From contig JAJEEE010000052.1 of NCBI GenBank assembly GCA_022821145.1, positions 1-64,000 of the forward strand: a DNA stretch of 64,000 nt. The letters are read 5' to 3'. Both the position numbers and the translations under genes were made by a program. Source of the stretch: Acidobacteriota bacterium. GTDB lineage: Bacteria > Acidobacteriota > Terriglobia > 20CM-2-55-15. Of the stretch, positions 1-64,000 are shown one piece after another (the stretch's first letter is position 1; the number at the start of each line of letters is the position of its first letter). The notes beneath the pieces are model-generated. The model had not been told where the DNA came from. It saw only the letters and a program-made list of their open reading frames with translations, and made no database searches.

Positions 1-1
1 C

Positions 2-388
2 GGCCGCAACCTGTCGCCGTTGACCGGCGCCGTGGAGGGGATGGCCCTCGGCGGAGCGGTCGGCCTGGGGTACGGGCTGGCCACCCCGGTCGCGGAGGGC
101 GGCATGGCCACGCCGCACGGGCTTGCCCGCGTGCGCGTGGCTCTCCTCACGGGGTTCGCATGTGCGGCGGCCGCCGGGCTTCTCGGCTGGAGCGGCCGTT
201 TCCTGGGGGCGATGAGCCTGGAGTTCATGGCCCAGACCTTTCCCGGCTCGCAGGTCGGCCTCGCACCCCTGGCGCGCCTGCTCGGCGAGTCTGAGCCGGG
301 AGTCTGGACCCGGGTCGCGATCAGCGTCTTCGAGGGGCTGATGTTCGGTTCGGGACTGGCGGCCGGGCTCACCAAGAGACCTCGCTGA
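2..388 (+). CDS. C-terminal part of a membrane protein, cut by the window edge
   Basis: The frame is open from the left edge to the TGA at 386-388, so 128 residues of a longer protein are visible. They are Gly/Ala-rich with three hydrophobic stretches (around GMALGGAVGLGYGLA, VALLTGFACAAAAGLLG and ISVFEGLMFGSGLAAGL), which suggests a membrane-anchored C-terminus with glycine-zipper-like helices. A TTG at position 20 could serve as a start, but the reading frame reads as protein further upstream, so a truncated gene is more likely. No catalytic motif is visible and I do not recognise the family. Confidence 0.5.
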   Translation, partial: GRNLSPLTGAVEGMALGGAVGLGYGLATPVAEGGMATPHGLARVRVALLTGFACAAAAGLLGWSGRFLGAMSLEFMAQTFPGSQVGLAPLARLLGESEPGVWTRVAISVFEGLMFGSGLAAGLTKRPR

Positions 389-521
389 GCCCGATTCCGT
401 CGCTTTCAGAGGGATCTCACCGAACGCTCACTTCTCGCTCATGTCTCGGGCGGGGTCTTCCGCCGATACTGACCCGGAGCGAATTCGAACGCGGCCCTGC
501 CGCGGAAAGCGAGCGAGAAGC

Positions 522-2036
522 ATGACACTGAAACTCCCCCTTCGGCCGCGTCCCCGGACCGCGCGGACCGCCGGCCGGCAACGCGCCGGCATCAAGGTCA
601 AGATGATCCTCCCGGCGCTGACCGAGGCGACGAGCCCCTTCTTCCGGCCCATCAAGTACTCGCTCTTCCCTCCGCTGGGCCTGGCGACGCTGGCCGGCTA
701 CCTGCGCGACGACGACGAGGTCGCCCTCCAGGACGAGCACGTGGAGCGTCTCGATACGGACGACGAGCCCGACCTGGTCGTGATCCAGGTGTACATCACC
801 TCCGCCCGACGGTCCTATGAGCTGGCCGACCACTACCGCCGCAAGGGCGCATGGGTCGCGCTCGGCGGCCTGCACGTGACCTCGCTCCCGGAGGAAGCCG
901 CGCGCCATGCGGACAGCGTCTTCATCGGGCCGGGCGAGGACACTTGGCCCGTGTTTCTCGACGACTTTCGGGCGGGACGCCCCAAACCGCTCTACCGCTC
1001 CACGGTGCGCACCCTGGCCGGTCTTCCACGCATCCGGCGCGACCTGATCCAGCGTTCGCTCTATCTCGTGCCGAACTCGATCGTCGTTTCCCGCGGCTGC
1101 CCGCACGTGTGCGATTTCTGCTACAAGGAGGCCTTCTTCCAGGGCGGCCGCGGTTTCTACACCCAGGTGGTCGAGGACGCGCTGGCCGAGATCGACCGGC
1201 TGCCCGGCCGCCACCTGTACTTTCTCGACGACCACCTGTTCGGAAACGTTCGCTTCGCCTCGGAGCTGTTCGACGCGATGCGGGGCATGGGGCGGCTGTG
1301 GCAAGCCGCCGGCACCGTCGGGTCGGTCCTGCGTCCCGGACTGCTCGAGGCGGCGGTCACGGCCGGCCTGCGCAGCCTGTTCGTCGGCTTCGAGACGCTG
1401 GACCCGCGGAGCCTGAAGGCCCAGCGCAAGTTCCAGAACCTGCGCCGCGACTACGGCGAGGCGGTGCGGCGCCTGCACGACGCGGGCGTGATGGTCAACG
1501 GCAGCTTCGTGTTCGGCATGGACGAGGACGACCCCTCGGTCTTCGAGCGGACCGTCGAGTGGGCCATCGGGCAGGGAATCGAGACCGCGACGTTCCACAT
1601 CATCACGCCCTACCCCGGCACTCGGCTGTTTGACCGCATGGAGGCCGAGGGCCGGCTGCTGCACCGCGACTGGGACCTCTACGACACCCGCCACGTCGTC
1701 TTCCGCACGCGCGGCATGAGCGGGGAGGCGTTGGAGTCCGGCTACCGGCGGGCCTACCGCGACTTCTACCGGTGGGGCTCGATCCTGCGCGGAGCGTCGA
1801 CGAAGAACGATCCGGTGGCCGCCTTGCGCCACGTTGCCTACGCCGCCGGGTGGAAGAAGTTCGAGCCGCTCTGGGACCGGGTCATCCGCACGCGGCAAGT
1901 CTTGCGAATGCGTCCCGCCCTGGAACAGATCCTGCGCGGCTTCGGGCGGCAACCGGAACAGCCTGCAGAACCAACGCCAGAGCCGCAACGCGCACGACGG
2001 TCGATGCCTCATGCGCACGGAGGAGTGTCACGATGA
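522..2036 (+). CDS. B12-binding-domain radical SAM protein
   Basis: 504-residue cytoplasmic radical SAM enzyme. Residues about 28-150 have the layout of an N-terminal cobalamin-binding domain ([13 protein letters not shown] near the start, later [14 protein letters not shown]). The radical SAM core follows with the [4Fe-4S] motif CPHVCDFC (Cys193, Cys197, Cys200; CX3CX2C), then FVGFETLDP and HIITPYPGT, typical of this class. The substrate cannot be read from sequence; relatives methylate or rearrange unactivated carbons, including in hopanoid and other isoprenoid pathways. ATG 522 is chosen because the in-frame extension back to 441 is low-complexity Arg/Ser. The stop overlaps the next start as ATGA, and a cis-prenyltransferase lies two genes on, so a polyprenyl substrate is plausible but inferred. 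Confidence 0.85.
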
Positions 2037-2362
2037 AACGATCGCTCAGTTCTCTCGAAGACCGCCTGGCGCCCGCCGAGGCGATCTTCTTCACCTGGCT
2101 CCTGCGGGTATTCGCCGCCGCGACGCTCGTCGGGTCGGCATGGATCGACGACGCGCCGCCCCTGGAGTTGGGGGCCATGATCATAGCGATCTATGTCGCC
2201 GTCCGGGTGGCCGCCCAGTTCGGCCGCCTGGCCGCCGCCGCGCCTTTCGAGCACCGGCCGTTGCGGGTGATGTTCGCCGCCGGCGCCCTCATTCTGCTCG
2301 GTTTGTCGTTCCTCGTCGTCGCCATCCTCGTCGAGCGCCTGTCCCTCTCGGCGGTCGGCTGA
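2033..2362 (+). CDS. small three-helix membrane protein
   Basis: 109 residues starting at ATG 2033, preceded by GGAGGA about 10 bases upstream and overlapping the radical SAM stop by four bases. Three hydrophobic segments are visible: [38 protein letters not shown] and [20 protein letters not shown]. No family is recognised. Its position between a radical SAM enzyme and a cis-prenyltransferase, with tight coupling on the upstream side, suggests a membrane partner for the same pathway. Confidence 0.75.
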
Positions 2363-2373
2363 GGCGGAACGGG

Positions 2374-3126
2374 ATGGACCGAACGCCGACGGGCCTGCAC
2401 GTGGGCCTGATCATGGACGGCAACGGCCGGTGGGCCGCGGCGCGCGGGCTCCCGCGCACGGAAGGTCACCGCCGGGGCGCCGGCGCCGTGCGGCGCGCCG
2501 TGGAAGCGGCGCCCGGGCTCGGCATAACGACACTGACTCTCTACGCCTTCTCCCGGGACAACTGGCGTCGGCCGGCGGACGAGGTGGCGACGCTGATGGG
2601 GTTGATGGAGTCCTTCCTGGTCCGCGAACGCGCGAACTGCCGCCGGCAGGGCGTCCGGCTCGCGGTGATCGGCCGCCGCGACCGCCTGCCGCCGGGGCTG
2701 ATTCGCGCGATCGAGGAGACGGAGCGCGCCACACGCGACGGCGCGCGGCTCTACCTGAGGTTGGCCGTGGACTACTCGGCGCGCTCGGCGATCCTCGCCG
2801 CGGCCGGTGCGCTGGGCTCGGCCGAACGCTGCGACGAGACAGGCTTCCTGCGGCGGGTCAATCGCGCGTGCCACTCCGATCCGGAAACGCCGCCGGTGGA
2901 CCTCGTGATCCGGACGAGCGGCGAGCAGCGCCTGAGCGACTTCCTGCTGTTCGAGTCGGCCTACGCGGAGCTTGTGTTCATCGACACGCATTGGCCGGAC
3001 TTCGACGGCGAGGATCTGTGCCGGGCCATAGAAGCGTTTCGCCGCCGCGACCGCCGATTCGGAGCGGCGCCGGCGGAGGAGGGCGTCGGGGTGCCGCACC
3101 GTGCCGGAATCGCTTTCATGGACTGA
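2374..3126 (+). CDS. uppS: cis-prenyltransferase (undecaprenyl diphosphate synthase family)
   Basis: 250 residues, the usual length. The family signature MDGNGRWA is at residues 14-21 (Asp15 binds Mg-diphosphate), followed by [20 protein letters not shown] and near the C-terminus [21 protein letters not shown], the conserved IPP-binding and dimer region. It condenses isopentenyl diphosphate units onto an allylic primer to give a Z-polyprenyl diphosphate. The canonical 'NYGGR' loop reads VDYSARSAI here, so this may be a pathway-specific paralogue rather than the housekeeping cell-wall enzyme. It starts 11 bases after the small membrane protein in the same operon. Confidence 0.9.
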
Positions 3127-3451
3127 CGCTATCGCCATGGACACGTCGTCCGGCCCGGATTCAAATTGAAGTGATATCAGGTCAAAAGAAACAGGTTCTT
3201 CGAAATTGCGGGCTGCCGGTCCCCCTCGCCATATCGATGCGACCGATGCCGCCTTCGGCCTGGGAGAGGACTGCGGCATTCCGGACAATGCGTCTCTCCG
3301 AGCTCAATAGCCCGGCCCACACGCGCCCCGGTCAACGCTTGACGCCCGTCCTCGCGAACGGCGGCCCATGACTCGGGGTCGCTCCGCGCTCAGGAGCTTT
3401 CGACTGTGCTCGACACGGTAATGTCGACGATCCCGGCGATCGGCCCACGAC
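3127..3451. other. intergenic region between convergent genes
   Basis: No convincing gene is seen between the cis-prenyltransferase and the minus-strand membrane protein gene. The middle is somewhat more A/T-rich than its surroundings. I found no strong hairpin followed by a T-run, so termination signals for the converging units are not obvious. Confidence 0.4.
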
Positions 3452-3973
3452 TCAGTCCGTCGACGGTGCGGGCGATTCACGGTCTTCGCCGTTTCCGCTG
3501 GCGCTCCCGCGAGTCCGATAGACCACATACATGGCCGTGAGAACTCCGCTGCCGATCAGCGCCAGGGCGATTTTGACAGCCACCGGATTCGACGACAGCC
3601 CCGTATTCTCGATCAGCCAGTGCATGCTAAGGCCCCCGAAAACGGAGAAGACACTGTACTGGCGAAAAGTGGGCCCGGTTCGCTGCACGTCGTGCAGCTG
3701 ACGACCCGTTGCCTGCGCTTCGCGAGCCGCGGCATACGCGTGGTAGGCCATCATCCCCACGAACGCGAAAAGCGAAGGGAGCGCGATCCGGCCGCGATCG
3801 CTCACGTACTCGACGATGCCCTCCGGCTCGAAGATCAGCGCGACGACAAAGAAACCCAGAAACACGGCGGCAACTCCGATAACGTACCTCCAGATCGCGT
3901 AGACGACCGTTTCGGCCGGAGTCATCTTCTCGACCCGCTCCATCAGGACGTTTCTCGCCCGGTCCCACATCAT
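3452..3973 (-). CDS. membrane protein, module 'B' copy 2
   Basis: 173 residues with about four hydrophobic helices (WRYVIGVAAVFLGFFVVAL, IALPSLFAFVGMMAYHAYA, YSVFSVFGGLSMHWLI, IALALIGSGVLTAMYVVY) and an acidic tail. It is a paralogue of the gene at 5096-5620: both start MMWDRAR, continue M-T-x-x-E-T-V-V-Y, share A-R-E-x-Q-A-T-G in the loop after helix 2, and end in an ALIG helix. It follows module 'A' copy 2 in the same operon, repeating the order seen upstream. The family is unknown to me. Confidence 0.7.
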   Translation of the reverse strand: MMWDRARNVLMERVEKMTPAETVVYAIWRYVIGVAAVFLGFFVVALIFEPEGIVEYVSDRGRIALPSLFAFVGMMAYHAYAAAREAQATGRQLHDVQRTGPTFRQYSVFSVFGGLSMHWLIENTGLSSNPVAVKIALALIGSGVLTAMYVVYRTRGSASGNGEDRESPAPSTD

Positions 3974-4044
3974 CGATCTCCGTGAATCTGACCGGCGCCC
4001 GTGTCCACTCCGCGGTTACCGTCCACTCGAAGACATGGGAGGCC

Positions 4045-4551
4045 TCAATGGCCGGACGCACGCGAGGAACGCTGCCGTTCCCGGAAGTGTTCTTCGATCC
4101 GCGTCCAATTCAAGTCCGAAACGAGCGCCTCCACAGCCGTCGGGACGCCGATGAACACGATTCCGGCCGTAACGACAAGGGTCAAGAACCACGAGGCATC
4201 GTATGCGCCCCAAAAGGCGGCGACATAGAGAATCCAGACAAGCACGCCGCGCCGGAACCCCATGAGGCCGCCCTCCCTGCGTGTCGGCCGCCTCTGATGA
4301 AGCCGCCAGAACATCCGCCGCGACGTGGCCGTCGTGGACACGACGATGCCGACAACAGCGAAGAGAACGATTCCAGTCCGTTCCTGTGACGCAGGCGCCC
4401 CCTCGTCCCAGCCCAGGATGAAGACTGGGAGGCGAACGAAGACGCCGTAGATGCCAACGCACATCAGGACGAAGACGATGGCGTGGACCACCTGGCCGCC
4501 GCGGGTCTGGACGTCGCCCGTCATGAACTGTTTGAATCGGTCCCGCATCAT
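4045..4551 (-). CDS. membrane protein, module 'A' copy 2
   Basis: 168 residues. It begins MMRDRFKQFMTGDVQT and has four hydrophobic stretches. It is a paralogue of the gene at 5617-6195: shared features are R-F-x-x-F-M-x-G-D-V, F/I-L-G-W-D-E after helix 1-2, S-R-x-x-F-W-x-L followed by RRPTRxE and MGFR, and Y-D-x-S-W. A DUF-like membrane family is likely, but I cannot name it. Together with the downstream 'B' gene it forms the second copy of a two-gene module. Confidence 0.7.
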   Translation of the reverse strand: MMRDRFKQFMTGDVQTRGGQVVHAIVFVLMCVGIYGVFVRLPVFILGWDEGAPASQERTGIVLFAVVGIVVSTTATSRRMFWRLHQRRPTRREGGLMGFRRGVLVWILYVAAFWGAYDASWFLTLVVTAGIVFIGVPTAVEALVSDLNWTRIEEHFRERQRSSRASGH

Positions 4552-4805
4552 CTATCCCGGACGGTGCGATCGGTTCCCGGGCCAATCGCCCTCAACGACC
4601 TTGCCGATGACGGCTTTCACGACCGGCCGTCTCCGCTCCGCTTGGACGCCTCAAGATCGGGTTTCCGGCTGCATCCGGTATACCGCCATCGCCTCCGGTG
4701 CTGTTCCGCGGAGCGTCGTGTGGACCACGAGCATGCCTGACGCAGCGGACCCGATCGCGAACGATTCACCCCCGACACGAGCCCGAGTGCCGGAATCGCG
4801 CCCGG

Positions 4806-5036
4806 TCACTTGCGCCGCCGTGTCCAGAGGTGCCAGATCCGACAGTCGCCGACCAGCATGTCGCCGAAGGCCACGCCAGCGCCCACGGCCAACGACAGGA
4901 GCAACTTGGTTGCGAACGGCATTGCGTAGGGTTGCAGCTCCGGCCAAAACGATGGTTGCAGCCAGTGGAGTCCGCCGGTGCCCAAGGTCCCGAAAACGAA
5001 GACCCACACCGTTCGCTTCCGGATTCGAGCACTCAT
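4806..5036 (-). CDS. small membrane protein between the two A-B modules
   Basis: 76 residues: a basic N-terminus (MSARIRKRT), one helix (VWVFVFGTLGTGGLHWL), a second (KLLLSLAVGAGVAFGDML), and a basic tail. It lies between the first and second copies of the duplicated module and is probably co-transcribed with them. The 254 bases between it and module 'A' copy 2 show no gene I would defend. No family recognised. Confidence 0.5.
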   Translation of the reverse strand: MSARIRKRTVWVFVFGTLGTGGLHWLQPSFWPELQPYAMPFATKLLLSLAVGAGVAFGDMLVGDCRIWHLWTRRRK

Positions 5037-5095
5037 CGCGACTCCTCAAAGACGAACGGGGCTCGGACAACCGCCGGTACACGGGTCGCCGCACG

Positions 5096-5620
5096 TCACG
5101 CTGCACCCGGTGTGTCCGGCTCGTGGTCTTCTTGTTCTCTCCTGGGATTGCAGCGCCTCCATAGAACGGCGTATACGGCCGTGCAAGCCATGCCGCCGAT
5201 CAGCGCCAAACCGAACTGCGCGCCGATCGTGTCCGCCGACAGTCTCGTCCGGTCGATCACCACGTTCAGCAAGAGCATTGCGCCGGCAAAGGCCACGGTG
5301 CAGCAGATCGCGCCCCGAACGACTTCGGGCGTCGTGTCGGGGCGTTTTCCGGTCGCCTGTTCTTCGCGGGCGCGCGCGTATGAATCGTAGGCGTATTTTC
5401 CGCAGAAAATGGAAACGAACAGGAAAATCCACATGGCATCGTCGTCTGCCCCCCGGGAACCGACACCGCCGCCCTGATCCAAGACTTCCCAGATGACGAA
5501 CACGAACAGTCCGGCCGCGACAGCGACCAGAAAGTTGAAGACTCCGTAGACGACGGTTTCTACCGTGGTCATCTCGCGGATGTCGCTGTGCCCGATAATT
5601 CTTGCCCGGTCCCACATCAT
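5096..5620 (-). CDS. membrane protein, module 'B' copy 1
   Basis: 174 residues from the ATG at 5620, chosen because it matches the start of the paralogue at 3452-3973 (MMWDRAR) and overlaps the upstream stop as ATGA. An open frame continues upstream but only inside the neighbouring gene. The helices and the A-R-E-E-Q-A-T-G loop align with copy 2. The overlap implies translational coupling to module 'A' copy 1, so the two products probably act together in the membrane. Confidence 0.7.
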   Translation of the reverse strand: MMWDRARIIGHSDIREMTTVETVVYGVFNFLVAVAAGLFVFVIWEVLDQGGGVGSRGADDDAMWIFLFVSIFCGKYAYDSYARAREEQATGKRPDTTPEVVRGAICCTVAFAGAMLLLNVVIDRTRLSADTIGAQFGLALIGGMACTAVYAVLWRRCNPRREQEDHEPDTPGAA

Positions 5621-6195
5621 CGATCCCTGTCGATACGATAGGCGCCCGTCTGGGCCGCAGACGTCGATGTCAGCGCGGGCATGTGAGGAACGTCGACGCC
5701 CGATGGCGGCGGATGGATCCCGTTCTCCATGGCCTGTTTCTCGATGCGCCTCCAGGCACGATCGGAGAATCGTGCCTCCATCGTCGTCCAGAAGACGGTG
5801 AACGCGGCCGCGAGGAACACGAGGAATGGCCAAGAGCCGTCGTAGCCGAGTAGCCAGAACACGCCGACGAAACCGAAGACGATGAAACCGGCGCTGCACC
5901 GGAAACCCATCACGGCGCGCTCGGTACGCGTGGGGCGTCTCCGTTCAAGCTGCCAGAAGCGGTGCCGAGACGTTTCCGTGATCGAAACGAAGACACCGAA
6001 CAAGGCCAGATTCACCCACCCCGGTACGTGGAATCCTACCCACACCGGCTCGTCCCAGCCGAAGACGAAGGCGAGGACGAAGGTGATGACGACATGGAAC
6101 GCGGCCCCCATCAGGCCGAAGACGACGGCATGGGCCACGCGTGCGGCGCCGGTTTCCACGTCCCCCTCCATGAACGTGTTGAACCGGTTCGGCAT
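5617..6195 (-). CDS. membrane protein, module 'A' copy 1
   Basis: 192 residues beginning MPNRFNTFMEGDVETG, with about four hydrophobic segments including VVFGLMGAAFHVVITFVLAF and FIVFGFVGVFWLLGY. It is a paralogue of the gene at 4045-4551 and carries about 25 extra C-terminal residues. Its start overlaps the stop of the upstream gene (TAATG) and its stop overlaps the start of module 'B' copy 1 (ATGA), so three genes are translationally linked. Function unknown. Confidence 0.7.
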   Translation of the reverse strand: MPNRFNTFMEGDVETGAARVAHAVVFGLMGAAFHVVITFVLAFVFGWDEPVWVGFHVPGWVNLALFGVFVSITETSRHRFWQLERRRPTRTERAVMGFRCSAGFIVFGFVGVFWLLGYDGSWPFLVFLAAAFTVFWTTMEARFSDRAWRRIEKQAMENGIHPPPSGVDVPHMPALTSTSAAQTGAYRIDRDR

Positions 6196-6500
6196 TATCG
6201 ATCCGGCCGATCCGCGTCCAGCCCGATCACGGTCAAGTCATGCTTTCTCGTCCATGACGCCGGCGGTCTGAAGTGAAAGAGGGCAAAGACGGCAGCCCCG
6301 CCGGTAGCGGAAACGAGAAATCCGGGCCACTCGTCCGCAAGACCGTGCGCGGTCAGGCCGACGGCGTTCGACACAAGGGCCAACGTGAAGAGACCGGCGA
6401 ACAGCCCGGCCATGCGTCCCGCATAGACGAGTGCGCCGTGGAACCACTTCTCGCGACCGTTCATCGTACTGTGGTCGCACTCCTGGATGATGCGAATCAT
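6195..6500 (-). CDS. small membrane protein, first gene of the module operon
   Basis: 101 residues with two hydrophobic segments (MAGLFAGLFTLALVSNAVGL and PGFLVSATGGAAVFALFHF). The start used gives MIRIIQECDHST; an internal Met (MNGREKWFHGALV) is an alternative. It is the first gene of the minus-strand operon that ends at 3452. No family recognised. Confidence 0.6.
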   Translation of the reverse strand: MIRIIQECDHSTMNGREKWFHGALVYAGRMAGLFAGLFTLALVSNAVGLTAHGLADEWPGFLVSATGGAAVFALFHFRPPASWTRKHDLTVIGLDADRPDR

Positions 6501-6804
6501 GACTCACCGCTCGATCCGATGACGCGGCGAGTCCCGTCCGGATCCGTTCCCGGACACCCGCCGCGCCAACGCTTGTCATCGTACTGGCCGACGGCCGTTC
6601 CGGCCAGGATTATCGCCGGCGATGCCGGAGTGTAGCGGAGCCGATTCTACCCCGCCGCGTTGTATTCCCTACGCGTGGCCGTCACGTCGTCGAGAGGCGG
6701 GCGGAGCGGGCGCAAGGCGACATGTGGGGCTGGACCTGATCGGTCGCTCATCGACTGCGACCCGAGCCTCGGGGGTTTCCCCACATGCTGTTAGAATCGC
6801 ATCG
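6501..6804. promoter_or_regulatory. divergent intergenic region
   Basis: About 300 bases separate the membrane-module operon (minus) from the HTH gene (plus), so promoters for both must lie here. On the plus strand TAGAAT at 6792-6797 resembles a -10 box and ends only seven bases before the ATG at 6805, as for a leaderless message; no good -35 box is visible. Confidence 0.35.
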
Positions 6805-7047
6805 ATGAAGTCGTTGGCACAGTGCATGGAAGACGCGGGCATGAGCCTGGAGGCGCTCGTGGCGGCGTCGTCCATGGACGCGCGCGTCGTCCAGGCGATC
6901 GTCGCCGGTCAGTATACGCCCAGTCCGTCGGACCGTCAGCGGCTGGCGGACGCCGTCGGCGTGCCCAGGCACGGGATCGCGTGGGGACACGTGATCGAAG
7001 TGCAGCACCTGCGCGGCAACGGCCCGCAGTTCGGCCGGTCGACCTGA
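6805..7047 (+). CDS. small helix-turn-helix protein (XRE-like)
   Basis: 80 residues from ATG 6805. Residues about 9-55 fit an XRE-type HTH (MSLEALVAASSMDARVVQAIV, then PSDRQRLADAVGVP), followed by a conserved-looking tail IAWGHVIEVQHLRGNGPQFG. I recall similar tails in small HTH proteins of several environmental phyla, but the function is unknown. An in-frame extension to 6622 exists but is Arg/Pro-rich and unlikely to be coding. Its end faces the ATPase gene only 15 bases away. Confidence 0.65.
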   Translation: MKSLAQCMEDAGMSLEALVAASSMDARVVQAIVAGQYTPSPSDRQRLADAVGVPRHGIAWGHVIEVQHLRGNGPQFGRST

Positions 7048-7062
7048 CCCTCGGCCGTTCGC

Positions 7063-8208
7063 TTACGGCAGCGCCAGTTCCTTCGAGAACGTACGGAAGG
7101 GCAGGACGCGCGTGCCGGACCACACGCGGTCGCCCTCGCCGAGATGGACCTGGTAGTAGTCCGTGATCGGCGTGCGCCGCCGGAAATACGCGATCGCCGG
7201 GTTGGGCGCGCGGTCGCCGGTCTTGCACTCCACGGCGAACCGCGGCCGGCCGTCCCGCAACACGACGAAGTCGACTTCGCGGCGGTCCGTGTCCCGCAGG
7301 AATCGCAGCTCCATCCGGTATCCCTCCGTATCCTCCACGTGGTGGCAGTACTTCAGCAGGTGCGAGGCGACCATGTTCTCGAAGCGTTCTCCCGGACCGG
7401 GCGTCTGGGACCAATCCCACAGGTAGAGCTTCTGCTCCTTCTTGACCGCCCGTATTCGCGGGGCGCCGAACGGGGGAATGCGGAAACAGACGTACAGGTT
7501 CTCGAGTATGCCGAGCCACCGCGCGACCGTTTCGTGGGCCACCTGCAAGTCTTCCGACAGGCTTTTCACTGAGAGCGGCGAGCCGACCCGTTCCGGCAGG
7601 GCGTCGACCAGCAGCTCCACCAGCGCCACTTGGCGTACGTTCTCCAGGTCGCGCAGGTCTTCGTGTACGACTCGCGACAGCCGTTCGCGCTGCCAGCGGC
7701 GCCACGTCCGCGTGTTGCCGGCCAACAGCGGCTCGGGAAAACCGCCGAACCGCAAGAGCGTCTCCACGTCGTCGCGTGACGGCCGGGCGGCGAGCTCGCC
7801 CAGCGAGAACGGGTGCAGGCGGTAGGGGTGGTAACGCCCCTGCAGGGAATCCCCGCCTTTCCGGTAGTGATCCAGCCGGGCCGAACCGGTCACCAGGAAG
7901 GCCGTGCGATCGCCTTCGGTGTCGTAGAACCCCTTGACCAGGTTGCGCCACCGCGGGTACTTGTGGATCTCGTCCAGGACGAGCAGGGGCTCGCCGCCGG
8001 GCAGTTCGCCGCGAAGCAGCGTGCGGCGGGCGTGCGGGTCGTCCCAGTTCAGATACCCGGGATGCCGTGCGCCGCCGCCCAGCAGTTGAAGCGCCAGCGT
8101 GGTCTTGCCGACCTGCCTCGGGCCGCCGAGAAGCACCATCTTGTGTCGAAGGTCATCCCGGATCGGTTCGGTCAGGTATCGGACGCGGGTCCTGAAAGTC
8201 GCGGTCAT
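7063..8208 (-). CDS. AAA_14/DUF4143-type ATPase
   Basis: 381 residues. Walker A is GGPRQVGKTT near residue 29 and Walker B is LLVLDEIHK. The sensor region LVTGSARLDHYRKGGDSL is typical of the AAA_14 family. The second half (about residues 190-381) has a winged-helix region (LSVKSLSEDLQVAHETVARWL) and a DUF4143 end with DFVVLRDGRPRFAVECKTGD, a PD-(D/E)XK-like core. Such proteins are common in bacteria and archaea as mobile or selfish-looking accessory ATPases, and their role is not settled. A second, divergent member lies at 10814-11974. Confidence 0.85.
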   Translation of the reverse strand: MTATFRTRVRYLTEPIRDDLRHKMVLLGGPRQVGKTTLALQLLGGGARHPGYLNWDDPHARRTLLRGELPGGEPLLVLDEIHKYPRWRNLVKGFYDTEGDRTAFLVTGSARLDHYRKGGDSLQGRYHPYRLHPFSLGELAARPSRDDVETLLRFGGFPEPLLAGNTRTWRRWQRERLSRVVHEDLRDLENVRQVALVELLVDALPERVGSPLSVKSLSEDLQVAHETVARWLGILENLYVCFRIPPFGAPRIRAVKKEQKLYLWDWSQTPGPGERFENMVASHLLKYCHHVEDTEGYRMELRFLRDTDRREVDFVVLRDGRPRFAVECKTGDRAPNPAIAYFRRRTPITDYYQVHLGEGDRVWSGTRVLPFRTFSKELALP

Positions 8209-8248
8209 GAGGGCGCCGCCCCGGATTGCAAGGCGCGTTAGTGAAATC

Positions 8249-8277
8249 AGGCTAACTCTGAATCACTCACGAGTCAA
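8249..8277 (-). promoter_or_regulatory. candidate sigma-70-type promoter for the AAA_14 ATPase
   Basis: On the minus strand TTGACT (8277-8272) and TAGCCT (8254-8249) are 17 bases apart, about 40 bases upstream of the ATG at 8208. The surroundings are A/T-rich for this genome. This is a motif match only. Confidence 0.4.
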
Positions 8278-8371
8278 ATCAGGTGCAGTCTATTTTACTC
8301 ATGAGACTCAGCGACAGAACGGCCCGTCGTTCCAGTGCCGGGTCACCGGATCGTCGCGTCGGCGGACGGAC

Positions 8372-8800
8372 TTAGCGTTCTTCGGGGTCGCGTCCGTCCC
8401 GGGGGGCGCCCGTTCCCGTCGAGCCGACGAAGAGCCGGCTGCCGTCGGGCAGCGTCATGTCCCGGCCGTTGGCGCGTGGGCCGCCGTCCTTGGCCTGGTA
8501 GCCCTGGACGAGGATCTCGGTCCCGATCGGCAGGGAATCCCGGGTGAAGCCGCGCCGGAACATGGCGTTGGGCGCGCCGGCCTCGATCTCCCAGGTTTCC
8601 GTGGACCCGTCCTCGCGCGTCACCTCGATCGTGATCCAACTGTGCGGGTTGATCCACTCCACCTCGGTCACGGTCCCGCGCAGCTCGATGGGGCGGGACG
8701 CGTCGAACTCGGCGGAGAACGCGTGATGAGCCGCCGCCGCGGGGGCGAGGCCCGCCAACAGCACGGCGACGCCGGCCAACAGGATGCGTTCGTGCGACAT
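8372..8800 (-). CDS. DUF6152-family secreted protein
   Basis: 142 residues from ATG 8800, with GGAGGA upstream. A signal peptide (LLAGVAVLLAGLAPAAAA) is followed by AHHAFSAEFD, G-T-V-T-E-V-E-W and NPHSWITIEV, the pattern of DUF6152: a His-His start and a small beta-rich domain. The family is periplasmic and functionally uncharacterised. It is the last gene of a three-gene minus-strand cluster with two WEGDTLVV-type proteins; the same partnership recurs at 35-39.8 kb. Confidence 0.8.
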   Translation of the reverse strand: MSHERILLAGVAVLLAGLAPAAAAHHAFSAEFDASRPIELRGTVTEVEWINPHSWITIEVTREDGSTETWEIEAGAPNAMFRRGFTRDSLPIGTEILVQGYQAKDGGPRANGRDMTLPDGSRLFVGSTGTGAPRDGRDPEER

Positions 8801-8814
8801 CGTGTCCTCCTCCG

Positions 8815-9846
8815 CTAGCGGTGACGTTCTTCCAGGGCGCGCGACCCCTTCAGGCTGTTCTCCATCATCCGGTAGTTGCCCTCGTGGCAGGCGAACTCGT
8901 ACAGGTGCTCCGGCTCCTGGTAGTTCGGGTCGTCGCCGCGCCAGGGCATGGCGAACGTCCACGGCCGCGTCCAGATCGTGGGGTCTTCCACCGTCACCCG
9001 GTATTCGATCGTGTCTTCGTCCAACCGCGTGAACCGCTCGGTGTAGCGCATGTTGCCCTGGGGGAAATTCAGGGGCGGCCCGGCGCGGCCGGCGTCGAAC
9101 AACTGCCGGTCGCTGAAGTTCGTCCAGTCGACCACGAGCGTGTCGCCTTCCCAATGCCCCCGCGAGTCGCCGTTCCACAACCGGATGCTGTCGTCGATGT
9201 GCGGGCGGCCGTCCAGGGGGATGATGCGCACGTCGTTCATGCTCTCGTAGTGGATGACGACGTATCCCGGCGTCTGAAGGATCTGGACCCCGTGGTTGTA
9301 CGACTGCCAGACGCGCGGCATGGGGCGGGCGACGCAGCGTTCGTAAGCCGGGAAGTCCATCCAGCTCCGGTAGAGCGTCTCGACGAACGGCTCCTCGCCG
9401 ACGCGGCGATCCTCCATCGCGGCCGCCTGCTCTTCCCAGATGATCTGTCCCCGCTCCAGGACCGGCGGCAGCCGTCCGTCCGGCGGATCGACGATCAGCG
9501 ACGTCCGTTCCATCAGCCGCCCCTTCTCGTTCGACGTCCAGAAGCTGTTGTAGGTGCCGACGGTCCCCTCGCGGACGGGGCCGCCTTCGCGGGTGAAGCG
9601 TTCCGCGGCCGCGGCTTCCAACTCGGCCAGCTCCTCGGCGGTGTAGGTTTCCCGGTCGCCCAGCTCCTCGGGCCGCTGGAGCGGCGTGTTGGTCGAGAAC
9701 GTGTACACGCCCTGCAGGTCCGGGTCGCCCCAGGGCGTGTAGCCCTGCGTCCATTCCTCGGCCGCGTCCTGCGCTGCCGCCGGCCCGGCCGCCAGCGCGA
9801 GAGCGGCGGCGCACGCCGTCAGTTTCGGCACGGATGGTCGGCTCAT
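8815..9846 (-). CDS. secreted protein of the WEGDTLVV-motif family
   Basis: 343 residues from ATG 9846 with a signal peptide (CAAALALAAGPAAAQ). The mature part starts with a G-D-P-D-L-Q-G-V-Y-T segment and contains a proximal ERCVARPMPRV segment. Its hallmark is WNGDSRGHWEGDTLVVD, followed by R-Y-T-E-R-F and WTRPWTF. I do not know a characterised member; homologues are common in environmental bacteria beside DUF6152 genes. The start overlaps the stop of the upstream gene by four bases, so the two related proteins are translationally coupled. Confidence 0.7.
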   Translation of the reverse strand: MSRPSVPKLTACAAALALAAGPAAAQDAAEEWTQGYTPWGDPDLQGVYTFSTNTPLQRPEELGDRETYTAEELAELEAAAAERFTREGGPVREGTVGTYNSFWTSNEKGRLMERTSLIVDPPDGRLPPVLERGQIIWEEQAAAMEDRRVGEEPFVETLYRSWMDFPAYERCVARPMPRVWQSYNHGVQILQTPGYVVIHYESMNDVRIIPLDGRPHIDDSIRLWNGDSRGHWEGDTLVVDWTNFSDRQLFDAGRAGPPLNFPQGNMRYTERFTRLDEDTIEYRVTVEDPTIWTRPWTFAMPWRGDDPNYQEPEHLYEFACHEGNYRMMENSLKGSRALEERHR

Positions 9847-10700
9847 GGCTGCTCCTCGATGAGGTGTCCGTACATGAATTCCTCGGCGAACTCCACGCAC
9901 TTGAATTCCAGGATCTGAACGTCGGGCTCGATCCGCCGGTACAGGGGCATGCGGATGGTCCAGGGCCGGGTGAACACGTCGGGATCCTCGATCGTCGCCT
10001 CGTACATCAGGTGATCGGGCCCGATGGGCGTGTACCGCTCGACGACCCTCATGTTCTCGCCGTGGAAGTTGCCCGACCGGTCCAGCCAGGTGCGGTCCAC
10101 CTGGTCGGTGACCTCGATCACCAGCGTGTCGCCGTCCCAACTTCCCAGGGACCACCCCATCCACGACGTCGACGGGCTGGGCGGCTGCCGGTCCATGTGG
10201 ACCACGCGCGTCGCGTTCGCGTACTCGTGCGCGATGAGGATCTGGCCCGGGGTCTGCACGATCCGGAACGGGAAGGGCATGTAGGTGGCCCGCGGGACGC
10301 CCGGCAGGAAGCACTTGGCCTCGGGATCGCCGGTCGTGTCGTTGGTGACGCGGTCCAGCGGGCGCGTGAACCGTTGCTCGAAGTTCCGCTGCCGCTGTTC
10401 CAGGGCCCAGTCCTGGTACGGGATCCGCCCGCCGTCGACCACGCCCTGGCCCGCCGGCACGGCGCCGATGGCGCCGGTCAGTTCCGGGAACGCCGCCGGC
10501 GCGGCCGCGTGCGGTTCCAGGTTCCAGTGGGCGGTGTTCAGGGCCTGCCAGACGCCGTTCAGGTCGGGACGGTCGGCGCCGATCAGGCGCGGCGCCGTGT
10601 AGTCGGCGTCCTGGACGGCGGCCTCGAGATGAGACGGTGACCACAACGCGGCCAGAACGGCCACGACCGCAAACACCTGGGAAGGGGACTGCGCGCTCAT
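9843..10700 (-). CDS. secreted protein of the WEGDTLVV-motif family
   Basis: 285 residues with an N-terminal hydrophobic segment (VFAVVAVLAALWSPSHL). It contains DRPDLNGVWQALNTAHWNLE, KCFLPGVPRATY, SWDGDTLVIEVTDQVD and FTRPWTIRMPLY, the same order of motifs as the genes at 8815-9846, 37677-38558 and 38555-39397. A Cys in the K/R-C-x-x-P-G-V-P-R segment and a second near the C-terminus (EFKCVEF) are shared and may form a disulfide. Function unknown. First gene of the three-gene cluster. Confidence 0.7.
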   Translation of the reverse strand: MSAQSPSQVFAVVAVLAALWSPSHLEAAVQDADYTAPRLIGADRPDLNGVWQALNTAHWNLEPHAAAPAAFPELTGAIGAVPAGQGVVDGGRIPYQDWALEQRQRNFEQRFTRPLDRVTNDTTGDPEAKCFLPGVPRATYMPFPFRIVQTPGQILIAHEYANATRVVHMDRQPPSPSTSWMGWSLGSWDGDTLVIEVTDQVDRTWLDRSGNFHGENMRVVERYTPIGPDHLMYEATIEDPDVFTRPWTIRMPLYRRIEPDVQILEFKCVEFAEEFMYGHLIEEQP

Positions 10701-10813
10701 GCTCGATGCTCCCGTTCGTGTGGCAGTCTAGGCGCGGCTCGCACCGATGTCAAAAGTTCGTGAAAGGCGCGTCGTGGAAGGCGTGCGTCCGCCAATGACG
10801 GCCCCGGCGCCAT

Positions 10814-11974
10814 TCAACCGCGCAACGGCCGCAATTCGGCCGCGAGCCGTCTCGCCGGCAATGCCCGGACGCGCGGCGCCAACCTGTAGGCGCGTTCACC
10901 CGCATGCACGACGTCGAGTCGCCGAAGGCCCAGCGTCTCGACGGCCGAACGCATGGACGACGTCAAGCGCGGGGCTTCGGTCCGCTTGATCTCGAAGCCG
11001 TAACGCCGATGGCCGTCCACGACGAGAAGATCCAGCGCGCCGCCGGAGTACGTCGACCAGTGGAAGCACTGGTCCGGGCGCGCCCGGAGCCGGTGGATGA
11101 CCTGCCGGATGACGAACCCTTCCCACGATGCGCCCACCAGGGGATGCGACAAGACCGCCTCGCGTGTGCCCAGCCCCAGCAGCGCATGGAGGACGCCCGA
11201 GTCGCCGATGTAGACTTTCGGGGACCGTACCTGCCGTTTGGCGACGTTCTCGTGCCACGGCTGAAGTTGCCGCACCACGAACGCCGACGTCAGGAGATCC
11301 AGATAGCGCCGAACCGTGGTGTGCGCGACGCCGAGCGCCCGGCTGAACTCGGCGTCGTTCCAGATCTGCCCGTGCCAGTGGGCCAGCATGGTCCAGAACC
11401 GGCGTAACGTGATCGGTGGCACGCCGGTTCCGAGGCCCGGGAGATCGCGCTCGAGGAACGTCCGGATGAAGTCGTTGCGCCATCGGCGGCTGGCGGCCTC
11501 CGAACGGGAAAGATAGGCGCGGGGGAAGGCGCCGTGAAGCCAGAGCCGGTCCAGGTCCGGGACTTCGTCCAGGTCGAAGCCGTCGAGCTCGTGGAAAGCA
11601 ATCCGCCCGGCGAGGGTCTCGGAAGTCTGGCGGAGCAGTTCGGGCGACGCGCTGCCGAGGACGAGAAACCGGGCGGGCGTTCGCGGTCGGTCGGCCAGAA
11701 CCCGGAGCAACGGAAAGACGTCGGGCAACCGCTGGATTTCGTCCAGGACCACCAGGCCTCGCAACGGGCGCAACTCGACGCCCGGCTCGGCCAGCCGAGA
11801 GGCGTCGACCGGGTCCTCCAGATCGAACCACGTGGCCGCCGCGCGCCGCGCGGCGACGAGCTGCCGGGCCAGAGTGGACTTGCCGACCTGTCGGGCGCCG
11901 AGGAGGGCGACAACGGGATATTCTCTCAGGAGCAGCGCCAGACGGCGCCGGTGATACGGCCGTTGAATCTCCAT
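10814..11974 (-). CDS. AAA_14/DUF4143-type ATPase (second copy, divergent)
   Basis: 386 residues. Walker A LLGARQVGKSTLARQL near residue 25, Walker B GLVVLDEIQRLPD, then LVLGSASPELLRQ. An HTH-like region (FSRALGVAHTTVRRYLDLL) and a DUF4143 end (GGALDLLVVDGHRRYGFEIK) follow. The ELDGFDLDEVPDLDRLWLHG segment differs clearly from the gene at 7063-8208, so this is a separate subfamily rather than a recent duplicate. It stands alone, with a gap of 113 bases to the cluster on one side and about 95 to the sulfatase on the other. Confidence 0.85.
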   Translation of the reverse strand: MEIQRPYHRRRLALLLREYPVVALLGARQVGKSTLARQLVAARRAAATWFDLEDPVDASRLAEPGVELRPLRGLVVLDEIQRLPDVFPLLRVLADRPRTPARFLVLGSASPELLRQTSETLAGRIAFHELDGFDLDEVPDLDRLWLHGAFPRAYLSRSEAASRRWRNDFIRTFLERDLPGLGTGVPPITLRRFWTMLAHWHGQIWNDAEFSRALGVAHTTVRRYLDLLTSAFVVRQLQPWHENVAKRQVRSPKVYIGDSGVLHALLGLGTREAVLSHPLVGASWEGFVIRQVIHRLRARPDQCFHWSTYSGGALDLLVVDGHRRYGFEIKRTEAPRLTSSMRSAVETLGLRRLDVVHAGERAYRLAPRVRALPARRLAAELRPLRG

Positions 11975-12069
11975 CGCATTGAATTATGAGCGGTCACCGC
12001 ACATATTTCAATGACGTTGAGCGTCCGTGACCGCGCGTGTTCGGCCAACTCGCCGCGGATTATCGCCGA

Positions 12070-13425
12070 TTACGCGCCGCGGCCCCCGCGCCCGCCGGCC
12101 GGGAGTGGGACCATCTGCCGGTTCCACTCCCGGAACCGCTCCCCGAGCGACGCGAAGATCTCCGGGTAGTCGTCCTTCAGGTCCCGGCGCTCGCCCGGGT
12201 CGGCCGGCAGGTTGAAGAGGTGCTCGCCGTCTTCTTCCCGCAGGTACTTCCATTGGCCCGAGCGCGCCGCGTCGTGCCGGTTGTTCCGCCAGAACATCGT
12301 CCGCTCGTAGACCGGCCGTTCGCCGGTGCAGACCGGGAGCAGGTCGTCGCCGTCGAGGGGGTAGCCGGGATCCGGCTCGGCGCCGGCGGCGGCCAGGAAC
12401 GTCGCCGTCCAGTCCATCGTGGTGGCGACCTGGGCCGTGCGGAACCCCGCCGGCACCATGCCCGGCCAGCGGACGATGGCCGGGACGCGGATGCCGCCCT
12501 CCCAGCAGTTGGCCTTCTGGAACGCGAACGGCCAGTTGTGGGAGTAGCGCGCGCCGCCGTTGTCGCTGGTGAAGACGACCAGGGTCGTCCGCTCCAGGTT
12601 CCGCTCCGCCAGGGCTTCCAGGACGCGGCCGATGCCCGCGTCCATGCTCTGCATCATCTCGCCGTACTTCTCCGGGGATCCCTCGGGCCCGTCCTGGACG
12701 GGATGGCTGTGGTCCAGGCCGCCGTCGCCGGGCCCTTCCCATGGCGAGTGCGGCGCATTGTAGTGGAGGCTCAGGTAGAACGGGCGGTCGCGGTCCCTGC
12801 GGACGACCTCCACGGCCCGGTCCGTGAGCAGGTCGGTCAGGTACCCCTCGGCGTCGCTGGGCGCGTCGTTCTCCCAGAGGTCGCGGATACCGGCCGTGTT
12901 CGTATACGAGAAGTAGTCCGCCGTCCCGGTCAGGAACCCGAAGAACTCGTCGTACCCCTGCGCCGTCGGACGGAAACGGGGCGCGCGTCCCACGTGCCAC
13001 TTGCCCAGCAGGATGTTCTCGTACCCGCGAGCCTTCAGCAGCTTCGCCAGCGTCGGGTGCGCGGGCGGGATGCCCCGTCGACGGTCGTTGGCGGTGACGA
13101 CGCCGCCGGAGCCGACTTCCAGCCGTTGGGGATAGCGTCCGGTGTGGAAGGCGACGCGCGTGGGGGAGCACACCGGGGCGGCGGCGTAGGCGTCGGTGAA
13201 GGCGACGCCCGCCTCCACCATCCGGTCCAGGACAGGCGTGGTGTAGTCGGGACGCCCGTAGCTGCTCAGGTCGCCGTACCCCATGTCGTCGGCCAGTATG
13301 AACAGGATGTTCGGCCGGGCCGGGGCGTCCTGCCGCGGATGAGCCGCCAGCTCCGGCGCCGCGGCCAGCGCCGTCCCGGCGGCGGCCGCGCCGAGGAACT
13401 CGCGTCGATGGATGGTTTCGGTCAT
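12070..13425 (-). CDS. Tat-exported sulfatase (arylsulfatase type)
   Basis: 451 residues. A twin-arginine signal (HRREFLGAAAAGTAL) precedes the alkaline-phosphatase-fold sulfatase domain. It shows PNILFILADDMGYGD with metal-binding Asp46/Asp47 and the sulfatase signature CSPTR with Cys86, the residue converted to formylglycine. TSDNGG and the later LFNLPADPGER are also typical. It would hydrolyse sulfate esters in the periplasm; the substrate is unknown. Translation is coupled to the upstream antitoxin gene by ATGA. A duplicated junction shows that the original upstream neighbour was the tautomerase gene (see the repeat at 13355-13456). Confidence 0.9.
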   Translation of the reverse strand: MTETIHRREFLGAAAAGTALAAAPELAAHPRQDAPARPNILFILADDMGYGDLSSYGRPDYTTPVLDRMVEAGVAFTDAYAAAPVCSPTRVAFHTGRYPQRLEVGSGGVVTANDRRRGIPPAHPTLAKLLKARGYENILLGKWHVGRAPRFRPTAQGYDEFFGFLTGTADYFSYTNTAGIRDLWENDAPSDAEGYLTDLLTDRAVEVVRRDRDRPFYLSLHYNAPHSPWEGPGDGGLDHSHPVQDGPEGSPEKYGEMMQSMDAGIGRVLEALAERNLERTTLVVFTSDNGGARYSHNWPFAFQKANCWEGGIRVPAIVRWPGMVPAGFRTAQVATTMDWTATFLAAAGAEPDPGYPLDGDDLLPVCTGERPVYERTMFWRNNRHDAARSGQWKYLREEDGEHLFNLPADPGERRDLKDDYPEIFASLGERFREWNRQMVPLPAGGRGGRGA

Positions 13426-13456
13426 GTCGGGTTTTCCTTCACGGCGCGCCGCTTCC
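13355..13456. repeat. 102-bp direct repeat, copy 1 (sulfatase start)
   Basis: This stretch recurs at 13746-13847 (offset 391) with about two mismatches. Copy 1 holds the first about 24 codons of the sulfatase gene and the last codons of the antitoxin gene. Confidence 0.85.
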
Positions 13457-13688
13457 GGCCCTGCCCCGCGCGAAGCTCCCGAACGGCGGTGGTGAGCCGT
13501 TCCGCGTTCCTTGGCGTTCGCAGGAGATGGCTCGTTTCCTCGTAGGAAGCGAAGTCCTCCACGGACATGAGCACAGCCGCGGGCTCGCCGCCCGTGCGGG
13601 TGATCAGCACGGGTTCGCGATCATTGGCCACGACATCGATAGTCGCGGCCAGACTGCGCCGGAACTCAGAGAAGGACTTGCTTTTCAT
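13422..13688 (-). CDS. Phd/YefM-type antitoxin
   Basis: 88 residues from ATG 13688. The Phd/YefM fold is recognisable: KSFSEFRRSLAATID, EPVLITRTGGEPAAVLMSVED and FASYEETSHLLRTPRNAERL. Such proteins bind their own promoter and neutralise a RelE-type toxin, but no toxin gene is adjacent, so it is an orphan. Its last codons (KRRAVKENPT) are identical to the end of the tautomerase gene at 13813-14274 because both lie inside a duplicated segment, so its C-terminus appears to be borrowed. Its stop overlaps the sulfatase start. Confidence 0.8.
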   Translation of the reverse strand: MKSKSFSEFRRSLAATIDVVANDREPVLITRTGGEPAAVLMSVEDFASYEETSHLLRTPRNAERLTTAVRELRAGQGRKRRAVKENPT

Positions 13689-13735
13689 GGGTCGGAGTGT
13701 ACTCAACCCAGTACATCACGACAAGCGGGCAACCC

Positions 13736-13816
13736 TTACCGAACGGGCGCCGCGGCCAGCGCCGTCCCGGCGGCGGCCGCGGCGAGGAACTCGCGTCGAT
13801 GGATGGTCTCGGTCAT
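13736..13816 (-). pseudogene. orphan sulfatase signal-peptide stub
   Basis: 26 codons (MTETIHRREFLAAAAAG..., ending APVR) that duplicate the Tat signal of the sulfatase and then stop. The start overlaps the tautomerase stop as ATGA, exactly as the true sulfatase start overlaps the antitoxin stop. It marks where the sulfatase gene began before the antitoxin insertion. Confidence 0.75.
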
Positions 13817-13847
13817 GTCGGGTTTTCCTTCACGGCGCGCCGCTTCC
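13746..13847. repeat. 102-bp direct repeat, copy 2 (tautomerase end and sulfatase stub)
   Basis: Second copy of 13355-13456. It contains the last codons of the tautomerase gene and the signal-peptide stub. The two copies bracket the antitoxin gene. Confidence 0.85.
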
Positions 13848-14274
13848 TGCGCGACGCGGTCGTCGTGTAGCCCCGGTCGCGGTCGATGTCCTGGACATGG
13901 ACGGTGACCGATCCGAGCCCGGCCAGGTCGCCGACGAAGTCGTCGATGGCGTCGCCGAGCGCCTCGGCCGCGTTGCGCCGGACCTCGGCCGTCCGGCCCG
14001 GCGTGTCGTTGCCGGCGGCGAAGGTCAGGTGCAGGAAGCCCTTCGATCGGTCGCCGCCCACGCCCCAGTGGTAGACGGGCATCAGCGCGTGCTTGAGGTT
14101 CTTCCGGTTGATCAGGGGAACCGTCTCGTCCCCGCCGGCGCCGGGCTTGGGCATCCGGAGGGCGCAGGTCACTTCGACCAGGTGGTCCAGCAGCCGCCGC
14201 GCGTCGAAGCCCGTTCGCCGGACGAACGCGTCGTCCATCCACTCGGCGGGGACCTGCAGCCTGAGGTGTGGCAT
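13813..14274 (-). CDS. CHMI-like tautomerase-superfamily protein
   Basis: 153 residues beginning MPHLRLQVP, so the mature protein would have the N-terminal Pro used as catalytic base in the tautomerase superfamily. GFLHLTFAAGNDTPGRTAEVRRNAAEAL resembles the second beta-alpha unit of 5-carboxymethyl-2-hydroxymuconate isomerase, which is about 125 residues. The start overlaps the LigI-like gene (TGATG), suggesting a shared role in breakdown of aromatic ring-cleavage products. The last ten codons lie in the 102-bp repeat. Family assignment is from pattern only. Confidence 0.55.
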   Translation of the reverse strand: MPHLRLQVPAEWMDDAFVRRTGFDARRLLDHLVEVTCALRMPKPGAGGDETVPLINRKNLKHALMPVYHWGVGGDRSKGFLHLTFAAGNDTPGRTAEVRRNAAEALGDAIDDFVGDLAGLGSVTVHVQDIDRDRGYTTTASRRKRRAVKENPT

Positions 14275-15209
14275 CAGCGTTCCTCGAAATCGTAGAGCTT
14301 GCGCGGGTTCAGGGTCAGCATCCGCTCCAGCGTGGCGGTATCCCGTTGGGCCGCGGGCCAGATCCAGTGGTTCGCGATGTCGCCGTCGTTGGGCATCTTG
14401 TTGGGCGGATCGCCCCGTCCGGTGAGGATGACCGTGTTCATGTTCGGGCGCGGCCGGTCGGTCCCGCTGATCACGTGGCCGGGGAAGTGCTCGATGAGCG
14501 CGTGCGCGAACGGCAGCGCCGCGCCCCAGTCCTCGGGGCGCGCCGAACGCGTGTAGCGGTCCGGCGAGGTCACTTTCCAGAAGACGCCGTCCCGGGAGTG
14601 GCCCAGCTCCAGCAGCCGCCGGAAGTAGTCGTTCTCCTCGACGGGCACGCGGACGTCGGGGCGGCCCATGTGGTCGATGACGACGGGCGTGGGCAGCGTC
14701 CGGATCAGGGGCGCCATCACTTCGAACGCGTCCGGCAGGAAGTACAGGTCGACGTGCCAGCCCAGCGGCTCGATCCGCCGGGCGATCCGCTGGATGACCT
14801 CGGTGGGCGTCGTCTCCCGGGCGATGTGCGGCAGGAAGGCGAAGCGGACGCCGCGCACGCCGGCGTCGTGCATGCGGCGCAGTTCGTCGTCGGAGACGTC
14901 CTCGTCAATGGCGGCGACGCCCCCCGCGCGCCCCTCCATGTGCTCCAGGGCGTCGACGACCACGCGGTTGTCCGTGCCGTGGCACGTGGCCTGGACCACG
15001 ACGTAGCCCCAGAAGCCCATCGTGTCGACGAGGATCTCCTTCTGCTCCCGCCACGTCGCGGGGAACGGCTCGTACTGGGCCGCTGGAGACAGCGGGAAGC
15101 GGTCGAAGGGCCCGATGACGTGCATGTGGGCGTCGATGGCGCCTTCGGGCATCCGGAACGTCAGCGGCGCCGGGTCGGGGTCCTGACGGACATAGGGTTC
15201 GACCGTCAC
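14274..15209 (-). CDS. LigI-like amidohydrolase (2-pyrone-4,6-dicarboxylate lactonase family)
   Basis: 311 residues from GTG 15209. GAIDAHMHVIGPFDRFPLSP carries the HxH metal-site motif, followed by VVVQATCHGTDNRVVVDAL, which is close to the LigI signature, VVIDHMGRPDV, and ISGTDRP with the conserved Asp. LigI hydrolyses the lactone of 2-pyrone-4,6-dicarboxylate in the protocatechuate 4,5-cleavage pathway; relatives act on other lactones. It is coupled to the permease upstream (GTGA) and to the tautomerase downstream. No ring-cleavage dioxygenase is present in the window, so the true substrate is open. Confidence 0.8.
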   Translation of the reverse strand: MTVEPYVRQDPDPAPLTFRMPEGAIDAHMHVIGPFDRFPLSPAAQYEPFPATWREQKEILVDTMGFWGYVVVQATCHGTDNRVVVDALEHMEGRAGGVAAIDEDVSDDELRRMHDAGVRGVRFAFLPHIARETTPTEVIQRIARRIEPLGWHVDLYFLPDAFEVMAPLIRTLPTPVVIDHMGRPDVRVPVEENDYFRRLLELGHSRDGVFWKVTSPDRYTRSARPEDWGAALPFAHALIEHFPGHVISGTDRPRPNMNTVILTGRGDPPNKMPNDGDIANHWIWPAAQRDTATLERMLTLNPRKLYDFEER

Positions 15210-16504
15210 AACAACGCGAACTTCAGCGCGAACATCACGGCGACGGCGATCAACGCCGGCGGGCACTCGCGGACGCGCCCCGCCAGGACCTTGATGAACA
15301 CGTACGTCAGGAAACCGATCCCGATGCCGTCGGCGATGGAGAACGTCAGCGGGATCGCGATGGCGGTGACCACCGCCGAGGCGGACTCGGTCGGATCGTT
15401 CCAGGCCACGTCGACCAGCGCGCGGGCCATCAGGCACGCGACGTACAGGATGGCCGCGGCCGTGGCGTAGTCGGGAATCGACTCGGCCAGCGGCGCGAAG
15501 AACAGGCAGGCGAGGAACAGGACGGCGACGACCACGGCCGTCAGGCCCGTCCGTCCGCCGGCGCCGGTTCCGGCGGCGCTCTCGATGTAGCTCGTCACCG
15601 GCGAGGTCCCCAGCAGCGCGCCGCCCACCGTGCCCGCCGAGTCGGCGACCAGCGCCCGCCGGATGCGCGGGAGGCGTCCCCGGGCGTCCAGCAGGTTCGC
15701 CTGCTGGCCGACGCCGATCAACGTTCCCGTCGTGTCGAACATGTCGACGATCAGGAACGTCAGGACCACGGCGATCATCCCCGCCTCGAGCGCGCCGGCG
15801 ACGTCCAGCGCCAGGAGCGTCGGCGTCGGGTCGGGGGGCATCGACGCCAGACCGCGCCATTCCACCACGCCCAGGGCGGCGCCGGCGGCCGTGACGCCCA
15901 GGATCCCGATGATCGCGGCGCCGGGAACGCGCCGCGCCGTGAGCGCCACGATCGCGGCGAACCCGACCAGGGCCAGCACGGGCGCGGGCGCGACCAGCGC
16001 GCCCGTGGTCACCAGCGTGTCGGGGCTCGCCTGGATCACGCCGGCGTTCCTGAGCGCGATGACCCCCAGGAACAGGCCGATCCCGCTCGAGATCGCCAGC
16101 TTCTGCCCGTGGGGGATCCCCTCGATGATCCATCGGCGGACGGGCAGGACGCTCAGCGCCAGGAACAGGACGCCGGAAACGAACACCGCGCCCAGCGCTG
16201 TCTCCCAGGAGTGTCCGAGGGCGCCGACGACGCCGTAGGCGAAGAAGGCGTTCAGGCCCATGCCGGGCGCCAGCGCGATGGGGTAGTTGGCGTAGAGTGC
16301 CATCACCAGCGTGGCGAAGGCCGCCGCCAGGCACGTGGCGACGAACACCGCGTCGAACGGCATGCCCGCGTCGGCCAGGATCTGCGGGTTGACGAAGGCG
16401 ATGTAGACCATCGTCAGGAACGTCGTCGCGCCGGCCACGACCTCGGTCCGGACGTCGGAGCCGTGTTCGGAGAGCTTGAAGCGGCGTTCCAGGATGCCTG
16501 TCAT
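15206..16504 (-). CDS. NCS2/AzgA-type purine permease
   Basis: 432 residues, about 12-14 membrane helices. The N-terminus (RFKLSEHGSDVRTEVVAGATTFLTMVYI) and GMGLNAFFAY are characteristic of the AzgA branch (adenine/guanine/hypoxanthine:H+ symporters, PbuG/PurP type). DMFDTTGTLIGVG and GTSPVTSYIESAAG are the conserved substrate-site helices. It is the first gene of a minus-strand operon with the LigI-like lactonase and tautomerase, an unexpected pairing. Transport of a non-purine ring compound is possible but speculative. Confidence 0.9.
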   Translation of the reverse strand: MTGILERRFKLSEHGSDVRTEVVAGATTFLTMVYIAFVNPQILADAGMPFDAVFVATCLAAAFATLVMALYANYPIALAPGMGLNAFFAYGVVGALGHSWETALGAVFVSGVLFLALSVLPVRRWIIEGIPHGQKLAISSGIGLFLGVIALRNAGVIQASPDTLVTTGALVAPAPVLALVGFAAIVALTARRVPGAAIIGILGVTAAGAALGVVEWRGLASMPPDPTPTLLALDVAGALEAGMIAVVLTFLIVDMFDTTGTLIGVGQQANLLDARGRLPRIRRALVADSAGTVGGALLGTSPVTSYIESAAGTGAGGRTGLTAVVVAVLFLACLFFAPLAESIPDYATAAAILYVACLMARALVDVAWNDPTESASAVVTAIAIPLTFSIADGIGIGFLTYVFIKVLAGRVRECPPALIAVAVMFALKFALL

Positions 16505-16523
16505 CGCGGGGTCCGCCGGGATG

Positions 16524-18530
16524 CTACTCTCCGTCCCAGGCGGGCGGCGGGTCGCCCGTCACCGGGTTGTCGTAGTGGAAGGGCGGCAGGAAGGCCTCCG
16601 GATACATCTCGAACGTCATCGTCGGCGGAAGGTCCGGGGGATTCGACTCCGTGACGCCCGGCGGCGGCCGGCGCGGCGTGTCCCGCCAGCCGACGGCGTA
16701 CGGCGTGAAGTAGGTGTTGAAGACCTGGTCCCGCGCGATCTTCCAGACGCCGCCCTCCTTGACGAACTCGTTCTCGTAGACGCCGCCCATCCACATGGCG
16801 TAGGCCTCGAACTCGCCCATGATGCTGAACGCCCGCGACCGCACGCGCGCGGTGAGCCCGTCGTCGTCCACGTGGATGACGGGCTGGTACTGCATGTGGT
16901 TGTGCAGCAGGCCGTGGTGGATTCCCGGCTCGCCGTAGAGGTCCAGGTTGCGGCGCACGCTCTCGGCGCCGACGTAAACGCCGCGCATGGCGATCTCGAT
17001 GGACCCTTCGGGCGAGAAGATCCCGGCCAGGTCGTCCCACTGGTTGCGGGCGAGGTAATAGCCGTAGACCGCGTTCAGCCGCTCGAGGGCGTCGACGTCC
17101 TCCAGGCGCGTGACGCGGCGTTCCAGTTCGGCCACGACGGTCTCCGGATCGGCCGCCTCGATCCGGGGCGCCGCCGCCGTCTCGTCATACACCGGGCCGC
17201 CCGTGACGGGGTTCTCGTAGTGGAACGGGGCGACGAAGGCCGCCGGGTAGGCGCCGTATTCCACCGTGGGCGGCCCGTCGGGCGGCAAACCCTCCGGAGG
17301 GCCGTCGAGCGGGAGCGCCGTCCGGCCCCAGCCGTCCTCGTAAGGCGTGTACATCCTCGTGTACTGATGGAGTTTCCGGATCTTCCAGACGCCATCCTCC
17401 TTGACGTAAGCGTTCTCGTAGACGCCCAGGCCCCATTGGGCGGACTCGCCCCAGACGGCCTCCTGTGCGAACATGTGCCAGCGTCCGAGGGCCGTCTCCC
17501 CGTCCGGCGCCACGTGAATGACCGGCTGAAGCTGCATCTGGTCGAACAGCCGGCCGGGCTGGGGCCCCTCCGGCCCCTGCGACGCCAGGTACGCGCGCAC
17601 GCGGTCGCGTCCGGCATAGACGCCCGAGGCCCCGATCTCGATCGCGCCGTCCTCGGCGAACAGGTTGGCGGCCTCCGTCCAGAGCTGCTTGTCGGTGTAG
17701 AAGCCGTAGACGCGCTGCAGGTTCTCGATCGCGTTCTCGTCCTCGAGCCGCTCGACCTCGCGGGCCAGCCGGCCGGCGCGCTCCGCAAGCGCGTCGGCGG
17801 GCGCTCCCTCCGGCGTCACCTCCAGCTCGGGCGGGGCCGACGCCCCCAGCACGGGGTTCGGAAAGTGGAACGGCGGCAGGTAGGTTCCCGGCCAGGTCTC
17901 GTATTCGACGGTGGGCGGCGCATCGGGCGGCAGCGCGTCGGAGACGTAGATTCCCCCGGTCGGGTCCGCCGTCGACAACCAGCCGTCCGCGTAGGGGACC
18001 ATCACGCTGGAGTACCAGTGCAGGCGACGGATCTTCCAGACGCCGTCTTCCTTGACGTACTCGTTCTCGTAGGGGCCTTCGCCCCAGGCGGCGGATTCTC
18101 CATACTGGCCGGCGAGGATCAGCGCCCGCCAGCGCCCTCGGGCGGTCATGCCGTCGGGCGCCACCGTCACCACGGGCATCAATTGCAGGTGCTCGTTCAG
18201 CCGGCCCTCGGCCAGTCCGGACCGGCCATCGCCCAGGGCGTACAGGTACTCGCGAATGCGTTCCCGGCTGGAGTAGACGCCGTCGAGCCCGTACTCGACC
18301 GATGCGTCGTCGGCGAACAGGTCGGCCACCTCGTCCCACAGGCCCGCGTCGACGTAGTACCCGTAGGCGCGCTGGAGCCGCTTGATGTCGTTGGCGTCAT
18401 GGACGCGCGCCGTGCGCGCCTCGAGCCTCAGGATACGGGTTTCCAGGTCCGGCGCGTCGGGAGCGGACCCCGTGCAGGCGGCCAGAACCAGGACGGGCAG
18501 AACGCCCGGCAGCTTCTTCGAGTGTTTCAC
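16524..18530 (-). CDS. lipoprotein with three SnoaL/NTF2-like domains
   Basis: 668 residues from GTG 18530 (VKHSKKLPGVLPVLVLAAC). The lipobox LAAC predicts an outer-surface or periplasmic lipoprotein. Three repeats of about 200 residues follow. Each has L-Q-R-x-Y-G-Y/F-Y, W-x-x-x-A-D/N-L-F, G-V-Y-x-x-R/A, H-x-Q-x-x-P-V, a G-R-W/R-S-R strand, Y-E-N-E/A-Y/F-V-K-E-D/G-G-V-W-K-I, and a P-P-F-H-Y/F-x-N-P-V linker. Each unit fits a SnoaL-like cone (SnoaL_4 type). Such domains bind or convert hydrophobic small molecules; no activity can be assigned. A close relative lies at 20948-22966. Confidence 0.75.
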   Translation of the reverse strand: MKHSKKLPGVLPVLVLAACTGSAPDAPDLETRILRLEARTARVHDANDIKRLQRAYGYYVDAGLWDEVADLFADDASVEYGLDGVYSSRERIREYLYALGDGRSGLAEGRLNEHLQLMPVVTVAPDGMTARGRWRALILAGQYGESAAWGEGPYENEYVKEDGVWKIRRLHWYSSVMVPYADGWLSTADPTGGIYVSDALPPDAPPTVEYETWPGTYLPPFHFPNPVLGASAPPELEVTPEGAPADALAERAGRLAREVERLEDENAIENLQRVYGFYTDKQLWTEAANLFAEDGAIEIGASGVYAGRDRVRAYLASQGPEGPQPGRLFDQMQLQPVIHVAPDGETALGRWHMFAQEAVWGESAQWGLGVYENAYVKEDGVWKIRKLHQYTRMYTPYEDGWGRTALPLDGPPEGLPPDGPPTVEYGAYPAAFVAPFHYENPVTGGPVYDETAAAPRIEAADPETVVAELERRVTRLEDVDALERLNAVYGYYLARNQWDDLAGIFSPEGSIEIAMRGVYVGAESVRRNLDLYGEPGIHHGLLHNHMQYQPVIHVDDDGLTARVRSRAFSIMGEFEAYAMWMGGVYENEFVKEGGVWKIARDQVFNTYFTPYAVGWRDTPRRPPPGVTESNPPDLPPTMTFEMYPEAFLPPFHYDNPVTGDPPPAWDGE

Positions 18531-18606
18531 GGTTCGACTCCGAATCCGACGTCGCCGGTCAATGGACCGCGCGTGACGTGTTTCCAGGTTTCGTGAATTG
18601 GTTTCA

Positions 18607-19298
18607 GTGGGTCGATTCTCTTGGACTGACGCCGCGGGTACCGTTGGGGCAGACGTGAGGAGGTTCCCTTGCCCCAACCTCCGGTGCTTCGTCTGCCGGA
18701 TCCCCGAGGCTTACGCACCGCCGTCCGAATCCTGTCCCATGGTAGGCGCGGCGTTCCTCGCCGCGACTGAACAACGAGCGGAGCGAGGCGTTGGCTCAAT
18801 AAAATGATCTCTTTCCTCGCCCCAGGAAGGCTCGGCCGACAGGTCCCGTAACCCCCGACGTGCGGCCATCCCGTCGAATCAATTTCTTGGACTGTCGCCT
18901 CGGCTACCGCCTCGTTGCCCACCCGCGGCGAGGAACGCCGCGGGTACACTTGGGGTAGACGCGACAAGGTTCCCTTGCCCCAACCTCCGGTGCTTGGTCC
19001 GCCAGATCCCCGAGGCTTACGCACCGCCGTCCGAATCCTGTCCCATGGTAGGCGCGGCGTTCCTCGCCGCGACTGAACAACGAGCGGAGCGAGGCGTTGG
19101 CCCAATAAAATGATCTCTTCCTTCCGGCCGGGAAACCACGGCCGCCCGGCCCCGTAACCCCCTATGTTCAGGCCATCCCGACGAATCCATTTCTTGGACT
19201 GTCGCCTCGGCTACCGCCTCGTTGCCCACCCGCGGCGAGGAACGCCGCGGGTACCCTTGGGGCAGGCGCAACAAGGTTCCCTTGCCCCAACCTCCCCT
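18607..19298. repeat. 306-bp tandem repeat array with embedded hairpins
   Basis: The region between the carotenoid-oxygenase stop and the SnoaL lipoprotein consists of a unit of 306-307 bases present about 2.3 times. Equivalent points are the GTAC at 18638, 18944 and 19251. Each unit carries TTGGACTG...GCCTCGG, then a GC-rich hairpin, a CCTTGCCCCAACCTCC block, and a second hairpin copy in opposite orientation (near 18746 and 19052) followed by CAACGAGCGGAGCGAGGCGT. Several possible short reading frames cross it but none looks like protein. Confidence 0.85.
18922..18944. repeat. hairpin of the dispersed repeat family (9-bp stem)
   Basis: CCCGCGGCG, AGGAA loop, CGCCGCGGG: a perfect nine-base stem. 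The same element with different but still pairing outer bases occurs at 53254-53276 (CTCGCGGCG / CGCCGCGAG); a shorter-stem form is at about 18746 and 19052. Pairing is kept while sequence changes. Confidence 0.75.
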
Positions 19299-19360
19299 CG
19301 ATCGTCCGGTCCGATGACCGTCCCCGTCTCCGGTCGCGAATCTGTGAGACACCGCACCCG

Positions 19361-20914
19361 TTATCCCGGCATCTGACTTTCCGGCACCCACCACCCGTGC
19401 ACCTGTCCCGGTGCGCGCATGGGCAGCATGACCGTGGCCACCGGACCCTCGTCCAGGTGCTCGGCGTCCAGGATCACCAGGTCGGAGCGGCGGTTCTGGT
19501 CGTTGCGCGTCGCCAGGCCCATCAGGTAGCCCGAGCCTTCCGGCGCGTCGGCGCTCCGGGGGGCGAAGCAGCACTCGGCCAGCGACGTCGCCTCTTCCGA
19601 CCGGTAGAGCGTGTCCTGCCGGGTCTGGTGGTCGAAGCGCGCGTAGCAGGCGCGCGCCTCCCGCCGGCTCTCGGCGTACGGGTCCGGGCAGGCCAGGAAA
19701 CCGTAGCGGTAGGGCGCGGTGTTGTAGCGGTCGTCCTGGCGCGGCAGCGCGCCCTGGTGGGGATACATCTGCTCGATCGAGTAGCTTTGGGGGGTCGACG
19801 GGCCGAGATCCACCGACAGCCGCGTGATGTGGCTGGCGCCGGCGACGGGGTTCCAGGCCGCGCCGTCGCGCATGGGCATGAACGGGAACGGGTTCGACAT
19901 CGACATCTCGACGTCGACATAGATCCGGTCGTCGTCGCTGAAGGCGCCCATCACGTGCGTGGCGCTGCGCGTGGGGCCCTCGATCCAGCGGACGTCGGAG
20001 CCGTCGCCGTCGCGGCGGACGAACCCGAAATACGTCGGCTGCGTCGAATCCCAGGACCAGTGGATCCCGCCGTTGGCCATCTGCTCCGCGTCGAACGCCA
20101 TCGGGATGACGTAGAAGATGATGTAGCGCCGGGTGACGGCGAAGTCGTGGAGCATGCCGACGTACGGCACGGTGATCGTCGCGTCCCAGACGCGTTCGCC
20201 GTCGGGCGTGAACTCGAACATCGACACGACGTCGCTGCCGTGCCCGGTGGCCTCGTAGCCGAACGCCACCATGTTGCCGGTCTCCGAATCCAGCTTCGGG
20301 TGCGCCGTGAAGGTCCGGCTCGGGAGCAAATCGTCGAACGTGTAGTTCGGCACGAGCGTCTCCAGCGTCAGCAGGTCCATCGCCGAGGGCGGGCTGTCCT
20401 CCTTCAGCGCCAGGAGCATGTTCTTGAAATTGATGATGTGCGTGTTGGCCGTGCTGCGGCTCAGGCCCGCCACCGACGGGTCGTCCATCGACGGGTTGCG
20501 GTACATCGGGAACAGGATGCGGCCCGCGGCGTCCTGCGCCAGCCAGCGGTCGTTGCGGACGAACCGGCTCTTGTAGTCGACGCGCCCGTCCTTGATGCGG
20601 AACATGCTGACGTGGCCCTCGCCGTCGAAGGGGATGTTGCCGTCGACCAGCGGGAACTGGGGGTCCGGGCCGACCCGGTAGAAGGCGCCGTTCAGGTCGG
20701 ACGGGATCGCGCCCCGGACCTCGCAGTGGCGGACGTCGGCTTCCAGGCGGTAGAGTCCCGGCCCGGTGGACGCCGACGTGCCCGGCGGGCCCTGCTGGGC
20801 GGCGGCGGCCTCGGCCGGGCCGGTGAGCCAGTGGGCGGCCCCGATTCCGGCCGCGGCGCCCAGCGTGCCGCCCATGAACGTCCGGCGGTTCAGCGTGTCG
20901 CGTTTCTCTTTCAT
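19361..20914 (-). CDS. carotenoid-oxygenase-family (RPE65/CCD) enzyme
   Basis: 517 residues with a Tat-type signal (NRRTFMGGTLGAAAGIGAAH). It matches the carotenoid cleavage dioxygenase fold: GAIPSDLNGAFYRVGPDPQF near the start, and the four iron-ligand histidines appear in FTAHPKLD, MLHDFAVT, ATHVMGAF and QVHGWWVP. These non-haem Fe(II) enzymes split C=C bonds of carotenoids, stilbenes or lignin-like phenylpropenes. A Tat-exported member suggests an extracytoplasmic substrate. Two triple-SnoaL lipoproteins flank it on the same strand, 33 bases upstream and about 830 downstream. Confidence 0.85.
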   Translation of the reverse strand: MKEKRDTLNRRTFMGGTLGAAAGIGAAHWLTGPAEAAAAQQGPPGTSASTGPGLYRLEADVRHCEVRGAIPSDLNGAFYRVGPDPQFPLVDGNIPFDGEGHVSMFRIKDGRVDYKSRFVRNDRWLAQDAAGRILFPMYRNPSMDDPSVAGLSRSTANTHIINFKNMLLALKEDSPPSAMDLLTLETLVPNYTFDDLLPSRTFTAHPKLDSETGNMVAFGYEATGHGSDVVSMFEFTPDGERVWDATITVPYVGMLHDFAVTRRYIIFYVIPMAFDAEQMANGGIHWSWDSTQPTYFGFVRRDGDGSDVRWIEGPTRSATHVMGAFSDDDRIYVDVEMSMSNPFPFMPMRDGAAWNPVAGASHITRLSVDLGPSTPQSYSIEQMYPHQGALPRQDDRYNTAPYRYGFLACPDPYAESRREARACYARFDHQTRQDTLYRSEEATSLAECCFAPRSADAPEGSGYLMGLATRNDQNRRSDLVILDAEHLDEGPVATVMLPMRAPGQVHGWWVPESQMPG

Positions 20915-20947
20915 CTCGCGTCTCCAGCGGTCAGTCCGCGCCGGGCC

Positions 20948-22966
20948 TCACTCGACGCCGGTCACGGGATTCGAATAGTGGAACGGCGGTACGAAGGCGG
21001 CCGGATACGGGTCGTACGCCACGGATTGGGGCCGATCGGGCGGCAGTTGCGGGTACGGCGCGAAGATCGCCGAGGCCCGTTCCGCCCAGCCCTCCTCGTA
21101 GAGCGTGTAGAAGGTCTGGTACCCGTGCAGGTAGTCCAGCTTCCAGACGCCGTCCTCCTTGATGAAGTCGTTCTCGTAGATGCCCGCGCCGTACTGGGCG
21201 TTCGTGCCGAGAATGCCGAACATGACGAACAGGCGCGAGCGGGCCTGGGCCGACATGCCGTCGGGCGCGATGGTGATCACCGGCTGCAGGTGCATGTGGT
21301 TGAACAGCCGGCCCGGCTGCGGTCCGACCGGCCCGAGGTTGTGCATGTATTCCCGCACGCGGCCGAGGCCCTCGAAGACGCCCCGGCCGAGGATCTCGAC
21401 CACGCCGTCGTCGTGGAACAGGTCGGCCACGTCGTCGTGCATCGACATGTCCACGTAGAAGCCGTAGATGCCGGACAGGTTCTCCAGCGCGTCGACGTCC
21501 GCGAGCCGCTCCACCCTCGACGCAGCCTCGACGACGGCCGCCGCGAGCGCTTCCGCGCCGCCCAGCCCGCCGGTTGCGGCGGGAATCTCCGGAGCGGAGA
21601 TCGCGCCCACCTCGGCGCCGTCGTAGTGGAACGGCGTCACGTGGACGGCGGGGTAGGCCGCGTACTCGCGCGTGGGCCCGCTGTCGGGCTCCACGCCCCG
21701 GCCCATGGCGTAGTCGTCGACCATCTCCGGGCTCGCCAGCCGCCAGCCGCCCTCGTAGGGCGCCAGGAACGTCGGGTCGAACCGGAGGCGCGAGATCTTC
21801 CAGACGCCGTCCTCCCGGACGTACGCGTTCTCGTAGACGCCGTCGCCCCAGGTCCCGCCCGAGCCCGAGCCGGAGCGGCCGAGCTGCATGAACGCGCGCC
21901 AGCGGGCCCGGGCCGTCCGCCCGTCGGGCGCCACGGTCACGATGGGCTGCAACTGCATGTGCTCGTAGAGCTCGCCCTCGATGGGTCCCACTTGGCCGCC
22001 GCTCAGGCTGTAGAGATAGTCGCGGATGCTGGAATGCCCCGCGTAGACGCCGCTCGGGCCGATTTCCAGGGTCCCGTCCTCGGCGAACAGGTCCACGACG
22101 TCGTCCCAGAGCATCTTGTCGGTGTAGTAGCCGTAGACGCGCTGGAGCTTCTCGATCGCGTTGACGTCATCGACGCGCGCGGCCCGCGCTTCGACGGCCG
22201 CCAGCCGCCGCCACGCCTCGGCGAGGCTCGGAACGGGTCCGGCTTCGGGCGCCGCCTCCGCCGCCCGCGGCGGGCCGGTCACCGGGTTCTCGAAGTGGTA
22301 CGGCGGCAGCCGGCCGGCGGGGAAGGGGGCGTAGTCGTCGCTGGGCGGCGCGTCCGGCGGGTTCTCGGCGCTCGGACCCGGCATGGACCGCGGCTCGAGG
22401 TGCCATCCGGGATCGTAGGGCGCCATGACGACGGGGTACCAGCGCACGGTATGGAACTTCCACACGCCGTCTTCCCGGACGTAGGTGTTCTCGTACGGCC
22501 CCTCGGCCCAGTCCGCGCTCTCGCCGTGCATGCCCGTCTGGATCAGGCCGCGCCAGCGGCCCTGGGCGGTTTCGCCGTCGTCGGCCACGTGAACGACCCC
22601 CTGCAGCACCATGTGGTTGAAGAGCTGTCCCTCGACGATGGGCGGCGCCGCCGAGGCATAGAACTCGGAGATGCGTTCCTTCCCGATGTAGACGCCGGAG
22701 CCGCCGATCTCGACCGACGCGTCGCCGCGATCGGAGAACAGGTCCCCGATCACCGCGCCCATGCCCTTGTCGACGTAGTAGCCGTAGGCGCGCTGCAGGC
22801 GCTTGATCGCCTTGGAGTCCTCCAGCCGGGAGACCTGCCGCTCCAGGTCCGACAGGCCGGCGGCGACGGCCTCGGAAGTGGGTGCGTCGGGAGACGGTCC
22901 CCCGCACGCGGCCAAAAGCGCCGCCAGCAGGGCCGGGGTCGAGCGGAGAGCGTGCCTCGGAACCAT
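20948..22966 (-). CDS. lipoprotein with three SnoaL/NTF2-like domains (second)
   Basis: 672 residues from ATG 22966, with signal STPALLAALLAAC (lipobox LAAC). It has three SnoaL-like units with the same landmarks as the gene at 16524-18530: L-Q-R-A/V-Y-G-Y-Y-x-D, D-L-F, G-V-Y-x-G, Y-E-N-x-Y-V-R-E-D-G-V-W-K. The third unit is slightly divergent (NLSGIYGFYVDMSMHDDVADL). It ends 33 bases before the carotenoid-oxygenase start, so they are probably one operon. An earlier in-frame Met (MRVPAHSNAPK) is possible but weakly supported. Confidence 0.75.
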   Translation of the reverse strand: MVPRHALRSTPALLAALLAACGGPSPDAPTSEAVAAGLSDLERQVSRLEDSKAIKRLQRAYGYYVDKGMGAVIGDLFSDRGDASVEIGGSGVYIGKERISEFYASAAPPIVEGQLFNHMVLQGVVHVADDGETAQGRWRGLIQTGMHGESADWAEGPYENTYVREDGVWKFHTVRWYPVVMAPYDPGWHLEPRSMPGPSAENPPDAPPSDDYAPFPAGRLPPYHFENPVTGPPRAAEAAPEAGPVPSLAEAWRRLAAVEARAARVDDVNAIEKLQRVYGYYTDKMLWDDVVDLFAEDGTLEIGPSGVYAGHSSIRDYLYSLSGGQVGPIEGELYEHMQLQPIVTVAPDGRTARARWRAFMQLGRSGSGSGGTWGDGVYENAYVREDGVWKISRLRFDPTFLAPYEGGWRLASPEMVDDYAMGRGVEPDSGPTREYAAYPAVHVTPFHYDGAEVGAISAPEIPAATGGLGGAEALAAAVVEAASRVERLADVDALENLSGIYGFYVDMSMHDDVADLFHDDGVVEILGRGVFEGLGRVREYMHNLGPVGPQPGRLFNHMHLQPVITIAPDGMSAQARSRLFVMFGILGTNAQYGAGIYENDFIKEDGVWKLDYLHGYQTFYTLYEEGWAERASAIFAPYPQLPPDRPQSVAYDPYPAAFVPPFHYSNPVTGVE

Positions 22967-23121
22967 GTGCCCGCCTTTCGGAGCGTTCGAGTGCGCCGGG
23001 ACGCGCATCAGTATAACCGAAGGCGCCGGCGCGGCAGCCGCTCCGCTCGCAGCCGATGACCCACGCACGGGATACGGACCCCACGTCGCCGCAAGCCCCA
23101 TTGGACCCGCCCACGGGGTCC

Positions 23122-23176
23122 GCGCCGCGGGTGGACAACGAGCGGATGCGAGGCGTCAGTCCAAAAAATTGATTCC
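23122..23176. repeat. diverged copy of the dispersed repeat
   Basis: GTGGACAACGAGCGGATGCG, then AGGCGTCAGTCCAA and AAATTGATTC match the 3' part of the element at 18.7-19.2 kb and at 53.3 kb. The hairpin half is degenerate. It sits about 90 bases beyond the PIN toxin stop. Confidence 0.7.
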
Positions 23177-23268
23177 GACACGATACGGCGGCCTGACGCG
23201 TCTTGTAAGTCTCAACAGCCTTTGGTGAACCGCCCGCCGCCAGGGGTGCAAGTGTCCACCGCCGGCTC

Positions 23269-23709
23269 CTATGTCACCGGCGCGAGAAACGGATTCCTGA
23301 CCATGACCGTGCCGTACATGCGGCCGTCCTGGAAATCTTCCGAAATCAGTTCCGGAATTCCGTACGCTTCCGCATAAGCCCAGAGGTGCGCATCGAACCA
23401 CGAAAGCCGATAGGCCGCCGCGCCCCGCATGGCGGTGCGCAATACGTTGTGGTCGGGATAGAGAATGGGGAATTGCGCCATCAGTTCCTCGGCTTCGCGG
23501 CGGGCGTCGAGTGGATCGAGCAATCGGTTTTCTTCGCCGCCGCGCGTAGTCGCGGCGACGAATTCCATGATCGCCTGATGAGGAATCCGGGCCGCGCCGT
23601 CGAGGAGACGTTCGCGCAGAAGCGTGTCCGCGATTTCCTGCTTTTCGGGAAATCTCGAATCGAATCTGTACACCAATACGTTGGTATCAATCAGAACTTG
23701 GTGCGCCAC
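23269..23709 (-). CDS. PIN-domain (VapC-type) toxin
   Basis: 146 residues from GTG 23709, preceded by GAGGAGA. The PIN-fold acidic residues are visible: VLIDTNVLVYRFD (first Asp), IMEFVAATTRG (Glu), and SWFDAHLWAYAEAYG with SEDFQDG near the end. VapC proteins are Mg-dependent RNases, usually cutting tRNA or rRNA. The start lies 23 bases inside the AbrB-type gene. An open frame extends further upstream but only as overlap with the antitoxin. Confidence 0.85.
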   Translation of the reverse strand: MAHQVLIDTNVLVYRFDSRFPEKQEIADTLLRERLLDGAARIPHQAIMEFVAATTRGGEENRLLDPLDARREAEELMAQFPILYPDHNVLRTAMRGAAAYRLSWFDAHLWAYAEAYGIPELISEDFQDGRMYGTVMVRNPFLAPVT

Positions 23710-23983
23710 GCTGATAGAGCTCTCCTCTCGTCCATGATCTTGCACCGTCAGGCGCGCCGGCGGAAGCGCGTCGACGAAGACGCTGTCGCTCGGTGGCGGC
23801 GTCGAACAGTCGCAACCGGGCGTCAAGCCCGAGACGATCGTTCGCATTCGGCGTGCGAGGCGGAATCACGCGAATAACCTCTCCGGCTTCTTCGAACCGG
23901 ATATCGTCCCCGGGTTGAATGCCGTATTTGGCAGCCAATGCCTTGGGAACAGTTACCTGCAGTTTGCTGGTGACCCTGCTCAT
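23687..23983 (-). CDS. AbrB/SpoVT-type antitoxin (VapB-like)
   Basis: 98 residues. The swapped-hairpin AbrB domain is at the N-terminus: MSRVTSKLQVTVPKALAAKYG, PGDDIRFEEAGEVIRVIP. The C-terminal half (DRLGLDARLRLFDAATERQR onward) would wrap the toxin. It overlaps the PIN toxin gene by 23 bases. Its promoter carries a palindromic operator, consistent with the autoregulation usual for such pairs. Confidence 0.85.
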   Translation of the reverse strand: MSRVTSKLQVTVPKALAAKYGIQPGDDIRFEEAGEVIRVIPPRTPNANDRLGLDARLRLFDAATERQRLRRRASAGAPDGARSWTRGELYQRGAPSSD

Positions 23984-23989
23984 GTCCTT

Positions 23990-24017
23990 ACTCTAGCAAG
24001 GACGATGTCCTTGTCAA
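23990..24017 (-). promoter_or_regulatory. promoter and operator of the VapBC-type pair
   Basis: On the minus strand TTGACA (24017-24012), a 16-base spacer and TAGAGT (23995-23990) end six bases before the ATG at 23983, so the message would be leaderless or nearly so. The spacer holds the perfect inverted repeat AAGGACATCGTCCTT (24012-23998), and a third AAGGAC half-site lies between the -10 box and the start. This is a good candidate site for autorepression by the AbrB-type antitoxin. Confidence 0.7.
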
Positions 24018-24209
24018 GTGACTCTGTTGAATTCCGCGCCCGAGCACGGAAACGGGTCTATCGAAAGCACCCACAGGCTTCCAGCCTGGCAGGAGCGGAA
24101 CATCGCCGTGACCCGCGTCGAGCCCGAACGCCGTTGTTCCCCTATCCCCTCCGGCGATAGAATCAGCCGGTCCGTCGAAAACGCAACCTCGACTCGACAG
24201 GAGGCCGCC

Positions 24210-25943
24210 ATGCGTCCGCGTTCCCTGACAATACCGGCGATCGTCGCCGCGTGCCTTCTCCATGCTCCGGTACACGCCCAGGACGCGGCCCGGGACTTCC
24301 AGCCGGTCACCCGGGAGGCGCTGGAAGCCCCGGAACCCGGCGACTGGCTGATGTTCAGCCGGACCTACGACGCGCAGCGCTACAGCCCGCTGGACGAGAT
24401 CGACAGCGGCAACGTCGGCGAGTTGCGCATGGTCTGGTCGCGCGGCATGGGCGCGGGCTCCTCGGAGACCATCCCCATCGTGCGCGGCGGCGTCATGTAT
24501 GTCGTCCACCCCGGCGCCGTCGTCCAGGCCCTGGACGCGGCGAACGGCAACCTGATCTGGCAGTACGAACGCGAGCTGGAGAACCCCGCCGCCGCCAGCA
24601 CGGCCCGGACCAAGAACCTGGCCATCTACGAGGATCTCGTCTTCTATACCGCGCCCGACGGCTACGTCGTGGCGCTGGACGCCCGCTCCGGCCAGATCCG
24701 GTGGGAAACCCTCGCCGGCGGCGTCCACACCTCGGGACCGATCGTCGCGGACGGGAAGGTCGTCACCGGCCGTGGCTGCCGCACCGGCAGCGACTGCTTC
24801 GTCGCGGCCCACGACGCGATGACCGGCGAGGAGCTTTGGCGGTTCCACACGGCGGCCATGCCCGGCGAGCCGGGTGGCGACTCCTGGGCCGACGTTCCGG
24901 CCGAGGACCGCATCGCGTCCTCCTGGGGATTGCCGGGGTCCTACGATCCCGCGCGCCGCCTGATCTACTGGGGCGTGGCGAACCCCGAGCCGTACACCCG
25001 CCTGGAACGCCACGACGGGGACCCCGACGCCGTGCCGAGGACGGCGCCGGCCGACCTGTACAGCAACTCGACCGTGGCGCTGGACCCGGACACGGGCGAG
25101 CTGGCTTGGTACTACCAGCACAACCCCGGCGAGGATTGGGACCTGGACTACACGAACGAGCGCACGCTGCTGACGACACGGCTGGATCCCGACCCGGAAC
25201 ACGTCCGGTGGATCAGCCCCCGCATCGAGCCCGGAGAGGAACGCGACATCGCGGTGACCCTCGGCGAGCCAGGCGGCCTGTGGGCGCTCGACGCCGCGCC
25301 CGGCGAGTTACTCTGGGCCACGCCGTTCCCCTACCACGTCGCCGAGTTCCACATCGCCGACGTCGACGTGGAGACCGGCCTGGCCTACCCCAACTTCGAG
25401 CTGGGCTTCTCCGAGCCGGGCGAGCGCCACCTGGTCTGCTTCCACAACACGCGCAGCTACTGGGCCACGGCCTATCACCCGGGAACCAACGCGCTCTATA
25501 CGACCTACCAGGACAACTGCCTGGACATGACGGCGGCGGGCCCGGACGGCCCGCAAGTCCGCCTGAGCGTCCCGCGCCCCGGCGCGGACCCGGACGAGAT
25601 CGGCGGCTTGGCCAAGATCGACATGACCACCGGACGGATCGACTTCATCCACCAGGGGCCGGCCCCGTCGAACGGCGCGGTCCTGGCGACGGCCGGCAAC
25701 CTGGTCTTCTGGGGCGACCTGGACGGACGGTTCCGCGCCTTCGACGCCGAGACGGGAGACGTGCTCTGGGAAACGATCGTCGGCGGGCCCGTCCAGAACA
25801 GCACGATCAGCTACGCCGCCGACGGCCGGCAGTACGTCCTGGTGATGACGGGCGAAGGTCTGCTGACGGGCCGGCTCATCGGCCAGGCCGGGCTGACGCC
25901 GGCCCGCAACCACAACGCGATCTATGCGTTCGCGTTGCCGTGA
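24210..25943 (+). CDS. PQQ-dependent dehydrogenase (quinoprotein beta-propeller)
   Basis: 577 residues from ATG 24210 with AGGAGG seven bases upstream and a signal peptide (IPAIVAACLLHAPVHAQ). GDWLMFSRTYDAQRYSPL is the typical opening of PQQ alcohol dehydrogenases. Repeated W-blades follow: ALDAANGNLIWQYE, ALDARSGQIRWE, AFDAETGDVLWE. GCRTGSDCFVAAHDAMTGEE replaces the region that holds the disulfide in alcohol dehydrogenases. There is no CxxCH, so no haem domain is attached and electrons must pass to a separate cytochrome. Periplasmic; substrate unknown. Confidence 0.85.
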   Translation: MRPRSLTIPAIVAACLLHAPVHAQDAARDFQPVTREALEAPEPGDWLMFSRTYDAQRYSPLDEIDSGNVGELRMVWSRGMGAGSSETIPIVRGGVMYVVHPGAVVQALDAANGNLIWQYERELENPAAASTARTKNLAIYEDLVFYTAPDGYVVALDARSGQIRWETLAGGVHTSGPIVADGKVVTGRGCRTGSDCFVAAHDAMTGEELWRFHTAAMPGEPGGDSWADVPAEDRIASSWGLPGSYDPARRLIYWGVANPEPYTRLERHDGDPDAVPRTAPADLYSNSTVALDPDTGELAWYYQHNPGEDWDLDYTNERTLLTTRLDPDPEHVRWISPRIEPGEERDIAVTLGEPGGLWALDAAPGELLWATPFPYHVAEFHIADVDVETGLAYPNFELGFSEPGERHLVCFHNTRSYWATAYHPGTNALYTTYQDNCLDMTAAGPDGPQVRLSVPRPGADPDEIGGLAKIDMTTGRIDFIHQGPAPSNGAVLATAGNLVFWGDLDGRFRAFDAETGDVLWETIVGGPVQNSTISYAADGRQYVLVMTGEGLLTGRLIGQAGLTPARNHNAIYAFALP

Positions 25944-26131
25944 CCAACAAAGAGACAGCCTGAACCGGCCCGCTGCAGAGCCTCGGGGATCACGACGATC
26001 GCCGCGAACGCCGTCGCGAGTCCAGGTTTTTCACTTCTCAGTTGTCACCGACAGCGCCAACAGCCGTAGGGAGGGCGGAGCCAGGAAGTAGCCGCTGCCT
26101 GAAGCGTTCCGAAAAAGCCCATTCGTAGGCG

Positions 26132-26764
26132 TCAACAGGATTTGGTCCGACGCCGTAGGTTTCGCGTAGCCCGGCGGCTGCGCGGCGAGCCGAGTACGCC
26201 TCGCCCATGACCGTCGAGCCACTTAATCAGGTCGGTCAGCTCGGCGTCGTCAAGGTAGGTCGTCTTGATGTAACGTCGGGCCGAGGGATTCGGATAATCA
26301 AGTTTCCGGAAACGCTCAGGCAACTCGCAGACCGTGTCACCAAAATACCAGAAGCGATCCGCAACGAGTGCATATCGCCCATCGAGGTCGCGCTGCACTT
26401 GTTTTGGGCTCGAATGGAGCGAGTCGGGCGTGTCCTTGCGTCGCCGCAGGCCGGAAGATCGGTGAGGTTCGTAAATGTTGTCCGGTGTCCGGGACCGGTC
26501 GGGCTTCTTCTGATCGAATTCTCCGCACTCGTAATACTTGCGCATTGTGAGTTTTCGGCCGACGCGCATAACGTACGTTACGAGAAACTGTCTCGACAAG
26601 CGATCCATCTCCCGCTTCGGCCAGAGGCCAACGATCCAGTTCCCTACCACTGCGTTCCGTCGAATTTGCGGTTTGCACAAACACAACGTGCAGACGCCGC
26701 CGTCCACGTTCGGAGCCACACCTCCGTCTGTTGCCACGACGTAACTGAAGAACTTGTGCTTCAC
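26132..26764 (-). CDS. Nmad2 (nucleotide modification associated domain 2) protein
   Basis: 210 residues. The first 75 match Nmad2: FFSYVVATDGGVAPNVDGGV, CTLCLCKPQIRRNAVVGNWI, then LVTYVMRVGRKLTM. The conserved pattern is a Y-x-V-x-x-D...aPN strand, CTL-x-x-CKP-x-IR and a G-D/N-W-I-V strand. Nmad domains were defined computationally by their association with DNA base hypermodification systems in phages and bacteria; their biochemistry is unknown, and sensing or trimming of modified nucleotides has been proposed. The gene starts six bases after the Nmad3 stop, so they form an operon. The Arg-rich end may be a degenerate tail. Confidence 0.75.
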   Translation of the reverse strand: MKHKFFSYVVATDGGVAPNVDGGVCTLCLCKPQIRRNAVVGNWIVGLWPKREMDRLSRQFLVTYVMRVGRKLTMRKYYECGEFDQKKPDRSRTPDNIYEPHRSSGLRRRKDTPDSLHSSPKQVQRDLDGRYALVADRFWYFGDTVCELPERFRKLDYPNPSARRYIKTTYLDDAELTDLIKWLDGHGRGVLGSPRSRRATRNLRRRTKSC

Positions 26765-26770
26765 GTCAAC

Positions 26771-27625
26771 TCACATGAACAGTTCGCGCAACCAGACGCT
26801 GGCTTCCGGGACACCGTCCGCGTCGAACACGAACTCCTGCCCCTTGCCAACCGTGTCGACATATACCCACGGTCCCCGGCGCCGCCAGCGGGTCTTGTCG
26901 GTATGGTAGCTGAGCGTCGGAAGACTGCCTGAACTCCAGATCCATGAAGGCAACCGCCATCGCGAGCAGCGCTCTCCGGGAGCCGTCAACGTGAGGTTTT
27001 GGCCCGAATGATCGAATACGCCCCCGCCGCCACGCGCAGTCTCGGTCCCGTCGATGGTGAGTGTTCGGGTTGCTATGTAGATCGTGTTGTTGACCGGCCA
27101 TCGCTGCCCATTCAGATGCGGATGTGCAGATAGCCATGGATGGACTGCGAGGGCGGGTTCCGGATCTCGACCGACGCGCAATGCCTCGGACACCTGGAGC
27201 CAACCGAATAGTTTGTGCACCACCGGCGCGTTCCTCACGTACCGCCACATAGTGCCCAGTGGTTCCACGGCGCGGAACCTGCCAAAGAACAAGAACAGGT
27301 CGCCGGGACCGACACCCTGGTTTTCCAGGTGGCCTTGCGCGGCGGCGAACTGCCCAAATGCCGGCCGCCAGCCTGTCGGGCGTGGGAGCGCGTCCTCCCG
27401 CAGATCCGGATCCAGATGGCACATGTAATGTTCCGGTACGCGGCCCTTGGTCAGGCACTCCACGAGCGGCCCCAGTGAGGTGTTCCTCCACTGAACGTCT
27501 TCGAACCTCGTCGGAGAAAGGCGGTCTGGAATCGGCAGCGGCAAGCTGGCGCCGTCTGGGAAAACGGGATTCGGCACACGGCCATGCTGGGAGTCGAACG
27601 CCTTTCGGCTGAACACAATCTTCAC
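26771..27625 (-). CDS. Nmad3 (nucleotide modification associated domain 3) protein
   Basis: 284 residues from GTG 27625. The N-terminus VKIVFSRKAFDSQHGRVPNP and FPDGASLPLPIPD match the Nmad3 pattern K-I-I-F-S-R-K-G-F-D-S-x-x-G-G-x-P-S-P-I-x-P-D-G. GDLFLFFGRFRAVE, VHKLFGWLQVSEAL and HPHLNGQRWPVNNTIYIA are also family-like, and the C-terminus WVYVDTVGKGQEFVFDA looks complete. No methyltransferase, oxygenase or glycosyltransferase is adjacent. The first about 120 bases of the gene are duplicated at 31.4-31.5 kb. Lower GC than its surroundings fits horizontal transfer. Confidence 0.8.
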   Translation of the reverse strand: MKIVFSRKAFDSQHGRVPNPVFPDGASLPLPIPDRLSPTRFEDVQWRNTSLGPLVECLTKGRVPEHYMCHLDPDLREDALPRPTGWRPAFGQFAAAQGHLENQGVGPGDLFLFFGRFRAVEPLGTMWRYVRNAPVVHKLFGWLQVSEALRVGRDPEPALAVHPWLSAHPHLNGQRWPVNNTIYIATRTLTIDGTETARGGGGVFDHSGQNLTLTAPGERCSRWRLPSWIWSSGSLPTLSYHTDKTRWRRRGPWVYVDTVGKGQEFVFDADGVPEASVWLRELFM

Positions 27626-27833
27626 GGCGTCGCCTCGATCGAATATGTCCCGTTCTTGGAGAATCGAGATGGCGAGCGAACCGATCGCACGTCAGTCACC
27701 GGTGCGTGTCGAGAAAATCACGCCGAACGAATGAAGAATGCCTGTCGGTTCCTTTCCCAAAGCGTTTTCCGCATGTGGACTCGGTTGGGCAACCGAAGCG
27801 GTCACAGCTATTCTACCGCATCCGATCGATTCC
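27504..27833. repeat. 330-bp direct repeat, copy 1
   Basis: Holds the 5' end of the Nmad3 gene, the 43-base divergent gap and the start of a small plus-strand gene. It recurs at 31386-31716 in the same orientation (offset 3882-3883), roughly 80-85% identical by eye with a few single-base indels. Confidence 0.85.
27669..27830 (+). pseudogene. frameshifted copy of the small membrane protein at 31552
   Basis: Starts MASEPIARQSPV like its twin (MATEPIARQSPV). One missing base in the AAAA run near 27719 brings a TGA at codon 22. The twin's sense then continues in another frame (RMKNACRFLSQSVFRMW), and an extra base near 27780 shifts it again into GWATEAVTAIL. Two indels relative to the intact twin make this a decayed copy. 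Confidence 0.75.
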
Positions 27834-27921
27834 CCGGATCGCCGACATCCGGCTGCTTTACCGCATCTGTTCTCTGATTCTGGACGTGAGGCGCAAGGCG
27901 CTATATGCTACAGGTGCGTCG

Positions 27922-28194
27922 ATGAGGATCAGGCACAAGGGGCTGCGGGCGCTGCATGAACATGACGACGCCGCCCGGTTGCCGGCGCGTCTCGTACCAC
28001 GGCTTCGGCGGATTCTATTGCGGTTGCAAGAGGCGACGGATCCATCAAGCGCGGATGCTCCGGGCTTCCGGCTACATCGCCTCAAGGGGGATCGCGCGGG
28101 CGTATGGAGTGTGCGCGCCTCAGGCAATTGGCGCGTCGTGTTCCGCTTCGACAATCACGAGGTCGTTGACGTGGATCTTGTCGACTATCACTGA
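27922..28194 (+). CDS. higB: HigB/RelE-type toxin
   Basis: 90 residues from ATG 27922, close to the usual 92. RIRHKGLRALHEHDDAARL, FRLHRLKGDRAGVWSVRASG, NWRVVFRF and VDVDLVDYH are the HigB core and C-terminus. HigB is a ribosome-dependent mRNA interferase. As in typical hig operons the toxin gene comes first and the antitoxin follows, here after 20 bases. Confidence 0.9.
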   Translation: MRIRHKGLRALHEHDDAARLPARLVPRLRRILLRLQEATDPSSADAPGFRLHRLKGDRAGVWSVRASGNWRVVFRFDNHEVVDVDLVDYH

Positions 28195-28214
28195 CAACGA
28201 AGGGAGTTTCGATC

Positions 28215-28499
28215 ATGCCTGGCAGCGACCACGAGCGCGTGCAGCCCATGCTGAATCCGCCCCACCTGGGGGAGTTGATCCGCGAGAGCATGGAGGAGAC
28301 GGGCTGGACGGTCGGCGAGACCGCGACCCGGCTCTGTTGCGAGCGGGGGACGCTGTCGCGCGTCCTGAACGGCAAGTCCGGAGTATCCGCGAACATGGCC
28401 TTGGCGCTGGAGCGCATCGGGTGGGGGACTGCCGACCACTGGATGCGTATGCAGGCGAGCTACGAGCTGGCGCAGGCGCGCCGGAAGCAGACCGCCTGA
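28215..28499 (+). CDS. higA: HigA-type antitoxin
   Basis: 94 residues. Family marks: NPPHLGELIRESMEETGWTV, then the HTH VGETATRLCCERGTLSRVLNG, SGVSANMALALERIGWGTAD and HWMRMQASYELAQAR at the end. HigA neutralises HigB and represses the operon. The pair lies inside the segment bracketed by the 330-bp repeats. Confidence 0.92.
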   Translation: MPGSDHERVQPMLNPPHLGELIRESMEETGWTVGETATRLCCERGTLSRVLNGKSGVSANMALALERIGWGTADHWMRMQASYELAQARRKQTA

Positions 28500-28612
28500 G
28501 GTGAACGGCGCGTGTTCGAGGAGACGGCGCCGCACGCCGGTTGAACGCCGTCTGCGCCTTGAATTCGCCGGGACTGGTCGTCGTTCGTTACGGAGAACCG
28601 GTGGACAAGCGA

Positions 28613-28801
28613 AAACGGCTGCATCCGGTCTTTGCCCCCAGGCACGCCGGCGGGCTCAACCCAATCGAAGTCTTCTTCGGCATCTTGACTCGAAAGGTTG
28701 TCCGACGCGGCATCTTCAAGTCCCGTCGCGAACTCGTCCAACGCCTCATGACCTTCATCGAGTCCTGCAATGCCGACGCCCGTCCATTCCAGTGGACGTA
28801 G
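28613..28801 (+). pseudogene. IS630-family transposase remnant (C-terminal end)
   Basis: The last about 60 residues of a DDE transposase survive: FAPRHAGGLNPIEVFFGIL, KVVRRGIFKSRRELVQRL, FIESCNADARPFQWT. The Glu of NPIE is the third catalytic residue. No upstream two thirds of the gene and no terminal inverted repeats are visible. Confidence 0.75.
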
Positions 28802-28988
28802 TCCGGAAATCCACTGGCCGTACGATTAGTCAACGCAATTTCAACACGCGACACCAGGCAGTGCCATCCGAGGCCGGAGAGCGCGACGTGCCGCGGCGCA
28901 AGACCGGGTCCGACCGCTGTATCGTGAGTGACGCCGCCGCGGAGGATGTCACGGACGAGCGCCTCGACCGTGTTCGACTCGTTGAAGG
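28802..28988. other. spacer after the IS630 remnant
   Basis: 187 bases with no gene I can support. It may contain the decayed end of the insertion sequence. Confidence 0.3.
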
Positions 28989-29309
28989 TTACGCGCTGAC
29001 CGTTCGTACCTGTCCCGGCCTGAGGTCCGACAACGCCCGCGAAATGGGTTCCACGAGCGGGTTGAGGTGTTCCATGCGGTTCGAAGGCGCTCGAACGACC
29101 AGCACACCTAGACCCAGGTCGCTCAGGTCCTGCTGGTGCGGAAGTCCGCGGTCCATCGTCAACAATGCGTCGAATTCCCCTCGCGCGCGCCGGAGGAACT
29201 CCCCGTTCGTCATTCCCGAGCAGCCGCGGGCCTGGACCGTGAAGGCGTCGTGCTCTTTCAACGCGTCGGCGAGAGCCCGGGGCAAGTTCTCGTCAAGCAG
29301 AACGCGCAC
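28989..29309 (-). CDS. DUF5615 PIN-like toxin
   Basis: 106 residues. MRVLLDENLPRALADALKEH is the classic DUF5615 opening (Asp6, Glu7), followed by TNGEFLRRARGEFDALLTMDRG and LGVLVVRAPSN. These PIN-like proteins are encoded with DUF433 antitoxins, and that partner is directly upstream with a 17-base overlap. Presumed RNase toxin. Confidence 0.88.
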   Translation of the reverse strand: MRVLLDENLPRALADALKEHDAFTVQARGCSGMTNGEFLRRARGEFDALLTMDRGLPHQQDLSDLGLGVLVVRAPSNRMEHLNPLVEPISRALSDLRPGQVRTVSA

Positions 29310-29727
29310 GAGTCAGGACGGAATCCCGGGCACTGGCGAGAGCCGCAAGGGCCTGCTCCCGGGTCACCGACGGGAATTGGTCGAGGAACTCTTCGAGCGA
29401 CTCGCCGCCCCCGAGGTAATCGAACAGCGTCCTTGCCGGCACCCGAGTACCGCGAAATACCGGCGTTCCACCGGAAACCTCCGGGTCGCTGTGAACGATC
29501 GACTGCGAGACAGTCGGTACGCCGGCCAGCTCCCCGGCGGCGGCGAACGCGAGGCAGGCGCGAATGTCCTCGCGTTCCAGGTCGGGGAAGTCCCGCAGGA
29601 TGTCGTCCTCGGACATGCCGGACGCCAGGTGTTCGAGCACGTCGGAGACCGTCATGCGCAAGCCTCGGATGCAGGGCTTGCCGCCCCGTTTTCCGGGCTC
29701 GATCGTGATTCGGTCCAAGTGCGCCAT
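29293..29727 (-). CDS. antitoxin with two tandem DUF433 domains
   Basis: 144 residues, about twice the usual length of 75-80. Domain 1: DRITIEPGKRGGKPCIRGLR, MTVSDVLEHLASGMSEDDIL, FPDLEREDIRACLAFAA. Domain 2: SIVHSDPEVSGGTPVFRGTR, VPARTLFDYLGGGESLEEFL, FPSVTREQALAAL. Both carry the G-G-x-P-x-x-R-G-x-R turn before a DNA-binding helix. Domain 1 is the subtype usually paired with DUF5615, domain 2 another DUF433 subtype. A fusion of two antitoxins in one chain is unusual. Confidence 0.85.
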   Translation of the reverse strand: MAHLDRITIEPGKRGGKPCIRGLRMTVSDVLEHLASGMSEDDILRDFPDLEREDIRACLAFAAAGELAGVPTVSQSIVHSDPEVSGGTPVFRGTRVPARTLFDYLGGGESLEEFLDQFPSVTREQALAALASARDSVLTRARSA

Positions 29728-29951
29728 CGACTCAGCGTATGCAACGTCCCGCTATGGGTCAAGGGGCGGAGGGGCGGCTTGTCGTTAGCACACGAGTTGG
29801 CCGCATTCGATCGGAGGCAGGTATCTGATTCAGGGTCTGGAGGTGATGTTGCCCAGGGCAGCGCAGCAAGCGGTCGGATCACGAATATTTGCTTGCATTG
29901 GACGCAACCGAGTAGTCCGGGTATGTTCCACACCGTCAGGAGGAACGGCCG
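29728..29951. other. intergenic region before the FitA-type gene
   Basis: 224 bases, no gene seen. It must hold divergent promoters for the DUF433 gene (minus) and the FitA-type gene (plus); AGGAGG precedes the latter's start by ten bases. Confidence 0.35.
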
Positions 29952-30197
29952 ATGGCCAGCATCACGATCCGCAATCTCGACGACGACGTGTTGACGCGGC
30001 TTCGCGTGCGCGCCGCCGAGCATCAGCGTTCGATGGAGGAGGAGGTCCGCATGATCCTGCGCGAGGCCGTGAGCGGCGGGCGATGCGGCCCACGGGATCT
30101 GGCGAAGTTCACTCGCGAGTGCTTCGCGCCCCTTGGCGGTGTCGAACTCGAACTTCCCCCGCGCGGACCGGTGCGCGAGCCTCCGGATTTCTCCTGA
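29952..30197 (+). CDS. FitA/VapB-type ribbon-helix-helix antitoxin
   Basis: 81 residues. MASITIRNLDDDVLTRLRVR, AAEHQRSMEEEVRMILREA is the ribbon-helix-helix DNA-binding domain of FitA-like antitoxins, and the Pro-rich tail (ELPPRGPVREPPDF) would bind the FitB toxin. The downstream toxin gene is broken, so this antitoxin appears orphaned. Confidence 0.88.
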   Translation: MASITIRNLDDDVLTRLRVRAAEHQRSMEEEVRMILREAVSGGRCGPRDLAKFTRECFAPLGGVELELPPRGPVREPPDFS

Positions 30198-30206
30198 GCA
30201 GGAGGC

Positions 30207-30612
30207 ATGTTCGTTCCGGACACGAACGTGGCCTCCGAACTCATGCGCCTGACGCCGACGGCCGCCGTGGCGGTCTGGATTGCCGAACGTCACGCACTGG
30301 AGATGTACCTGACGGCGGTGAGCGAACCGGAATTGCGCTTTGGCGTCGCGATCATGCCGGCCTGAAAGCGGCGAGGCGCGCTGGAAGCCGCGATGACCTG
30401 TTAGCTTGGCTAAGACTTCAGAGAGTGGATTCTCCCGTTCGCACCGCGGCCCGGGCCTACGCGGAGAGCGCGGCCGATCGCCGCCGAGCGGGTCGGTCGA
30501 TCGGCGAGGCGGACTGCCAGATCGCGGCATTAACCGCTCGAGTGGCGCCGTCCTCGTCACGCGCAACGTCTGGCGTTTCAGCGGCACGGAAGTGGACGTT
30601 GTCGATCCATGG
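30207..30612 (+). pseudogene. FitB/VapC-type PIN toxin gene, broken
   Basis: Starts well (MFVPDTNVASELMRL, later LTAVSEPELRFGVAIMP) but meets TGA at 30363-30365. The rest of a FitB protein can be followed in other frames: ARAYAESAADRRRAGRSIGE, ADCQIAALTA, and then LVTRNVWRFSGTEVDVVDPW at 30558-30612 in a third frame. At least a nonsense or frameshift near 30360 and another frameshift near 30550 are needed. Nine bases separate it from the antitoxin. Confidence 0.85.
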
Positions 30613-30902
30613 GGAGCCACACGGAAACAGCGGAAGTTGTCGACGCGGCACCACTCGTTAAGGCCAACTGGATGCACAACGACGGCGAACACGACCGGGC
30701 GGGCTTTTTCGACACCGTGTCCGAGGTCGTGCCTGTCCAACCTGAGGGGCAGCAATGACTTCAAGATAACCGTTTTCGAGTATACCGTGCCGCGGAAGCC
30801 GTGCATAAACAGGACGGTCGCGACCCTCCGGGCGTCAGTCGCCCAGTCGAGGCCGGCCGGTGGTCGATCGCCTCGATCGGGGTCCGGGTTATACTCCCCC
30901 TA
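30613..30902. other. intergenic region
   Basis: About 290 bases with no supported gene. Near the right end TATACT (30890-30895) looks like a -10 box and ends seven bases before the ATG at 30903; no clear -35 box. Confidence 0.35.
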
Positions 30903-31310
30903 ATGAAAACGCCGTCGCAAATCGTCGGGAACATGGGTCTTTACTATGCGTGTTTCAAGCTGTCCGAGCTCGGTTGGAACGTAATGCCCACTTCGCGCAA
31001 TGCCCGCGGAATCGACATCATCTGCTTCAGCATGGATGGGACGCGTATGCTTACCATCCAAGTAAAGAGCCTGAGCAAGCGAAATCCGGTGCCGTTAGGC
31101 AAAGATCTCGGCACGATCATGGGTGACTTTTGGGTCATCGTGAACTCGCTAGACACAGGTAAGCCGCTGGCGTACATCTTACTGCCCCACGAGGTGCGGG
31201 CTATGGCGCAGCGCACCGAGAAGGACGCTAAAGTTTCGTACTGGCTCGTACCCAAGAAGTATGCCGTTGATGAGTTCGAGGAAAAGTGGCAGCGAATTGG
31301 TCACGCTTGA
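30903..31310 (+). CDS. PD-(D/E)XK-like nuclease-fold protein
   Basis: 135 residues from ATG 30903. SQIVGNMGLYYACFKLSELG, then NARGIDIICFS and TIQVKSLSKR fit the D...(E/Q)xK core of the restriction-endonuclease or Holliday-junction-resolvase fold: Asp in GIDII, Gln-Val-Lys in the next strand. The protein is single-domain. Members of this fold occur as small nucleases in defence or toxin contexts, but many are inactive binders. No partner methylase is visible. It lies alone between the decayed FitB and the second 330-bp repeat. Confidence 0.6.
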   Translation: MKTPSQIVGNMGLYYACFKLSELGWNVMPTSRNARGIDIICFSMDGTRMLTIQVKSLSKRNPVPLGKDLGTIMGDFWVIVNSLDTGKPLAYILLPHEVRAMAQRTEKDAKVSYWLVPKKYAVDEFEEKWQRIGHA

Positions 31311-31331
31311 GCCCCTGGAGCCCTTGAACCT

Positions 31332-31508
31332 TCAGAATGGCCGGCCGGCCGCGGCTTCCCCGCGGAATGTTTGTTCCGATTCCTTAACCTCGTCAGAGAT
31401 AGGCGGGGCCGGAATCAGTAGCGGAAAGCTGGCGGCGTCCGGGAAAATGGGATTTGGCACACGGCCGTGTTGGTAGTCGAACGCCTTTCGGCTGAACACG
31501 ATGTTCAC
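31332..31508 (-). pseudogene. truncated copy of the Nmad3 gene (5' end only)
   Basis: 58 codons from a GTG in the same place as in the parent: VNIVFSRKAFDYQHGRVPNP, IFPDAASFPLLIP, then unrelated sequence to a stop. It is the part of Nmad3 carried by the second 330-bp repeat. Reading-frame constraint seems relaxed, but the first 30 codons remain clean. Confidence 0.8.
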
Positions 31509-31716
31509 GGCGTCGCCTCGATCGAATATGACGAGTTCTTGGAGAATCGAGATGGCGACCGAACCGATCGCACGTCAGTCACCGGTGCCAGCCGAGAAAA
31601 ACCACTTCGAACGAATGAAAAACGCCTCTCGGTCCCTTTCCGAAAACGTTTTCCGCATGTGGATCGGTTGGGCAACCGGAGCGATCACAGCTATTCTACT
31701 GTATCTGATCGCTTCT
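31386..31716. repeat. 330-bp direct repeat, copy 2
   Basis: Second copy of 27504-27833. It holds the truncated Nmad3 start, the divergent gap and the start of the small membrane protein gene. Homology fades at the TGATCGCTTC near 31715. Confidence 0.85.
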
Positions 31717-31812
31717 GGCAGTGGAGTAACCGACCTTGGAGGGTCCGCCCCGGGGCGTGGCGGCGGGATGGGATTCACCCGGGAGAAAAGGCGCCGCCCG
31801 CCGCGCGAATGA
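31552..31812 (+). CDS. small single-pass membrane protein
   Basis: 86 residues from ATG 31552 with GGAGA upstream. The N-terminus MATEPIARQSPVPAEKNHFE is soluble, one helix follows (IGWATGAITAILLYLIAS), then a Gly-rich and basic tail (GGSAPGRGGGMGFTREKRRR). In both repeat copies this gene starts 43 bases from the Nmad3 start on the opposite strand. The 27.7-kb copy is frameshifted and this one is intact. No family recognised. Confidence 0.55.
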   Translation: MATEPIARQSPVPAEKNHFERMKNASRSLSENVFRMWIGWATGAITAILLYLIASGSGVTDLGGSAPGRGGGMGFTREKRRRPPRE

Positions 31813-31905
31813 TTCTCGCCCAGTTCTCCTCGGAGCAGTAGGGCGGCTGCCAGCATTCAAGCCGTGTATCACGCGCTCGAATCAGCGATGTTGTCGGAGT
31901 GACAG

Positions 31906-32790
31906 ATGGTGAATTTCGGTGCTGCCGCGCCGTCGGCGATTATCAGGGCATCCGTGTCGAGTCTTCCAGAGGCGCTGAAGGCCCTATGGCGGAAAGCGGG
32001 CTGGGTGCTGGAGGACGCGGCCGTCGTCGATGCGCGCCATCTGGTACTCGCGGTCCGCGTCGACCATTCGTCGTCGATCATCGGAACCGGCATCGCGGGG
32101 CAGTTGACGAAATACACGGACCACGAAGACCACGCCCCGTACCACGCCGAACACCTGAAGCTTGCTACCCTGCGTCACTTTCGGGAACAACACGGGGATC
32201 TCGAAGGCGCCTGGGATCCGATGGAGGGAAGAATCCGGATCACGTCGACCCTGGAGGAGATGTGCCGAAGGCATGGTGTGCCAAGCGTGTCCCAGGGCGC
32301 CCACTTGGTCACGGCAGATGTGGTCTACCAGACGGACGACACGAGCTTCATATACAGCACCTCACGGGCAGAAAGTCTTGCCCCCCGGAACGAGCACTGG
32401 AAGGTCGTGTCGCGCATTCGCGATGTCGCGAAGCTCGCGCTGCTTCTCGGCGCCGAATTCGCAAGACAATGCGATGAGGGTCAACTCACCGCGGTGACCG
32501 GGCTGGATCGGCTTGTCACCGCCGCCGTTCGGAGTTCAGGATTGAACTCGGTGGTGCACGTTCATCACGGCGCGGTCATCTACGATGACAACTCCGGCGA
32601 AACCCTCTTCAAGAGGTTTCCGGAACATGTAAGGGGTGTCGCCGCGCATTTTTTCAAGCGGCCGGCATTCGAGTATCAGCAGGAGTACCGGTTCGTTCTC
32701 TCTGCTCGGGGCGGGCGGCCCGTCGAAGATGAGTTCTATTTGAAGATTACGCCCGAGCTTCGTGCCGAATTCCGGAGGCCGGGAGAGTAG
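31906..32790 (+). CDS. hypothetical protein, 294 residues
   Basis: A clean, soluble-looking protein. Landmarks: SLPEALKALWRKAGWVLEDA, YHAEHLKLATLRHFREQHGD, a helical middle (RIRDVAKLALLLGAEFAR), and near the C-terminus FFKRPAFEYQQEYRFVLSAR. That last segment is weakly like DUF2971 (E-x-E-x-R after a K-x-x-x-[FY] stretch), a family seen beside phage-defence genes. This is a hint only. It is the last gene of the accessory island and converges on the DUF6152 fusion. Confidence 0.6.
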   Translation: MVNFGAAAPSAIIRASVSSLPEALKALWRKAGWVLEDAAVVDARHLVLAVRVDHSSSIIGTGIAGQLTKYTDHEDHAPYHAEHLKLATLRHFREQHGDLEGAWDPMEGRIRITSTLEEMCRRHGVPSVSQGAHLVTADVVYQTDDTSFIYSTSRAESLAPRNEHWKVVSRIRDVAKLALLLGAEFARQCDEGQLTAVTGLDRLVTAAVRSSGLNSVVHVHHGAVIYDDNSGETLFKRFPEHVRGVAAHFFKRPAFEYQQEYRFVLSARGGRPVEDEFYLKITPELRAEFRRPGE

Positions 32791-32841
32791 GCGTCGACGA
32801 CCACCCGCCGCGCGTCTCTGTCAGAGCCGGTACGATTCGAA

Positions 32842-33429
32842 TTATCTGGCCTGGAACCGCCGGGCCGTTTCCGGATCGCAGTCGTACCGGCTCAACTCGA
32901 TTTGCGGCGCGTAGATCAATTCCCGGCTGTGGATGAGCGGTTCGGCGATGAACTCCGGGTCCTCAAGAACGAACTCGACCGTCATCCGGGTGCCGCCGTC
33001 GTTCAACCGGTACCGCTCGACGACATGCTTGCCGGCGCCGGACGGAACGCCGATCTGGTAGGGCGAGCGGTGGTCCGTGAAGTGGGTCGTGTCCACGATG
33101 AGCGTGTCGCCGTCCCAGCGGCCGGTCGAGTGGCCGCTGGGGAAGCGTTCGCCGATCTCGGGGTGCGGGCGGCCGTCCATGTAGACGGTGCGTTCCTCGT
33201 CCCAGAACTCGCTGCGGATCGTGATGACGGGTTCGTCCGGATCGATCACGATCTGGATGGGGAACAGGTTGCTCGAAACGATCATGGCCGGCGTGGGACG
33301 GCCGATGCATTGCGATTCCGGGTTCTCCGCGGCGAACCCGTCGTAGGCGGCCCGCGCCGCCTCGCCCGCTTCGGTCAACTCCAGTTGCGCCGTGAAGAAG
33401 CCGTCGAATCCGCCGGGGTAGGCGACCAA
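32842..33429 (-). pseudogene. C-terminal (WDGDTLIV) half of a split DUF6152 fusion protein
   Basis: 195 codons that continue, in the same frame and directly after a TAG, the gene at 33430-33885. If it were translated alone it would need the TTG immediately after the stop. Content: CIGRPTPAMIVSSNLFPIQI, YMDGRPHPEIGERFPSGHST, GRWDGDTLIVDTTHFTDH, HVVERYRL, matching the separate WEGDTLVV-family proteins of this window. There is no signal peptide of its own, which argues that it is the second half of one 347-codon gene. Confidence 0.75.
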
Positions 33430-33885
33430 CTACGAGCTTCGCGCCATCCATGTCCCGTTCAGGCTGGTGGCGACGGCGTTTTCCTCGAGCTGGCGAACAG
33501 TCGGTTCGGCCGTCCCCTCGTCGAACGCCGTGGGGAGAACGAGTCCACCTTCCTTCTCGATGGAATACAGCAGACCGTAGGGGCGGCCGCTGAGCTCGGG
33601 ATGGGCCGACACCGTGACCCGCTCGCCGACGGCCAACGAGTCGCGCGTCCATCCCATCCGCGTCGTGGTGATCGTCGAACCCAGTTGCAGCGTCCATTCG
33701 ATCCGCTCGCCGCCGGCCGAAACGGTCTCGACGGAGAAATAGACATGCGGATTGCGCCACGCCAATTCCGTCACCGTCCCCTCGATGGTCACGAGTGAAT
33801 TCATGTCCAGGCCGGCGTTGCTGTGGTGCGCGGCGGCCGGCCCGGCGAGTCCCAGGGACAATATGAAGCTTGCGATGTTCCGCAT
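33430..33885 (-). pseudogene. N-terminal DUF6152 half of a split fusion protein
   Basis: 151 residues from ATG 33885. A signal peptide (IASFILSLGLAGPAAA) is followed by AHHSNAGLDMNSLVTIEGTV, TELAWRNPHVYFSVE and GERVTVSAHPE, the DUF6152 pattern. It ends GTWMARSS at TAG 33432-33430, and the next codon in the same frame starts the WDGDTLIV half. A single base change or a sequencing error would restore one open frame. Alternatively both halves are made, the second by read-through or from TTG. Intact homologues of about 350 residues with both parts would settle it. Confidence 0.75.
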
Positions 33886-33992
33886 CGATGTCCTCTGCGC
33901 CGTTCGAAGGAGTCGAAGACGTATTTGTGGCTGATCCGAATCATGGGGCCGCGCGTCACGCCGGGCGATCGGGCGGCCGCCGTCGTCCCGGA

Positions 33993-34958
33993 TCACCCCG
34001 GGGCCCCGCAGCGCTCGGGGCGGGCCCTGTCGGTCGGCGCCGCCGTGACGCGCCCTGCAGCGTTCAACTCGTCGAAAGCCACCTGCTGCAGCGCGCCGGC
34101 TTCGGCCTGGGAGATTCCCAACTCGTAGGCCGAGCACTCGTGCGGGCCGAGAGACCGCGGGTCGCGGCCGGTGACGTTGCCCCATACGACCAGCGCCTCC
34201 AGGTAGTAGCCGTACGTGCTGGCGTGGTAGTGGTCGTACGTCCACAGGTCGATCCGGCCGAACTCGATCCCGTCGTACGGGTTGGGGTCCGCGACGCCCA
34301 TCGCCATGGCGCGCGTCCAGGCCTCCCCGACCGGATTGACCGACGTGACGGCCGGCGCGCCCTCGGCCGCCCGATCGTATCCGGCCCGGACGTCGCGCGC
34401 CATGGCCTCGATCGGTTCTCCGTACCAGGCGCCGTCTTCGGGGTAGACCTCGTCGGCGCGGGACCATGTGGCCGTCAGGTAGACCGAGACGTTCGGGTTC
34501 TGGTCCTGGAAGATGCCGGACAGTTCCCGGGTCGTCGCGATTAGCTTGGAAGGATCCCGCGGATTGTCGAAGTCGAGCGTGCTCTGTCCGTGCATCACGA
34601 CGACGTCCCATGGCCGCTCGATGCGGTCGAGCCTGTTCTCGATGTGAAACTCCAGCCCGCTGCCGGGCTGGGTCTCGACGTACACTTCGTAGCCGAGGCC
34701 CGCCTGGTCCGCGAAGGACTTGAACAGGGCCGGGACGCCGCCGATTCCCTGGGCGTTCAAGTCGGTGACGGTGTCGGAACGGTAGAAGCGGACCGGAGAG
34801 CCGGCCCCGAAGGTGAAACTGTTTCCGATGAACAGGATGCTCGTATCGGATTGCGCTTCGAGCAGAGAGGGTGCGAGAAGCCCCGTGATCGCGAGAATCC
34901 GCGCGAGTCGAACTGCCCGCTTACCGGGAGACTTCGGGTGGAGGGTCCTTCCGTTCAT
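33993..34958 (-). CDS. secreted SGNH/GDSL-type hydrolase
   Basis: 321 residues with a signal segment (RLARILAITGLLAPSLLEAQ). ILFIGNSFTFGAG is block I of the SGNH fold with the nucleophile Ser, VVVMHGQSTLDFD covers the later conserved Asn/Gly blocks, and YDHYHASTYGYYLEALV carries the C-terminal D-x-x-H catalytic pair. Such enzymes are esterases on sugar acetyl groups or lipids. The stop-proximal tail is Arg/Pro-rich. It lies between two DUF6152-type genes on the same strand. Confidence 0.75.
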   Translation of the reverse strand: MNGRTLHPKSPGKRAVRLARILAITGLLAPSLLEAQSDTSILFIGNSFTFGAGSPVRFYRSDTVTDLNAQGIGGVPALFKSFADQAGLGYEVYVETQPGSGLEFHIENRLDRIERPWDVVVMHGQSTLDFDNPRDPSKLIATTRELSGIFQDQNPNVSVYLTATWSRADEVYPEDGAWYGEPIEAMARDVRAGYDRAAEGAPAVTSVNPVGEAWTRAMAMGVADPNPYDGIEFGRIDLWTYDHYHASTYGYYLEALVVWGNVTGRDPRSLGPHECSAYELGISQAEAGALQQVAFDELNAAGRVTAAPTDRARPERCGAPG

Positions 34959-35045
34959 CGGTTTCTCCTGTCGTCGGGCGCGCTTCGTGTGGGTGTCCCG
35001 AGTCGTGGGTAACGTCGCTGTCGCCGATGGGCCCGGCCCCGGCGC

Positions 35046-35540
35046 CTAATCGGGATCCTGCTCTTCGCTGCCGATGCCGAGGGCTTCTTCCGCCTCCGCC
35101 CGCGAGGCGAAGCCCATCTCGATCCATCCGGGCCATTCCTCGGTCCGCCGACTGGCGGCGCAGCCGCCGTCGCTCGGGTTGTAGACCGTCCCGTCGCCGG
35201 TGATGACGAGGCCGATCGCGCCGCCGGCCCGGCCGTCATGCAGCGGGCAGTGGACCATGGTGATCGCATCTCCGGGTCGGAGCGTGAACCCGTTCATGCC
35301 GGGATCCCGTCCGAGGATCGCGGCCGGGGCCGCTCCCTCGAATCCCCACTGCGTGCCGTCCGCGTCCACCAGGTAGAGAAGCACGTGGGGGCTGTTGAAG
35401 CCCCATCGCACCACCTCGCCGACGACCACCTCCTCGCGGGCACGGTCGAACATGGAGAAGCTGTGATGGGCTTCGCCGCCGGGCGCCATGAGTGTCGCGA
35501 ACGTCAGAACGGACGCGGGAATCAAGACTGTACGCATCAC
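35046..35540 (-). CDS. DUF6152-family secreted protein
   Basis: 164 residues. Signal peptide LIPASVLTFATLMAPGGEA, then AHHSFSMFDRAREEVVVGEV, VRWGFNSPHVLLYLV, and a C-terminal extension with GCAASRRTEEWPGW. The HHSF start and the N-P/S-H-V strand place it in DUF6152, although it is more divergent than the copies at 8372 and 39405. It follows the gene at 35592 by 51 bases. Confidence 0.7.
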   Translation of the reverse strand: MMRTVLIPASVLTFATLMAPGGEAHHSFSMFDRAREEVVVGEVVRWGFNSPHVLLYLVDADGTQWGFEGAAPAAILGRDPGMNGFTLRPGDAITMVHCPLHDGRAGGAIGLVITGDGTVYNPSDGGCAASRRTEEWPGWIEMGFASRAEAEEALGIGSEEQDPD

Positions 35541-35591
35541 CGGACATCTCCTCGTCGCTGCAGGCCCCCGGGACCGATGCGGGCGCGGGTT

Positions 35592-36554
35592 CTATCGGAC
35601 GCGGTCATCGAATATCGGATTCCGTTCCTGACCGGGCAGGTCGGCCGGCAGGTCCGGTGTCTCTCTCGGTCCGCGGACGTCGAAATAGCCTTCGTCGCCG
35701 GGAAGCAGAAACTGCGTCTGGCCGTCGTCGGTCAGATAGGTGTTCCGGTTCGTGTCGCATTCCCAGTGGCGGATTCGGAATCCGACGTTCTCCAGGTCGT
35801 TCCGGCGGCGGTAGGTGTAGGTCAGGGTCAATGGTTCCGCCAACGAAAGCGCGTCGTAGAACGTCGCGTTGACGACGAGCCGCTGGTCCCCGTTGGCGAA
35901 GTTCTCCATGCGCCAGATCTCGACGCTTTCGAACTGGTTGCTCGTCGGCGGCAGCCCGCGGAACCAGTCGTTGGGGTAGACGTCGACCGTGTGCACGATC
36001 AGCATGTCATCGGCCCAGAACCCGACCGCATCGCCGAGCGGGAAGTGCGTGCCGTCGACGTTCCGGTGTTCCTGGCCGATGTAGATACGGCGATTCTCGT
36101 TGGCCAGATCGTTGAGTTGCCAAGCCTGGTCGGGAGTGTTGACGAACTCGCGGACGTACGGCTCCATCAGGAATCGCGGATAGCCGGCCGGTTCGCACGC
36201 GGTCAGCCGGTCATAGGCCTGTTCGCCGTGTTCCTCGATCAGATCCAGGCGCATCTGGAACGCGGCCGCGTACTCGGGCGTGAGCACGCCCTCGACCAGC
36301 TCTCCCTCCTGGACGAACGCGCCTCGCGAACCGTTCCCGCCTCCGGACCAGAGTCCCTCCCACTTCGGCACGGACTCGTAGGTGTGGCGCGTGCCGCCCG
36401 CGTGGGTCTCGAAGAGAAAATCGTAGTGCTCCCGGGAGGTCTCGAAGTTGCGGGGCGGCTCCATCGGTTCGGGCACGCCCTGCGCCATCGCCCCGCCCGC
36501 GGCCCCGGCCAGCAGCAGAACGATGGATGCGAAGACCTGTTTCCGGACCGTCAT
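35592..36554 (-). CDS. secreted protein, divergent WEGDTLVV family
   Basis: 320 residues with signal peptide ASIVLLLAGAAGGAMAQ. The mature part has a KWEGLWSGGGNGSRG segment, AYDRLTACEPAGYPRFLMEP, then IYIGQEHRNVDGTHFPLGDA, GFWADDMLIVHTVDVYPND, where W-x-D-D-M-L-I-V replaces the usual WEGDTLVV. It ends with a YRRRNDLENVGFRIRHWECD segment. Same periplasmic family by layout; function unknown. It is grouped with the DUF6152 gene downstream. Confidence 0.65.
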   Translation of the reverse strand: MTVRKQVFASIVLLLAGAAGGAMAQGVPEPMEPPRNFETSREHYDFLFETHAGGTRHTYESVPKWEGLWSGGGNGSRGAFVQEGELVEGVLTPEYAAAFQMRLDLIEEHGEQAYDRLTACEPAGYPRFLMEPYVREFVNTPDQAWQLNDLANENRRIYIGQEHRNVDGTHFPLGDAVGFWADDMLIVHTVDVYPNDWFRGLPPTSNQFESVEIWRMENFANGDQRLVVNATFYDALSLAEPLTLTYTYRRRNDLENVGFRIRHWECDTNRNTYLTDDGQTQFLLPGDEGYFDVRGPRETPDLPADLPGQERNPIFDDRVR

Positions 36555-36608
36555 GATGCCCTCCTCTGCTCCGTCTCCTGAACGACGCTGGTTCTCAGCC
36601 GTTCGGGA

Positions 36609-37442
36609 TCAGCGCGACGTCTTCGAATGACTGTCGAAAAACTCGAAGATGTCGGGCATGCCGTCCGCGATCACGCTCATGTGGTCGCCGCCGGCGAACT
36701 CGTGGTACTCGTGGGTCATGTCGAGTTCCTCGAGCTTGGCCGCCCATCGCCGCGCGCCCTCCACAAGGCCGTCCTCGTCGCCGACCACGAGGATCACCGG
36801 CATGTCCGGGATCGAGGCCAGCGAGTCCGGATCCAGACCCATCGCGGCCGGAGCGATCGGCGCGAGCGCCGCCCAGATCGCTGCGTGCTTGACGCCCAGG
36901 TGAAGGGCGCCGGCGCCGCCCATCGAATGCCCCAGCAGGTAGATCCGGTTCTCGTCGACGTTGAACTCCTCGCGGGCCATCTCGAGCACGTTCATGACAT
37001 CGATCTCGCTCAGCTCGCGCACGCGGGCGGGGTCCGTGACCTCGCCCCCGCCCCCGCGTCCGAAACCGCGTTCGCGCCCGTCGCCCCTCGCCGGGATGCC
37101 GTACCAGCCCGCCGAGTTGTATCCCATCGGCGTCACCAGAATGTAGCCGCCTTCCTCGGCGAGCTCGACGGCGCGGTAGGTTTCGCGGACGAACGTGTCC
37201 TGGCTTCCGCCCAGGCCATGCAGACCGACGATCAAGGGGCTCGGCCGATCGCTGGTGACCTTCGAGGAAACGAACACGGCGTACGGAAGCTCCTCGCCCG
37301 TTTCCTCGAGCACGTAAGTCCTCTGTTGGGCGCGCGGGTCGACGGGCCCGAACGCGCCCCGCTGCGCCGTCAGCGGCGTCGAGGCGAAGCCGAGCGCCAG
37401 CCAGCCGATCAGTCCCGTTCTCACCATGCGGTTCGATTTCAT
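36609..37442 (-). CDS. secreted alpha/beta-hydrolase (PHB-depolymerase/feruloyl-esterase-like)
   Basis: 277 residues from ATG 37442 with signal peptide LIGWLALGFASTPLTAQ. PLIVGLHGLGGSQDTF is the oxyanion-hole region, IYLLGHSMGGAGALHLG holds the nucleophile Ser (G-H-S-M-G), VILVVGDEDGLV the Asp, and FAGGDHMSV the His. The layout fits the esterase_PHB/LpqC type that cleaves polyester or feruloyl-sugar esters. In the plant-polymer setting of this window a carbohydrate-esterase role is plausible but inferred. Confidence 0.8.
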   Translation of the reverse strand: MKSNRMVRTGLIGWLALGFASTPLTAQRGAFGPVDPRAQQRTYVLEETGEELPYAVFVSSKVTSDRPSPLIVGLHGLGGSQDTFVRETYRAVELAEEGGYILVTPMGYNSAGWYGIPARGDGRERGFGRGGGGEVTDPARVRELSEIDVMNVLEMAREEFNVDENRIYLLGHSMGGAGALHLGVKHAAIWAALAPIAPAAMGLDPDSLASIPDMPVILVVGDEDGLVEGARRWAAKLEELDMTHEYHEFAGGDHMSVIADGMPDIFEFFDSHSKTSR

Positions 37443-37676
37443 GACCACTCCCGGTTGAAGCCTCGGCGCCGCGATCTGTCCCTCGTTATCGACGCCAACC
37501 CGGCGTCTTCGCATCGACCGTCCCCGAATTCCGGATCCGGCTCCAGTGGGGGAAACCGTCGAATTATCCCCCGCCGTCGAGCCGTGGGGAAAGTGGAAAA
37601 CTCGACGAGGTATTGGAGGTTCTTGTGGGGACGGCGCACTCTGAAGCGTGAGGACGGCCAGCGGTTGGGACGGCCG
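37443..37676. other. intergenic region
   Basis: 234 bases between two minus-strand genes. No supported gene; a promoter for the esterase is expected here but no convincing boxes were identified. Confidence 0.3.
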
Positions 37677-38558
37677 TCACTGCTCCACGGGTTGCCTCCA
37701 GCGGGAGTAATCGGTGATCAACAGGTTCGCGGGATCGTAGGGAGAAATGTGACGCCGGACGCCGTTCTCGTCCTCGAGACACTCGTCCTCGATGATCCGC
37801 GCTCCCGGCTCGGTGACACGGCCGAGAACGACCCGGATCGTCCAGGGTCTCGCGTACACGACCGGATCGTCCATCCGCGCCTCGTACACGATCGTATCGG
37901 GCCCGGTCATCCGGTACCGCTCGACGACGTGGAAGTCGGTGCTGTGGTAGTTTCCCGCCTGGTCCAGCCACAGTTGATCGGTGAGCGCCACGACATCGGC
38001 GACCAGCGTGTCTCCCTCCCAACGATAACGCGTATCGCCCATCCAGAAATCGGCGGCCTCGAAGTGCGGCCGGGTGTCGGGATAGAACACGCGAAAGGCG
38101 TGATTCTCCTGGTAGACGATGGCGAGATTTCCGGGGCTCTGAAGAATCTGCAACGGAGTGGGAACGTACGTTGCACGGGGCACGCCGGCCTGGTAGCACT
38201 TGCTCGAGGGATCGGCCGTGGCCCGGGTTCGGAAGTTCTCTTCGCGTTGCGCGAGTGCTTCGGGTCGGTACGGGATCCTCCCGTCGGGCGGATCCACGAC
38301 GATGCTCTCCGAGGCGGCGATGCCGTCCCCGCCCGGGTGGCCCTCGAGGTTCACATGGGCCGTTCCCCGGACTTGCCAGATACCCCTGAAGTCCGGCGTC
38401 TGGCCGTCCCACAGGCGGGGTGGAACGAACGGCGTCGTTCGACTCGCCTCTTGCGCGGCGGTCGGAACTGTGGTCGCGGGGATTCCGGCGACCACCGTCG
38501 CGATGACGGCGACCGCCGCCGGGGCGCCGACGAGCCGCATGGCGTGGGCCGTTCTCAT
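37677..38558 (-). CDS. secreted protein of the WEGDTLVV-motif family
   Basis: 293 residues from ATG 38558, whose first bases overlap the upstream stop (ATGA). Signal segment GAPAAVAVIATVVAGIPATT. Motifs in family order: TPDFRGIWQVRGTAHVNLEG, KCYQAGVPRATYVPTPLQIL, YRWEGDTLVADVVALTD, YARPWTIRVVLGR, and a late Cys in IIEDECLE. It resembles the gene at 9843-10700 most closely. Function unknown. Confidence 0.7.
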   Translation of the reverse strand: MRTAHAMRLVGAPAAVAVIATVVAGIPATTVPTAAQEASRTTPFVPPRLWDGQTPDFRGIWQVRGTAHVNLEGHPGGDGIAASESIVVDPPDGRIPYRPEALAQREENFRTRATADPSSKCYQAGVPRATYVPTPLQILQSPGNLAIVYQENHAFRVFYPDTRPHFEAADFWMGDTRYRWEGDTLVADVVALTDQLWLDQAGNYHSTDFHVVERYRMTGPDTIVYEARMDDPVVYARPWTIRVVLGRVTEPGARIIEDECLEDENGVRRHISPYDPANLLITDYSRWRQPVEQ

Positions 38559-39397
38559 CGCACCCGCTCCCTGGGCCCGCCGTCTTCCTCGGTGTAGTGC
38601 TGGAGGCTGCGTTCGCCTTCCAGACAACTGTACTCCAGGATCTGCTGGTCCGCGGGCACGCGTTTCAGCGTAAAACGGAACTCGACCGGCTCGACAAAGA
38701 CAGTCGGGTCGGTGACGGTGGCTTCATAGAGTATCGTCTCGCTGTCGAGCAGCGTGAACCGTTCCAGAACGTGTTCGTTGTGGTCGACGAAGTTGCCTTC
38801 CATGTCCAGCCAGGTTCGCCCGTTGAAGTTGCTCACGTCGACGACGAACGTGTCGCCTTCCCATCGGCCGCGCGAGTCCCCGTTCCACGCCCAGTAGTTT
38901 TCCGGATGCGGGCTGTTGTCGGTGGGGATGATGCGGACGTCGTGCATGGCCTCGTGGAGCAGCGCCACGTAGTTCTCGTCCTGAATGATGTACACGGGGT
39001 AGAGCGCCGCGGGTTGGTCGAGCGCGCGCGGCACTCCAGGAATGTGGCAGCGAGCCTCGGGGTCCAGGTACCGGTTCTGCCGACGATACTCTCTCTCGCG
39101 AAGGGCTTCGGGAGTGTACGGGTATTCGCGAGGCGCCGGGCCGCCCCCTCGACCGCGGCCGCCGGCGGGCGCGGCGAAATTCGTTCCGTCGAGTGAGCCG
39201 ATGAACAGGCCCTGAAAGCTCCCGGTGCTCTTCAACCAGAGGCCCTGCAGGTCAGGCGTCCCGTCGGGAAGACGAGGCAGCTCGGCGCTGGGGGCCGCCG
39301 GCTCATCCGGCGCTTGCGCGAAGAGCGGAGCGGCCAAGCACGCGCCGAGCATGACGAGCGCCGCCGTACGGACATGGCGTCCATGAATGGCCTTCAT
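38555..39397 (-). CDS. secreted protein of the WEGDTLVV-motif family
   Basis: 280 residues with signal peptide ALVMLGACLAAPLFAQ. Motifs: DGTPDLQGLWLKSTGSFQG, ARCHIPGVPRALDQPAALYP, WNGDSRGRWEGDTFVVDVSN, LERFTLLD, and a late EYSCLEGERS. It is the middle gene of a DUF6152 (39405) - WEGDTLVV - WEGDTLVV cluster; the 8.4-10.7 kb cluster has the same content in the opposite transcriptional order (two WEGDTLVV genes, then DUF6152). Confidence 0.7.
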   Translation of the reverse strand: MKAIHGRHVRTAALVMLGACLAAPLFAQAPDEPAAPSAELPRLPDGTPDLQGLWLKSTGSFQGLFIGSLDGTNFAAPAGGRGRGGGPAPREYPYTPEALREREYRRQNRYLDPEARCHIPGVPRALDQPAALYPVYIIQDENYVALLHEAMHDVRIIPTDNSPHPENYWAWNGDSRGRWEGDTFVVDVSNFNGRTWLDMEGNFVDHNEHVLERFTLLDSETILYEATVTDPTVFVEPVEFRFTLKRVPADQQILEYSCLEGERSLQHYTEEDGGPRERVR

Positions 39398-39404
39398 CGT
39401 TCCC

Positions 39405-39800
39405 TCACTGCCGGGGCGCGGTACCGGAGAAGACCTGGCGGCCGTCGGCCAGTGTGACTCGCGCGGCGTTCGCCGTGTTCGATCCGTCCTTGGCGCGGTA
39501 CGCGTCGATCGTCACCTCATCTCCCGCCTGGAGCGTGTCCTTGGTCCACCCCAGCCTCATCAGGCCGTTCGGGTTCGAGGTCTCGACCATCCACTGGATC
39601 GTCTGGCCGTCCTGTCCCGTGACGTCGATCGTGATCCATCCGTGAGGGTTGATCATCTCCCATTTCGCCACGGTCCCCTGAAGCGTCACCGGCAGTTCGA
39701 AATCGAACTCCGCGGAGAACGCGTGATGGGCGAGCGCGTGGCCGCCAGTGGCCAGTGCCGCGAACATGGCCATCAGAAACGTGCACGCATTGGGCTTCAC
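39405..39800 (-). CDS. DUF6152-family secreted protein
   Basis: 131 residues from GTG 39800, preceded by AGGTAGGA. Signal peptide FLMAMFAALATGGHALA, then HHAFSAEFDFELPVTLQGTV, NPHGWITIDV, GLMRLGWTKDTLQAGDEV. It is close to the copy at 8372-8800 (AHHAFSAEFD, NPHSWITIEV). A longer start at 39845 is possible but gives an odd N-terminus before the signal peptide. Confidence 0.8.
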   Translation of the reverse strand: MKPNACTFLMAMFAALATGGHALAHHAFSAEFDFELPVTLQGTVAKWEMINPHGWITIDVTGQDGQTIQWMVETSNPNGLMRLGWTKDTLQAGDEVTIDAYRAKDGSNTANAARVTLADGRQVFSGTAPRQ

Positions 39801-39977
39801 GGTCCTACCTCCCCAGACCTGCGCGAAAAGCGCTTGAGCGAACACTAGGATTCCGACATGTTCACTGTCAAGTTGTTCGATGGTCGTGGTCGAGGCTTTC
39901 CCGGCGCCGTGCCCCGAAAGCTCGCTTCCGGCGAGACTCCATCCGCCTCCTTACGCACATGCTATAGTCCGCTTCGT
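39801..39977. promoter_or_regulatory. divergent promoter region of the uronate operon
   Basis: 177 bases between the DUF6152 gene (minus) and the uronate operon (plus). On the plus strand TATAGT (39963-39968) resembles a -10 box and ends nine bases before the GTG chosen as start at 39978, so the message could be leaderless. No operator palindrome stands out. Confidence 0.4.
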
Positions 39978-41252
39978 GTGACGGCTCCAGACACGAATCG
40001 ACTGGATGGTGACCGGATCGCGGGGGTGGTCGGGGAAGTGCTCGACCAGACACCCGTCGTCGACATCCACACGCACCTGTTTCCCCCGTCGTTCGGCGCC
40101 TGCGCGCTCTCGGGCGTCGACGCGCTCCTGACCTACCACTATCTCGAAGCCGAGTTCTTCCGGGCCAGTCCGATGACTCCGGAAGCGTATTGGCAACTGC
40201 AAGTCTCCGACCGCGCGGACGCGATCTGGAAGACGCTGTTCGTCGAGCGCTCGCCGCTGTCCGAGGCGACTCGCGGCGTCGTCGCGGTCCTGGACGCGCT
40301 GGGGCTGGACCCCGGCGTCCGGTCGCTGGAGGAGACCCGCGCGTGGTTCGCCTCCCAGGCGCACGAGGAGCACGTGGATCGCGTCATGGACCTGGCCGGG
40401 GTCCGTTACGTGGTGATGACGAACGATCCCCTGGACCCCGACGAGATGCGCCTGTGGACGGAAGGACGCGTTCCGGGAGACCGGTTCCGGGCGGCGCTGC
40501 GCCTCGATCGCGTCGTCAACGAGTGGGACGCCCACGTCGAGGCGCTTCGCCGCCGCGGGTTCCCGGTGGAGCCGGATGCGGGAGGGCGAAGCGCGACATC
40601 GGTCCGCCGGTTCCTCGAGGCGTCGATCGAGAAACTGGACCCGCTCTACATGGCGGTCTCCCTTCCGGACACGTTCAGGTATCCCGCCGAGGACGTTCGA
40701 AGCCGGCTGTTGTCCGAGGCCGTGCTTCCCCACTGCCGCGAGGCCGGCATTCCCCTCGCGTGCATGATCGGCGTGCGCCGCCAGGTGAACCCCCGATTGC
40801 GTCTGGCCGGCGACGCGTCGGGACGCGCCGACGTGAAGGCCGTGGCCGCGCTCGCCGAGCGGCATCCCGAAATCCGGTTTCTCGTGAGCATGCTGAGCCG
40901 CGAGAACCAGCACGAGCTGTGCGTCTACGCCCGAAAGTTCGCCAACATCCTGCCCTTCGGCTGCTGGTGGTTTCTCAACAACCCGTCGATCGTGACCGAG
41001 ATCACCCGCGAGCGGCTGGAGATGCTGGGTACGGGTTTCGTCCCGCAGCATTCCGACGCACGGATTCTCGAGCAACTGATCTACAAGTGGCGCAACACCC
41101 GGCGCACGCTTCGGCCGGTGTTGGCCGAGACCTACGGCCTGCTCGCGGCCGACGGCGGCCGCGTCACCCGGTCCATGATCGAGCGCGACGTCGTCCGTCT
41201 CTCGAGCGGCAACTTCGAGGATTTCGTCCGATCCCGAGGAGAGGCGGCGTGA
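39978..41252 (+). CDS. glucuronate-isomerase-like amidohydrolase (UxaC family)
   Basis: 424 residues from GTG 39978. VVDIHTHLFPPSFGACALSG with the HxH metal site, LLTYHYLEAEFFR, AIWKTLFVERSPLSEATRGV, GVRYVVMTNDPLDPDEMRLW and FRAALRLDRVVNEWD follow the UxaC order. The late ILPFGCWWFLNNPSIV and FVPQHSDAR are also family-like. It would interconvert glucuronate and fructuronate in the cytoplasm. An ATG at 39858 gives a 40-residue extension without family character. Its stop overlaps the transporter start. Confidence 0.8.
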   Translation: MTAPDTNRLDGDRIAGVVGEVLDQTPVVDIHTHLFPPSFGACALSGVDALLTYHYLEAEFFRASPMTPEAYWQLQVSDRADAIWKTLFVERSPLSEATRGVVAVLDALGLDPGVRSLEETRAWFASQAHEEHVDRVMDLAGVRYVVMTNDPLDPDEMRLWTEGRVPGDRFRAALRLDRVVNEWDAHVEALRRRGFPVEPDAGGRSATSVRRFLEASIEKLDPLYMAVSLPDTFRYPAEDVRSRLLSEAVLPHCREAGIPLACMIGVRRQVNPRLRLAGDASGRADVKAVAALAERHPEIRFLVSMLSRENQHELCVYARKFANILPFGCWWFLNNPSIVTEITRERLEMLGTGFVPQHSDARILEQLIYKWRNTRRTLRPVLAETYGLLAADGGRVTRSMIERDVVRLSSGNFEDFVRSRGEAA

Positions 41253-42511
41253 CCGCGCCGGCGACTCGGCTTCGTCACCAGGTGCGGTGGTGGGTGTGCG
41301 CGATGCTCTTCTTCGCGACCACCATCAACTACATCGACCGGCAAATCCTGAGCATCCTGAAGCCGTTGCTTGAGGACGAGTTCGGATGGAGCGAGGCGGA
41401 CTACGGGTGGATCGCGTCGGCGTTCACGTTCGGATACGCGATCATGATGCCGATCGCGGGGCGGCTGATCGACCGTCTCGGAACGCGTTTCGGGTACGCG
41501 CTGGCCGTGGCGCTGTGGAGCCTGGCGTCGGTGTCGCACATGTTCGCGCGCACGGTCGTGCAGTTCGGCGCCGCCCGCTTCGCTCTGGGCGCGGCCGAAG
41601 CCGCAAACTTCCCGGCGGCCGTCCGCACCGTGGCCGACTGGTTCCCGCAGAAGGAGCGGTCGTTGGCGACGGGCATCTTCAACAGCGGTTCGAACGTCGG
41701 GTTGGTGATCGCCGCCGGCGCGCCCTTCGTGGCCCTCAGCCTGGGATGGGAGGCGGCCTTCCTGATGACCGGCGGGCTGGGCCTGCTGTGGCTGGCGCCC
41801 TGGCTCCTGTGGTATCGGCCCCCGGACACGCACCCGCGCGTGTCGCCGGCCGAGCGGGCGCACATACGGTCGGACCAGCCGGCCGTGGCCACGGGCAGGA
41901 CGCGTTACGTGGAGCTCCTCGGCTTCAGGGGCTCGTGGGCCTTCATGGCCGGCAAGTTCATGACCGACCCGGTGTGGTGGTTCTTCCTGTTCTGGATCCC
42001 GTCGTTCCTGAACTCGAGTTACGATGTCGACCTCACCGCGCTCGGACCGCCTCTGCTGGCCATCTACCTCGCCGCGGACGTGGGCTCGATCGGCGGCGGA
42101 TGGTTGTTCAAGGCGCTCCGGGCCCGCGGCTGGAGCGCGAACGGCGCACGCAAGGGGGCCATGGCGGCGTGTGCGCTCGCGGCCACGCCGATCATGGGCA
42201 TGCTCTTCGTCGACACGATGTGGCCCGCCGTCGCCCTGATCAGTTGCGCGGCCGCGGCGCACCAGGGATGGTCGGCCAACCTCTTCACGCTGGTCTCGGA
42301 CACCACCCCGAAGACGGCCGTCGCGTCGGTCGTGGGCATGGGCGGGCTGGCCGGGGCGGTCGGCGGCATGTTGATCGCGCCCGTGGTCGGTTACTGGCTG
42401 GACTTTTCCGGTGCGGCGTACGCGCCACTCTTCTTCGTGGGCGGCACGGCCTACCTGCTGGCGTTCGCCGTGATCCACCTGCTGGTCCCGAAGCTGGAAT
42501 CCGAGGGATGA
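41249..42511 (+). CDS. MFS hexuronate transporter (ExuT/ACS type)
   Basis: 420 residues, 12 predicted helices, from GTG 41249. [20 protein letters not shown] and the loop [15 protein letters not shown] with [20 protein letters not shown] are the signature of the anion:cation symporter family that includes Exu[21 protein letters not shown] is the next conserved loop. Placement between a UxaC-like isomerase and a glucarate-dehydratase-like enzyme fits import of hexuronates or aldarates. GTGA and ATGA overlaps join it to both neighbours. Confidence 0.88.
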
Positions 42512-43749
42512 AGATCGCCGACATCCGCGCGACGACGGTGACCGTGCCGCTCGAAGCCCCGCTCCGCCACGCCAACGGTTGCCACTGGGGCCGCTTCGTG
42601 CGGACCATCGTGGAAGTGGAGACCGACACCGGACTCGTCGGCCTGGGCGAGATGGGCGGGGGCGGGGAGTCGGCCGAGGCCGTCTTCCGGGCGCTGAAGA
42701 GCACGCTTGTCGGATGCGACCCGGCGCGCATCGAAGAGATGCGTTTCCGGATCGCGAATCCGTCCGCATCGCTCTACAACAACAGAACGCAGGTGCTGGC
42801 GGCCCTGGAGTTCGCCTGTCTCGACATCTTGGGACAGGCCTGGGGCGTTCCCGTGAGCGAGATCCTCGGCGGGCGCCTGCGCGACCGGGTGCGGTTCGCC
42901 GCCTACTGCTTCTTCCGGTATCCGAATCCGAAGGACCGGAGCGGCGAGGTGCGGACGATCGACCAACTCGTCTCGCATGCCCGGGACCTGCGGGAGCGGT
43001 TCGGGTTTCGAACGTACAAGCTCAAGGGGGGCGTCTTTCCCCCCGGCTACGAGCTGGCCGCGTATCGCGCGCTGGCCGAGGCCTTGCCGGAGGACACGTT
43101 CCGTTTCGACCCGAACGCGGTCTGGTCGACCGAACAGGCGATTCGTTTCGGCCGGGCGATCGAGGACCTGCCCAACGACTACCTGGAAGACCCGGTCTAC
43201 GGCTTGGCGGGCATGCGGCGAACGCGGGAGAAGATCCGGGTGCCGCTGGCGACGAACACGGTGGTGGTGAACTTCGAGCAGCTCGCCGCCAACGTGCGCG
43301 ACACGGGAGTCGACGTGGTCCTGCTCGACACGACGTTCTGGGGCGGCATCCGGCAATGCGTCAAGGCCGCCGGCGTGTGCGAGACCTTTCAACTCGGCAT
43401 CGGCGTGCATTCCTCGGGCGAGCTGGGTATCCAGCTCGCGACGATGCTGCACCTGGGCGCGGTGATTCCCGGGTTGTCATTCGCCGCGGACGCCCACTAC
43501 CACCACCTGAAGGACGACATCATCGAAGGGGGCCGGATGTCCTGCACGGATGGTTCGATCCGCGTGCCGACCGGTCCGGGACTCGGCGTGCGACTCGATC
43601 GGCGGAAGCTGGCCGAGTACAGCGAACTGTACCGGGAGCTGGGCGACTATCCCTATGACCGGGACCCGCTGCGGCCCGGTTGGGCGGCCCTGGTGCCGAA
43701 CGACCGGTGGGCCGATCCGGACGACGCGTCCGTTCCGGACGTGAGATAG
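42508..43749 (+). CDS. enolase-superfamily sugar-acid dehydratase (glucarate-dehydratase-like)
   Basis: 413 residues. The N-terminal capping domain opens [20 protein letters not shown]. The barrel has [17 protein letters not shown] with the K-x-K catalytic motif, [17 protein letters not shown] (first metal Asp, then Asn as in the glucarate dehydratase group), and [20 protein letters not shown] with the catalytic His. The product would be a 2-keto-3-deoxy sugar acid such as 5-keto-4-deoxyglucarate or KDG. It overlaps the transporter gene by four bases. Confidence 0.85.
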
Positions 43750-43751
43750 CC

Positions 43752-44528
43752 GTGCCGAGCGTGCTGGACATATCGGGCCGTGTCGTGGTCGTGATCGGGG
43801 CGACGTCCGGGCTGGGCGAAGCCCTGGCGCTCGGCCTGGCGGACCACGGGGCGCGCGTCGTGCCGAGCGGCCGGCGCCGGGAACGCGTCCGTCAGGTCGC
43901 GAACGCGATCGAAGCCAAGGGGGTCGCGACGATCGCCCACGGCGTGGACGTGACCGACCGCGGCTCGATCGACGCCCTTCGCGACGCGGTCCTGGACCGG
44001 TTCCGAAGCGTGGACGTCCTGATCAACGCCGCCGGTGTGACCGGCAAGGAGCCGACGGCGAACGCGACCCGGGAGACCTGGAACGCCATTCTGGAGACCA
44101 ACCTGACGGGCGCCCTGAGCGCCTGCCAGGCGTTCTTCGAGCCGCTCCGGGCCAGCGGGCGCGGGCGGATCGTCAACATCGCGTCGCTGGGTTCCTACCG
44201 GGCCTTCCACGAGGTCGCGGCGTACTGCGCATCCAAGGCCGGCGTCCTCAGCCTGACGCGGAGCCTGGGGGCGGAATGGGCGCCCCACGGAGTCATGGTG
44301 AACGCGATCGCTCCGGGCGTGTTCCCGACCGATCTCAACAGGGCGCTGCTGGAAGGCACGGAACGCGGCCGCGAGCTGATCATGCGGACGCCGGCCGGCA
44401 GGTTCGGGCGTCCCGAGGAACTGGTGGGCGCCGCCGTCCTGCTCAGTTCGGATGCCGCCAGCTTCATTTCCGGGGCGTGCATCGCCGTGGACGGCGGGTT
44501 CCTGGCATCCGGCGTGAACGCGGGGTGA
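43752..44528 (+). CDS. SDR-family oxidoreductase
   Basis: 258 residues from GTG 43752, two bases after the dehydratase stop. GRVVVVIGATSGLGEALALG is the nucleotide-binding Rossmann motif, DVLINAAGVTG and IVNIASLGSY (Ser) are typical, and YCASK holds the catalytic Tyr-Lys. ISGACIAVDGGFLASG ends the classical SDR. In this operon it most likely reduces a keto-sugar acid (fructuronate or 5-ketogluconate type), but the substrate is inferred from context. Confidence 0.85.
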   Translation: MPSVLDISGRVVVVIGATSGLGEALALGLADHGARVVPSGRRRERVRQVANAIEAKGVATIAHGVDVTDRGSIDALRDAVLDRFRSVDVLINAAGVTGKEPTANATRETWNAILETNLTGALSACQAFFEPLRASGRGRIVNIASLGSYRAFHEVAAYCASKAGVLSLTRSLGAEWAPHGVMVNAIAPGVFPTDLNRALLEGTERGRELIMRTPAGRFGRPEELVGAAVLLSSDAASFISGACIAVDGGFLASGVNAG

Positions 44529-44533
44529 CGCCG

Positions 44534-44632
44534 ATGAAGCCGGAGACCGTACAGCGCACCGTGCGGCGCGGGTCGGCCGCGATCCTCCGTGCGGATGACC
44601 CCGACGCCGCGTTCCGGGAGGCGCGCCGATGA
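44534..44632 (+). pseudogene. KDPG-aldolase-like N-terminal stub
   Basis: 32 codons beginning MKPETVQRTVRRGSAAILRA and DDPDAAFREARR, then TGA overlapping the kinase start (ATGA). The SAAILRADDPDAA segment resembles the first beta-strand and helix of KDPG/KHG aldolases (VAVLRADDPEEAL). The other about 170 residues, including the Schiff-base Lys, are missing. It sits where an eda gene would be expected in a KDG operon. It may be a deletion remnant or a retained leader that couples SDR and kinase translation. Confidence 0.5.
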
Positions 44633-45636
44633 GGGCGCGTGTCGTGACGTTCGGCGAGATGCTCCTCCGCCTCACGTCTCCGGACCACGAGCGCCTGCTG
44701 CAGAGCGCGCGTTTCGACGCCGTCTTCGGCGGCGCCGAAGCGAACGTCGCGGTGCAACTCGCCCAGTGGGGGATCCATGCGCGATACGTGTCCGTCGCGC
44801 CGGAAGGCAACCCGCTGGCCGCGGCCGCCCGGTCCGAACTGCGGCGCTTCGGCGTCGACGTCTCGTGTCTGGTCGAGGGGCCGGGGCGCTTCGGACTCTA
44901 TTTCATGGAGCGGGGGACCGATGCGCGCCCCTCGCGCGTCGTCTACGACCGGCGGGGCAGCGCCGCGTCGTTGGCCGGTCCCGGCAGCGTGGACTGGGGA
45001 CGGGCGTTCGACGGCGCGGAGTGGTTCCATACGACGGGCATCACTCCGGCGATCAGCCGGTCGGCCTGCGAGCTGACGGTCGAAGCCGTCGAAGCGGCCC
45101 GGGACCGGGGCGTGACCGTGTCGTTCGATCTCAACTACCGGCGCGGTCTGTGGGATTGGGGACGTCCGGCCACCGACGTTCTGGCCGAGTTCATCGAAAT
45201 GACCGACGTGTTGATCGCGAGCGAGGCGCACCTGAGGATGGTGCTGGGGTCCGAGGACCCGGCCGGCGGCCGGACCGGCGATCCGGGACGGGTCGAGGCG
45301 TTGATGGGGGCGGCTCTGTCCCGGTACCCGAACCTCAGGACCGTCGCCCTCACCGTGCGCGACGGTTCGTCCTGGTCGGCGCGCCTGGCCGACGTCGAGA
45401 CGTTTCACGTTACGACCCGCTACGATGTCTCCCGCCCCGTCGACCCGATCGGAGCGGGGGATGCGTTCGCCGCGGGCATGATCTACGGCATCCACGCGCT
45501 CGAGGGACCGACCGAAGCGGTCGAGTTCGCCGCGGCGGCGGGTTGCCTGAAGCACTCGATTCCCGGCGACTTCTGCCGGTCCACGGTGGATGACGTGACC
45601 GCCGTGCTCGAGGGTGCGCGGGGCGTGGATCGATGA
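44629..45636 (+). CDS. kdgK: 2-keto-3-deoxygluconate kinase (PfkB family)
   Basis: 335 residues. VVTFGEMLLRLTSPDHERLL is the typical KdgK opening, FGGAEANVAVQLAQWG the first PfkB signature, VSFDLNYRRGLWDW a KDG-kinase mark, and VDPIGAGDAFAAGMIYG the second signature with the catalytic Asp. It phosphorylates KDG to KDPG in the cytoplasm. A complete KDPG aldolase is not seen in the window. Confidence 0.88.
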   Translation: MRARVVTFGEMLLRLTSPDHERLLQSARFDAVFGGAEANVAVQLAQWGIHARYVSVAPEGNPLAAAARSELRRFGVDVSCLVEGPGRFGLYFMERGTDARPSRVVYDRRGSAASLAGPGSVDWGRAFDGAEWFHTTGITPAISRSACELTVEAVEAARDRGVTVSFDLNYRRGLWDWGRPATDVLAEFIEMTDVLIASEAHLRMVLGSEDPAGGRTGDPGRVEALMGAALSRYPNLRTVALTVRDGSSWSARLADVETFHVTTRYDVSRPVDPIGAGDAFAAGMIYGIHALEGPTEAVEFAAAAGCLKHSIPGDFCRSTVDDVTAVLEGARGVDR

Positions 45637-45721
45637 TCCGGGACCGGCCGCGAAGCTTGACCCGGCCCCCCCGGCCATCTACCGTAGCTCGGAAACGATC
45701 CGCCTCGCAGGAGAACGACCC

Positions 45722-47869
45722 ATGCCGATGACCCGACGCGCCTTCGTCACGACCAGCGTCGCCGGCCTGGCCGGCGCCTCGGCCGCGAACGTCGCCGGCC
45801 TGGCCTGGGGCCAGGCCCCCGCCCCCACGCCCCCGGACGAGGACGGTTCCAGGCTCTGGCTCCGCTACGCGCCGCCCGGCCCGGCGGTGGAGGGATACCG
45901 CGGCGTCGTCCGGCAGATCGTCGTTCAGGGCGGTTCGGATACCGCGGGCGTCATCCGCCAGGAACTGTTGGACGGGCTCGGCGGCATGCTCGGCCGCGAG
46001 GTCCCCGTCTCCGACGGCGACGTCGCCGAGGGGGCCGTGATCGTCGGCACGCCGGAGAATTCCTCCATCGTGGCCGGGCTGGATCTGGGCTTGGAGCTCT
46101 CCGGGCAGGGGACCGAAGGGTTCGTGATTCGGTCCACCCGCATCGATGGCCGGCCGGTGACCGTCGTCGCCTCCGTCGGCGAGATCGGCGCCCTGTACGG
46201 CGCGTACCATTTCCTGCGATTGATGGCGACGGCCCGGCCGATCACCGGACTGGCCGTGGCCGAGAGGCCGCTCGTCGAGATCCGGATGCTCAACCACTGG
46301 GACAACCTCGACGGCTCGATCGAGCGCGGGTACGCCGGACGGTCGCTGTGGCAGTGGGAGGAGTTGCCGGACGTCATCAGCCCGCGCTACAGGGAGTACG
46401 CCCGGGCCAACGCGTCGGTCGGGATCAATGGCGCCTCGGTGAACAACGTGAACGCCGACGCCCGGATCCTGACGCCCGAGTATCTGCGCAAGGTCGCGGC
46501 GCTGGCCGACGTCTGGCGTCCCTACGGCGTGCGGATGTACCTGTCCGTCAACTTCGCCGCGCCGGTCGCGGTGGGCGGCCTGGAAACGGCGGATCCGCTG
46601 GACGAGGGCGTGGCCGGGTACTGGACGGAGAAGGCGGCGGAGATCTACTCGCTGATTCCGGACTTCGGCGGCTTCCTGGTCAAGGCCAACTCCGAAGGCC
46701 AGCCCGGCCCCAAGGACTACGGCCGCACGCATGCCGAGGGGGCCAACGTGATGGCCCGGGCGTTGGCCCCGCACGGCGGCCGCGTGATCTGGCGGGCGTT
46801 CATCTATGACCCGGAGGTCGATCCGGACCGGGCGAACCGGCCGTATATCGAGTTCATGCGGCTGGAGGGCGATTTCGAGCCGAACGTGCTGGTGCAGATC
46901 AAGAACGGCGCGATCGACTTCCAGCCGCGCGAGCCGTTCCACCCGCTCTTCGGCGGTTTGCGCGAGACCCCGGCCATGGCGGAGCTGCAGCCGACGCAGG
47001 AGTATCTCGGCCAGGCCCGGCACCTGGTCTATCTGGGTACGATGTGGGAGGAATTCCTTACCTCCGACACTCATGCCGAGGGTCCGGGTTCCACCGTCGG
47101 CCGGTACGTGGCCGGCGAGGTCTGGCCGATGCGGGTCACCGGCATGGCCGGGGTGACGAATCCCGGGCTCGACGCCAACTGGTGCGGGCATCACTTCAGC
47201 CAGTCGAACTGGTACGCCTTCGCGCGCCTGGCGTGGAACCATGAGCAGACGGCCGAGGCGATCGCCGACGAGTGGATCCGCCAGACGTTGACCCACGAGC
47301 CGGAGACGGTCGACGTGATCCGCGGCATGATGATGCGGTCGCGGGAGATCTTCGTGAACTACACGATGCCGTGCGGACTGCATCACCTGATCGGCGGCGA
47401 TCACTACGCCCCCATGCCGCAGAACGCCCGGTCTTCCCGGCCGTCCTGGACCGCGACCTATTACCACCAGGCCGCCGCGGACGGCGTCGGCTTCGATCGC
47501 ACCGGGACCGGCAGCAACCACGTGGCCCAGTACCATCCGCCCGTCCGGGACATGTTCTCCAGCGTGGAGGCGTGCCCGGAGACGTACCTGCTGTGGTTCC
47601 ACCGCCTGGGGTGGGACCACGAGATGGAGTCGGGCCGGACCCTGTGGGAAGAACTGTGCGCCCGGTATCACCAGGGCGCGCGCGACGCGGCCGGCCTCGA
47701 AGAGACCTGGGCCTCACTCGAAGGCAGGATCGACGCGCGGCGTCACCGCGAAGTCGCCGAGCGGCTCGACGAGCAGGTCCGCCACGCCGGGGAATGGCGC
47801 GATCAGATTCTGGGGTATTTCCAGCAGTTCAGCGGGATGGACATCGTCGATCCGACCCGCGACGCGTAG
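45722..47869 (+). CDS. aguA: GH67 alpha-glucuronidase
   Basis: 715 residues from ATG 45722, the usual length. A Tat-type start (MTRRAFVTTSVAGLAGASAA) suggests export. The N-terminal domain includes GALYGAYHFLRLMAT, and the barrel contains IRMLNHWDNLDGSIERGYAG, GINGASVNNVNADARIL and FLVKANSEGQPGPKDYGRTH, the GH67 signature with an acidic active-site residue. It removes (4-O-methyl)glucuronic acid from the non-reducing end of xylan-derived oligosaccharides. It feeds the uronate genes upstream, 85 bases away. Confidence 0.93.
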   Translation: MPMTRRAFVTTSVAGLAGASAANVAGLAWGQAPAPTPPDEDGSRLWLRYAPPGPAVEGYRGVVRQIVVQGGSDTAGVIRQELLDGLGGMLGREVPVSDGDVAEGAVIVGTPENSSIVAGLDLGLELSGQGTEGFVIRSTRIDGRPVTVVASVGEIGALYGAYHFLRLMATARPITGLAVAERPLVEIRMLNHWDNLDGSIERGYAGRSLWQWEELPDVISPRYREYARANASVGINGASVNNVNADARILTPEYLRKVAALADVWRPYGVRMYLSVNFAAPVAVGGLETADPLDEGVAGYWTEKAAEIYSLIPDFGGFLVKANSEGQPGPKDYGRTHAEGANVMARALAPHGGRVIWRAFIYDPEVDPDRANRPYIEFMRLEGDFEPNVLVQIKNGAIDFQPREPFHPLFGGLRETPAMAELQPTQEYLGQARHLVYLGTMWEEFLTSDTHAEGPGSTVGRYVAGEVWPMRVTGMAGVTNPGLDANWCGHHFSQSNWYAFARLAWNHEQTAEAIADEWIRQTLTHEPETVDVIRGMMMRSREIFVNYTMPCGLHHLIGGDHYAPMPQNARSSRPSWTATYYHQAAADGVGFDRTGTGSNHVAQYHPPVRDMFSSVEACPETYLLWFHRLGWDHEMESGRTLWEELCARYHQGARDAAGLEETWASLEGRIDARRHREVAERLDEQVRHAGEWRDQILGYFQQFSGMDIVDPTRDA

Positions 47870-47900
47870 CAGACCGAAACGGATATTTCCGGGGGTTCCC

Positions 47901-49196
47901 ATGTCCAAGACCGTTGCGCATCCGCTGGCGGCCGTGTTGCTGTCGCTGCCGTTGTTGTCCCTGTCGGCCGAACGGCAGTCGTCGACTCCCCGACCGGTGG
48001 CCGCACCCGTTCCCGCGGTGAGCGAGAACACCGGGGCCGGTCCCGTCTGGGATTCCTCTCCGTCCCAGTGGCCCGGGCACGGCGTCGACCGGTACGACTA
48101 CGCGATCACCGAGTACACGATTTCAGGCACGGCGGCGGGCAAGCCCTACGACACCCGGATGGTGATCCGCCGGCCGGCCGACGATGCGCGCTTCAGCGGT
48201 CTCGTAATCGCCGAGGCCATGCATCCGGTGGGCCGCGCCCATGCCTTCCAGTTCAACTCCGTCTACATCATGGCGTCGGGGCATATCGCGGTGGAGGTCT
48301 CCACCCGGGGCGTGGAGCAGTTGGCGGCGTTCAACCCGGACAGGTACGGCGGCCATCGCCTGGAAGGCGACCAGATCAACGAGATCCTGGCTCAGGCCGG
48401 GGCTCTGATCAAGAGCGGCGCCAGCCCGATCGCCGGCCTGAACCCGCGCAAGATGATTCTATGGGGCACGTCCGCCAGTTCCCGGATTCTGACGGACTAC
48501 CTGCCCGCTCACGCCGTCTTCAAGACGGCGGAGATGGAGAACATCTACGACGGCTTCATGCCCACGTCCAACGGATCGGACATCGAGCCGGTGGATGTGC
48601 CCATGATCCAGGTGCCCACGCAGCACGAGTTCCGGAACATGGCCACGGCCGCGCAGGACGGCGATGCGCCCGGAGAGCAGCTCCGCGTCTACGAGTTCCC
48701 GGGCATGGGGCACCTGATGGCCCGGAACAACACGCGCCTGGGACCCGGTTCCTGCGTGCGTCCGCTCACGCGGTTCCCGCTGGAACCCTACATGTCCGTG
48801 GCGCTCCACCATCTGCTCGAGTGGGTGGACAGGGGAATCGCGCCGCCGATGGCGGACCGGGTGCTGATCGACCGCAATACCGCCAACGACGGCTCGCTGA
48901 TGGCGCTGGATCCGCATGGCAATCCCATGGGAGGGATTCGCAGTCCCTACGTGGATGTCCCCGTGGCGGCCTACATCGCAGGGAACGAAGCGGTTGACGA
49001 GAATCTCGCCACGCAGTGCCGCCTGACGGTGTGGGAGCGGGCGTTTTCCCCACAGAGACTGCGTGACCTGTACGGGACTCGGGAAAACTACGTCCGCCGG
49101 TTCGAAGCCGCGCTGGACCGGCAGGAAGAAGCCGGGTGGTCCCTGCCCCTCTATCGCGACCTGATCATGGAAGACGCCCGAGCCGTCGGTTTCTGA
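47901..49196 (+). CDS. secreted alpha/beta-hydrolase domain protein (Abhydrolase_10-like)
   Basis: 431 residues with signal peptide LAAVLLSLPLLSLSAE. YDYAITEYTISGTAAGKPYD and YDTRMVIRRPADDARFSG start the domain, MILWGTSASSRILTDYL contains the likely nucleophile Ser (G-T-S-A-S), FPGMGHLMARNN the His, and DPHGNPMGGIRSPYVDVPVA a conserved late segment. This family is secreted and uncharacterised; an esterase on plant-polymer fragments would fit the position after the alpha-glucuronidase (31-base gap). Function is inferred. Confidence 0.75.
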   Translation: MSKTVAHPLAAVLLSLPLLSLSAERQSSTPRPVAAPVPAVSENTGAGPVWDSSPSQWPGHGVDRYDYAITEYTISGTAAGKPYDTRMVIRRPADDARFSGLVIAEAMHPVGRAHAFQFNSVYIMASGHIAVEVSTRGVEQLAAFNPDRYGGHRLEGDQINEILAQAGALIKSGASPIAGLNPRKMILWGTSASSRILTDYLPAHAVFKTAEMENIYDGFMPTSNGSDIEPVDVPMIQVPTQHEFRNMATAAQDGDAPGEQLRVYEFPGMGHLMARNNTRLGPGSCVRPLTRFPLEPYMSVALHHLLEWVDRGIAPPMADRVLIDRNTANDGSLMALDPHGNPMGGIRSPYVDVPVAAYIAGNEAVDENLATQCRLTVWERAFSPQRLRDLYGTRENYVRRFEAALDRQEEAGWSLPLYRDLIMEDARAVGF

Positions 49197-49211
49197 TATC
49201 CGGCCGAAGTT

Positions 49212-49251
49212 CCCCGGCGCCTCCGCGCGGAAGTCCGCGCCGCCGCCGGGG
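49212..49251. terminator. bidirectional hairpin between convergent genes
   Basis: CCCCGGCG (49212-49219) pairs with CGCCGGGG (49244-49251), and an inner stem GCGCGGA / TCCGCGC closes on itself. No clear T-run follows on either strand. The position between two converging stops suits a shared transcription terminator or RNA-end stabiliser. Confidence 0.5.
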
Positions 49252-49254
49252 TGG

Positions 49255-50118
49255 CTAACGCGAATTCCTCGAGACGAATTCCACGATGGCGTCCGCGACG
49301 GGGTCGCCGTCTTCCGGGATGCGGGTCACGATCGAGCCGTGGTTCCGCCCTTCGAACTCCCGGTAGCTCGAATCGGGATGCTCGACGGCGAGCATCGCCG
49401 CGATGAAGTAGCTGTTTTCCTCGGGTCTCGCCGGGAGATCCTCGGATCCCGCGATCGCCAGGAACGGCGGGGCATCGGCCCGCACGTGGAATACCGGGGC
49501 CGCCGCGTCGACGATCGGCCGATCCCCGGGCAGGCCCCGTTCCCCGCGGACTGTGGCGTGCGTGACCATCTGCCCGCTGATCGGTATCAGGCCGGCGAGG
49601 TCATCGAGCCGACGACCGTGAGCGGCGAGATACCGGTCATCGACGCCGACCATCGCCGCCAGGTATCCGCCGGCCGAGTGCCCCGACACGAACACGTTCC
49701 CGGGGTCGCCGCCGTAATCTTCGGCATTGTCCAGGACCCATGCCACGCTCGCCGCCGCGTCTTCGACGTAGGCCGGAAAGACCGCGCGCGGGGACAGCCT
49801 GTAGTTGACCGATGCGACGCCGACGCCGCGCGCGGCCAGGCTGCGCGCTATTTCCTGATGCACGCCGTCGGCCTTGTCCCCGGCCGTCAGACCGCCGCCG
49901 TGAAACCACACGATCAGCGGAAAGCCCGTCTCGCCCTCGGGCAGGTAGAGATCGAGCATCGAACGCTCGCGCTCGTAGTCCGACAGGCCGTCCCCATCCT
50001 TGTATGCGACGTTCTCGTTAATGACGACATCCTGGGACAGCGCCGGCAACGCCACGGAACCAAACGCAGCCAGAAGCATGAAACCGAAACGCGGGGTCGA
50101 GCGAAGTTTCTCCGGCAT
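49255..50118 (-). CDS. secreted alpha/beta-hydrolase (esterase/lipase, HSL-like)
   Basis: 287 residues from ATG 50118 with signal peptide FMLLAAFGSVALPALSQ. LPLIVWFHGGGLTAGDK-type oxyanion motif (HGGG), VFVSGHSAGGYLAAMVG nucleophile Ser, FLAIAGSEDLPARPEE Asp, and FEGRNHGSIVTRIPEDGD His. The layout matches bacterial feruloyl/acetyl esterases of the BD-FAE kind. It is transcribed toward the uronate operon end. Confidence 0.82.
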   Translation of the reverse strand: MPEKLRSTPRFGFMLLAAFGSVALPALSQDVVINENVAYKDGDGLSDYERERSMLDLYLPEGETGFPLIVWFHGGGLTAGDKADGVHQEIARSLAARGVGVASVNYRLSPRAVFPAYVEDAAASVAWVLDNAEDYGGDPGNVFVSGHSAGGYLAAMVGVDDRYLAAHGRRLDDLAGLIPISGQMVTHATVRGERGLPGDRPIVDAAAPVFHVRADAPPFLAIAGSEDLPARPEENSYFIAAMLAVEHPDSSYREFEGRNHGSIVTRIPEDGDPVADAIVEFVSRNSR

Positions 50119-50225
50119 CACGCACCTCCGGATTCCTTGGCGTAAGATCAGCGTCAAGATATCTCGTGAAATCGGTCGGTATCCAAGCTGACGAAGCGGC
50201 TCACGCGGCCGGAGTGACGCCGCTC

Positions 50226-51113
50226 TTACACGTTCATGATTTCGTATGCCTGCTCGAGGCTCTCGATCGCGTCGCGCCCCGGGCCGGGACGGTGTTCGTG
50301 CGCGACGAAGCCGGTGTACCCGAGGTCGGCGATCGCGTTGGCGATGAACCGGTAGTTCAGCTCGTTCGTGTCGTCGATCTCGGTGCGGCCCGGCACGCCC
50401 GCCGTGTGGATGTGGCAGATCAGGTCGATGTTGTCGCGCAGGTTGCGCGTCACGTCGCCGTCGGTGATCTGCACGTGGTAGATGTCGTAGACGATCTTCA
50501 CGTTCGGCGACCCGGTGCCGCGGCACACGTTCAGACCCCAGTCGAGGCTGGAGAAGATCTGGTCGGTCCGGTTGTCGGATTCCACCTTGGCGTTGGTGAT
50601 CTCCATGCAGAGAATCACGCCGCGTTCCTCGGCGTAGTCCACGACCCGGTCGAACATGGCGATGGCGTTGGCCATGCCTTCCTCGTAGGACATCCCGCGG
50701 CGCTCGCCCGGAAGCGCGATCAGGTTCGGGCATCCCAGGTCCGCGCACATGTCGATGCCCTCGATGAACGCGGGCTCGAACTGGTCGTGCAACTCGCGCC
50801 GGATCAACCCGTCCTGGAAGCCGGTTCCGGTGCCGACCATCAGCGTCGGCGTCAGGCCGTGGTCCCGGAGGATCGGCACCTGCTGCGGGCGCGGCAGGTC
50901 CATGCCCTGGAATCCGATCCGCTGGAGGACCTGGCACCGTTCCTCGAACGACAGTTCGGATTGGCCCCACACCGATCCCATCACGCTCTGCTTTATGGGC
51001 GCCCGCCCCGCGATGCGCTCCTGGGAGGGCCGTGCGGACGCCGAAGTGCGATTCACGGAGGCCGCCGCGATGGGCGCCGCCGCCATGCCGGTCAGGAAGT
51101 CGCGTCTTTTCAT
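50226..51113 (-). CDS. TIM-barrel sugar isomerase/epimerase (hydroxypyruvate-isomerase-like), Tat signal
   Basis: 295 residues. A twin-arginine signal (MKRRDFLTGMAAAPIAAASV) precedes an AP_endonuc_2 barrel: FEERCQVLQRIGFQGMDLPR, GVILCMEITNAKVESD with a metal Glu, VKIVYDIYHVQITDGDVTRN with Asp and His, CHIHTAGVPGRTEIDDTNEL and GFVAHEHRPG with the last metal ligands. Homologues are annotated as hydroxypyruvate isomerase or xylose-isomerase-like. It lies 16 bases upstream of nothing and 16 bases downstream of the PQQ-type dehydrogenase stop, so the two are probably co-transcribed. Confidence 0.8.
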   Translation of the reverse strand: MKRRDFLTGMAAAPIAAASVNRTSASARPSQERIAGRAPIKQSVMGSVWGQSELSFEERCQVLQRIGFQGMDLPRPQQVPILRDHGLTPTLMVGTGTGFQDGLIRRELHDQFEPAFIEGIDMCADLGCPNLIALPGERRGMSYEEGMANAIAMFDRVVDYAEERGVILCMEITNAKVESDNRTDQIFSSLDWGLNVCRGTGSPNVKIVYDIYHVQITDGDVTRNLRDNIDLICHIHTAGVPGRTEIDDTNELNYRFIANAIADLGYTGFVAHEHRPGPGRDAIESLEQAYEIMNV

Positions 51114-51129
51114 GGCTGCACTATACCCC

Positions 51130-53115
51130 TCACCCGCCGTCTTCCGGAAGCCGGAACGCCAGGAACTCGCCCGAGTAGCCGAAGCCGCTGACGGCGACCA
51201 CGATGTATTGCCGGCCGTCGAGCATGTAGGTCATCGGCGACCCGGTCTGCGGCGCGGGCATGTAGACGGCTCCCACCTCTTCGCCGGTCGCCTTGTCGTA
51301 GGCCCGCAGCATCGCGCCGCGCTCGCCCGACGGCGTCGTGAAGACGCCGCCCTCGCCGGCGATCACCAGCGTTTCGGTCACCAGCGTCCCGATCCGTCCC
51401 GTCCGTCCGGTCCGGGGAATGTCGAGTCCCTCCAGCGCCGGGTGGTTGCGGATGTTGTCGGGCGTTGCCCCGTGCGGGACCTGCCAGACGATCTCGCCGC
51501 GGTTCAGGTCGATCGCCGTGATCCTCCCGTAGGGCGGCTTGACGAGCGGCAGGCCCCGCACCGTCAATCCGCCGAAGCGCTCCGTCGAGTCCGGGTCCGG
51601 GTTCGGCGCGATGCCGCGGATGAAGTCCATGTCGGAGCGCTCCGGGTCGCTGATGAGCCCGACCGCCGAGGGGGACGTGTTCGAGAACACGTACAGGATG
51701 CCGGTCTCCGGATCGTAGGATCCGCCCTGCCAGTTGGCGCCCCCGGTGACGTTGGGCAGCATCAGCAGGGCCAGAAGGCCTTCCCATCGGCTGACGACCG
51801 GGGGCGTGAACAACGGCCCGATCCGGTACCGCGAAATCAGCGCCTCGGCCTCGGCGCGCAGCTCCGGCGTGAAGTCGATCAGGTCGTCGACGGAGAAGCC
51901 CTGGCGCTCGAACGCGGGCGGCCGGGTCGGGAACGGCTGGGTCGCCGCGTACCACTCGCCGGGAACGTCGCCGGCCGGAACGGGCTGTTCCTCGATCGGC
52001 CACACCGGACGGCCGGTTTCACGGTCGAAGACGTAGACCCAGCCCTGCTTGGTCGGCTGCGCGACGGCGCGGACGAGTTCGCCGTCGACCATGATGTCGG
52101 CCAGGATCGGCGCGCACGGCGTGTCCCAGTCCCAGATGTCGTGGTGGATGAACTGGTAGTGCCAGCGCCGCTCGCCGGTTTCCAGGTCGACGGCCACGAT
52201 GCTGGACCCGTACAGGTTGTTGCCCGGACGGTGGCCGCCGAAGTAGTCGTTGGTCGGCATCTCGACGGGGAGGTAGACCAGGCCCAGCTCCTCGTCGACC
52301 GTGATCTGCGCCCAGACGCCCGTGTTGCCCGTGGTGGCCCAGGAGCCGTCCTCCCATGTCTCGTTCCCGTATTCGTCGGGGAACGGGATCGTGTGGAAGA
52401 TCCACAGGCGCTCGCCCGTGCGCGCGTCGTAGCCGCGGACGAACCCCTTCTGGTTGTTCCGCGTGCGGGGCGCGCTGCCCGGGAGGTGGGCGGCCCCCAC
52501 GATGATCGTGTTCCCGGCCACGACCGGCGCGGCGTGCAGGCCCACCTCGCCGGTCACCGGGTCCATCTCCTGGTCCATCTCCGTCTTGAGGTCGACGACG
52601 CCGTCGTTGCCGAACCCGGGAACGGGCCGGCCGGTTTCCGCCTCGAGCGCGATCATCTGGTAGCCGGGCGTGACGTAGACGATGCGTTCCTCGCCGCCGT
52701 CGGACCAGTAGGCCAGACCCCGTCCGGAAAGCTGCCGCGGCGCGGCCTCGCCGCGCGCGCCCTCCCGGAGGCTGAACTTCCAGAGCAGCTCGCCGGTCGC
52801 CGGGTCCAGCGCGATCACCGAGCGGCGCGTGCCGGCCGTGGTATAGAGAACGCCGTTCACCATGAGCGGCGTGGACTGGAGGTTGGTTTCCCGGCGCGGG
52901 CCGAGGTTGTCGGTCTTGAAGCGCCAGGCGACCTCAAGCGTGCCGAAGTTGTCGGCGTCGATCTGGGCGAGGCCCGAATAACGCGTGCTGCCCAAGTCGC
53001 CGCCGTAAGTGGTCCACTCACCGCCGGCGGCCCCGTATTGCCCGGCGGCGGGCAGCGTGGTCAGCGCGGCGAGCAGAAGGCACGCGGCCGGGCCGGCAGG
53101 GGCTGTTGTCGACAT
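51130..53115 (-). CDS. PQQ-binding quinoprotein dehydrogenase (glucose-dehydrogenase-like)
   Basis: 661 residues with signal peptide AACLLLAALTTLPAAGQ. EWTTYGGDLGSTRYSGLAQI opens the propeller; blades include ALDPATGELLWKFSL, GYDARTGERLWIFHT, AVDLETGERRWHYQFIHHDI, WDWDTP and VYVFDRETGRPVWP. IHHDIWDWD and the late YIVVAVSGFGYSGEFLAF are typical of the membrane glucose/quinate dehydrogenase type, but there are no N-terminal membrane helices and no CxxCH. The enzyme is soluble and periplasmic; substrate unknown. Confidence 0.85.
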   Translation of the reverse strand: MSTTAPAGPAACLLLAALTTLPAAGQYGAAGGEWTTYGGDLGSTRYSGLAQIDADNFGTLEVAWRFKTDNLGPRRETNLQSTPLMVNGVLYTTAGTRRSVIALDPATGELLWKFSLREGARGEAAPRQLSGRGLAYWSDGGEERIVYVTPGYQMIALEAETGRPVPGFGNDGVVDLKTEMDQEMDPVTGEVGLHAAPVVAGNTIIVGAAHLPGSAPRTRNNQKGFVRGYDARTGERLWIFHTIPFPDEYGNETWEDGSWATTGNTGVWAQITVDEELGLVYLPVEMPTNDYFGGHRPGNNLYGSSIVAVDLETGERRWHYQFIHHDIWDWDTPCAPILADIMVDGELVRAVAQPTKQGWVYVFDRETGRPVWPIEEQPVPAGDVPGEWYAATQPFPTRPPAFERQGFSVDDLIDFTPELRAEAEALISRYRIGPLFTPPVVSRWEGLLALLMLPNVTGGANWQGGSYDPETGILYVFSNTSPSAVGLISDPERSDMDFIRGIAPNPDPDSTERFGGLTVRGLPLVKPPYGRITAIDLNRGEIVWQVPHGATPDNIRNHPALEGLDIPRTGRTGRIGTLVTETLVIAGEGGVFTTPSGERGAMLRAYDKATGEEVGAVYMPAPQTGSPMTYMLDGRQYIVVAVSGFGYSGEFLAFRLPEDGG

Positions 53116-53253
53116 TTCGTTGTCTCCTGACTATGAGCTGTCGGTGAAAACGGGCGCGTGGCCGGCGTCCGTCCAGGGGCTGGCGTCCGCCGCCGCCATC
53201 AGCCGGATACGGCGTCGAGGACAGCGACAACCTCCGGCCCATGCCCGATGGGA

Positions 53254-53320
53254 CTCGCGGCGTTCCTCGCCGCGAGTGGACAACGAGCCGGCAGGCGAGG
53301 CGTCAGCCCAAGAAAACGAT
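53254..53320. repeat. dispersed repeat copy with perfect 9-bp hairpin
   Basis: CTCGCGGCG, TTCCT, CGCCGCGAG (53254-53276), followed by TGGACAACGAGCCGGCAGGC, GAGGCGTCAGCCCAAGAAAA. It is a copy of the element seen in the 18.6-19.3 kb array and at 23.1 kb, again just beyond the stop of a minus-strand gene. Confidence 0.8.
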
Positions 53321-53355
53321 CCGGTCGAACGCTGCCGCGGTCTTACCACGAACGG

Positions 53356-54429
53356 CTATCCCGTCTCGATTCGGAGCATCCGGATGAGATTACCGCCGAG
53401 GATCGCCATCTTGTCGTCATCGCTCAAGGACGGCGAATCGGCGATCAGGTCGATGGTGTCGGGCCAGACATAGGGGATGTCGGAGCCGTAGACGACCTGT
53501 GTGACGCCGGTCTCGGCCACCAGGTGCCGCAGTCCCTCCTCGGAAAATACCATCGAGTCGACGAAGATCTGGTCCCGCATGTACTCGCTCGGACTCTTCA
53601 GGTTCGCGCAATCCGCGTTGGCCCGCACCTCGCAGGCCACCTCGGTGCGCCCCAGGTACGAGGGCAGGTAGCCGCCCCCATGCGCCCCGCAGATCTTCAG
53701 TCCCGGGAACCGGTCCAGGACCCCGTCGAAGATCATGTGCGTCAGAAAGACCGTCGTCTCCAGGGGATTGCCGATGATGTTGCCCAGGTTGCCGCGACCG
53801 GCGAGCCCGCCTTCGCGGACCACGTTCTGCGCGTTGTTGGGGTGCATGAAGATGGGGACGTCCAGCTCTTCGGCCTTGGCCCAGAACAGGTCGTAGCGTT
53901 CCGAGGTGGGCGGCTCGTTGGCGACGTGGCCGCCGATGGACGCGCCGCGGTGCCCCAGTTGGCCGACGGCGTATTCGAGCTGCTCGGCGGCCAGGTCCGG
54001 ATGCTGCAGCGCGACCGAGGTCAGCGCCACGAACCGGTCCGGATGCTCATCGCACCACGCGGCAAGTCCTTCATCCTGGACCCGGACGATTTGCGCGGCC
54101 ATGTCGCGGTCGGCGGCGTACCACCAGAACTGGTTGACGCTGAGCGCCTGGATGTCGATGCCGCGCTCGTCCATCATCTCCATGCGGTGCGGGCCCACCC
54201 TCAGCAGGTCGGGCAGACCGGCCCCGGCCGGGTTCACGCCGGGAATGGCCGCCCGCAGTTCGTCGAGAAACGTGCAGTGCGCGTGGATGTCGACAACCGT
54301 CGCGCGGCGTCCGTTGATACTGATCTCCCGGCGCGGGGACTGTCCCGACGTGTCGAGCCGGCAGCCGGCGATGAGCCCTCCCGCGCCGGCGTACGCCGCG
54401 GTCCTGAGGAAGTTCCTGCGGTCGAGCAT
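53356..54429 (-). CDS. ACMSD-like amidohydrolase (amidohydrolase 2), Tat signal
   Basis: 357 residues from ATG 54429. MLDRRNFLRTAAYAGAGGLI has a twin-arginine motif and runs into a lipobox-like IAGC, so it may be a Tat lipoprotein. VVDIHAHCTF is the HxH metal site, IFMHPNNAQN and ICGAHGGGYLPSYLGR give the other His ligands, and QVVYGSDIPYVWPDT the catalytic Asp. The fold matches aminocarboxymuconate-semialdehyde or resorcylate decarboxylases and related hydrolases. Substrate not determinable; aromatic acids are plausible. Confidence 0.85.
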   Translation of the reverse strand: MLDRRNFLRTAAYAGAGGLIAGCRLDTSGQSPRREISINGRRATVVDIHAHCTFLDELRAAIPGVNPAGAGLPDLLRVGPHRMEMMDERGIDIQALSVNQFWWYAADRDMAAQIVRVQDEGLAAWCDEHPDRFVALTSVALQHPDLAAEQLEYAVGQLGHRGASIGGHVANEPPTSERYDLFWAKAEELDVPIFMHPNNAQNVVREGGLAGRGNLGNIIGNPLETTVFLTHMIFDGVLDRFPGLKICGAHGGGYLPSYLGRTEVACEVRANADCANLKSPSEYMRDQIFVDSMVFSEEGLRHLVAETGVTQVVYGSDIPYVWPDTIDLIADSPSLSDDDKMAILGGNLIRMLRIETG

Positions 54430-54615
54430 GGCGACCCCCTTGATCGGTCGTGATTGCCGGAAAACGCTTCGACGATATGAACCGCGTTGCCGGAAGTCAA
54501 GGAAGCGGACGGGCGCTCCGCGGGTTGTCTTGGCCCACGTATTCTCCCCTCCGAACAGAAACGATCGGTCGCTGCGCCGCGTCGGCAAGACGGTACGAAA
54601 GCCGCCGTCCGTATA

Positions 54616-54783
54616 TTACGGCGATGACCGATTCGCCTGCGTGGCGGGAACATGGATGAATCCCTCGAACCCCGTGTCGATTATCCCTTCGTATCGACGC
54701 TCCCATTTCTCTTCTCTCGGAGCGTGTAGACGAAATTCGATCGTCGGGCAGCCGTCGGTGTTAAACCGGCCGCGATGCTTCAT
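54616..54783 (-). pseudogene. clan AA (retropepsin-like) aspartic protease fragment
   Basis: 55 codons from ATG 54783: MKHRGRFNTDGCPTIEFRLH, then RYEGIIDTGFEGFIHVP, with the I-D-T-G-F-E-G-F active-site pattern of small bacterial clan AA proteases (full length about 110-120). The frame then stops within ten codons; a different frame downstream (RRLSYRLADAAQRPIVSVRR) could be the decayed rest. It overlaps the end of the upstream small gene by about 20 bases, as in two-gene modules. Confidence 0.6.
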
Positions 54784-55054
54784 CGATGACGGCGTAGCCG
54801 GTTCGAAATGCTCCGGGGGAACCCACACGCATCAGGTGGAACGGCCCGCGGCCACTCCTGGCGGCCCCCTCCAGAGCTTCCTCCGAGCTCTCGCCGACGT
54901 GGATCTCCCGGTTCTCGACGTCGATGGCGATGAATTTACCACGGGACTGCTGTTCGCATTTCGCTCTGAACTGCTCGTCGTACAGCCGCTCGGCTTGCTC
55001 GACGAACTCTTCACGATCTTTCGTGATGCTGAGATCGGGCGGGTCGTGTCTCAT
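54761..55054 (-). CDS. small protein upstream of the clan AA protease
   Basis: 97 residues: DLSITKDREEFVEQAERLYD, EQFRAKCEQQSRGKFIAIDV, ENREIHVGESSEEALEGAAR. The middle resembles the short antitoxin-like proteins (DUF5678 type) that are often encoded just before clan AA aspartic proteases in bacterial genomes; here the partner gene overlaps and is truncated. The role is unproven; a toxin-antitoxin-like module has been suspected for such pairs. Confidence 0.6.
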   Translation of the reverse strand: MRHDPPDLSITKDREEFVEQAERLYDEQFRAKCEQQSRGKFIAIDVENREIHVGESSEEALEGAARSGRGPFHLMRVGSPGAFRTGYAVIDEASRPV

Positions 55055-55393
55055 TGGGGCCTCCCCCTCGAATTCCTAATTTGTGGACCGCTTCCTGGAC
55101 AACCGAGGTCCCCGTTGCGGAAAGGAATCTAGCCCGCTACGCAGCCTCAAGGCAACAACTGATCCAGCCCGCCTGATCCAGCCCCTGAATCGAATCCGCG
55201 ATCCCCGGCGTCCATCGTCCAAGTCACGCGACGACTGCGATGCGCGCGGTCGAGGTCGCAACGTCCAAGTTGTCGATCTGACTCTCAAACGGAAATATCG
55301 CCGTACTGATCGGCGCATCGCGGGGTCCCCTACCCAGGGGGAAAAGGGTAGAATACGCTCACAACGGATCCCAACCGCCGGAGGTACTGATCG
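55055..55393. promoter_or_regulatory. divergent intergenic region
   Basis: 339 bases between the small minus-strand module and the metallo-hydrolase. No gene seen. TAGAAT at about 55349-55354 is a possible -10 box some 40 bases before the ATG at 55394, and GGAGG precedes that start. Confidence 0.35.
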
Positions 55394-56245
55394 ATGCGCC
55401 AGAAAATCATGGTCCTCGCCCTTGCCGTGTTCGTGGGCGCGGGGCTCGCGGTCGTCACCGGAACCAGTCAGCAGCAGGCCCCGCCCCTGGAGATGAGCGA
55501 GGTCGTGGAAGGCCTGTACGTGATCACGGGCTCGGGCGGCAACGTCGGCGTCCGCGTGACCGGCGAAGGCGTCATCGTGATCGACGACAAGTTCGAGCGA
55601 AACTACGACGAGATCATCGCCAACATCGAGAGCGTGACCGACGAGCCCGTCCGGTACGTGATCAACACGCATCACCACGGAGACCACAGCGGGGGCAACG
55701 TCCGGTTCTCGGCGATCGCCCAGGTGATCGCCCACAAGAACGTGCGTGCCAACATCCTGAGGAACGACCAAGCGGGCCCGCCGTCGGTCATCTATACGCA
55801 CGAGACGGCCGTGTTCCTGGGCGACGCGGAAGTGCAGGCCCACCACATGGGCCGGGGCCATACCAACGGCGACTCGATCATCTACTTCCCGGACCTGGGC
55901 GTCATCCATGGGGGCGACCTGATCAACACCGGGAACATCTTCATCGACTACAACAACGGCGGCAGCTTCCTGGAGTGGGTGGACACGCTGGACCGCGCCC
56001 TGGAGCTGGACTTCACGACGGCGATTCCGGGACACGGCGACATCCTGACCAAGGACGAGTTGCGGGCGTACCGCAACAAGTTCGCCGCGCTGGAGACCCG
56101 CGCGCGCGAGCTGGTGGCCCAGGGCATGGCCCCGGACGAGTTCGTCGCGAACCTGCCGACGGACGACCTGGGATGGGACCTGACCGGCCGCGGCGGCGCG
56201 GGGGCGCAGGGCGTCTACGCCGAGTTGACCGGGGCGATGGAATAG
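55394..56245 (+). CDS. secreted metallo-beta-lactamase-fold hydrolase
   Basis: 283 residues with signal segment KIMVLALAVFVGAGLAVV. INTHHHGDHSGGN is the H-x-H-x-D-H zinc motif, MGRGHTNGDSIIYFPDLG and VIHGGDLI supply the further His and Asp ligands, and AIPGHGDIL the last His. The N-terminal YVITGSGGNVGVRVTGEGVI is typical of periplasmic MBL-fold proteins related to cyclase or quinoprotein-relay-like groups. Substrate unknown. Confidence 0.88.
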   Translation: MRQKIMVLALAVFVGAGLAVVTGTSQQQAPPLEMSEVVEGLYVITGSGGNVGVRVTGEGVIVIDDKFERNYDEIIANIESVTDEPVRYVINTHHHGDHSGGNVRFSAIAQVIAHKNVRANILRNDQAGPPSVIYTHETAVFLGDAEVQAHHMGRGHTNGDSIIYFPDLGVIHGGDLINTGNIFIDYNNGGSFLEWVDTLDRALELDFTTAIPGHGDILTKDELRAYRNKFAALETRARELVAQGMAPDEFVANLPTDDLGWDLTGRGGAGAQGVYAELTGAME

Positions 56246-56277
56246 GACCGAGCGGCCGACATCCCCGACGCGGAACG

Positions 56278-56763
56278 CTGAACCTCTTCGTCTACGGCAC
56301 ACTCAAGCGCGGGCTCCGGAACCACGACAGGTTCTGTCGCGGAGTGCTGGAAGTCCGCGAGGCCGAAGTGCGCGGCCGCCTCTACGAGGGCCCCGGATAC
56401 CCGTTTCTGGAGGTACCCGAAGGCGACGTTCTCGCGGAGGGAACGGCCGATCCTCTCGCCGACGCGGCCACGGAGGCGCGACTGCGCGCCTCGCCCGCGT
56501 CGTTCCGCCGGCCCGTCGCCGCCAGCGGCGCGCCGGGCGCCTGGGGCATCGTCCACGGCGAGGTGTTGACCTTCGACGACCCCGACGACCGCCTGCCCGC
56601 CATCGACCGCCTGGAGGACTTCAACCCCGGCGGCTCCAGCGTCTACCGGCGCGTGCTGGTCCACGCGCTGGTGCAGGGCGCGCCGGAACCGGCGTGGTTG
56701 TACACGATCGAGGCGAGCGGCATCCACGGCCGCCGGATCGTCTCGGGCCGCTGGCCAGAGTAG
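56278..56763 (+). CDS. gamma-glutamylcyclotransferase-fold protein (AIG2-like)
   Basis: 161 residues. LNLFVYGTLKRGLRNHDRFC carries the family's Y-G-S/T-L-K-x-G substrate loop, then RGRLYEGPGYPFLE, GEVLTFDDPDDRLPAIDRLE with the acidic catalytic region, and YRRVLVHALVQG. These proteins cyclise gamma-glutamyl amines or act on related conjugates. No ATG, GTG or TTG lies near the expected start; the only candidate next to the domain is CTG at 56278, 32 bases after the preceding stop. The start is therefore uncertain. Confidence 0.75.
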   Translation: MNLFVYGTLKRGLRNHDRFCRGVLEVREAEVRGRLYEGPGYPFLEVPEGDVLAEGTADPLADAATEARLRASPASFRRPVAASGAPGAWGIVHGEVLTFDDPDDRLPAIDRLEDFNPGGSSVYRRVLVHALVQGAPEPAWLYTIEASGIHGRRIVSGRWPE

Positions 56764-56906
56764 CGGCCGTGGGCGGGTCCAGGGGAATCCGGGCGTACGG
56801 TACACGACCGCGCGGTTCGATGACGGCGGCACGGGGTATCGCGTGCCTGAATCCCACGAGTACCATTGAAGCGTGCAAGAATCCGAACGATGAGGATGTT
56901 GAAGGA

Positions 56907-57248
56907 ATGAGCGAAACCATGGCGCGGAGCCGTCGAAAAAAACTGCCGCCGATTCATCCCGGGGAGATTCTTCATGAAGAGTTCCTGGCCCCGATGGAGA
57001 TCACGCAGTACCGGTTGGCCCATTCGATCGGAGTGGACGCCCGCCGGATCCATGCGATCGTCCATGGTCAGCGGTCCATAACGGCCGAGACGGCCCTGCT
57101 GTTCTCGCGCTTCTTCGGGAACTCTCCGGAGTTCTGGACAGGACTTCAGAGCCAGCACGATCTGGAGAAGGAACGGGATCGACTGGCCGACAGGCTCGAA
57201 CGCGTGCCGGCGTACGATGCGGCCGTCACCGCTGGATCCGCGGGCTAA
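56907..57248 (+). CDS. higA: orphan HigA-type antitoxin
   Basis: 113 residues from ATG 56907, with GAAGGA just upstream. PPIHPGEILHEEFLAPMEIT, QYRLAHSIGVDARRIHAIVH, GQRSITAETALLFSRFFGNS and PEFWTGLQSQHDLEKERDRL are the HigA/VapI signature. No HigB gene precedes it; the 140 bases upstream contain no toxin-like frame. It is distinct from the higA at 28215. Confidence 0.88.
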   Translation: MSETMARSRRKKLPPIHPGEILHEEFLAPMEITQYRLAHSIGVDARRIHAIVHGQRSITAETALLFSRFFGNSPEFWTGLQSQHDLEKERDRLADRLERVPAYDAAVTAGSAG

Positions 57249-57342
57249 GACGCCGAGGACGCCACGCGAACCGGCCGCCGGGCGGCCGGTCGGCCCTGCG
57301 AAGCGAGACACGACTGCCGCGATCGTATGGCAGAATAGCCGG

Positions 57343-57495
57343 ATGAGTGTCAGTTCTTTCCGCGGTTTTCTCTACTTTCTGGCGCGTATCCTCGGGGACG
57401 TACAGGCCGTGCGGCGCGGGCGCGTCGGGCGCCGTGTGGGTCGGCGTGCGGCCGGGAAGCTGACTGGCCGCATGATGGGGAAGTGGCTTCGGTGA
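57343..57495 (+). CDS. small basic protein
   Basis: 50 residues from ATG 57343: a short hydrophobic start (FRGFLYFLARILGDV) then a strongly basic end (RRGRVGRRVGRRAAGKLTGR). The pattern of a G-D-V-x-A-x-x-x-G-R segment followed by R-x-x-R-R-x-x-G-K occurs in small uncharacterised proteins of several groups. A -10-like CAGAAT ends six bases before the ATG. Low certainty because it is short. Confidence 0.5.
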   Translation: MSVSSFRGFLYFLARILGDVQAVRRGRVGRRVGRRAAGKLTGRMMGKWLR

Positions 57496-57547
57496 GGTTC
57501 CGTCCGCAAGGCCTGCCGGGACGCGTTCGCGATTCGGCGCGTAGCCT

Positions 57548-60247
57548 TTGAAGATCGTCTTCGGCTGGCGCCTGGACGGGCCGACGTACCCGGAAACACC
57601 CGACGGGAGCGAGTTCTCGATCGACGCCGCCGTCGTCGGCCCGCGGGGCTTGCTCGACCTCCTTGAATCCCGCTTGGGCGTGAACGGCCCGGGCGCGCAC
57701 CCGGCCCGTCGGATCGCCCAGTACCTGGCCCGGTTGCGCGCCATAGACGACGGCGCCCGGTTCTATTCCGGTTCGTTCGCGGCCGACGCATGGGCGACGG
57801 CGCGGCTACTTCTTTCCTGGCGCGACGACTTGGCGGCCGCCGGCTGGACGGCCGGCTCGCGGTCCTGGACGAGCGGCCGGCTCGCCGCGCTGGCGCGAGC
57901 GGAGACCCTGCACGAACCGCCGCTCGCTCCGGGGCTTCCCGACCGCGCGCGTTCGATCCTGTCCCGCGTTTCCGAGGCGAACCCGATCGAGCAACTGACG
58001 CTGGCCGACGATCGCGAACGCCTGCCCTGGGTCTGGCGGCGCCTGATCGACACGTTGGCCGATGCGGGCGCGCGCGTTGTCCGGGCCGCCCCCGAAGGCG
58101 CCCGCGCGCCGGGCGACCTGGCCGCGGTGCAGGCGCTGATCTCCGGTGGAGAACCCGGCCCGCTGACCGGCGACGCGACGTTCGCCGTCCTCCGTTACGA
58201 CAACGCCCTGGCGGCCGCCGAGGTCGCGGCCGAATGGCTCGCGGCGTCGCCGGAGGCCAATTCCGATGTCGCCATCATCCGCCAGGGGAACGGGACCATC
58301 CTCGACGCCGCGTGCCGTCGGCTCGGGCTCCCGAAGCCCGGCGGCAGCGAGCGCTCGCCGTACCGGGGCGCGCTGCAGGCGCTGCCGCTCGCCTTCGAAA
58401 CCGCGTGGCGGCCCCTCGACGCCCAGCGCGTGCTCGAGCTGCTGGTCATGCCCGGCGCCCCGATCCCCTACAGGGTCGGCCGGTGTTTTGCAGACGTCTT
58501 GCGCGGCTTTCCGGGGACCGGCGGCGCCGAATGGCGGGCGGCTTGGGACCGCGCCGTCGACCGGCTGCGCGGCGACCTCATCGAGGAAGGCCTGGACAGG
58601 GCGCAGGTCGACGGGCGGATCCGGAAGTCCGTAACGGAATGGCGAGAATGGCTCGAGCCGGAACGGTTCGGCCGGGACTCGGGCATCACGGCGAAGGCCG
58701 CCGACAAGATCTGCCGCAAGGTCCAGTCGTGGGCGATGAAGCGCGCCGCGGCCAGCGGGGACGAGATCTACATGCCGACGGCGTCGGCCGCGTCCGATCT
58801 GGCCGCCGCCATCGCCGACTCCGGGATCGATCCGGTGTCGAAACCGCTGCTCGACCGCATGATCGACGCGGTGGTCGCCGAAGGCGTCGAACGGCCGACG
58901 GAAGTTGCCGGCGCCGCTCCCTGGACGACGGTCGACGAGGCCGCGCAGATCTGGGGCCGCGCGCCCGCCATCCTGTGGTGGGGCTTCGCCGCGGCGGAAT
59001 CGAACGCGGCGTCCGATCCGTGGTCGCGCGCCGAGCTCCGGGAGCTGGCCGCGTCCGGCGCTGCTCTCCGATCTCGGGACGACGCGACCGCGCTGCGGCT
59101 CGACGCCGAGCGAGGCGCGTTCCTTAACGCCGGGAGGCGCATGTTGCTGATCATGCCCGCCGCGTCCAGGACCGAGAGCGGCGCGACACACCCGGTCTGG
59201 CACGAGCTGAAGAACCTGGACGGCCTGGGGCGGACCGTCATCGAAGGACGCGCGCTCGGCCGCGGCCCGCGACGAGCGCTCGGCGCGTGCGCCTGGGAGA
59301 CGCGTCGGACCGAACACCGGCCGTTGCCGCCGCCAATCCGCGACTGGACCGTTCCGGAGACGCTGATCGGCCCGCGCGCGACGGATTCCGCGACCAGCCT
59401 CCAGACCTTGCTCGGATGCCCGATGCGGTGGGTCCTCCAATACCAGGCGGGCCTTCGCGGAACCGGGCTTCTCGACATGGCCGAGGGAAACCGCCTGAAG
59501 GGCGTCGTCGCCCATGAGGTGCTGGCGCGCTTCCTGGCCGGCGCGCGGCCGGATGACGCGGCCGGTGTCCCGGGCGTCGTCGAGCCCCTCCTGGACGCCG
59601 TGGCGCCCGAGATCGGATCGCCCCTGCTGCTGCCCGGACGGCGGCTGGATTGGGAAGACGTGCGCCGGAACACGATCGCGAGCGCCGTGGCGCTGTCGGC
59701 AACTCTCGATCGATGCGGGCTCGAGGTGATGGCCACCGAGAGGGATCTGGAGTGCTCTCTGGACGGCCGGACCGACCTGAAGGGCAAGGTCGACGTGGAG
59801 TTGACCGACGGCGAGGGCCGCCCATCCGTCGTTGATCTCAAGTGGTCGGACCGCGACCGTTACCGCCGGGAGGAAATCGCCGAAGGCCGGCCCGTGCAAC
59901 TCGCCGCGTACGGGCGCCTCCTGAAGGGCGACGGTGACGGAGGTCTTCCCCCGGCGGCCTACTTCATGATCAAGCAGCGCCGCCTGCTCGCGGTGGATTC
60001 GGACCCGTTTCCCGCGGAGTCCCGGATCGAGGGCGCGAACCTCGATGATGTCTGGCAGGCCGTGGTCGCGGTCCGGAAACGGACGCTCGCGGACATGGCC
60101 GCCGGCCGCGTCGTGGCCGCGGGCGTCCGAACGGGCGATTCCGAATCGCAGGACGCGGCGCCGGACGCCGCCGTCCCCATCGTCATCGAACCGCCGTGCC
60201 GCTTCTGCGAGTTCGGGCGGCTCTGCGGACAGAAGGCGCTGTCATGA
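57548..60247 (+). CDS. addB: AddB-type nuclease/helicase subunit
   Basis: 899 residues from TTG 57548. The C-terminal third is a RecB/AddB-type nuclease: VVDLKWSDRDRYRREEIAEG with catalytic Asp763 and Lys765, followed by VQLAAYGRLLKGD. Four cysteines match the AddB iron-sulfur cluster: Cys624 (LLGCPMRW) and Cys884, Cys887, Cys893 (CRFCEFGRLC). The N-terminal part is a degenerate helicase fold, without a clear Walker A, as in AddB of some proteobacteria. With AddA it processes double-strand breaks for RecA. Stop overlaps addA as ATGA. Confidence 0.85.
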   Translation: MKIVFGWRLDGPTYPETPDGSEFSIDAAVVGPRGLLDLLESRLGVNGPGAHPARRIAQYLARLRAIDDGARFYSGSFAADAWATARLLLSWRDDLAAAGWTAGSRSWTSGRLAALARAETLHEPPLAPGLPDRARSILSRVSEANPIEQLTLADDRERLPWVWRRLIDTLADAGARVVRAAPEGARAPGDLAAVQALISGGEPGPLTGDATFAVLRYDNALAAAEVAAEWLAASPEANSDVAIIRQGNGTILDAACRRLGLPKPGGSERSPYRGALQALPLAFETAWRPLDAQRVLELLVMPGAPIPYRVGRCFADVLRGFPGTGGAEWRAAWDRAVDRLRGDLIEEGLDRAQVDGRIRKSVTEWREWLEPERFGRDSGITAKAADKICRKVQSWAMKRAAASGDEIYMPTASAASDLAAAIADSGIDPVSKPLLDRMIDAVVAEGVERPTEVAGAAPWTTVDEAAQIWGRAPAILWWGFAAAESNAASDPWSRAELRELAASGAALRSRDDATALRLDAERGAFLNAGRRMLLIMPAASRTESGATHPVWHELKNLDGLGRTVIEGRALGRGPRRALGACAWETRRTEHRPLPPPIRDWTVPETLIGPRATDSATSLQTLLGCPMRWVLQYQAGLRGTGLLDMAEGNRLKGVVAHEVLARFLAGARPDDAAGVPGVVEPLLDAVAPEIGSPLLLPGRRLDWEDVRRNTIASAVALSATLDRCGLEVMATERDLECSLDGRTDLKGKVDVELTDGEGRPSVVDLKWSDRDRYRREEIAEGRPVQLAAYGRLLKGDGDGGLPPAAYFMIKQRRLLAVDSDPFPAESRIEGANLDDVWQAVVAVRKRTLADMAAGRVVAAGVRTGDSESQDAAPDAAVPIVIEPPCRFCEFGRLCGQKALS

Positions 60248-63200
60248 CGCGACCTTCCGGTGAGAGGCGACCCGTCGACATCGTGATCGCCAGCGCGGGC
60301 ACGGGCAAGACGTACCGCCTGGTCGAGGAGATTCGGACGGCCATCGCGTCCGGCGCCGACCCGGGCTCGATCCTGGCGACGACGTTCACCAACAAGGCCG
60401 CCGCCGAGCTTGTCGAACGCGCTCGGACCCGTCTGATCGGCCAGGGTCTGGCGGATCGGGCCGCCGGTCTCCTGTCGGCGCGGATCGGCACCGTCAACTC
60501 GGTGTTCGGGGGCCTCGTCGGCGACTTCGCCCTGAACGCCGGGCGCTCGCCCGTGACCGACGTGATTCCGGATGAGCGCCGTCAGCGCGTGTTCGCCGTC
60601 GCGGCCGAAGCCGCGATCGGCCGCCGCGCGGCCGAGATGATCCCCATCGCCCAACGACTCGACATCGACGATTGGGCGAAAGGGGTCCGGGAGCTGGCCG
60701 ACCTCGTGCGCGGGAACGACATCGAACCCTCCCGGCTCGAGGCGCACGCCGACCGTTCCTGGCGGGGGTGCCGCGCCCTGTTTCCGCCGCTTTCGCGGGA
60801 GACCGCCGACGCGCTGGACGCGGGCCTTCGAGCGGCCCTGGTCCATGCGCGGGAGGCCCTGAAGCGAAGCGCCGACGCGACACGGTCCACGGCCCAGGTC
60901 CGGGAACGAATCGAAGCGGCCGCCGCCGTCATCGAGTCGGGCCGCGACCTGCCCTGGAGCCAGTGGGCGGCGCTGACCAAGCTGAAACCCGCGAAACAGA
61001 GCATCGGCGTCGTGCAACCGGTCGTCGAAGCGGCCGGGGAACATGCGGCGCATCCCGGGCTGCGGGCCGACCTGGAAGCCTACATTCACGGGATCTACGG
61101 GGCCGCGGCCGATGCGCTCACGCTTTACGCGGAATTCAAGGACGTGCACGGCCTGGTGGACTTCACCGACCAGGAACAGCGCGCGCTCGAGCTCCTCGAT
61201 GACCCCGGAGTGAGGGAGCGCTTGCGGGAGACGCTCGCGCGCGTTTTCGTCGACGAGTTCCAGGACACCAGCCCCATCCAGTTGGCGCTGTTTCTGAAGG
61301 TGTCGCAGATCGCCGAGAGTTCGTTCTGGGTCGGCGATCCGAAGCAGGCCATCTTCGGGTTTCGAGGCACGGACCCCGAGCTGATCGATCAGGCCGCCCG
61401 GACGATCGTCCCCGAATCGGGAGGCCGTCCGGACACTCTCACGACGTCCTACAGGGCGCGCCCGAAACTGGTCGAGTTCACGAACCGGGCGTTCGGTCCG
61501 GCCTTCGAGGCGCTGGATTTCGAACCCGCCGGAATCCGCATCCGGGAATGCGATCGCGCCGAAGGCCCCATCGAGCCCGTCGAGGTGTGGGGGATCGGCG
61601 GCCGGACCGTGGCCGACGCGATGGCCGCCCTCGCCGAGAAAATCCGCGAAACGCTGGACGATGCGGCCCATCCGGTCGATGACGCCGACTTGAACACGCC
61701 GCGCGCGATCCGGGGTTCGGACATCGCCGTGCTGTGCCGGACCAACGCGCACTGCGAGGATGTGGCCGACGCGCTGGCGGCGTCCGGCGTGCGCGTCGCG
61801 ATCGCGCGTCCGGGGCTGCTGGAGACGCCCGAGGCGGTCCTGGCCATGGCCGCGCTCCGCTATCTGGTCGACCCCGGCGACACGCTCGCCGTCGCCGAGA
61901 TCGCGCATCTCCACGACGACTCCGTGGATCAGCCGTCCTGGTTCGAACGCAGCTTGTCGGAGGACGGAATCCGGTCGCTCGCCGCGGAGCTGCCCGTGCT
62001 CGCCGCATTGGACGCCCTGCGCGCGGATCTCGCGGAATTGACGCCGCGGGAAGCGTTCGACACGGCGATCACGGCCTCGGGCATCCTGGACCGCATCGGC
62101 GCGTGGGACAACGCGGCCGATCGCCTCGGCAATCTCGACGCGTTGCGCGCGTTCGCGGCCCAGTACGAGGACGAGGCCCGGACGGTTCGCAGCGCGGCGA
62201 CGGCGGCCGGCCTGGCGGCCTGGCTCGGCGACCCGGCGCGAACGGACACGGATTTGCCGCCCACCCCGGACCCGGACGCCGTCAACGTCGTGAGCTATCA
62301 CCGCGCCAAGGGGCTCGAATGGCCGATGGTCGTGCTCGCCGACCTCGACCACGCGCCGAAACCGTCGGCGTTCGGTTTCAACGTCGAGTCCGAAGGCGAT
62401 TTCGACGTGTGGCGGCCGTTGAAGGACCGGTGGGTGCGTTTCTGGCCCTGGCCGTACGGTCGGCAGCAAACGGGCGTTCGTATCGACGCCTCGGTTCTCG
62501 AGACCGGGGAACACCGGGAGGCCGTGCGGCGCGAGCATGCCGAGGCCGTGCGCCTCCTGTATGTCGGGATGACACGGGCGCGCGACTACCTGGTGCTGGC
62601 GCCGCGGCGGAAGGGCGGGGACGGGGGGCTCAAGTTGTCATGGCTGGAGAGACTGGTCGACAAGGACCGCGAGCCCATCCTCAAGTTCTCACTCCGGGAA
62701 TCGGACTTGGCCGTCGCCGCCGGGGGACAGGCGGTTCCGGTACGGTTTTCCGAGGTCGCACCCGTCGATCGCGAGTTGGAGGCCAGGGAGCCCGCCACGG
62801 CCTGGCGCGCGCCCGAGAGCATCGAGAAGCCCGAGCATCCCCCCTATCGGATCGCGCCGAGCGCGCTGGAGCCGTCGGCGTCCGATGCGGCCGCGGTGGT
62901 CTCGCGAATCGAACTCGGCGCGCGCATCCCCATCACCGGCAGCCCGGACATGACCGCGGTGGGCGAAGCCGTCCACGCCTTCCTGGCCTACGATCGCCCC
63001 GGGCAGGACCGGGACCAACGAGGGGCCCGCGCCGCGGAGACCCTGGCGCGGTGGTCGGCCGGCGGCCTCCGGCCTGCACACCTCGTCGAGATGAGCGACC
63101 GGTTCTTCGGCCATATCGACCGGGCGTTTCCGGGAATGACCGTCCGCGCCGAGGTTCCGGTCTTCGGGCGGCGGGACGGGCAGCGCCTGACGGGCCGGAT

Positions 63201-63429
63201 CGACCTGCTCCTCACCAACGGCGCCCGGGCCGTCGTCATCGACCACAAGAGCTATCCGGGGCCTTACGACACGTGGGAGGCCAAGGCGTCGAGTCACGGC
63301 GCCCAACTCGCGCTCTACGCGTCGGTGGTTCGCGGCGCGGCGGGTCCGGCCGAGGTCGAAACCTGGGTGCACATGCCCGTGGTGGGCCAGTTGATCCAGG
63401 TGCGGGCCGCGGTCGAGGGATGGTCGTGA
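60244..63429 (+). CDS. addA: AddA-type UvrD/Rep helicase-nuclease subunit
   Basis: 1061 residues from ATG 60244. Walker A is IASAGTGKTYRLVEEI (Lys22). TTFTNKAAAELVERAR is motif Ia, VFVDEFQDTSPIQLALFLKV the DEXX-box motif II, VGDPKQAIFGFRGTDPELI motif III, VNVVSYHRAKGLEWPMVVLA motif V, and LLYVGMTRARDYLVLAP motif VI. The C-terminal nuclease has GRIDLLLTNGARAVVIDHKS with Asp1000 and Lys1002. The protein is a processive 3'-5' helicase with a nuclease domain, acting with AddB in recombinational repair and degradation of foreign linear DNA. Confidence 0.92.
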   Translation: MTRPSGERRPVDIVIASAGTGKTYRLVEEIRTAIASGADPGSILATTFTNKAAAELVERARTRLIGQGLADRAAGLLSARIGTVNSVFGGLVGDFALNAGRSPVTDVIPDERRQRVFAVAAEAAIGRRAAEMIPIAQRLDIDDWAKGVRELADLVRGNDIEPSRLEAHADRSWRGCRALFPPLSRETADALDAGLRAALVHAREALKRSADATRSTAQVRERIEAAAAVIESGRDLPWSQWAALTKLKPAKQSIGVVQPVVEAAGEHAAHPGLRADLEAYIHGIYGAAADALTLYAEFKDVHGLVDFTDQEQRALELLDDPGVRERLRETLARVFVDEFQDTSPIQLALFLKVSQIAESSFWVGDPKQAIFGFRGTDPELIDQAARTIVPESGGRPDTLTTSYRARPKLVEFTNRAFGPAFEALDFEPAGIRIRECDRAEGPIEPVEVWGIGGRTVADAMAALAEKIRETLDDAAHPVDDADLNTPRAIRGSDIAVLCRTNAHCEDVADALAASGVRVAIARPGLLETPEAVLAMAALRYLVDPGDTLAVAEIAHLHDDSVDQPSWFERSLSEDGIRSLAAELPVLAALDALRADLAELTPREAFDTAITASGILDRIGAWDNAADRLGNLDALRAFAAQYEDEARTVRSAATAAGLAAWLGDPARTDTDLPPTPDPDAVNVVSYHRAKGLEWPMVVLADLDHAPKPSAFGFNVESEGDFDVWRPLKDRWVRFWPWPYGRQQTGVRIDASVLETGEHREAVRREHAEAVRLLYVGMTRARDYLVLAPRRKGGDGGLKLSWLERLVDKDREPILKFSLRESDLAVAAGGQAVPVRFSEVAPVDRELEAREPATAWRAPESIEKPEHPPYRIAPSALEPSASDAAAVVSRIELGARIPITGSPDMTAVGEAVHAFLAYDRPGQDRDQRGARAAETLARWSAGGLRPAHLVEMSDRFFGHIDRAFPGMTVRAEVPVFGRRDGQRLTGRIDLLLTNGARAVVIDHKSYPGPYDTWEAKASSHGAQLALYASVVRGAAGPAEVETWVHMPVVGQLIQVRAAVEGWS

Positions 63430-63901
63430 CCCGGGCAAACGAATGACCTCCACATCGACGACCTCGTAGACGCTATCTTTTGCGGCGGCCCGCAAGGACT
63501 CGGCGGTAACCGGGGATGGCATCATCAGCGACGGCGCGACGACTTTCTGGAGCGAGTTTCTCGGGTACTACGCGCGAACGATGGAAGGGGCTCCGCGGCT
63601 CCCCGTCTCGCACACCGTGGCCAAGTGGAAGGCCGGCCCGTCCGAGCCAGGTGATCGAGTCTCGGAGGAATTCTGTTGATTACCTCTGTGGAAGTTCGTT
63701 TTTGGATGCAAACCGGGACGTTCGACATATCGAAGGCCAGACGGATGCTGGGTTATGCTCGGCACATATCAGTGAACGAGGTAGTGAACAGAAGCGGAGG
63801 GCTGGTTGCGTGAGAGAGATCATGTCGCCGGCGGCGACGCAGCCGATTCCAGGAACTGATTGCTCCAGGCCGCCTGGATTTCCGCGGCCGGAGGGGAGCG
63901 A
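63430..63901. other. region after addA with a possible gene fragment
   Basis: About 470 bases without a complete gene. From about 63480 to 63676 on the plus strand a frame reads like the end of a protein: ISDGATTFWSEFLGYYARTM, EGAPRLPVSHTVAKWKAG, EPGDRVSEEFC, then TGA. It has no start and no recognised family. A more A/T-rich stretch follows (63,677-63,800), probably holding the promoter of the next gene; GGAGGGGAG precedes its ATG. Confidence 0.4.
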
Positions 63902-64000
63902 ATGTTCGACGACGCGCTGGGGAGAGAAAGGAGGGTCGAGCGCCTGTTCGGCGACGACGGACGGAGCCTGGTCGTGGCGATGGACCATGGCGGCGGCATC
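63902..64000 (+). CDS. start of a DhnA/LsrF-type class I aldolase, cut by the window edge
   Basis: 33 residues from ATG 63902: RRVERLFGDDGRSLVVAMDH then GGGI. R-L-F-x-x-D/x-G-R-S-x-x-V-A-M-D-H-G is the N-terminal signature of DhnA-type fructose-bisphosphate aldolases and the related LsrF and ADH-synthase enzymes. The catalytic Lys lies beyond the window. Assignment rests on this short piece. Confidence 0.6.
   Translation, partial: MFDDALGRERRVERLFGDDGRSLVVAMDHGGGI

Follow-up and report, generated by a model that had tools for sequence, protein, structure and literature searches.

We describe a three-gene operon of an Acidobacteriota bacterium in which a gene for a radical SAM enzyme with a B12-binding domain ("rSAM") lies together with a small membrane protein gene and a second cis-prenyltransferase (CPT) gene. 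The association between rSAM and CPT genes is wider than this trio and well supported, and it is very likely that the two enzymes serve one pathway. The presence of a second CPT in one operon with an rSAM gene, together with the recurrence of the pair in distant relatives, suggests a so far unknown polyprenyl lipid that carries a chemical modification. We give an even chance to the reading that the operon encodes, under its own regulation, the synthesis of a dedicated polyprenyl lipid and its later modification by the rSAM enzyme. A first-pass annotation of the same DNA had proposed such a lipid, made and then modified; the second CPT and the recurrent pair speak for it, and the action of the rSAM enzyme on the prenyl product is a step that we infer.

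Acidobacteriota abound in soils and are noted for unusual lipids. To our knowledge, undecaprenyl phosphate is usually regarded as the sole polyprenyl carrier of a bacterial cell. If the proposed pathway is real, the cell would have, under separate regulation, another carrier or membrane lipid whose chain is modified. The rSAM–CPT pair is small enough for direct expression tests, and the operator provides a handle on the time of use. Among the matches listed in our literature search, which took in titles and abstract openings, few subscription papers and no bioRxiv preprints, there was no published account of the pairing.

The window, by which we mean the whole stretch of 64,000 nucleotides analyzed, begins at base 1 of contig C48 in a 4.18-Mb assembly that is 99% complete (G000). 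Three genes on its plus strand (522–3126) are real and form one operon. The first (522–2036) encodes the 504-aa protein P0001, with Pfam Radical_SAM and B12-binding domains; the second (2033–2362) encodes P0002, a 109-aa protein with three hydrophobic segments and no family above cut-off; and the third (2374–3126) encodes the 250-aa CPT P0003 (PF01255), of a clade that we call DYS. Upstream on the same strand are the C-terminal portion (2–388) of a winged-helix regulator of the PhoB/CadC type, which has hydrophobic segments and whose front is lost at the contig start, and a putative operator of four direct repeats (TCAG/TCAC/TCAC/TCAT; 406–442) with an exact 11-bp period. The operon and the ATGA overlap noted by the first-pass annotation are both present; the overlap is restricted to genes 1 and 2 (2033–2036), and the gap from gene 2 to gene 3 is 11 bases. 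Our gene caller was home-made, and its start codons are rough. Among the loci compared (as distinct from whole genomes), P0002 homologues occur only in G001 and L063, and a PHROGs scan of P0002 and a PADLOC scan returned nothing useful.

P0003 is a member of the cis-prenyltransferase family, scoring 236.7–236.8 bits against PF01255 (cut-off 27) and 214.8 against TIGR00055 (cut-off 109.55). Its likeness to UppS extends over the whole domain. In E. coli UppS numbering, D26, R30, W31, R39, H43, N74, W75, R77, E81, R194, R200, S202 and E213, which we take to be the catalytic residues of UppS, are identical in P0003. A69 and L137, presumably the chain-tunnel residues of UppS, are kept as well, which suggests that the product chain is probably medium to long. 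P0003 differs from UppS in the substitutions N144D, G146S and N203D, in the arginine at position 140, and in being a second copy. Among NCBIfam models, the best for P0003 by bit score is the prenyltransferase NF011412 (PRK14839), but at 319.3 against a cut-off of 334 it falls short of this equivalog. The Methylobacterium protein of this clade reaches 388.6 bits and so exceeds the cut-off.

The VDYSARSAI segment of P0003 (2767–2793, plus strand), where E. coli UppS has NYGGRWDI, had been singled out earlier as a non-canonical loop, and it proves to be diagnostic of a clade and not an oddity of a single protein. D144 is present in 45 of 45 members of DYS and its sister group DYG versus 1 of 44 other CPTs in the same alignment; R140 occurs in all 45 DYS and DYG rows, and S146 and D203 in 39 of 39 DYS rows. 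In a tree of 89 CPTs, the 39 DYS sequences fall on one side of a branch with SH-aLRT 98, adjoined by the six DYG sequences, and the branch retains SH-aLRT 95 after removal of both motif regions and of L302. The tree was built on 89 of 151 sequences, omitting 62, with 26 household rows drawn at random and L302 left out of the second tree; the 151 are what remained after 5 of 156 distinct sequences shorter than 200 aa were removed. Judged by sequence, P0003 belongs to a distinct CPT clade, marked by D144, S146, D203 and R140, that retains the catalytic residues. The CPT of L234, considered as another member of the second-CPT clade, was rejected, as the tree places it in the household clade. Among named records, relatives of P0003 at more than 80% identity are one Vicinamibacteria and one Bryobacterales metagenome-assembled genome, both Acidobacteriota.

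P0003 is an additional CPT. G000 carries two PF01255 genes, P0003 and one at C3:46089 (283 bits), the latter beside what we take from their sequences to be dxr- and rseP-like genes, a usual household place. The dedicated-lipid proposal had been made contingent on P0003 not being the only uppS in the genome, and the ordinary household copy is indeed there. Unlike household uppS, with its presumed dxr/rseP neighborhood, P0003 lies elsewhere, and its clade is mostly found in a cassette with a membrane protein and a regulator. The membrane protein of this cassette, M4, has multiple helices, and the regulator is of the HTH_34 winged-helix kind (90.3 bits); both stand near the CPT in 31/36 DYS and 6/6 DYG loci (37/42 together) versus 0/74 household loci. 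These counts required a match within 3.5 kb of the CPT on the same strand and omitted loci with less than 1.8 kb upstream (3/39 DYS, 32/106 household); L289 was scored as lacking the cassette because its M4–HTH_34 pair lies about 5 kb upstream, beyond the limit. Records that carry the cassette come from Acidobacteriota, Gemmatimonadota and, among the Alphaproteobacteria, Methylobacterium, Bradyrhizobium and Aureimonas. Loci with M4, HTH_34 and a second CPT, mostly without rSAM, are L147–L151, L153–L169, L065–L068, L078, L240, L246, L252, L254, L290–L294 and L297.

M4 matches no Pfam family above cut-off. Its structural model (pLDDT 91.9) has seven predicted helices, and a fold search against the PDB gave no clear match; the best, a succinate-acetate permease, had an E-value of only 0.62, so the fold assigns no function. 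In the available flanks of the window, G001, L063 and L064 (for L063 only about 1.3 kb upstream), M4 and HTH_34 genes were not found. In their place this group has the PhoB/CadC-type regulator together with the 109-aa protein, which L064 alone lacks. An rSAM gene of the P0001 family lies near the CPT in 8 of 42 DYS/DYG loci and is absent at 34. In Methylobacterium sp. E-045, a BchE-type gene (L067:7974–10264; 519.8 bits, cut-off 481.35) follows the second CPT with overlapping reading frames; as it belongs to another rSAM subfamily, we did not count it as support for the pairing.

The rSAM–CPT pair recurs across the phylum. Closer relatives of P0001 (E ≤ 1e-80) are present in 39 of 396 sampled genomes, and in eight of these 39 a CPT gene lies beside the rSAM gene (G000, G097, G172, G181, G254, G235, G406 and G317), covering 5 of 24 families (f1, f34, f36, f42 and f18). 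The pair also stands in L064 and G001 (L143), both beyond this sample. Allowing generously for chance adjacency at 0.0033 per gene, we obtain a binomial p of about 1e-12 when genomes are counted and 2e-8 when families are; since the genomes are related and not independent, these values are too optimistic, the family count being less affected. The order of the genes varies: rSAM precedes the CPT in G000, G001, L064, G235, G406 and G317, and the CPT comes first in G097, G181, G172 and G254. The spacing is generally tight: in L240 (G181) and L254 (G097) the CPT stop codon overlaps the rSAM start codon as ATGA, in L064/L256 a single base follows the rSAM stop before the CPT begins, and the gap is 9 bases in L252 (G254) and 126 in L246 (G172). 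Three of the eight come with qualifications, in that the rSAM of G254 is a fragment, the CPT of G406 is truncated at a contig end, and in G317 a DUF4352 gene lies between the rSAM and its linked CPT, which belongs to the household clade. On the rSAM tree, the label "no adjacent CPT" requires six changes, five of them forced by starred branches, in a tree where some branches are long and details unsure.

Copy number follows the same association. At least two CPT matches occur in 20/39 genomes with the rSAM versus 26/357 without it (Fisher p 4.5e-11, kinship ignored; a split gene would score as two matches). The other 19 of the 39 rSAM genomes have one CPT only, so a second CPT is not a general requirement of the rSAM enzyme. 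Lack of conservation of the trio had been named beforehand, beside a single uppS, as an observation that would refute the proposal, and neither objection stands, in that the rSAM–CPT pair recurs; the exact trio, with the 109-aa protein included, was seen only in two genomes of one genus. Relatives of the trio include L064, without the membrane gene, and L063, without the rSAM; in the genome of L063 no close P0001 relative was found (best E 6e-18). The narrow range of the exact trio is what one would expect if an ordinary second uppS had simply come to lie beside an unrelated radical SAM gene. The recurrence counts given above (eight genomes, five families), the overlapping genes and the common operators make such chance adjacency extremely improbable.

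Outside the phylum, P0001 relatives are sparse. In Pseudomonadota, the phylum of the Methylobacterium record, they were found at E 1e-60 in 7 of 398 genomes, at 33–36% identity, and in none of the other 391; no P0001 relative was found in viral contigs.

The operon also shares its control region with relatives. The regulator, truncated in the window, has a full-length homologue in G001 (L143:6912–8288, 458 aa) with Trans_reg_C at 63.8 bits (cut-off 26.2) and four hydrophobic segments, and our home-made "Cad" profile gives a 217-bit match directly upstream of the window rSAM. Winged helices of the PhoB/OmpR type bind direct repeats of about 11-bp spacing. The exact repeat triple occurs once in the window, at 417–441 (expected 0.04), and three times in the whole G000 genome versus 0 for the reversed pattern. 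Of the other two genomic triples, one lies over what are presumably the end of ruvA and the start of ruvB, and the other (L305:1501–1525) upstream of a presumed aquaporin-like gene, possibly another target of the regulator.

G001, L063 and L064 share the array with the window, and L228, L232 and L237 have a less exact form of it. It lies upstream of the rSAM gene in the window, G001, G376 (10/12 letters) and G317, and upstream of a YjbQ–rSAM pair in L228, L229, L230, L237 and L256; L227, L229 and L230 match in 10/12 letters. Of 36 rSAM loci scanned upstream of the rSAM or of its accompanying YjbQ gene, 9 score at least 10/12 and the remaining 27 score 6–9; those of the latter compared with random stretches, a test made on rSAM-upstream sites, were at background. 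The array would thus control one branch of the rSAM family. In this branch, a YjbQ (UPF0047) gene often stands between regulator and rSAM. YjbQ is upstream of rSAM in L228, L229, L230, L232, L233, L237 and L256, and behind a PhoB/CadC-type regulator in L228, L232, L237 and L256. L148, a DYS locus without rSAM, has an exact array match more than 6 kb from the CPT. In G317, one exact array precedes the rSAM gene and a second precedes the separate DUF4352–CPT unit.

An operator common to both units would also be expected of a stress operon in which the extra CPT replenishes undecaprenyl phosphate under envelope stress and the rSAM enzyme works on some other membrane lipid or a quinone, the two sharing nothing but a regulator. 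The DYS/DYG CPTs that occur elsewhere with a membrane protein and winged-helix regulator (31/36 and 6/6), mostly without rSAM, fit this explanation, as does the lack of a second CPT in 19/39 rSAM genomes. However, CPT and rSAM genes overlap or nearly overlap in both orders, and do so in the M4–HTH_34 as well as the PhoB/CadC-type setting. Such arrangements in unlike regulatory settings are more than co-regulation needs, and we regard an operon joined by regulation alone as quite unlikely.

Returning to the enzyme that would modify the lipid, P0001 has Radical_SAM at 45.4 bits (cut-off 29.5) and B12-binding at 42 bits (cut-off 32.1), and its CX3CX2C cluster motif lies at residues 193–200, with C193, C197 and C200 invariant in 27 aligned members. 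With both domains above cut-off and the cluster motif in place, P0001 is by its domain content a B12-domain radical SAM protein, and a putative user of cobalamin. An AlphaFold2 model (pLDDT 84.9, pTM 0.84) has AprD4 as its best match in a fold search (6fd2, Z 30.1, rmsd 2.8, 388 residues), the Rossmann part and the radical SAM barrel both aligning. CysS, MgmA, TsrM and OxsB (Z 23–25) come next, followed by MiaB and RimO (Z 22–23). CysS, MgmA and TsrM are methylating enzymes, and OxsB carries out a ring contraction. As MiaB- and RimO-type enzymes score nearly as high as the cobalamin enzymes (for cobalamin radical SAM enzymes, see the excerpt of PMC8992657), the fold is no proof of cobalamin use.

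No NCBIfam model matched by P0001 comes near its cut-off. Its top score is for HpnJ (TIGR03471; 70.4 bits, cut-off 577.6), with the C-3 methylase HpnR at 63.5 (TIGR04367; 650) and BchE at 61.8 (TIGR02026; 481.35), all through the radical SAM part of the protein; a model for the hopanoid C-2 methylase HpnP did not appear among the matches. In these families we take the domain order to be B12-binding followed by radical SAM, as in P0001. The comparison with hopanoid enzymes made in the first-pass annotation does not hold up for this genome, given these HpnJ and HpnR scores and the lack of a squalene-hopene cyclase match in G000. Radical SAM enzymes do modify hopanoids: according to an excerpt of PMC5462960, on hopanoids in Acidobacteria, hpnP and hpnR methylate them, and hpnJ is one of three genes needed for the cyclitol ether. 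A cyclase match is present in six of 11 genomes examined (all but G061 with rSAM). On the other hand, none was found in G000, G001, G097, G406 and G235, and in G062 and G317 (2 of the 11) an HpnJ above cut-off exists separately from the P0001 relative. We rejected this route for G000, where the missing cyclase match, in an assembly so nearly complete, makes hopanoids unlikely; hopanoid tailoring by P0001 is very improbable.

A different substrate is suggested by AprD4, which was solved with paromamine and is the best PDB match of P0001 by sequence as well as by fold (phmmer E 2.5e-12, profile E 5e-19, Z 30.1 over 388 residues). AprD4 is a radical SAM enzyme that dehydrates a sugar diol (excerpt of PMC5461906). 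That the nearest solved structure acts on a sugar diol counts against modification of a prenyl chain; the second CPT might instead supply a dedicated carrier, with the rSAM enzyme acting, in the manner of AprD4 or HpnJ (the latter being the top NCBIfam score), on a carrier-borne head group such as a sugar and sparing the chain. Yet identity to AprD4 is just 22%, and the equivalog cut-offs of HpnJ and AprD4 (NF033070; 48.3 bits, 500 needed) are far off. Nor did we recognize in the cassette, going by gene content and with no dedicated search, a glycosyltransferase, sugar enzyme, AprD3-like reductase, kinase or phosphatase. Action on a head group is in our view unlikely, though worth keeping in mind.

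For the pathway that we favor, the following steps are proposed. The membrane-anchored PhoB/CadC-type regulator would bind the 11-bp repeats and turn the operon on. P0003 would then extend an allylic starter with IPP, yielding a cis-polyprenyl diphosphate, as its family and residues indicate, the product and its length being our extrapolation. P0002 may tether the pathway to the membrane. P0001 would modify the polyprenyl lipid, most likely by methylating carbon of its hydrocarbon chain in a radical reaction or by a similar C–C step. Whether the polyprenyl lipid itself is the rSAM substrate we consider evenly balanced; C-methylation specifically is a doubtful choice among the possible reactions. 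The fuller proposal, of a hitherto undescribed cis-polyprenyl carrier or membrane lipid with its own clade-specific synthase and regulator, distinct from undecaprenyl phosphate and with unactivated carbons methylated or joined by the B12 rSAM enzyme, is tentative, falling clearly short of an even chance. L063 counts against the pathway, since it retains the array upstream of the membrane protein–CPT pair, with no rSAM gene between the regulator and the membrane gene; so do the 34 of 42 DYS/DYG loci without this rSAM, the 19 rSAM genomes with a single CPT, and the household-clade CPT linked to the rSAM in G317.

The surroundings of the operon offer some further observations. On the minus strand at 3452–6500 of the window lies a series of small membrane-like proteins without a Pfam match (four tested), among which the 168-aa and 192-aa proteins co-cluster with a protein downstream of the G001 trio. 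Farther along the same strand, two AAA_14/DUF4143 ATPases lie near each other, at 7063–8208 and 10814–11974.

Follow-up and report, generated by a model that had tools for sequence, protein, structure and literature searches.

A candidate Nmad3-Nmad2 module for recognition of modified bases in an uncultured Acidobacteriota bacterium

The gene pair and its surroundings

The window, which is the whole stretch of DNA that was analysed, is 64,000 nt long and belongs to contig JAJEEE010000052.1 (GCA_022821145.1) of an uncultured Acidobacteriota bacterium. Two neighbouring genes on its minus strand encode members of the Nmad2 (PF18753) and Nmad3 (PF18754) families. These are nucleotide modification associated domains, named for their links to base hypermodification, and to our knowledge both families are known only by association. 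The features of the locus are as follows:

26771-27625, minus strand: Nmad3 gene, first of the pair, GTG start, 284 aa (PF18754, E 2.8e-71)
26132-26764, minus strand: Nmad2 gene, second of the pair, GTG start, 210 aa (PF18753, E 4.9e-39)
27626-27832, minus strand: leader upstream of Nmad3, with direct repeats D1-D3 (86-89% identity), duplicated within 31406-31715
31406-31715, minus strand: remnant, a truncated second copy of the leader and of the first ~33 Nmad3 codons
27706-28194, plus strand: HigB-like toxin gene (PF05015, E 7e-14), context outside the pair
28215-28499, plus strand: HTH antitoxin-like gene (HTH_31, E 2.4e-9), context outside the pair

The two genes run in the same direction and are separated by six bases between the Nmad3 stop codon and the Nmad2 GTG, an arrangement that the original prediction had described correctly. 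It had assigned the proteins by their N-terminal signatures. The assignments are right, but the Pfam matches are full-length and not N-terminal alone, because they cover the whole Nmad3 profile (positions 1-247 of 247; 240.5 bits against a curated cut-off of 27) and positions 2-195 of 200 of the Nmad2 profile (134.4 bits against 26.1). A second Nmad3, of a short form, was found by profile search in the same genome (contig C11:27360-27953, locus L013/L023) and has no detectable Nmad2 neighbour.

The lower-coordinate neighbour of the pair is a PQQ-dehydrogenase-like gene (Pfam), and on the sister contig this place is taken by one of similar length. The higher-coordinate side is occupied by the HigB-like toxin and HTH genes, a weak DDE_3 transposase remnant, and DUF5615/DUF433 and FitA-type antitoxin genes. 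The DUF5615 (PIN-like) gene overlaps the DUF433 gene (28989-29727), and the two are likely to be a toxin-antitoxin pair. HigBA and DUF433/DUF5615 were considered as members of the system and rejected, because Nmad2 is the sole recurrent partner among related loci. Further along, a 169-aa protein (30801-31310) shows a G-x-D...QVK pattern that recalls PD-(D/E)XK nucleases; it matches neither a Pfam nor a PADLOC family.

The 5' end of the Nmad3 gene together with about 200 bp of its leader (27523-27832) is 86-89% identical to the remnant at 31406-31715, which lies 3.9 kb away, matches positions 2-41 of the Nmad3 profile and has 79% identity over Nmad3 residues 2-34. The transposase remnant and the toxin-antitoxin-type genes sit between the two copies. 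This truncated copy is the only other one in the whole genome. The original view of a recombination-scarred island is borne out by it and by the transposase remnant, and the chromosomal location of the pair is supported as well. In a sister species, the contig (L026) breaks off within this repeat.

No DNA methylase, thymidylate synthase, TET/JBP enzyme or glycosyltransferase was recognised in the window with Pfam, two of the scans being tallies at strict E-values. The one gene that could be called an 'oxygenase', at 19361-20914, is of the RPE65 (carotenoid-oxygenase-like) type and is irrelevant to DNA. The pair had been described as standing in the window without a modification enzyme, and this description holds. 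Furthermore, a search of the whole genome (99.3% complete) for thymidylate synthase PF00303, which is present in 9 of 14 control genomes, gave no homologue. The corresponding search for TET/JBP matched no control genome and carries no weight either way. None of the enzymes that define a hypermodification cassette (thymidylate-synthase-type, TET/JBP or glycosyltransferase) was recognised beside the pair.

Distribution and conservation

A scan of 84,980 genomes gave at least 530 relatives of Nmad3, and the neighbours were examined at the best 80 loci, which span about ten phyla. Acidobacteriota, Nitrospirota, Pseudomonadota, Actinomycetota, Myxococcota, Planctomycetota, Spirochaetota and Thermodesulfobacteriota are among them. 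Nmad2 is directly adjacent in 24 of these best 80 of at least 530 loci, a frequency that is not an estimate for the whole family because the best 80 are the loci most like the query. The order is Nmad2-Nmad3 in 18 of the 24 and Nmad3-Nmad2 in 6, and the gene ends often overlap. The 56 loci of the best 80 that have no detectable adjacent Nmad2 include short contigs, and a very divergent Nmad2 would be missed in them; in one further locus Nmad2 lies 6 kb from Nmad3. The gene calls in the related loci are mechanical, and the Nmad2 of locus L107 was detected by Pfam only. The pair recurs across phyla with no modification genes beside it, in support of the original reading.

An even draw of 396 genomes from the phylum of the window contains Nmad3 in 8 genomes and Nmad2 in 9. 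The two occur together in three genomes and are adjacent in all three, the expected number of co-occurrences being 0.18. Two of these three genomes carry the short-form Nmad3, so the partnership spans the Nmad3 family. Clustering of the neighbouring ORFs of the related Nmad3 loci revealed no recurrent partner besides Nmad2 and no conserved third gene. Large ORF clusters opposite the Nmad3 strand were rejected as shadow ORFs, and other shared neighbours reflect conserved local gene order in Halomonas and its relatives. That two independently mobile genes share islands by chance and have no joint function appears very improbable. In its favour, both families occur more frequently apart than as neighbours, and there were many gains or losses of the pairing; however, Nmad2 is the only recurrent neighbour, the genes overlap, both orders exist and the co-occurrence is far above expectation (3 against 0.18).

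In the Nmad3 tree the pairing was gained or lost at least eight times, and the window gene has its closest kin from other genera, among the matches listed, in Gemmatimonadota, Bryobacterales and Pseudomonadota. Because the pairing changes so often and the closest kin belong in part to other phyla, the pair looks, from these sequence comparisons, like a horizontally moving module. Nmad3 without Nmad2 occupies the same chromosomal position in 11 genomes of the Halomonas group (L041, L046, L047, L050, L055, L056, L059, L060, L064, L079 and L089), whereas its distribution elsewhere is patchy. The Nmad2 ORFs of two Actinomycetota (L043:4651-5742 and L063:9075-10004) have a zinc ribbon, CPDCG...CDQCG, at the N-terminus, a fusion that suggests contact with nucleic acid.

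The pair is also present in a congeneric sister species (L026/G422), with protein identities of 98% for Nmad3 and 94% for Nmad2. Both genes look maintained, because dN/dS between the two species is 0.39 for Nmad3 and 0.38 for Nmad2, values that are based on few changes. The residues S6, R7, K8, D11, P31-I32-P33, H70, D72, P73, G91, Q92 and D109 of Nmad3 are invariant in an alignment of 57 rows, and so are H168, H170, Q263 and E264. The polar ones (S6 R7 K8 D11, H70-x-D72-P73, H168-x-H170 and Q263-E264) would fit a catalytic or binding site. In Nmad2, C30-K31-P32, R35, G41, D95, Y98, D126 and G142 are invariant in an alignment of 25 rows. The usual G-D of the strand GDWIVG (residue 42) is G-N in the window and G-D in the sister species.

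Predicted folds and partners of Nmad2

The AlphaFold2 models of the two proteins are confident for Nmad3 (pLDDT 94.3) and usable for Nmad2 (pLDDT 82). The best PDB match of the Nmad2 model found by Foldseek is an archaeal McrB N-terminal domain (E 0.015, probability 0.80). It is accompanied by MJECL36, m5C-bound McrB, YTH with m6A RNA, THYN1 with 5mC DNA, and EVE, ASCH and Lon N-terminal domains. PUA-like proteins account for nearly all of the 30 top matches, and many of these are readers of modified bases. Of the 20 top PDB matches of the Nmad3 model roughly half are PUA-like, all with E above 0.3, including ATP sulfurylase, the EVE protein PH1033 and the ASCH protein EOLA1; the first match in a library of viral structures is an ASCH protein (E 0.06). 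The E-values of all fold matches of both models are above 0.01. Because these individually non-significant matches agree, a PUA-like core is likely in Nmad2 and plausible in Nmad3, as judged from the models.

Comparison of profiles placed 'W..A..HL..GD' of Nmad3 and EVE in register, and one of 150 column shuffles scored as well. The comparison of Nmad2 with EVE was not significant, its reversed control scoring higher, and neither was that of Nmad2 with Nmad3. The class contains too few ASCH proteins to allow a profile comparison with that family. Sequence searches of the PDB, single and profile, found no relatives. The original prediction was that the pair recognises or removes modified DNA. 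Recognition is plausible in view of the reader-like predicted fold of Nmad2, but removal is not supported: Pfam recognised no nuclease, glycosylase or other known effector in either protein, and the operon contains no gene for a nuclease.

RNA is a common ligand of PUA-like folds, and the pair might act on the cell's own RNA or tRNA, in maturation, quality control or stress, and not on phages. The YTH-RNA and ASCH structures among the Nmad2 matches, the zinc-ribbon fusions in the two Actinomycetota and the fixed position of solitary Nmad3 in the 11 Halomonas-group genomes are consistent with such a role. A very patchy distribution (8-9 of 396 genomes) and kinship across phyla are unlike a housekeeping RNA factor, however, and the TIR, MazG_C and UDG partners of Nmad2 also argue against it, so that we hold this explanation unlikely.

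These partners emerged from a survey of 15 Nmad2 genomes taken from two even draws (Acidobacteriota and Pseudomonadota). Nmad3 is adjacent in six, TIR and/or MazG_C in three (G290, G392 and G732), a helicase and a DUF4268 gene precede Nmad2 in one (G258), and the neighbours are unrelated or unknown in five. Similar arrangements are found on viral or prophage contigs. The list gives the arrangements from both sources and that of L160:

G290: MazG_C-TIR-Nmad2
G392: Nmad2-MazG_C, then a helicase with a PLD domain
G732: TIR-Nmad2
L140 (viral/prophage contig), 1619-4007: Nmad2-MazG_C-UDG-like
L145 (viral/prophage contig): Nmad2-UDG-like
L146 (viral/prophage contig), 6584-9476: TIR-Nmad2-MazG_C-UDG-like
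L147 (viral/prophage contig), 5727-8603: MazG_C-UDG-like-unknown-Nmad2
L160, 654-2270: compact operon of the TIR/Nmad2/MazG_C/UDG-like type

The operons of L140, L146, L147 and L160 are compact, and some are on prophage-like contigs. The simplest reading of the partner pattern is that Nmad2 would be a sensor combined with different killers. The pair had been proposed to be a two-component system. It is indeed a recurrent adjacent unit, but 56 of the best 80 of at least 530 Nmad3 loci and 9 of the 15 Nmad2 genomes are unpaired, and because of this each protein can apparently act alone or with other partners.

Nmad2 or Nmad3 adjoins a DNA polymerase A gene in L141 (a viral contig) and L038, and a member of the Nmad families is near a ParB-methylase fusion in L108 (also viral). 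Because of these loci, the link to phage DNA metabolism that was first described still holds for some family members. They also agree, as does the origin of the family names, with the pair being a remnant or accessory of a hypermodification pathway that is encoded elsewhere or has been lost. With no thymidylate synthase homologue in the genome, no modification genes recognised in the window, recurrence of the pair without such genes and two genes that look maintained, there is little to recommend this explanation.

Another alternative is that the target of the pair, to be sensed or eliminated, is not modified DNA but free modified nucleotides such as the altered dNTPs made by phages. MazG/MazG_C, a predicted nucleotide pyrophosphohydrolase/kinase, and UDG-like genes adjoin Nmad2, and the polar invariants of Nmad3 could form an active site. 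However, neither window protein resembles a nucleotide hydrolase, and the window pair has no MazG_C or UDG beside it, which makes this alternative improbable.

No family of PADLOC 2.0 matches Nmad3 or Nmad2 at E up to 1, PHROGs have no match for the pair, and no homologues of the window Nmad3 or of two viral-contig queries were found in annotated phages. PADLOC matches around the pair loci include AbiEii, MADS, Cas1 and RecD-like proteins, counted without a matched control. In the window the pair lies beside toxin-antitoxin genes, but the neighbours are not consistently defensive across loci, where ABC ATPase, beta-lactamase, oxidoreductase and similar genes also occur. At other loci the company of Nmad2 includes TIR, MazG_C, UDG-like and helicase genes, which would make defence the best reading. 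In the DefensePredictor study (PMC13092281) NMAD, MazG-C and UDG are among the domains of predicted or validated anti-phage systems, the NMAD possibly being of a different subtype, and domains related to the TIR-Nmad2-MazG_C-UDG operons appear in its Fig. 6F.

Proposed function and relation to known systems

We propose, with a probability of about 0.4, that the pair is a mobile, self-contained module that recognises modified bases and hinders phages with altered bases. Nmad2, whose PUA-like fold (similar to EVE, YTH and the McrB N-terminus) is supported by its model, would bind within its pocket an altered base from foreign DNA or RNA; we infer this ligand. Nmad3, whose core is probably PUA-like and whose polar residues include a conserved set (HxDP, HxH, SRKxxD and QE), would either do the damage or complete the recognition surface. 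Together they would act in the manner of type IV restriction in cells that do not themselves produce such bases.

A more far-reaching version, which we regard as doubtful, makes Nmad2 an exchangeable reader that is plugged into TIR, MazG_C/UDG, helicases or Nmad3 as effectors. Nmad3 would then be a new effector, and the pair a minimal, uncatalogued type IV-like defence in about ten phyla. The TIR-Nmad2-MazG_C-UDG-like operons have a homologous Nmad2 in common with the pair, but in the window Nmad3 replaces TIR, MazG_C and UDG as the partner. None of the three is found beside the window Nmad2, the neighbours of which are Nmad3 and the PQQ-dehydrogenase-like gene.

Among known systems, McrBC and other type IV restriction enzymes use EVE-, SRA- or DCD-type readers (Bell et al. 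2020, PMC7641849, where Nmad domains go unmentioned), and it is the McrB N-terminal reader to which the Nmad2 model is closest. Unlike these systems, the Nmad3-Nmad2 pair has no GTPase and no recognised nuclease, and the nuclease domain that type IV restriction has in the protein or operon was not found. The pair shares with the Brig1 DNA glycosylase defence (PMC11078745) the concept of an attack on hypermodified phage bases in the absence of a matching modification system, but neither window protein matches a glycosylase family. Both are full-length members of the Nmad families, from whose hypermodification setting the pair differs in having no modification enzyme.

The TIR/MazG_C/UDG operons with their homologous Nmad2 provide an independent handle on what Nmad2 recognises. 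If the pair does recognise altered bases, its two genes, 1.5 kb in all, would be a very compact and widespread means of countering phages with disguised DNA, and two domain families so far known by association would acquire a function.
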